Assembly (NCBI GenBank): GCA_030636485.1
Contig: DAOVWV010000011.1
Location: 1 to 13,842, forward strand
DNA length: 13,842 bases
Direction: 5' to 3'
Origin: Methyloprofundus sp.
Lineage (GTDB): Bacteria > Pseudomonadota > Gammaproteobacteria > Methylococcales > Methylomonadaceae
The translations under genes and the position numbers were made by a program. Of the stretch, positions 1-13,842 are shown one piece after another. Under the pieces are notes generated by a model. That model searched no databases and was not told the DNA's origin. It saw only the letters and a list, made by a program, of their open reading frames with translations. Position 1 is the first letter of the stretch; each line of letters opens with the position of its first letter.

Positions 1-570
1 GGGGGTTGTTCTAAAAGGACCACCCGATGCAGTCAATAAAATACGCCTTGCAGAAGGCGCATCATGCCCAGTCGTATAATTCGCAGGCATACATTGAAAA
101 ATAGCATTATGCTCGCTATCAATCGGCAACAATACCGCGCCGGAATCTTTGACCGCCTGCATAAAAATATCACCAGACATCACCAATGATTCTTTATTTG
201 CTAGCAATACCGTTTTCCCTGCCTGTGCAGCAGCTAAAGCGGAAAGCAAACCGGCCGCCCCCACAATGGCAGCCATCACTGAATCAACTGATTCCAGTAT
301 CGCCACTTCGACCAAAGCTTCTGCACCGACCAGAACTTTCATATCCGCAATCGCTGTACCCACGATTTTAGCTTTAAATTCCGCCCCTTTTTCTTCATTT
401 ACAACGACCGCATATTCAGGCTTAAACTCTAAGCACTGAGTAAATAAAGCATAAACATTGCTATTCGCCGTTAAGGCAATCACCTTATATTTATCTGCAT
501 GACGTTTAACAACATCTAATGTGCTAACACCGATAGAGCCTGTCGCCCCTAATATACATATGCCCTTCAT
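1..570 (-). CDS. dxr: 1-deoxy-D-xylulose 5-phosphate reductoisomerase, partial (3' end beyond window)
   Basis: Dxr (IspC) converts DXP to 2-C-methyl-D-erythritol 4-phosphate with NADPH and a divalent metal, the committed step of the MEP isoprenoid pathway in the cytosol. The first 190 residues are visible. The N-terminal Rossmann motif GATGSIG is at residues 8-14. The region around AAIVGAAGL and LLANKESLV matches the family closely. The metal-binding stretch [11 protein letters not shown] has D151 and E153, equivalent to Asp150 and Glu152 of the E. coli enzyme. The frame is open to base 1, reading SGGPFRTTP at the edge, so the catalytic loop and C-terminal domain lie outside. The ATG at 570-568 overlaps the cdsA stop (ATGA), which implies translational coupling. 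Its product feeds IPP/DMAPP, the substrates behind UppS in the same operon. Confidence 0.97.
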
Positions 571-1439
571 GAATACATCCACCGTATAAACCATACACCC
601 GCATAGAAAACGGGAATTGCTGCAATAACGCTATCCAGGCGATCCAACAGGCCACCGTGACCTGGCAAAATCGTACCACTGTCTTTCACACCACGAATCC
701 GCTTTGCTGCACTAAAAAACAAATCACCATAAATGGAAACCAATACAGTAATCACTGAGAGTAACATAAAATCTATGATACTGAGAAAAGAGAAGCCAAA
801 AGAAAGCGTAAAGACCAAGCCCATGACAGCAGCGGCAACTAATGCCCCATTCATCCCTTCTACTGTTTTTCCTGGACTAATGTCAATGGCCAGCTTGGTA
901 ATACCAAACTTTTTACCCGCAAAATAAGCTGCGATATCCGCCGCCCAGATTAGCAAAAAGAAATACATCGTCATTGCCGGCTCTTCCAATACCATTAAGC
1001 GCGATAAAAAGAACCACGCAGCAAGTAGCACCAGGCCACCCAGCAATAACTTCTTAAACTGACTTAATTTGATCTCCAACAATTCAGCCCCTGATTTACG
1101 AATCTTAAGCATGACCCAAACCCAGAATAACACAGCCGGAATCATCAATAATTCGATAACCCCTGAATAGGTTCTAATGTCGGGCCAGCTTGTCAATTGC
1201 GCTAAAACCTCCAGTGCCTGTGTCCAGAAATGTAAAAAAATCATGGGAATCAACATGACAAGTAAAAAGACAACCTTGCCCAGCACTGTCTTAACGTCAG
1301 CCAGATTTGCCCACTCCCAGGCGGCAATCAATAAAACAATCGCCCAGAGTAGCGTGAAGTAAACATGAGGCAGCAAAAAGATGGCACACACCACCAAAGG
1401 GGCTAAAATTGAAGCCGTTATAACGCGTTGAAGTAACAT
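567..1439 (-). CDS. cdsA: Phosphatidate cytidylyltransferase (CDP-diglyceride synthase)
   Basis: CdsA makes CDP-diacylglycerol from phosphatidic acid and CTP in the inner membrane, the precursor of all bacterial phospholipids. The 290-residue product is the usual length and is strongly hydrophobic throughout, with several membrane segments (for example residues 8-45, 55-72, 95-112, 132-150, 155-175, 198-240). The family signature is at residues 243-269: [13 protein letters not shown] followed by [12 protein letters not shown]. The conserved [15 protein letters not shown] (about 165-179) and ISPGKTVEG (187-195) are also present. The ATG at 1439 gives the expected N-terminus, though only a poor ribosome-binding site precedes it. 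The stop overlaps the dxr start by 4 bp. A 271-bp gap, most of it a MITE-like insertion, separates it from uppS upstream, whereas the rest of this operon is tightly packed. Confidence 0.97.
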
Positions 1440-1511
1440 TTTTTATTATTTTTTCTAAGGGGGTTATAAAAAAGAAATCCAGCTGAATATAGCAATAACT
1501 TAAACTATTTC

Positions 1512-1689
1512 GTCACTTTTCATTATTCACGGATAAACGAAGATAAAGCTTGTGCTCAGCTTGACTGGGTAAGGTCGTCATTCCCGAAGTTTGTTATCGG
1601 GAATCTACGTTGAACATAGATTCCTGCTAACGGCATGCAGGAATGACCGCTTTTGCAGAGTTCAGCTACCAGCGAATAATGAGAAGTAC
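1512..1689. mobile_element. MITE-like non-autonomous element, copy 1, in the uppS-cdsA gap
   Basis: This is a 178-bp non-coding element with imperfect terminal inverted repeats. The left end starts GTCACTTTTCATTATTC and the complement of the right end reads GTACTTCTCATTATTC. A perfect 8-bp direct repeat, ACTATTTC, flanks it at 1504-1511 and 1690-1697 and looks like a target-site duplication. Inside is a compound palindrome at 1577-1647, from GTCATTCC to GGAATGAC, made of two sub-hairpins: TTCCCGA/TCGGGAA and ATTCCTG/CAGGAAT. It lies 13 bp beyond the uppS stop. A second copy at 11516-11697 is in the opposite orientation and matches it over most of its length. No transposase is encoded, so movement in trans is inferred. 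The GTCATTCC hairpin core resembles repeats widespread in Proteobacteria. Confidence 0.85.
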
Positions 1690-1710
1690 ACTATTTCTTC
1701 CTATTATAAG

Positions 1711-2466
1711 TCAATCAGACATACTCTGAACCTGCTCACTAGTCCGTCCAAAGCGTCGCTCTCTAGTCATAAAATCATCGACTGCATCCTGCATAACCTG
1801 CGCATTAAAGTCAGGCCATAACTTCTCGGTAAAATGAAATTCTGTATAAGCAAGCTGCCATAAGAGAAAATTACTCACGCGCTTTTCACCACCCGACCTG
1901 ATAAACAAATCAGGGTACGGCAAATCAGGAATAGACAAAGCACTTGCAATCATTGACTCATCAATTTCTTCAGGAGCAACCTTGCCGTCCTTAACCTGCT
2001 GGGCAATAAACTGCATGGCTAACGCCATATCCCTATGCCCACCATAATTAGCGGCAATAACCAGCGTCAATCCAGTATTATTTTCCGTTTGCCGTTCACT
2101 TTCTGCCATTTTCTGCTGTAAGACCTCAGAAAACTCAGCCCGCTCACCAATAAAACGTAAACGAATATTATTTTTATCCAGGCGATTGACTTCCTTCTGC
2201 ATAGTCGTCATAAACAGCCCCATCAACTTAGAGACCTCTTCCTTAGGGCGACGCCAATTCTCACTACTGAAAGCAAATAAGGTTAATACCTGTATATCCT
2301 TTTCTGCACAAAACTCCACCACCCGCTTAACCGCTTTAACACCTGCCGGATGTCCCATAACACGTGGTAAATGGCGTCGCTGCGCCCAGCGGCCATTACC
2401 ATCCATAATAATGGCAATATGCCTGGGGTAGTGCGGCTTATCCCTTGCGCCTTGTTCAATTTGCAT
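1711..2466 (-). CDS. uppS: Undecaprenyl diphosphate synthase (cis-prenyltransferase)
   Basis: UppS (IspU) condenses farnesyl diphosphate with eight IPP units to give C55-PP, the carrier lipid for peptidoglycan and surface polysaccharides. The 251-residue product is the typical length. The N-terminal diphosphate-binding motif HIAIIMDGNGRWA is at residues 16-28, with catalytic D22. FAFSSENWRRP is at about 64-74 and VIAANYGGHRDM at about 136-147. The C-terminal signature PDLFIRSGGEKRVSNFLLWQ is at 185-204, with R190, R196 and S198, and E209 follows in AYTEFHF. The start lies 11 bp beyond frr, with an AAGG-type ribosome-binding site overlapping the intergenic gap. It belongs to the pyrH-frr-uppS-cdsA-dxr unit. 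Confidence 0.97.
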   Translation of the reverse strand: MQIEQGARDKPHYPRHIAIIMDGNGRWAQRRHLPRVMGHPAGVKAVKRVVEFCAEKDIQVLTLFAFSSENWRRPKEEVSKLMGLFMTTMQKEVNRLDKNNIRLRFIGERAEFSEVLQQKMAESERQTENNTGLTLVIAANYGGHRDMALAMQFIAQQVKDGKVAPEEIDESMIASALSIPDLPYPDLFIRSGGEKRVSNFLLWQLAYTEFHFTEKLWPDFNAQVMQDAVDDFMTRERRFGRTSEQVQSMSD

Positions 2467-2477
2467 AATACGCTGCC

Positions 2478-3035
2478 TTATATGGACAATAAATCAGCTT
2501 CTTTTTCCTCTAAAAGCTTTTCTACCTGTTTGATATATTGGTCAGTAATTTTCTGTACTTTCTCTTCGCCACCACGCGCCTCATCTTCAGAGATCATTTT
2601 TTCCTTTAAGGCCTCTTTAATTTCCGAATTTGCATCACGTCGAATGCTACGGATAGAAACACGACCATTTTCAGCTTCAGCCTTGACCACCTTAACCAAG
2701 TCACGGCGACGCTCTTCTGTTAGCATCGGTAGCGGCACACGAATCACATTACCATTGGTCACTGGATTCAAACCCAAATCTGATGACATAATCGCCTTTT
2801 CAATCGCCTGCATCAAACTTTTTTCCCAAGGGGTTACCGCGAGAGTTCTTGAGTCATCAACAGTGACATTGGCAACCTGAGACAAAGGGGTATCAGCACC
2901 ATAATAGGAAACAACGACCTGATCCAGCAGGCTGGGGTGAGCACGTCCTGTTCTTATTTTTGTAAAACCTTTTTTAAGCGCGTCAATACTCTTGTCCATC
3001 TTAGCAGATGCGTCTTGTTGAATATCATTAATCAT
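2478..3035 (-). CDS. frr: Ribosome recycling factor
   Basis: RRF works with EF-G to split post-termination ribosomes so that they can be reused; it is essential in bacteria. The product is 185 residues, the standard length. It starts [20 protein letters not shown], contains the conserved [13 protein letters not shown] (about 27-39) that begins the second long helix of domain I, then [10 protein letters not shown] and [13 protein letters not shown] (about 99-111), and ends in a charged helical stretch [11 protein letters not shown]. These features agree with the three-helix bundle plus small beta domain of the family. It begins 5 bp after pyrH and is followed 11 bp later by uppS, consistent with co-transcription. 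Confidence 0.98.
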
Positions 3036-3040
3036 TATTA

Positions 3041-3760
3041 TTATCCTCGCTCTATCAAAGAGCCTATCTCTTCGCCTTGCATAAGGCGCATCACTGCACC
3101 CGATTCAAAAATATTCATTACCCGCATGGGTAAATCATTATCACGGCATAACACCAATGCCGTGGTATCCATCACATTCAAACGCTGATCCAACGCTTCA
3201 TCATAAGTTAGTTTTGGGTAGAATACCGCATCAGCCACTTTTTCAGGATCTGCAGAATAAACACCCTTCACTTTGGTTGCCTTAATCATCAACTCGGCAT
3301 TAATCTCAATCGCTCTTAAGCTCGCCGCCGAATCTGTGGTAAAAAATGGATTTCCTGTGCCTGCGGCAAAAATAACCACACGCCCTTTCTCTAAATGCCT
3401 CACCGCCTTGCGCCGAATATAATCTTCGCAAACTTCATTGATCTGCAAAGCGCTCATCACTCTAACAGGTTGCCCCAAATATTCCAGTGAATCTTGCATC
3501 GCCAAGGCATTCATAACCGTCGCCAACATACCCATCTGATCTGCTGTCACACGATTTAAGCCTTCTGTCGCATGCTCTGAACCACGTAATATATTGCCTC
3601 CACCTATGACTAAACCAACTTGTACGCCAGCATCACATAATTCTTTTACTTCGGTCGCCAAGCGCTTTACGATACCGGGATCTATATTCCCTCCCTCTTC
3701 GCTCATTAATGCTTCGCCACTTAACTTAAGCATAATTCTTTGGCAAATGAGTTTAGTCAT
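3041..3760 (-). CDS. pyrH: Uridylate kinase (UMP kinase)
   Basis: PyrH phosphorylates UMP to UDP with ATP in pyrimidine nucleotide synthesis. It is a cytosolic hexamer of the amino-acid-kinase fold, unrelated to eukaryotic UMP/CMP kinases. The 239-residue product has KLSGEAL at 12-18 (phosphate binding), GGGN at 53-56, [20 protein letters not shown] at 71-90 and the family-specific [10 protein letters not shown] at 134-143. [13 protein letters not shown] follows in the nucleotide-binding half. The ATG at 3760 is preceded by AGGAAA at good spacing. A near-consensus sigma70-type promoter lies about 40 bp upstream, and the tsf terminator lies beyond it. pyrH therefore probably heads its own unit, pyrH-frr-uppS-cdsA-dxr. 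Confidence 0.98.
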
Positions 3761-3796
3761 AACTGTTTCCTATTCTGGCTAATGGTTATTTTTTAT

Positions 3797-3825
3797 GTAT
3801 TACTAACGGCTTTAATAAATCTCAA
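3797..3825 (-). promoter_or_regulatory. Sigma70-like promoter for pyrH-frr-uppS-cdsA-dxr
   Basis: On the minus strand TTGAGA (3825-3820) is followed after exactly 17 bp by TAATAC (3802-3797). These match the -35 and -10 consensus at five and four of six positions with the ideal spacing. Transcription would start near 3790, about 30 nt before the pyrH ATG, just downstream of the intrinsic terminator after tsf. A weaker alternative, TTGAAA and TAAATA with a 16-bp gap, lies a little further upstream. Confidence 0.7.
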
Positions 3826-3894
3826 TCCATTGATTTATTATTTAATGTCCTACTCCTTGTTTTCAAAGCGCTCTGGGCTTTCAAGCATGATATT

Positions 3895-3931
3895 AAAAAC
3901 CTTCGGCGTAAAATAAAAAACACACCGAAGG
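3895..3931 (-). terminator. Rho-independent terminator after tsf
   Basis: Minus-strand RNA folds a 10-bp stem, CCUUCGGUGU with ACGCCGAAGG (arms 3931-3922 and 3909-3900), with a T-rich 12-nt loop and then a TTTTT run (3899-3895). One pair is a G-U wobble that would be an A-C mismatch on the other strand, so the structure fits minus-strand transcription. It lies 14 nt past the tsf stop and should end the rpsB-tsf transcript. Confidence 0.85.
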
Positions 3932-3944
3932 CCTATAATCCAAC

Positions 3945-4823
3945 TTACTCGCCGCGAATCTGTGCCATTACCTCAGCCGCAAAATCACCTTCTTCTTTCT
4001 CTATGCCTTCACCCACTTCTAGGTGAATAAAGCCAAGAACTTTATTTTCTTTACCGCTAACCAGCTTACCGACAGTCACTTTATCATCTTTAATAAATGC
4101 CTGACCTTCCAGCGTAATCTCCGCTAGAAATTTTCTGATCCGTCCACCAATCATTTTTTCGATGATGGCTGCCGGCTTGCCACTTTCTTCAGCCTGAGCA
4201 ACAAAAATCGCTTTTTCTTTGTCAATTGTTTCAGCTGCAACATCCGCTTCTGCGACACATTGTGGTTTACTTGCAGCAATATGCATTGCCACATCTTTTG
4301 CTAACTCTGCATCGGCTTTTTCTAAATCAACTAATACGCCAATTTTTTCACCATGCAGGTAAAAACCAGTTCCGCCTTCAGTCGCCACTTTCTGGAAACG
4401 TCTTAAAGTGATGTTTTCACCTAATGTAGAAATCAAGCCACGACGCGTTTCATCAATAGTCTTGCCATCAGCCAGTTTAAGCTCATAAGCTTGTTCTACC
4501 GTACTGACATCTGAAGCTAAAATGGCTGCTGCAATTGCATTTGCAAATTCTTTAAAGGTATCACCTTTAGCAACAAAATCAGTTTCACAATTGACATCAA
4601 TAATAACAGCGCTTTTAGTATCTGCACTTTGTGCAACAGCAATACGACCTTCAGCCGCAATACGGCTTGATTTTTTATCTGCTTTTGCCAAACCTGCTTT
4701 ACGCATGTTCTCAATTGCAAGATCCATATCGCCTTCAGACTCTCTTAATGCCTTTCTACATTCCATCATGCCAGAACCCGTTCTTTGACGTAGCTCTTTT
4801 ACCATTGCTGCACTAACACTCAT
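3945..4823 (-). CDS. tsf: Translation elongation factor Ts
   Basis: EF-Ts is the nucleotide exchange factor that regenerates EF-Tu-GTP. The product is 292 residues from the start chosen here. The N-terminal UBA-like domain (1-50) has MVKELRQRTGSGMMECRKAL, followed by GDMDLAIENMRKAG. The EF-Ts signature CETDFVAKGDTF is at 79-90, with the TDFV (81-84) that inserts into EF-Tu. Two further core subdomains follow. I chose the ATG at 4823 over an in-frame TTG at 4832, because family members start 5-7 residues before the VKELR motif and because AAGGG sits 9 nt before this ATG. It lies downstream of rpsB across a 106-bp gap with an attenuator-like hairpin and is followed by a strong terminator, giving the classical rpsB-tsf unit. 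Confidence 0.97.
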   Translation of the reverse strand: MSVSAAMVKELRQRTGSGMMECRKALRESEGDMDLAIENMRKAGLAKADKKSSRIAAEGRIAVAQSADTKSAVIIDVNCETDFVAKGDTFKEFANAIAAAILASDVSTVEQAYELKLADGKTIDETRRGLISTLGENITLRRFQKVATEGGTGFYLHGEKIGVLVDLEKADAELAKDVAMHIAASKPQCVAEADVAAETIDKEKAIFVAQAEESGKPAAIIEKMIGGRIRKFLAEITLEGQAFIKDDKVTVGKLVSGKENKVLGFIHLEVGEGIEKEEGDFAAEVMAQIRGE

Positions 4824-4853
4824 GCTTTCCAACCCTTAATTTCTTTAATTCTA

Positions 4854-4878
4854 TAAAAACGCCCCCAAATGGAGGCGT
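4854..4878 (-). terminator. Attenuator-like hairpin with T-tract between rpsB and tsf
   Basis: Minus-strand RNA gives ACGCCUCC-AUUU-GGGGGCGU (arms 4878-4871 and 4866-4859), an 8-bp stem whose single odd pair becomes a G-U wobble only on this strand. It is followed directly by a UUUUU run (4859-4855). It looks like an intrinsic terminator, but tsf lies just downstream with no other clear promoter. A leaky terminator or processing site that lowers tsf relative to rpsB is the likelier role. Partial termination between these genes is known in E. coli; its presence here is inferred. Confidence 0.65.
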
Positions 4879-4929
4879 CCAAAAATACAAACACAAAAAC
4901 AGCAATGCTGTTAAAGTCTTGGTAATTCC

Positions 4930-5670
4930 TTACTCAGCTACTTCTTCTTCAACAAACTCATCCGCTTTTGCAGACACATCCAATCTTGCAGCTTTTGCTT
5001 CTAGCACTGCTGTTGCAACACTTTCAGTGTACAGCTTAACGGCACGAATTGAATCGTCATTACCGGGGATAATATAATCAACCCCTTTCGGTGAGTTGTT
5101 TGTATCAACGACACCAATAACCGGAATACCTAACTTCTTTGCTTCGCTAAGCGCATTTTTTTCATAACCGACATCAAGCACAAAAATAACATCTGGTATA
5201 CCACGCATATCTTTAATACCACCCAGACTACGCTCAAGCTTTTCAAGTTCACGCTCCATTCCTAGCGCTTCTTTTTTGCTAAAACGTTGCTGCATAGTGC
5301 CGTCTGCCTGCATTGCTTCCAGCTCTTTTAAACGACTGATTGATTTTTTAATCGTTTTAAAGTTAGTTAGCATACCACCCAACCAACGGTGATTGACATA
5401 AGGCATGCCACAACGCTTCGCTTCTTCAGCAACCGCTTTGCGTGCAGATTTTTTTGTACCCACAAACAGGATATTACCTTTGTTTGCTGTCATTTGACCG
5501 ACATAATTCATCGCATCATTAAACAATGGCAATGTTTTTTCCAGGTTAATGATATGAATCTTGCTCCGTGCACCAAAAATATAAGGTGCCATTTGCGGAT
5601 TCCAGTAACGAGTCTGGTGTCCAAAGTGAACACCTGCTTCTAGCATTTGTCGCATTGATACTGCGGCCAT
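4930..5670 (-). CDS. rpsB: 30S ribosomal protein S2
   Basis: S2 binds the 30S subunit late, between head and body, and with S1 helps mRNA binding. The product is 246 residues, the expected size. It begins [31 protein letters not shown], the hallmark S2 N-terminus. It continues with [12 protein letters not shown], the [14 protein letters not shown] motif (about 92-105), then [19 protein letters not shown] and [11 protein letters not shown] of the Rossmann-like body, with an acidic C-terminal tail (FVEEEVAE). The coiled-coil insert spans about 110-155. The ATG at 5670 has CTGGAGAA about 5 nt upstream. It is the first gene of its operon, behind a leader of about 170 nt that probably binds S2 itself. 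Confidence 0.98.
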
Positions 5671-5842
5671 TCTTTTCTCCAGATTATTTTCGGAATTGAT
5701 CCGAAAAGGGTTACGCCTCCAGCCACCCCAGTTGGAAACCGGTTTTTAAACCAGCACCCTACCAACCGTGACGATAGCTGTGAGTATTAATCATACTTTA
5801 AATAACCATCCTTACAGACAACCATAAAAAGCACTCAATGAA
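5671..5842 (-). promoter_or_regulatory. Structured rpsB leader, probable S2 autoregulatory RNA
   Basis: From the inferred start near 5842 to the rpsB ATG is about 170 nt of non-coding RNA rich in stems. On the minus strand CUGGUU/AACCGG forms a hairpin with a UAAA loop, inside GGUUGG/CCAACU. This is followed by GGGGUGGCUGGAGGCGUAAC and then an 8-bp stem UUUUCGGA/UCCGAAAA with a UCAAU loop (5707-5687), just before the ribosome-binding site. The rpsB-tsf operon of gammaproteobacteria is known to be repressed by S2 through a conserved leader of about this length and layout. Assignment to that family is by resemblance only, without a covariance search. Confidence 0.6.
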
Positions 5843-5848
5843 CTTACC

Positions 5849-5877
5849 TTTATACCATATTTAGCTATATTCAACAA
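5849..5877 (-). promoter_or_regulatory. Candidate promoter for rpsB-tsf
   Basis: On the minus strand TTGTTG (5877-5872) and TATAAA (5854-5849) are separated by 17 bp, a plausible sigma70 promoter. The predicted start near 5842 gives a leader length similar to that of E. coli rpsB. It sits back to back with the map promoter region. Confidence 0.5.
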
Positions 5878-5888
5878 TGAAAAATCTG

Positions 5889-5917
5889 TTAAAATTAATG
5901 ATTAATCCGGGTATCAT
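5889..5917 (+). promoter_or_regulatory. Candidate promoter for map-glnD
   Basis: TTAAAA (5889-5894), a 17-bp spacer and TATCAT (5912-5917) precede map by 38 bp. The -10 box is good and the -35 box only fair. The 5' UTR would be about 30 nt and has no obvious Shine-Dalgarno sequence before the map ATG. Confidence 0.35.
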
Positions 5918-5955
5918 CACTCATTTACTCTTACACTTCAAGCTACTATACCGCC

Positions 5956-6720
5956 ATGCCAATTATTATCAAAACAGCTGCCGAAATCGAAAAGATGCGA
6001 ATTGCCGGCAGACTCGCAGCCGAAGTTTTAGAGTTTATTGCACCCTATATTAAGCCCGGCATTAGCACCAATGAAATAGATCAATTGTGCCATAACTATA
6101 TGGTTGATGTACAAAAAACCATCCCTGCCCCGCTAAATTACAAAGGTTTTCCAAAATCAATCTGCACTTCCGTCAATTACACCATTTGTCATGGCATTCC
6201 CAATGATAAAAAGCTCAAAAAAGGCGACATCATCAATGTTGATATTACCGTCATTAAAGACGATTATCATGGCGATACCAGCAAAATGTTCTATGTGGGT
6301 GAAGTAACACCCCATGCGAAACGCCTATGCGTTATCACTCAGGAGTGCCTGATGCTCGCCATTGAGCAGGTCAAACCAGGCTGTACCCTCGGTGATATTG
6401 GCTATGCAATACAAAAACATGCCGAATCCAAACGCTATTCCGTCGTGCGCGAATTCTGTGGTCATGGGATAGGCAAAAAATTTCATGAAGAACCGCAGGT
6501 ACTGCATTACGGCAAGCCCGGCGAAGGCCCTGCTTTACAAGCAGGCATGATACTCACTATCGAACCCATGATTAATATCGGCAAACGCCATATTAAAGTA
6601 TTAAAAGATAAATGGACAGCCATCACTAAAGACCGCTCACTCTCAGCACAATGGGAACACACCATTCTTGTCACCCCAACCGGGTATGAAATTCTTACCC
6701 TGCGCCAGGAAGAACAATGA
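5956..6720 (+). CDS. map: Methionine aminopeptidase, type I
   Basis: Map removes the initiator methionine from nascent proteins with small second residues; it is a cytosolic dinuclear metalloenzyme. The 254-residue product carries all five metal ligands in family context: D96 (NVDITV), D107 (GDTSKMF), H170 (GHGIGKKFHEEP), E203 (TIEPM) and E234 (WEHTILV). The catalytic histidines H79 (YTICHGIP) and H177 are also present. The start MPIIIKTAAEIEKMRIAGRLAAE aligns with E. coli Map. No N-terminal zinc-finger extension is present, as expected for type Ia. It is divergent from rpsB, the usual arrangement, and its stop overlaps the glnD start by 4 bp (ATGA), so the two are probably translationally coupled. 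Confidence 0.98.
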   Translation: MPIIIKTAAEIEKMRIAGRLAAEVLEFIAPYIKPGISTNEIDQLCHNYMVDVQKTIPAPLNYKGFPKSICTSVNYTICHGIPNDKKLKKGDIINVDITVIKDDYHGDTSKMFYVGEVTPHAKRLCVITQECLMLAIEQVKPGCTLGDIGYAIQKHAESKRYSVVREFCGHGIGKKFHEEPQVLHYGKPGEGPALQAGMILTIEPMINIGKRHIKVLKDKWTAITKDRSLSAQWEHTILVTPTGYEILTLRQEEQ

Positions 6721-9335
6721 ATAACATAGAGACTCAGAAACCGGTCGCCGCCAAAGAAATCAAACAAACGATAAAGCATTACAACCAGTATCTTAAAGAG
6801 ATATTTTCCCCGCACAAACCAGTCCAGGAATTTTTACTCGCCAAATCACAATTCACCGACAAACTACTGGATGTCATCTGGAACCAGTTTATCACTCATA
6901 ATACCGAGCACTTCGCCTTAATCGCTGTGGGTGGCTATGGACGACAGGAGATGTTCCCCTATTCAGACATTGATATTCTGGTGCTATATCACGATGACAC
7001 CCAGGAAGAGGACAAACAGCAACTCGGGGATTTCTGCACCTTCCTATGGGATACCGGATTAAAGCTCGGGCTGAGTGTACGCAGCACTACCGAGTGCCTG
7101 CAAGCGACCGATGAAGACCAGACCATCTACACCAGCCTGATGGAATCCCGCCACCTTGTTGGTAACAACGCCCTGACCAGCGACTTAAACGACAAAATAG
7201 CAAGCAGGAAATCATGGTCTTCTGAAGATTTTTATAACGCCAAGATTGCAGAGCAACACTTGCGCTACAAGAAATTCCATAATACCGCCTTTAACCTGGA
7301 ACCCAATATCAAAGAAAGCCCAGGTGGCTTAAGGGATCTGCAAATTCTATCCTGGGTCTTTAAGCATCATTATCAATGCGCCAGCCTGGCCGAACTGACC
7401 AAATACGACTTCCTGCCCCAGAGCGAATATGCAGAATTACTTGCAGCACAGGCATTATTATGGAAAATCCGTTACGCACTGCATTTGCAGACAGGGCGTT
7501 GCGAAGACCGGTTATTATTTGATTTTCAACGCGATATAGCCACACTTTTTGGCTTTACAGAAGCGCAGGACAATGCGGGCGTAGAACAGTTTATGCAACA
7601 CTATTTTAAAACCGTGATGCAACTGGAACGCCTTAACGAAACACTGCTGCAAGACTTTAACGAACACTGCCTGCCACATGATGGCAAAACCTATAAGGCA
7701 CAAGTCATCAACAATAATTTTGACAGCATTGCAGGTTATATTGCCGCCAGAAGCGTTAATGTCTTTCAAACACAGCCACGCGCATTACTGGAAATCTTTT
7801 TATTACTGCAAAAAATCCCTGCACTCAAAGGCATTAGAGCAACCACCATCCGGCTTATTCGCAGTAATCTACATCTGATTGATGACAGCTTTCGCCAGGA
7901 TCCCGCCGTCCGCCAGTTATTCATTGATATATTACGCCAGCCACGCGGCATTACCCACGTGCTACGTCATATGAACCGTTATGGCGTGTTAGCCGCCTAT
8001 TTGCCCAGTTTTGATAATATCGTTGCACGTATGCAATACGATCTTTTTCATATTTATACTGTTGACGAACACACGCTGTTTGTCATCCGTAATTTACGCC
8101 GTTTTGCACTGACAAAACACAATAAAGAACTGCCGTTTTGCAATGATATTTTCCTATTGATTCCCAAGCCCCATGTTTTATATATCGCTGGTTTATTTCA
8201 CGATATAGCCAAAGGAAAAAAAGGCAATCATGCCGACCTCGGCGCGGTCATCGTACAACAGTTCTGTGTGGATCATAAAATGTCAGAACGTGATACCAAA
8301 CTGATTTGCTGGCTAGTCAAAAATCATCTGGAAATGTCGATGACGGCACAACGAAAAGACATCAGTGACCCCGATGTCATCCATGAATTTGCCGAAAAAG
8401 TGGGCAAGCCAGAATATCTGAACTATCTATACCTACTCACCGTTGCCGATATTCGCGCGACCAACCCTAAACTCTGGACATCATGGAAAGATTCTTTACT
8501 GAAAGAGCTGTATATTGCAACACTCAATGCATTGAGACGCGGCCTGCAAAACCCGATCAAACAGCAAGATACCATTCAGGAAACCAAAGCCGAAGCATAC
8601 AAAGAGCTGATTAAAAAAGGACTATCCGAGGCCAGCATAGAAAAGACATGGCAATATATCAGCCCCGATTATTTCCTACGTTATTATCCTGATGAAATCA
8701 TCTGGCACACCATTGCCATTAACAATTTCAATGAGGCAGATTTACCTCTTATTCTGTTACGCCCTCAAAATCAACGCGGTAGCGCAGAAGTATTTATCTA
8801 TGCACACCACCAACAAGAAGACTTTATATTCTCTCGTACCACCGCCGCACTGGATAAACTAGGGCTGAACATTCTGGATGCAAGAATTATCACTTCGCCA
8901 AATCAGTATATCCTGAATAGTTTTCAAGTTCTGGAGCAATCTGGCGAACCCATTAGTGATCTACGCAGGGAGCTACATATTTGCTCCACCATTAAACAGC
9001 AACTACAGGCACAATCAGCCACACCGCCGCAAAACATGAACCAGCAATCACGCCAGGCGGAGCATTTCCCTATCCGCACTAAAGCGTCTTTTCATCCCGA
9101 CCCACAAAACCGCTACAACATCCTACAGCTAATCACCACCGACCATCCAGGCCTGTTATCAAAAGTGGGGCAGCTTTTTCGCAAGCATCATTTTAATATT
9201 CTCAATGCGAAAATTAGCACCATAGGCAGCCGCACTGAAGATATGTTTTTTCTCAGCACACAAGATCAACAGCTGATCAAGCCTGAGCAGCAGCAGGCCT
9301 TTATTGATGAGCTAAAGCAATTACTGGAAAATTAG
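6717..9335 (+). CDS. glnD: Bifunctional PII uridylyltransferase / uridylyl-removing enzyme
   Basis: GlnD senses glutamine and modifies PII (GlnB/GlnK), the first step of the nitrogen-status cascade controlling GlnE and NtrBC. The 872-residue product is near the family length of about 890. The nucleotidyltransferase domain has VGGYGRQEMFPYSDIDILV at 71-89, with catalytic D84 and D86. The conserved ESPGGLRDLQ follows near 200. The HD hydrolase domain has LFHDIAKGKKGNHADLG with H495-D496. Two C-terminal ACT domains start near 690 (EVFIYAHH...FSRTTAALDKLGLNILDARI) and 800 (YNILQLITTDHPGLLSKVG), the expected glutamine-sensing pair. All catalytic motifs are intact. It overlaps map by ATGA and is followed by a perfect hairpin that separates it from the convergent moaE. 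Confidence 0.98.
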   Translation: MNNIETQKPVAAKEIKQTIKHYNQYLKEIFSPHKPVQEFLLAKSQFTDKLLDVIWNQFITHNTEHFALIAVGGYGRQEMFPYSDIDILVLYHDDTQEEDKQQLGDFCTFLWDTGLKLGLSVRSTTECLQATDEDQTIYTSLMESRHLVGNNALTSDLNDKIASRKSWSSEDFYNAKIAEQHLRYKKFHNTAFNLEPNIKESPGGLRDLQILSWVFKHHYQCASLAELTKYDFLPQSEYAELLAAQALLWKIRYALHLQTGRCEDRLLFDFQRDIATLFGFTEAQDNAGVEQFMQHYFKTVMQLERLNETLLQDFNEHCLPHDGKTYKAQVINNNFDSIAGYIAARSVNVFQTQPRALLEIFLLLQKIPALKGIRATTIRLIRSNLHLIDDSFRQDPAVRQLFIDILRQPRGITHVLRHMNRYGVLAAYLPSFDNIVARMQYDLFHIYTVDEHTLFVIRNLRRFALTKHNKELPFCNDIFLLIPKPHVLYIAGLFHDIAKGKKGNHADLGAVIVQQFCVDHKMSERDTKLICWLVKNHLEMSMTAQRKDISDPDVIHEFAEKVGKPEYLNYLYLLTVADIRATNPKLWTSWKDSLLKELYIATLNALRRGLQNPIKQQDTIQETKAEAYKELIKKGLSEASIEKTWQYISPDYFLRYYPDEIIWHTIAINNFNEADLPLILLRPQNQRGSAEVFIYAHHQQEDFIFSRTTAALDKLGLNILDARIITSPNQYILNSFQVLEQSGEPISDLRRELHICSTIKQQLQAQSATPPQNMNQQSRQAEHFPIRTKASFHPDPQNRYNILQLITTDHPGLLSKVGQLFRKHHFNILNAKISTIGSRTEDMFFLSTQDQQLIKPEQQQAFIDELKQLLEN

Positions 9336-9343
9336 CACCTTAC

Positions 9344-9370
9344 GAGGCATGGGTGAATCACCCATGCCTC
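9344..9370. terminator. Perfect hairpin between convergent glnD and moaE
   Basis: An 11-bp perfect inverted repeat, GAGGCATGGGT and ACCCATGCCTC, with a 5-nt loop GAATC, begins 9 bp after the glnD stop and ends 24 bp before the moaE stop. Its place between two converging genes suggests a bidirectional terminator or 3'-end stabiliser. Neither side has a clear T-tract, so it may stabilise transcript ends rather than terminate transcription. Confidence 0.5.
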
Positions 9371-9393
9371 AACTAAGCATCCCCACGTCTTCC

Positions 9394-9837
9394 TTACAAA
9401 TACCCATCACTATTTTTCGCCACCCAGCGACTGTTATCATCGACCAGTATCTCTTTCTTCCAGAAAGGCACCTTCGATTTTAACTCTTCCATGATAAATC
9501 GACTGGCATCAAAGGCATCCCCACGATGCACTGACCAGATAGCAACCAGCACCAATACATCATCCGGATAGACATCACCCACCCGGTGAATCACTAATGA
9601 ATCCAGCATAGCCCACCGTTGCTCTGCCTCAGTCACAACCCGCTCCAGCTGTTTTTCTGTCATCCCCGGGTAATGCTCCAGCGTCATTCCTTTCACCTTA
9701 TCCCCGGCATTAAAATCCCGCATGGTACCGATAAATAGATTGGTCGCGCCATATTTACCCGCCAAAGCAGCTTGCTGCGCTTGATACGCCTGCACCTCTG
9801 CAAACGGATCGAATTCAGCGGGGACTATTTTAATCAT
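9394..9837 (-). CDS. moaE: Molybdopterin synthase, large (catalytic) subunit
   Basis: MoaE, with thiocarboxylated MoaD, inserts the dithiolene sulfurs into cyclic pyranopterin monophosphate to form molybdopterin. The 147-residue product has the conserved GTMRDFN (37-43), TLEHYPGMTEKQLE (52-65), IHRVGDVYPDD (83-93), VHRGDAFDA (103-111) and ELKSKVPFWKKE (118-129). K120 and K127 correspond to the catalytic lysines of the family. I chose the ATG at 9837 because the family starts here and GGAGG sits 7 nt upstream, inside the end of moaD. An in-frame open stretch further upstream (to 10023) only reads moaD in another frame. One base separates the moaD stop from this start, so the genes are coupled. 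moaA, moaB and moeA are not in the window. Confidence 0.96.
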   Translation of the reverse strand: MIKIVPAEFDPFAEVQAYQAQQAALAGKYGATNLFIGTMRDFNAGDKVKGMTLEHYPGMTEKQLERVVTEAEQRWAMLDSLVIHRVGDVYPDDVLVLVAIWSVHRGDAFDASRFIMEELKSKVPFWKKEILVDDNSRWVAKNSDGYL

Positions 9838-9838
9838 C

Positions 9839-10078
9839 TCAACCTCCCGTGACAGGCGGAAAAAATGCCAGTTCATCCCCATCAAGCACTGGGTGCGCCA
9901 TATCAACATATTCCATATTAACGGCCGCCAGGGTATTTTCCGGCATAGCCTGTGCAGGCACCACCCTCGCCCAAACCTCGGCAACATTAAGTGCCTGCTC
10001 AAACTCCAAGGTATCGCCCTCACGCCCCAAGCTTTCTTTCAAACTTGCAAAATAACGTATTTTTATCGCCACAGCCAT
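9839..10078 (-). CDS. moaD: Molybdopterin synthase, small (sulfur carrier) subunit
   Basis: MoaD is the ubiquitin-like sulfur carrier of molybdopterin synthase. Its C-terminal glycine is adenylated by MoeB and becomes a thiocarboxylate. The product is 79 residues, as usual, beginning MAVAIKIRYFASLKESLG and ending FFPPVTGG, with the essential Gly-Gly at 78-79. The beta-grasp core includes a typical EYVDMAHPVLDGDELAFFPPV end. The ATG at 10078 has only a weak ribosome-binding site (GAGTGA). It is the first gene of the moaD-moaE pair, which diverges from moaC across a 162-bp gap containing a strong hairpin. Confidence 0.95.
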   Translation of the reverse strand: MAVAIKIRYFASLKESLGREGDTLEFEQALNVAEVWARVVPAQAMPENTLAAVNMEYVDMAHPVLDGDELAFFPPVTGG

Positions 10079-10151
10079 TCACTCATACACTAAAAAAATA
10101 GATAATATACAGATAATATGATTTCTCAGCTAAATAAATTCCATTTACATA

Positions 10152-10184
10152 ACGGATAACATCCCTTTGAGGGATGGTATCCGT
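10152..10184. promoter_or_regulatory. Long imperfect palindrome in the moaD/moaC divergent promoter region
   Basis: Two arms, ACGGATA-A-CATCCCT (10152-10166) and AGGGATG-G-TATCCGT (10170-10184), pair over 14 of 15 positions around a 3-nt TTG loop. The structure lies midway between divergent moaD and moaC. A possible moaC promoter, TTGAGG (10167-10172) with a 17-bp gap to TATTTT (10190-10195), starts within it. It could be an operator or an RNA element of the moaC leader. It does not match the ModE site or the Moco riboswitch as I know them. A terminator is less likely, since no T-run is adjacent. Confidence 0.45.
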
Positions 10185-10240
10185 GACATTATTTTTCTGA
10201 AAATCTATAACGCTCTTTTATCTAAACAACACAATAATCA

Positions 10241-10726
10241 ATGACAAAGTTAACACACTTCAATCAATCAGGTGAAGCCCATATGGTTGATGTAGGCGAA
10301 AAAGCCATCACCCAACGAACCGCTGTGACCACCGGTTATATCGAAATGCTACCGAGCACCCTGGCATTAATTATCGACGGCGGGCATAAAAAAGGCGACG
10401 TATTGTCCATTGCCCGCATAGCGGGCATTATGGCCAGCAAACGAACCGCTGATTTAATCCCCCTATGCCACCCCTTGCCCATAACCCATGTAGAGCTAAA
10501 CTTTACAACAGATACAACAAACAACCGTATCCACTGCCAGACCACCGTCAAAACCAATGGCCAGACAGGTGTCGAAATGGAAGCACTCACCGCAACACAA
10601 ATCGCCTTACTCACTATCTATGATATGTGTAAAGCCGTTGATCGCGGCATGAGCATTAATAAGGTACAACTAGCCGAAAAATCTGGCGGCAAATCAGGAC
10701 ACTGGCAACGCTCGGAACAGCCATAA
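10241..10726 (+). CDS. moaC: Cyclic pyranopterin monophosphate synthase
   Basis: MoaC converts the MoaA product (3',8-cyclo-7,8-dihydro-GTP) to cyclic pyranopterin monophosphate, the first stable Moco intermediate. The 161-residue product is colinear with E. coli Moa[20 protein letters not shown] at the start, K51 and ARIAGI (58-63), DLIPLCHPL (71-79) with H77, TGVEMEALT (109-117), [10 protein letters not shown] (126-135) with D128 and K131, and KSGGKSG (147-153). All active-site residues seen in the family are present. The start is clear by homology, but there is no good Shine-Dalgarno sequence. It is divergent from moaD-moaE and lies 4 bp before the permease gene. Confidence 0.97.
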
Positions 10727-10730
10727 GTGC

Positions 10731-11426
10731 GTGGATTATTTTACTGAGTCTACCCTTGCAGCCCTAAAGCTATTATTGCAGTTTAACCCAGAAATCTACC
10801 TGATCGTCTGGACATCACTCAAAATAGCACTGATTGCAACACTCCTCGCTGCCGCTATTGCAATCCCTATAGGCATAATCATTGCAGTCAACTCATTCAT
10901 CGGCAAAAGACTATTATTGCAATGCCTTAATACCTTGATGGCAATGCCCACTGTGATGATTGGGCTTATTTTCTTTGGCCTGCTAAGTCGCCGTGGCCTA
11001 TTAGGTGACTATGGCCTGCTGTACACAGAAACCGCCGTCATTATAGGAGAGGCCAGTTTAATACTGCCTATCATTATTAATATGACGGTCGTTGCCGTCT
11101 TATCAGCCGACAGTCGGTTACTACCGACATTAAAATCAATGGGGGCAACACAAGCCCAGTTAATCATACCGTTACTGAAAGAATTGCGTTATGTGGTACT
11201 GGCTGCCGTGATTACCGGCTTTGGTCGCGCCATTGGCGAAGTGGGAGCGGCAATGATGCTGGGGGGAAATATACATGGCACGACACGCACCATGACCACG
11301 GCAATTGCCTTAGAGACCAGTAAAGGCAATTTTGAGCTTGGCCTGGCATTAGGTATCGTGCTATTACTGATTGCCTTTATGGTTAATTTTCTACTCCAGC
11401 AGCTTAGCCCAGAGAGTATGTCATAA
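10731..11426 (+). CDS. tupB: ABC transporter permease, tungstate (TupB)-like
   Basis: This is a 231-residue integral membrane permease with about five helices (roughly 22-53, 62-84, 100-125, 150-165, 203-224). The cytoplasmic EAA-type loop, LKSMGATQAQLIIPLLKE (134-151), would contact an ATPase. The segment GFGRAIGEVGAAMMLGGNI (163-181), followed by TRTMTTAIALETSKGN, is typical of TupB-type tungstate permeases and close relatives for other oxyanions. The GTG start at 10731 is the first usable one and lacks a clear ribosome-binding site; coupling to moaC, 4 bp upstream, is likely. Neither the ATPase (TupC) nor the binding protein (TupA) is next to it: the next gene downstream is a copper oxidase, after a MITE. 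Substrate (W, Mo, or possibly V) is inferred from family and neighbour. Confidence 0.85.
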   Translation: MDYFTESTLAALKLLLQFNPEIYLIVWTSLKIALIATLLAAAIAIPIGIIIAVNSFIGKRLLLQCLNTLMAMPTVMIGLIFFGLLSRRGLLGDYGLLYTETAVIIGEASLILPIIINMTVVAVLSADSRLLPTLKSMGATQAQLIIPLLKELRYVVLAAVITGFGRAIGEVGAAMMLGGNIHGTTRTMTTAIALETSKGNFELGLALGIVLLLIAFMVNFLLQQLSPESMS

Positions 11427-11515
11427 ACCGCTGTCATCATTATCATATACTCCACACAGCCAGCTGAACTTTATCAATAAAAGCGTGGTATTATAGTCGG
11501 TTAATATACTATTCA

Positions 11516-11697
11516 GTCACTTCTCATTATCCAATGGCATCTGAACGATACAAAAAGTCGTCATTCCTGCATGCTGTTAGCAGGAATCTATGTTCAATGT
11601 AGATTCCCGATAAATGCTTGTGCCCACGCTTGACTGGGTAAACTTCGGGAATGACGACCTTTTCACCTGCATTTACCCGTGAATAATGAGAGCTTAC
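11516..11697. mobile_element. MITE-like non-autonomous element, copy 2, downstream of tupB
   Basis: This 182-bp non-coding copy is related to the element at 1512-1689 but reversed. Its ends are GTCACTTCTCATTAT and, on the complement of the right side, GTAAGCTCTCATTAT. The flanks are ACTATTCA (11508-11515) and ACTCTTCA (11698-11705), an 8-bp direct repeat with one mismatch, close in sequence to the duplication of copy 1. The core again reads GTCATTCC to GGAATGAC with paired hairpins. A 26-nt block (11616-11641) is inserted in the arm of one hairpin and lies elsewhere in copy 1. The 357-bp gap between tupB and the oxidase gene holds this element and otherwise only unrecognised AT-rich flanks. 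Confidence 0.82.
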
Positions 11698-11783
11698 ACT
11701 CTTCAGACTAGGCAGGGATGCTTACACTTTAATGCTTTAATATCCGTTTATTAACGCCCCTTTTTATTCTTGCCAGTCTTACT

Positions 11784-13439
11784 ATGCCCAACAAAATTTT
11801 ATATTACCGCCTTATACCTGTTGTTGTTATTCTGATTGCCCTCAGCATATGGCTCTTTCCTGATTTTTTTCAACGTGCGGCAGGTATCAATTTACCAGCG
11901 GGACAACAACCCCAGCTTAGCCAGGCACTCAAAATCGACAAGCCCTGCATAGACCTACACCCTGAATGGCGGGCGGCACAAATCATTGATGGTGTTAAAA
12001 TAGCAGAATCCCGGCTTTGTGAACCCGACAACCCCTACAATATCGCATCCTTTGTGCTGGGTATGAATAATATTTCCATGCGGACAATGATGCAGAGCCG
12101 TATAGCCGAAGATGCGTTAACAAAAAGTGATGATCTGGATGGCGATGGCGATCCGGATATTATCCGTATCAAGCTGGAAGTACTCGAATTAAATGGTGCA
12201 ACACCCGATAGCACAGGTGTCTTCCCTACCTACGACATTGCCCCGGGAATACAACCCGGTATGTGGGCTTTTTCACCCAAATTACGCGGCATGAGTGTCA
12301 AAAATTTCCGCTCTCAAAAAGCCAATGCCATCTTACGCGCACCCTCCCCTGTGATCCGCGTAGAACAAGGCGACAAAGTCTATATTACTCTGGAAAACAC
12401 CCATTACTTCCCTCACACCCTGCATTTTCACGGTGTAGACCATGCGTTTAAAACCTCAACCGGCGGGGATAATGATGGCGTTCCCGTCACCGGTGAAAAG
12501 CCCGTGATGCCCGGCTCAACACGCACCTATGAATTACAGCCACGTCATGCTGGCACCATGCTTTATCACTGTCACGTACAAACGGACAAGCATCTAATGA
12601 TGGGGCTAAATGGCATGTTTGTCGTCGAAGAAAACAAACCCAACAACTGGGTGCAAACCTTTAATGTCGGTGCAGGGCATGTGCGCCATTCTTCGGTTGC
12701 CATAAAAGAAAAATTTGACCGCGAATATGACCTGCATTATCAATCCATTGATAAAAATCTGGCAAAAACCATCCAGCAATCCAATGATATACGCGAAATT
12801 TCAAAGCAAATGCACCGCGTTTATAATATGAGTGAATCGAATGAAAATTATTTTATGCTCAATGGACACTCTTTCCCATACACTTTGCGCGATGCCCTGG
12901 TGATTGCCAAGCCTGACGAAGATATTAAACTACGCATAGCCAATACCCAGCATAGTCATATTGCCGTCCATATACACGGCCATAAAGCGACCATTACCGA
13001 TTATGATGGTGTCGCACAAAACCCAGCGGCACAAATTACCCGTGATGTTTATAGCTTATCCGCTGCGCAACGTATAGACCTGCATTTACAAACCACCAAC
13101 GATGGTTTGCACAGCTATGGCGAGGGAGTCTGGTTATTTCATGACCACGTAGAAATGGCCGTTGCCAACGACGGCATAAGCCCCGGAGGAAATATTGCCT
13201 TACTGGTTTATGAGAGCATGCTCAGTGAACAAGGTATGCCCACCGTACTGCGTGAAGATGCTTTGGATGATGTATTAACCAACAGTTACTACGCTAAACA
13301 GCGGCCACTCTGGGGAAAACGGGAAGCCGGAAGGCTGGCTCCGGATTATCTGCGCATTATTTTGTTTGGTTTATTAGTGGGTCTTAGCATTGGGCTGATA
13401 CTTTTTATTATTCGCGGTTTAAACAAGGCTGACTCATGA
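11784..13439 (+). CDS. Membrane-anchored two-domain multicopper oxidase (type C-like)
   Basis: The 551-residue protein has an N-terminal signal anchor (10-27) and a C-terminal membrane helix (523-544, then RGLNK), so the body should lie in the periplasm. Cupredoxin domain 1 carries FPHTLHFHG (H211, H214, H216) and YHCHVQTDKHLMMG (H262, C263, H264, H270). Domain 2 carries HSHIAVHIHGH (H392, H396, H398) and FHDHVE (H453, H455), where Asp454 replaces the type-1 copper cysteine. Four His-x-His motifs can form the trinuclear centre, while type-1 copper is possible only in domain 1. This is the type C layout of two-domain oxidases such as the Nitrosomonas blue copper oxidase. An EF-hand-like DLDGDGDPD is at 117-125. 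The substrate is unknown: metal ions, phenols or electron-transfer partners are all possible. It overlaps the next cupredoxin gene by ATGA. No clear ribosome-binding site precedes the ATG. Confidence 0.88.
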   Translation: MPNKILYYRLIPVVVILIALSIWLFPDFFQRAAGINLPAGQQPQLSQALKIDKPCIDLHPEWRAAQIIDGVKIAESRLCEPDNPYNIASFVLGMNNISMRTMMQSRIAEDALTKSDDLDGDGDPDIIRIKLEVLELNGATPDSTGVFPTYDIAPGIQPGMWAFSPKLRGMSVKNFRSQKANAILRAPSPVIRVEQGDKVYITLENTHYFPHTLHFHGVDHAFKTSTGGDNDGVPVTGEKPVMPGSTRTYELQPRHAGTMLYHCHVQTDKHLMMGLNGMFVVEENKPNNWVQTFNVGAGHVRHSSVAIKEKFDREYDLHYQSIDKNLAKTIQQSNDIREISKQMHRVYNMSESNENYFMLNGHSFPYTLRDALVIAKPDEDIKLRIANTQHSHIAVHIHGHKATITDYDGVAQNPAAQITRDVYSLSAAQRIDLHLQTTNDGLHSYGEGVWLFHDHVEMAVANDGISPGGNIALLVYESMLSEQGMPTVLREDALDDVLTNSYYAKQRPLWGKREAGRLAPDYLRIILFGLLVGLSIGLILFIIRGLNKADS

Positions 13440-13842
13440 AAAACTCCCTCTTATTGCTATGCTTTTATCTTTTAGCCACGCCTGTCTATGCCGCAATGAA
13501 TCACGGCGGTATGATCATGGATGAAAAGGGTATGATTATGAATCACACCCCAGACACACTCCCCAAAGATTGCAAAGAAGTTTCTGAAGATGTCAATATC
13601 ACCATCCGCGGTGGAAAAAAGTTTGCCAAAGACTATGCCGGTAAAATGTTCACTTATGATAAGCGCGACTGGCAAGTGCCCCCCTGCGCCCGTGTCAACG
13701 TCACCTTTATCAATGAAGATGATATTCGCCACCAATTTATGATTCATGGCCTGCCTGGCTATATGTACCCTAAAGGCATGTTTACCATAGAACTCTATGG
13801 TAAAGGCCAGAAAACCGGCTCGTTTATCGTTCCCAGCCGTGA
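13436..13842 (+). CDS. Secreted cupredoxin-like copper protein, partial (3' end beyond window)
   Basis: The 135 visible residues start with a signal peptide (KNSLLLLCFYLLATPVYA, probable cleavage after residue 19). A Met/His-rich stretch MNHGGMIMDEKGMIMNH (21-37) could bind Cu(I). A cupredoxin-like beta domain follows: VNITIRGGKKFAKDY (53-67), VPPCARVNVTFINEDD (81-96) and DIRHQFMIHGLPGYM (97-111), where H99 or H104 is the likely first type-1 copper ligand. The expected distal Cys-His-Met loop lies past the window edge, so copper binding is not proven. Two cysteines (46, 84) might form a disulfide. The ATG overlaps the oxidase stop by 4 bp, so this protein is likely co-expressed and may be its electron partner or copper chaperone. 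Confidence 0.82.
   Translation, partial: MKNSLLLLCFYLLATPVYAAMNHGGMIMDEKGMIMNHTPDTLPKDCKEVSEDVNITIRGGKKFAKDYAGKMFTYDKRDWQVPPCARVNVTFINEDDIRHQFMIHGLPGYMYPKGMFTIELYGKGQKTGSFIVPSR

Follow-up and report, generated by a model that had tools for sequence, protein, structure and literature searches.

The 178-bp element at positions 1512-1689 of the window (the whole stretch of 13,842 nucleotides of Methyloprofundus sp. DNA under analysis) is in all likelihood a non-autonomous MITE derived from a single-ORF IS66-family IS of Methyloprofundus and moved in trans, because an IS66 element of the sister species M. sedimenti has these same ends and is flanked by 8-bp duplications. Such an IS had been proposed as a search target in the earlier note on this DNA, and it is present.

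The element has GT..AC ends and inverted-repeat arms (TCATTATTC/GAATAATGA), within which a repeat finder returns an inverted pair of 21 nt at 1515-1535/1667-1687 with 81% complementarity. Its left terminal inverted repeat (GTCACTTTTCATTATTCACGGATA, 1512-1535, plus strand) is the counterpart of the end on the transposase-5' side of the parental IS, and its right terminal inverted repeat (..GAATAATGAGAAGTAC, 1666-1689, minus strand) corresponds to the end on the transposase-3' side. A perfect 8-bp target-site duplication, ACTATTTC, read directly in the sequence and without strand, borders the element on the left (1504-1511) and on the right (1690-1697), and these two flanks are the only occurrences of the octamer in the whole window, both strands counted. 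The perfect duplication, the GT...AC ends with their arms and the 178 bp between the duplications, all of them described earlier from the letters, are thus confirmed. Between the ends lie a 24-nt unit (GCTTGTGCTCAGCTTGACTGGGTA, 1548-1571, plus strand) that is present or absent among copies and occupies here site A, after GATAAA; a CGTC-tagged REP hairpin 1 (CGTC-ATTCCCGA..TCGGGAAT, 1576-1605, plus strand); and, head to head with it, a CGTC-type REP hairpin 2 (1619-1648, minus strand), whose tag reads GGTC in the window copy. None of the listed ORFs of at least 80 aa overlaps the element, and a scan at gathering thresholds places no Rfam family there. The element therefore displays the small size, the lack of coding capacity and the terminal inverted repeats of a MITE. 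The ends of the window copy are degenerate (GTCAC.., ..GTAC), the right one having lost one base (GTAC for GTTAC), and this copy is consequently probably no longer mobile.

The parental IS66 element and the dispersed family

The ends of the element recur about 1.65 kb apart in the genome of M. sedimenti (G010). The IS at one of these loci (L159) measures 1,647 bp and contains one long ORF and, on the opposite strand, a frame of 108 aa. Its transposase is catalogued with 526 aa (P0001), the 560-aa reading of the ORF beginning outside the IS, and scores 68.4 bits against the Pfam model DDE_Tnp_IS66 (PF03050), whose cut-off of 23.1 it passes. M. sedimenti harbors 14 near-full-length copies of this transposase, three of them with one stop inside, and a second genome of the genus (G005) contains two copies at 89% identity. 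All five M. sedimenti IS copies inspected are flanked by perfect 8-bp duplications, including two longer, interrupted ones of 2.6-2.7 kb. The terminal tetranucleotide of the IS66 family is GTAA, and the elements of its ISBst12 subgroup consist of the transposase alone, without the accessory tnpA/tnpB ORFs. GTAA is found at both ends of the two G005 copies, while in M. sedimenti four of the five inspected copies have GTAA on one side and GAAA on the other and the remaining one (L163) has GTAA on both. The DDE transposase and the 8-bp duplication assign the parent to IS66, and its single transposase ORF to the ISBst12 subgroup; the occurrence of this IS in M. sedimenti and in G005 supplies the autonomous relative with shared ends that is expected of a MITE. 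Relatives of the transposase are widespread in protein databases (E of at most 0.001 for 7,970 of the 8,000 candidates that were scored), and the best of those on plasmids with near-full cover is 48% identical. Like other single-ORF IS66 elements of the ISBst12 type, a subgroup of IS66 according to an excerpt of PMC8024623, the parent combines a DDE_Tnp_IS66 domain with 8-bp duplications, and has GTAA..TTAC at both ends in the G005 copies and at one end in most of those from M. sedimenti; the window element differs from them in having no ORF and in matching the IS only over some 19-24 bp at each end. Repeats of 8 bp are also tabulated for the Paracoccus IS66 elements ISPpa5a and ISPpa7 (PMC3281130).

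The ends common to the MITE and the IS extend over 19 bp, and over 24 bp on the right. The consensus of the right arms agrees with the transposase-3' end at 24 of 24 positions and with the 5' end at 21 of 24. The left-arm consensus does not discriminate between the IS ends in its first 24 bases (21 matches to either), and when 19 bases are compared it is slightly closer to the "wrong" end (18, against 17 for the other). At positions 16-27, scored over 23 copies, left arms resemble the transposase-5' end (9.4 of 12 vs 5.7) and right arms the transposase-3' end (8.1 of 12 vs 6.8). This arm specificity is read from M. sedimenti only, since the G005 IS has CACAGGC inside both of its ends.

In the host assembly (2.15 Mb, 63% complete, 394 contigs), neither the IS66 Pfam family nor relatives of the M. 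sedimenti transposase were found. Repeats often fail to assemble, and the element therefore relies on a transposase that failed to assemble or is stranded. As for the mechanism, an IS66-type DDE transposase acting in trans would bind the paired ends and carry out the insertion; the host would then repair the staggered cut, leaving the 8-bp duplications, which are themselves observed. The REP dimer would travel as a passenger, accompanied in some copies, that of the window included, by the 24-nt unit.

The search of the host genome for the element and its ends reveals a multicopy dispersed family. The 194-bp query has at least 60 matching places in the assembly (40 of 111 candidates scored), and the end pattern GTAACTTCTCATTATYCAC, allowing up to 3 mismatches, has 119 matches, compared with 3 when it is reversed. 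No matches to the end pattern were obtained in IMG/VR viral contigs. A pair scan covering the fetched stretches of the host genome returned 40 end pairs, 3 of which are second pairings of elements already counted. The 8-bp flanks of these pairs are identical in 11 cases, agree at 7/8 in 6 and at no more than 6/8 in 23; among mispaired flanks, used as control, 0.06% are identical and 0.19% agree at 7/8. The flank match goes beyond chance, because the family is dispersed and 17 of the 40 pairs reach 7-8/8 against 0.25% of mispaired flanks, and the constant length of the duplication across copies, 8 bp, is in itself a MITE feature. Copies without flanking 8-bp repeats, which the earlier note had regarded as evidence against transposition, do exist in the form of the 23 poorly matching pairs; against them stand the 17 matching ones, and the earlier reading, in which a small mobile element inserted here and duplicated 8 bp of its target, is upheld by the dispersed family and by the flank statistics. 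Decay, truncation or wrong pairing would explain the 23 pairs, and it means that many copies of the family are old or broken. The window copy itself scored only 2/8 in the scan because the base lost from its right end shifted the frame by one; with the true ends, its flanks agree at 8/8. A second copy of the MITE is located in the window at 11516-11697 (182 bp, minus strand), upstream of a gene that we take, by recognition, to be multicopper-oxidase-like. In this copy site A is empty and the 24-nt unit sits in the loop of the first REP hairpin; its left flank (ACTATTCA, 11508-11515, no strand) agrees with the right one (ACTCTTCA, 11698-11705, no strand) at 7/8.

IS66-type ends are also employed by MITEs with another core. 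In the same-genus genome G017 (99% complete), 38 matching ends are found on each strand, and most of them belong to a near-identical MITE of 123 bp with a different hairpin core (loci include L058, L309, L313, L315 and L317). Fifteen MITEs of this kind were scanned, 14 from G017 and one from G005, and their flanks agree at 8/8 in 10 cases and at 7/8 in two, so that IS66-ended MITEs have been recently active in G017. A search of that genome turned up nothing closely related to the parental transposase, its IS66-type matches being only 29-34% identical; the one such locus inspected is without MITE ends.

The CGTC-REP dimer and its vehicles

The middle of the element (1576-1648) is not IS66 DNA and consists of two head-to-head CGTC-REP hairpins. 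The earlier note had contrasted the element with GTCATTCC-type hairpin repeats: its status as a mobile unit holds, and its separation from such hairpins does not, a pair of hairpins being its very core. The CGTC tag, a stem of 8-9 bp beginning with AT and the head-to-head dimer are all present, the right tag being altered in the window copy. CGTC-tagged REPs, including the dRS3 repeats of Neisseria, have the same tag, an 8-bp stem starting with AT and head-to-head dimers (Di Nocera 2013, PMC3733652). Their loops measure 4-5 nt, with exceptions mentioned in some species (PMC3733652), whereas those described here have 9 nt, or about 33 nt in copies where they hold the 24-nt unit. An excerpt of the same work describes CGTC REPs in five bacterial phyla, apparently without a dedicated transposase, and leaves open their mobilization by other transposases (PMC3733652). 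All CGTC-1 dimers of Halothiobacillus neapolitanus reside within a 41-bp palindrome, and the text available for the palindromes that enclose REP dimers mentions neither duplications nor a transposase (PMC3733652); in contrast, the enclosing palindromes described here are MITEs with target duplications, one of them with an identified transposase. The GTAG-REP/REPIN sequences moved by RAYT differ in their tag, GTAG there and CGTC here.

A REP census pattern matched 103 times in the host genome (100 places among the matches listed). In that genome 69 REP clusters were classified, including 14 situated close to the edge of a contig. IS66-type ends, called at up to 5 mismatches of 19 (reversed-pattern control, 0), flank 27 clusters on both sides and 23 on one side, while one cluster has the ends of a different element, carrier 2, on both sides and 18 are without recognized ends. 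In M. sedimenti, the clusters found with the same pattern are mostly embedded in carrier 2, whose ends read CCTGATTACCCATAACTCTCAGC: 20 of 32 clusters carry them on both sides (up to 5 mismatches of 22), and another 7 have one such end plus a weaker second one (6-7 mismatches). A tally of the remaining clusters by hand gave one with IS66 ends, three with one end only and one with none. Flanks that lack a carrier-2 end show 10-13 mismatches in M. sedimenti and at least 8 in the host genome, where no carrier-2 ends are found at up to 3 mismatches. It follows from these tallies that the same hairpin dimer rides mainly on different vehicles in the two species. Carrier 2 is also a duplicating element: among 36 end pairs from M. 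sedimenti and relatives (loci include L331, L334, L347 and L364), the flanks agree at 8/8 in 15 and at 7/8 in 10, against 0.08% and 1.1% of mispaired flanks. Many carrier-2 loci were chosen by their REPs; among pairs fetched by the end pattern alone, 10 of 14 contain the REP tag. No parent IS of carrier 2 appears among the places that match its ends. Three further types of inverted ends were seen by eye around REP dimers, namely TATACCAATCCCAATA, GGCATCCTTCAT and CCTGAGTTCGGG (loci of the three types: L042, L239, L226; L012, L393, L412, L426; L425, L429, L435). The dimer is perhaps the core of three more MITEs; the end-pair scans of these carriers 3, 4 and 5 gave 9, 4 and 0 pairs, with no convincing duplications.

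These observations bear on the reading that the mobile unit is the CGTC-REP dimer itself, moved by another enzyme such as one of the Y1/RAYT type, with the IS66-like arms as passengers or targets. The residence of the dimer inside carrier 2 as well, a well-supported family with terminal inverted repeats (36 pairs), and the 18 of 69 host clusters without a recognized carrier end would fit such a reading, which is nevertheless improbable: the duplications are found at the IS66-type ends and not at the borders of the dimer, where none of 63 dimers (all fetched loci) shares 5 or more border bases and 8-bp matches stay at the mispaired level, and the IS66-ended MITEs of G017, devoid of CGTC REPs, have 8-bp duplications all the same. 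Y1 enzymes employ a mechanism without target duplications, and a Y1-type origin of the core remains compatible with these data since that mechanism would leave no mark at the borders. It is likewise highly improbable that the element is a MITE of another 8-bp-duplicating IS family whose ends resemble those of IS66 by accident. Other IS families do produce 8-bp duplications, and the score of the transposase against the NCBIfam IS66 transposase model NF033517 (E 2e-38, 132.4 bits) lies below the cut-off of 180; against this, the element shares 19-24 bp of end identity with an IS, and the ORF of that IS scores above the Pfam threshold for IS66. Finally, a generic intergenic hairpin repeat with a coincidental 8-bp match, suggested by the REP-like core and by the 23 of 40 pairs at or below 6/8, is extremely improbable given the 17 pairs at 7-8/8 against 0.25% of mispaired flanks and the existence of an IS that matches the element in its ends and in its duplication length.

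A unit of about 24 nt (GCTTGTGCCCACGCTTGACTGGGT) is contained in some copies and missing from others at each of three sites: the loops of both REP hairpins, and site A, which lies outside the hairpins. Of the 18 genomes of the genus, 10 contain the unit according to an exact-pattern search, never in reversed orientation, and all 53 distinct contexts are a REP loop or site A (loci include L012, L014, L207 and L279), the split between hairpins 1 and 2 being unreliable owing to the error-tolerant expression used. TAAA or TAAC precedes the unit in 41 of the 53 contexts. The following base is A in all 53, a figure to be read with the fact that the search pattern behind many contexts required that A. 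In one copy without the unit, TAA[AC], a motif chosen post hoc, occupies 6 of 304 strand positions, all three unit sites included. Among 30 copies scored (from the 40 pairs, 6 were dropped by hand as double or odd pairings and 4 had no REP motif), the unit is missing in 8, located at site A in 10, in the loop of hairpin 1 (B) in 3 and of hairpin 2 (C) in 5, and doubly present as AB in 3 and as AC in 1. The tree of these copies, stripped of inserts, is mostly unresolved, good support being confined to 3 of its 27 inner branches; the unit states require 16 changes on it against 17.4 for shuffled labels, a value as low being reached in 49 of 200 shuffles, and do not cluster, an outcome that favors neither a single origin nor recurrent insertion. 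The pattern may have arisen by repeated insertion, by loss, or by recombination among the copies. In the small dispersed repeats of cyanobacteria treated by Elhai in 2008, some sites reportedly contain a very short unit that is missing from others which match in all else, a likeness by description.

At one place in M. sedimenti (C1:622034-623859; L160, L338), an IS66 copy lies directly beside a REP dimer, with the duplication TATCGTCA, and carrier-2 ends flank both. The IS66 copy is apparently inside a carrier-2 MITE, as nested mobile elements. The arrangement hints at a route by which a REP dimer could have been placed between IS66 ends. REPs are known as targets of IS (PMC1525189).

The element in the uppS-cdsA operon

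The element is inserted between an upstream operon gene at 1711-2466 (minus strand) and a downstream one at 567-1439 (minus strand), two ORFs that we take to be uppS and cdsA from recognition of their products and not from a family search. uppS and cdsA are two essential genes of this marine methane oxidizer. The junction, described earlier as otherwise compact, is indeed so in most relatives: the two genes are 271 bp apart in the window, and of the 15 genomes of the genus in which a uppS locus was found, 11 have a spacing of 41-55 bp. Longer spacers of 169, 228 and 319 bp, unrelated in sequence to the element, occur in 3 of the 15, and that of 228 bp belongs to the nearest genome (UppS identity 91%). 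The remaining spacer (L255) looks short and was left unscored since cdsA is unmatched there. The insertion sits in the spacer after the uppS stop codon and breaks no reading frame, and a terminator scan of the element yields no sites and no terminator-like T-run; for both reasons the operon would be able to tolerate the insertion. Promoter-like consensus matches number 4 against 0.8 expected. One pattern match of this type, TTCAGA-16-TATAAT at 1703-1730 (minus strand), is located just upstream of the element and points toward cdsA. The RNA of the operon strand is predicted to fold strongly (-62.2 kcal/mol, z -6.1), and by virtue of this predicted fold it may be processed or may affect mRNA stability. 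Elsewhere in the window, a t44 RNA (Rfam RF00127) is found at 5710-5802 on the minus strand, upstream of an rpsB-like ORF.

Precedents and meaning of the association

A MITE in an operon is ordinary. The Chunjie MITE of Geobacter uraniireducens (235 bp) is, by description, likewise a short multicopy element in an operon (PMC10969869). That review contains no mention of IS66 in the main text at hand (PMC10969869), and the best-ranked open-licence PMC matches included no previous description of CGTC REPs inside IS66 MITEs. The element is thus known in kind, as a MITE of an IS66-family IS, and it is set apart as a variant worth following by its REP-dimer core, which at least one other MITE family also has. 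Its value lies in the link of CGTC REPs to an identified transposase: a CGTC dimer stands between ends for which the transposase is identified, the duplications show that the whole unit moved, and M. sedimenti has that dimer on a second element, again with duplications. The question of how these REPs are mobilized becomes testable in this way.

A broader reading can be put forward tentatively, although the odds are somewhat against it, in which CGTC-REP dimers are exchangeable MITE cores that ride several unrelated IS families, with nested levels of hairpin insertion that would point to an activity on single-stranded hairpin tips. The REP dimer would have been inserted in MITE palindromes and the 24-nt unit, in turn, in REP loops after TAA, and the dimers would be spread by whatever transposase recognizes the arms around them, the vehicles differing between species. 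If true, this would answer how CGTC REPs, which lack a transposase of their own, disperse.
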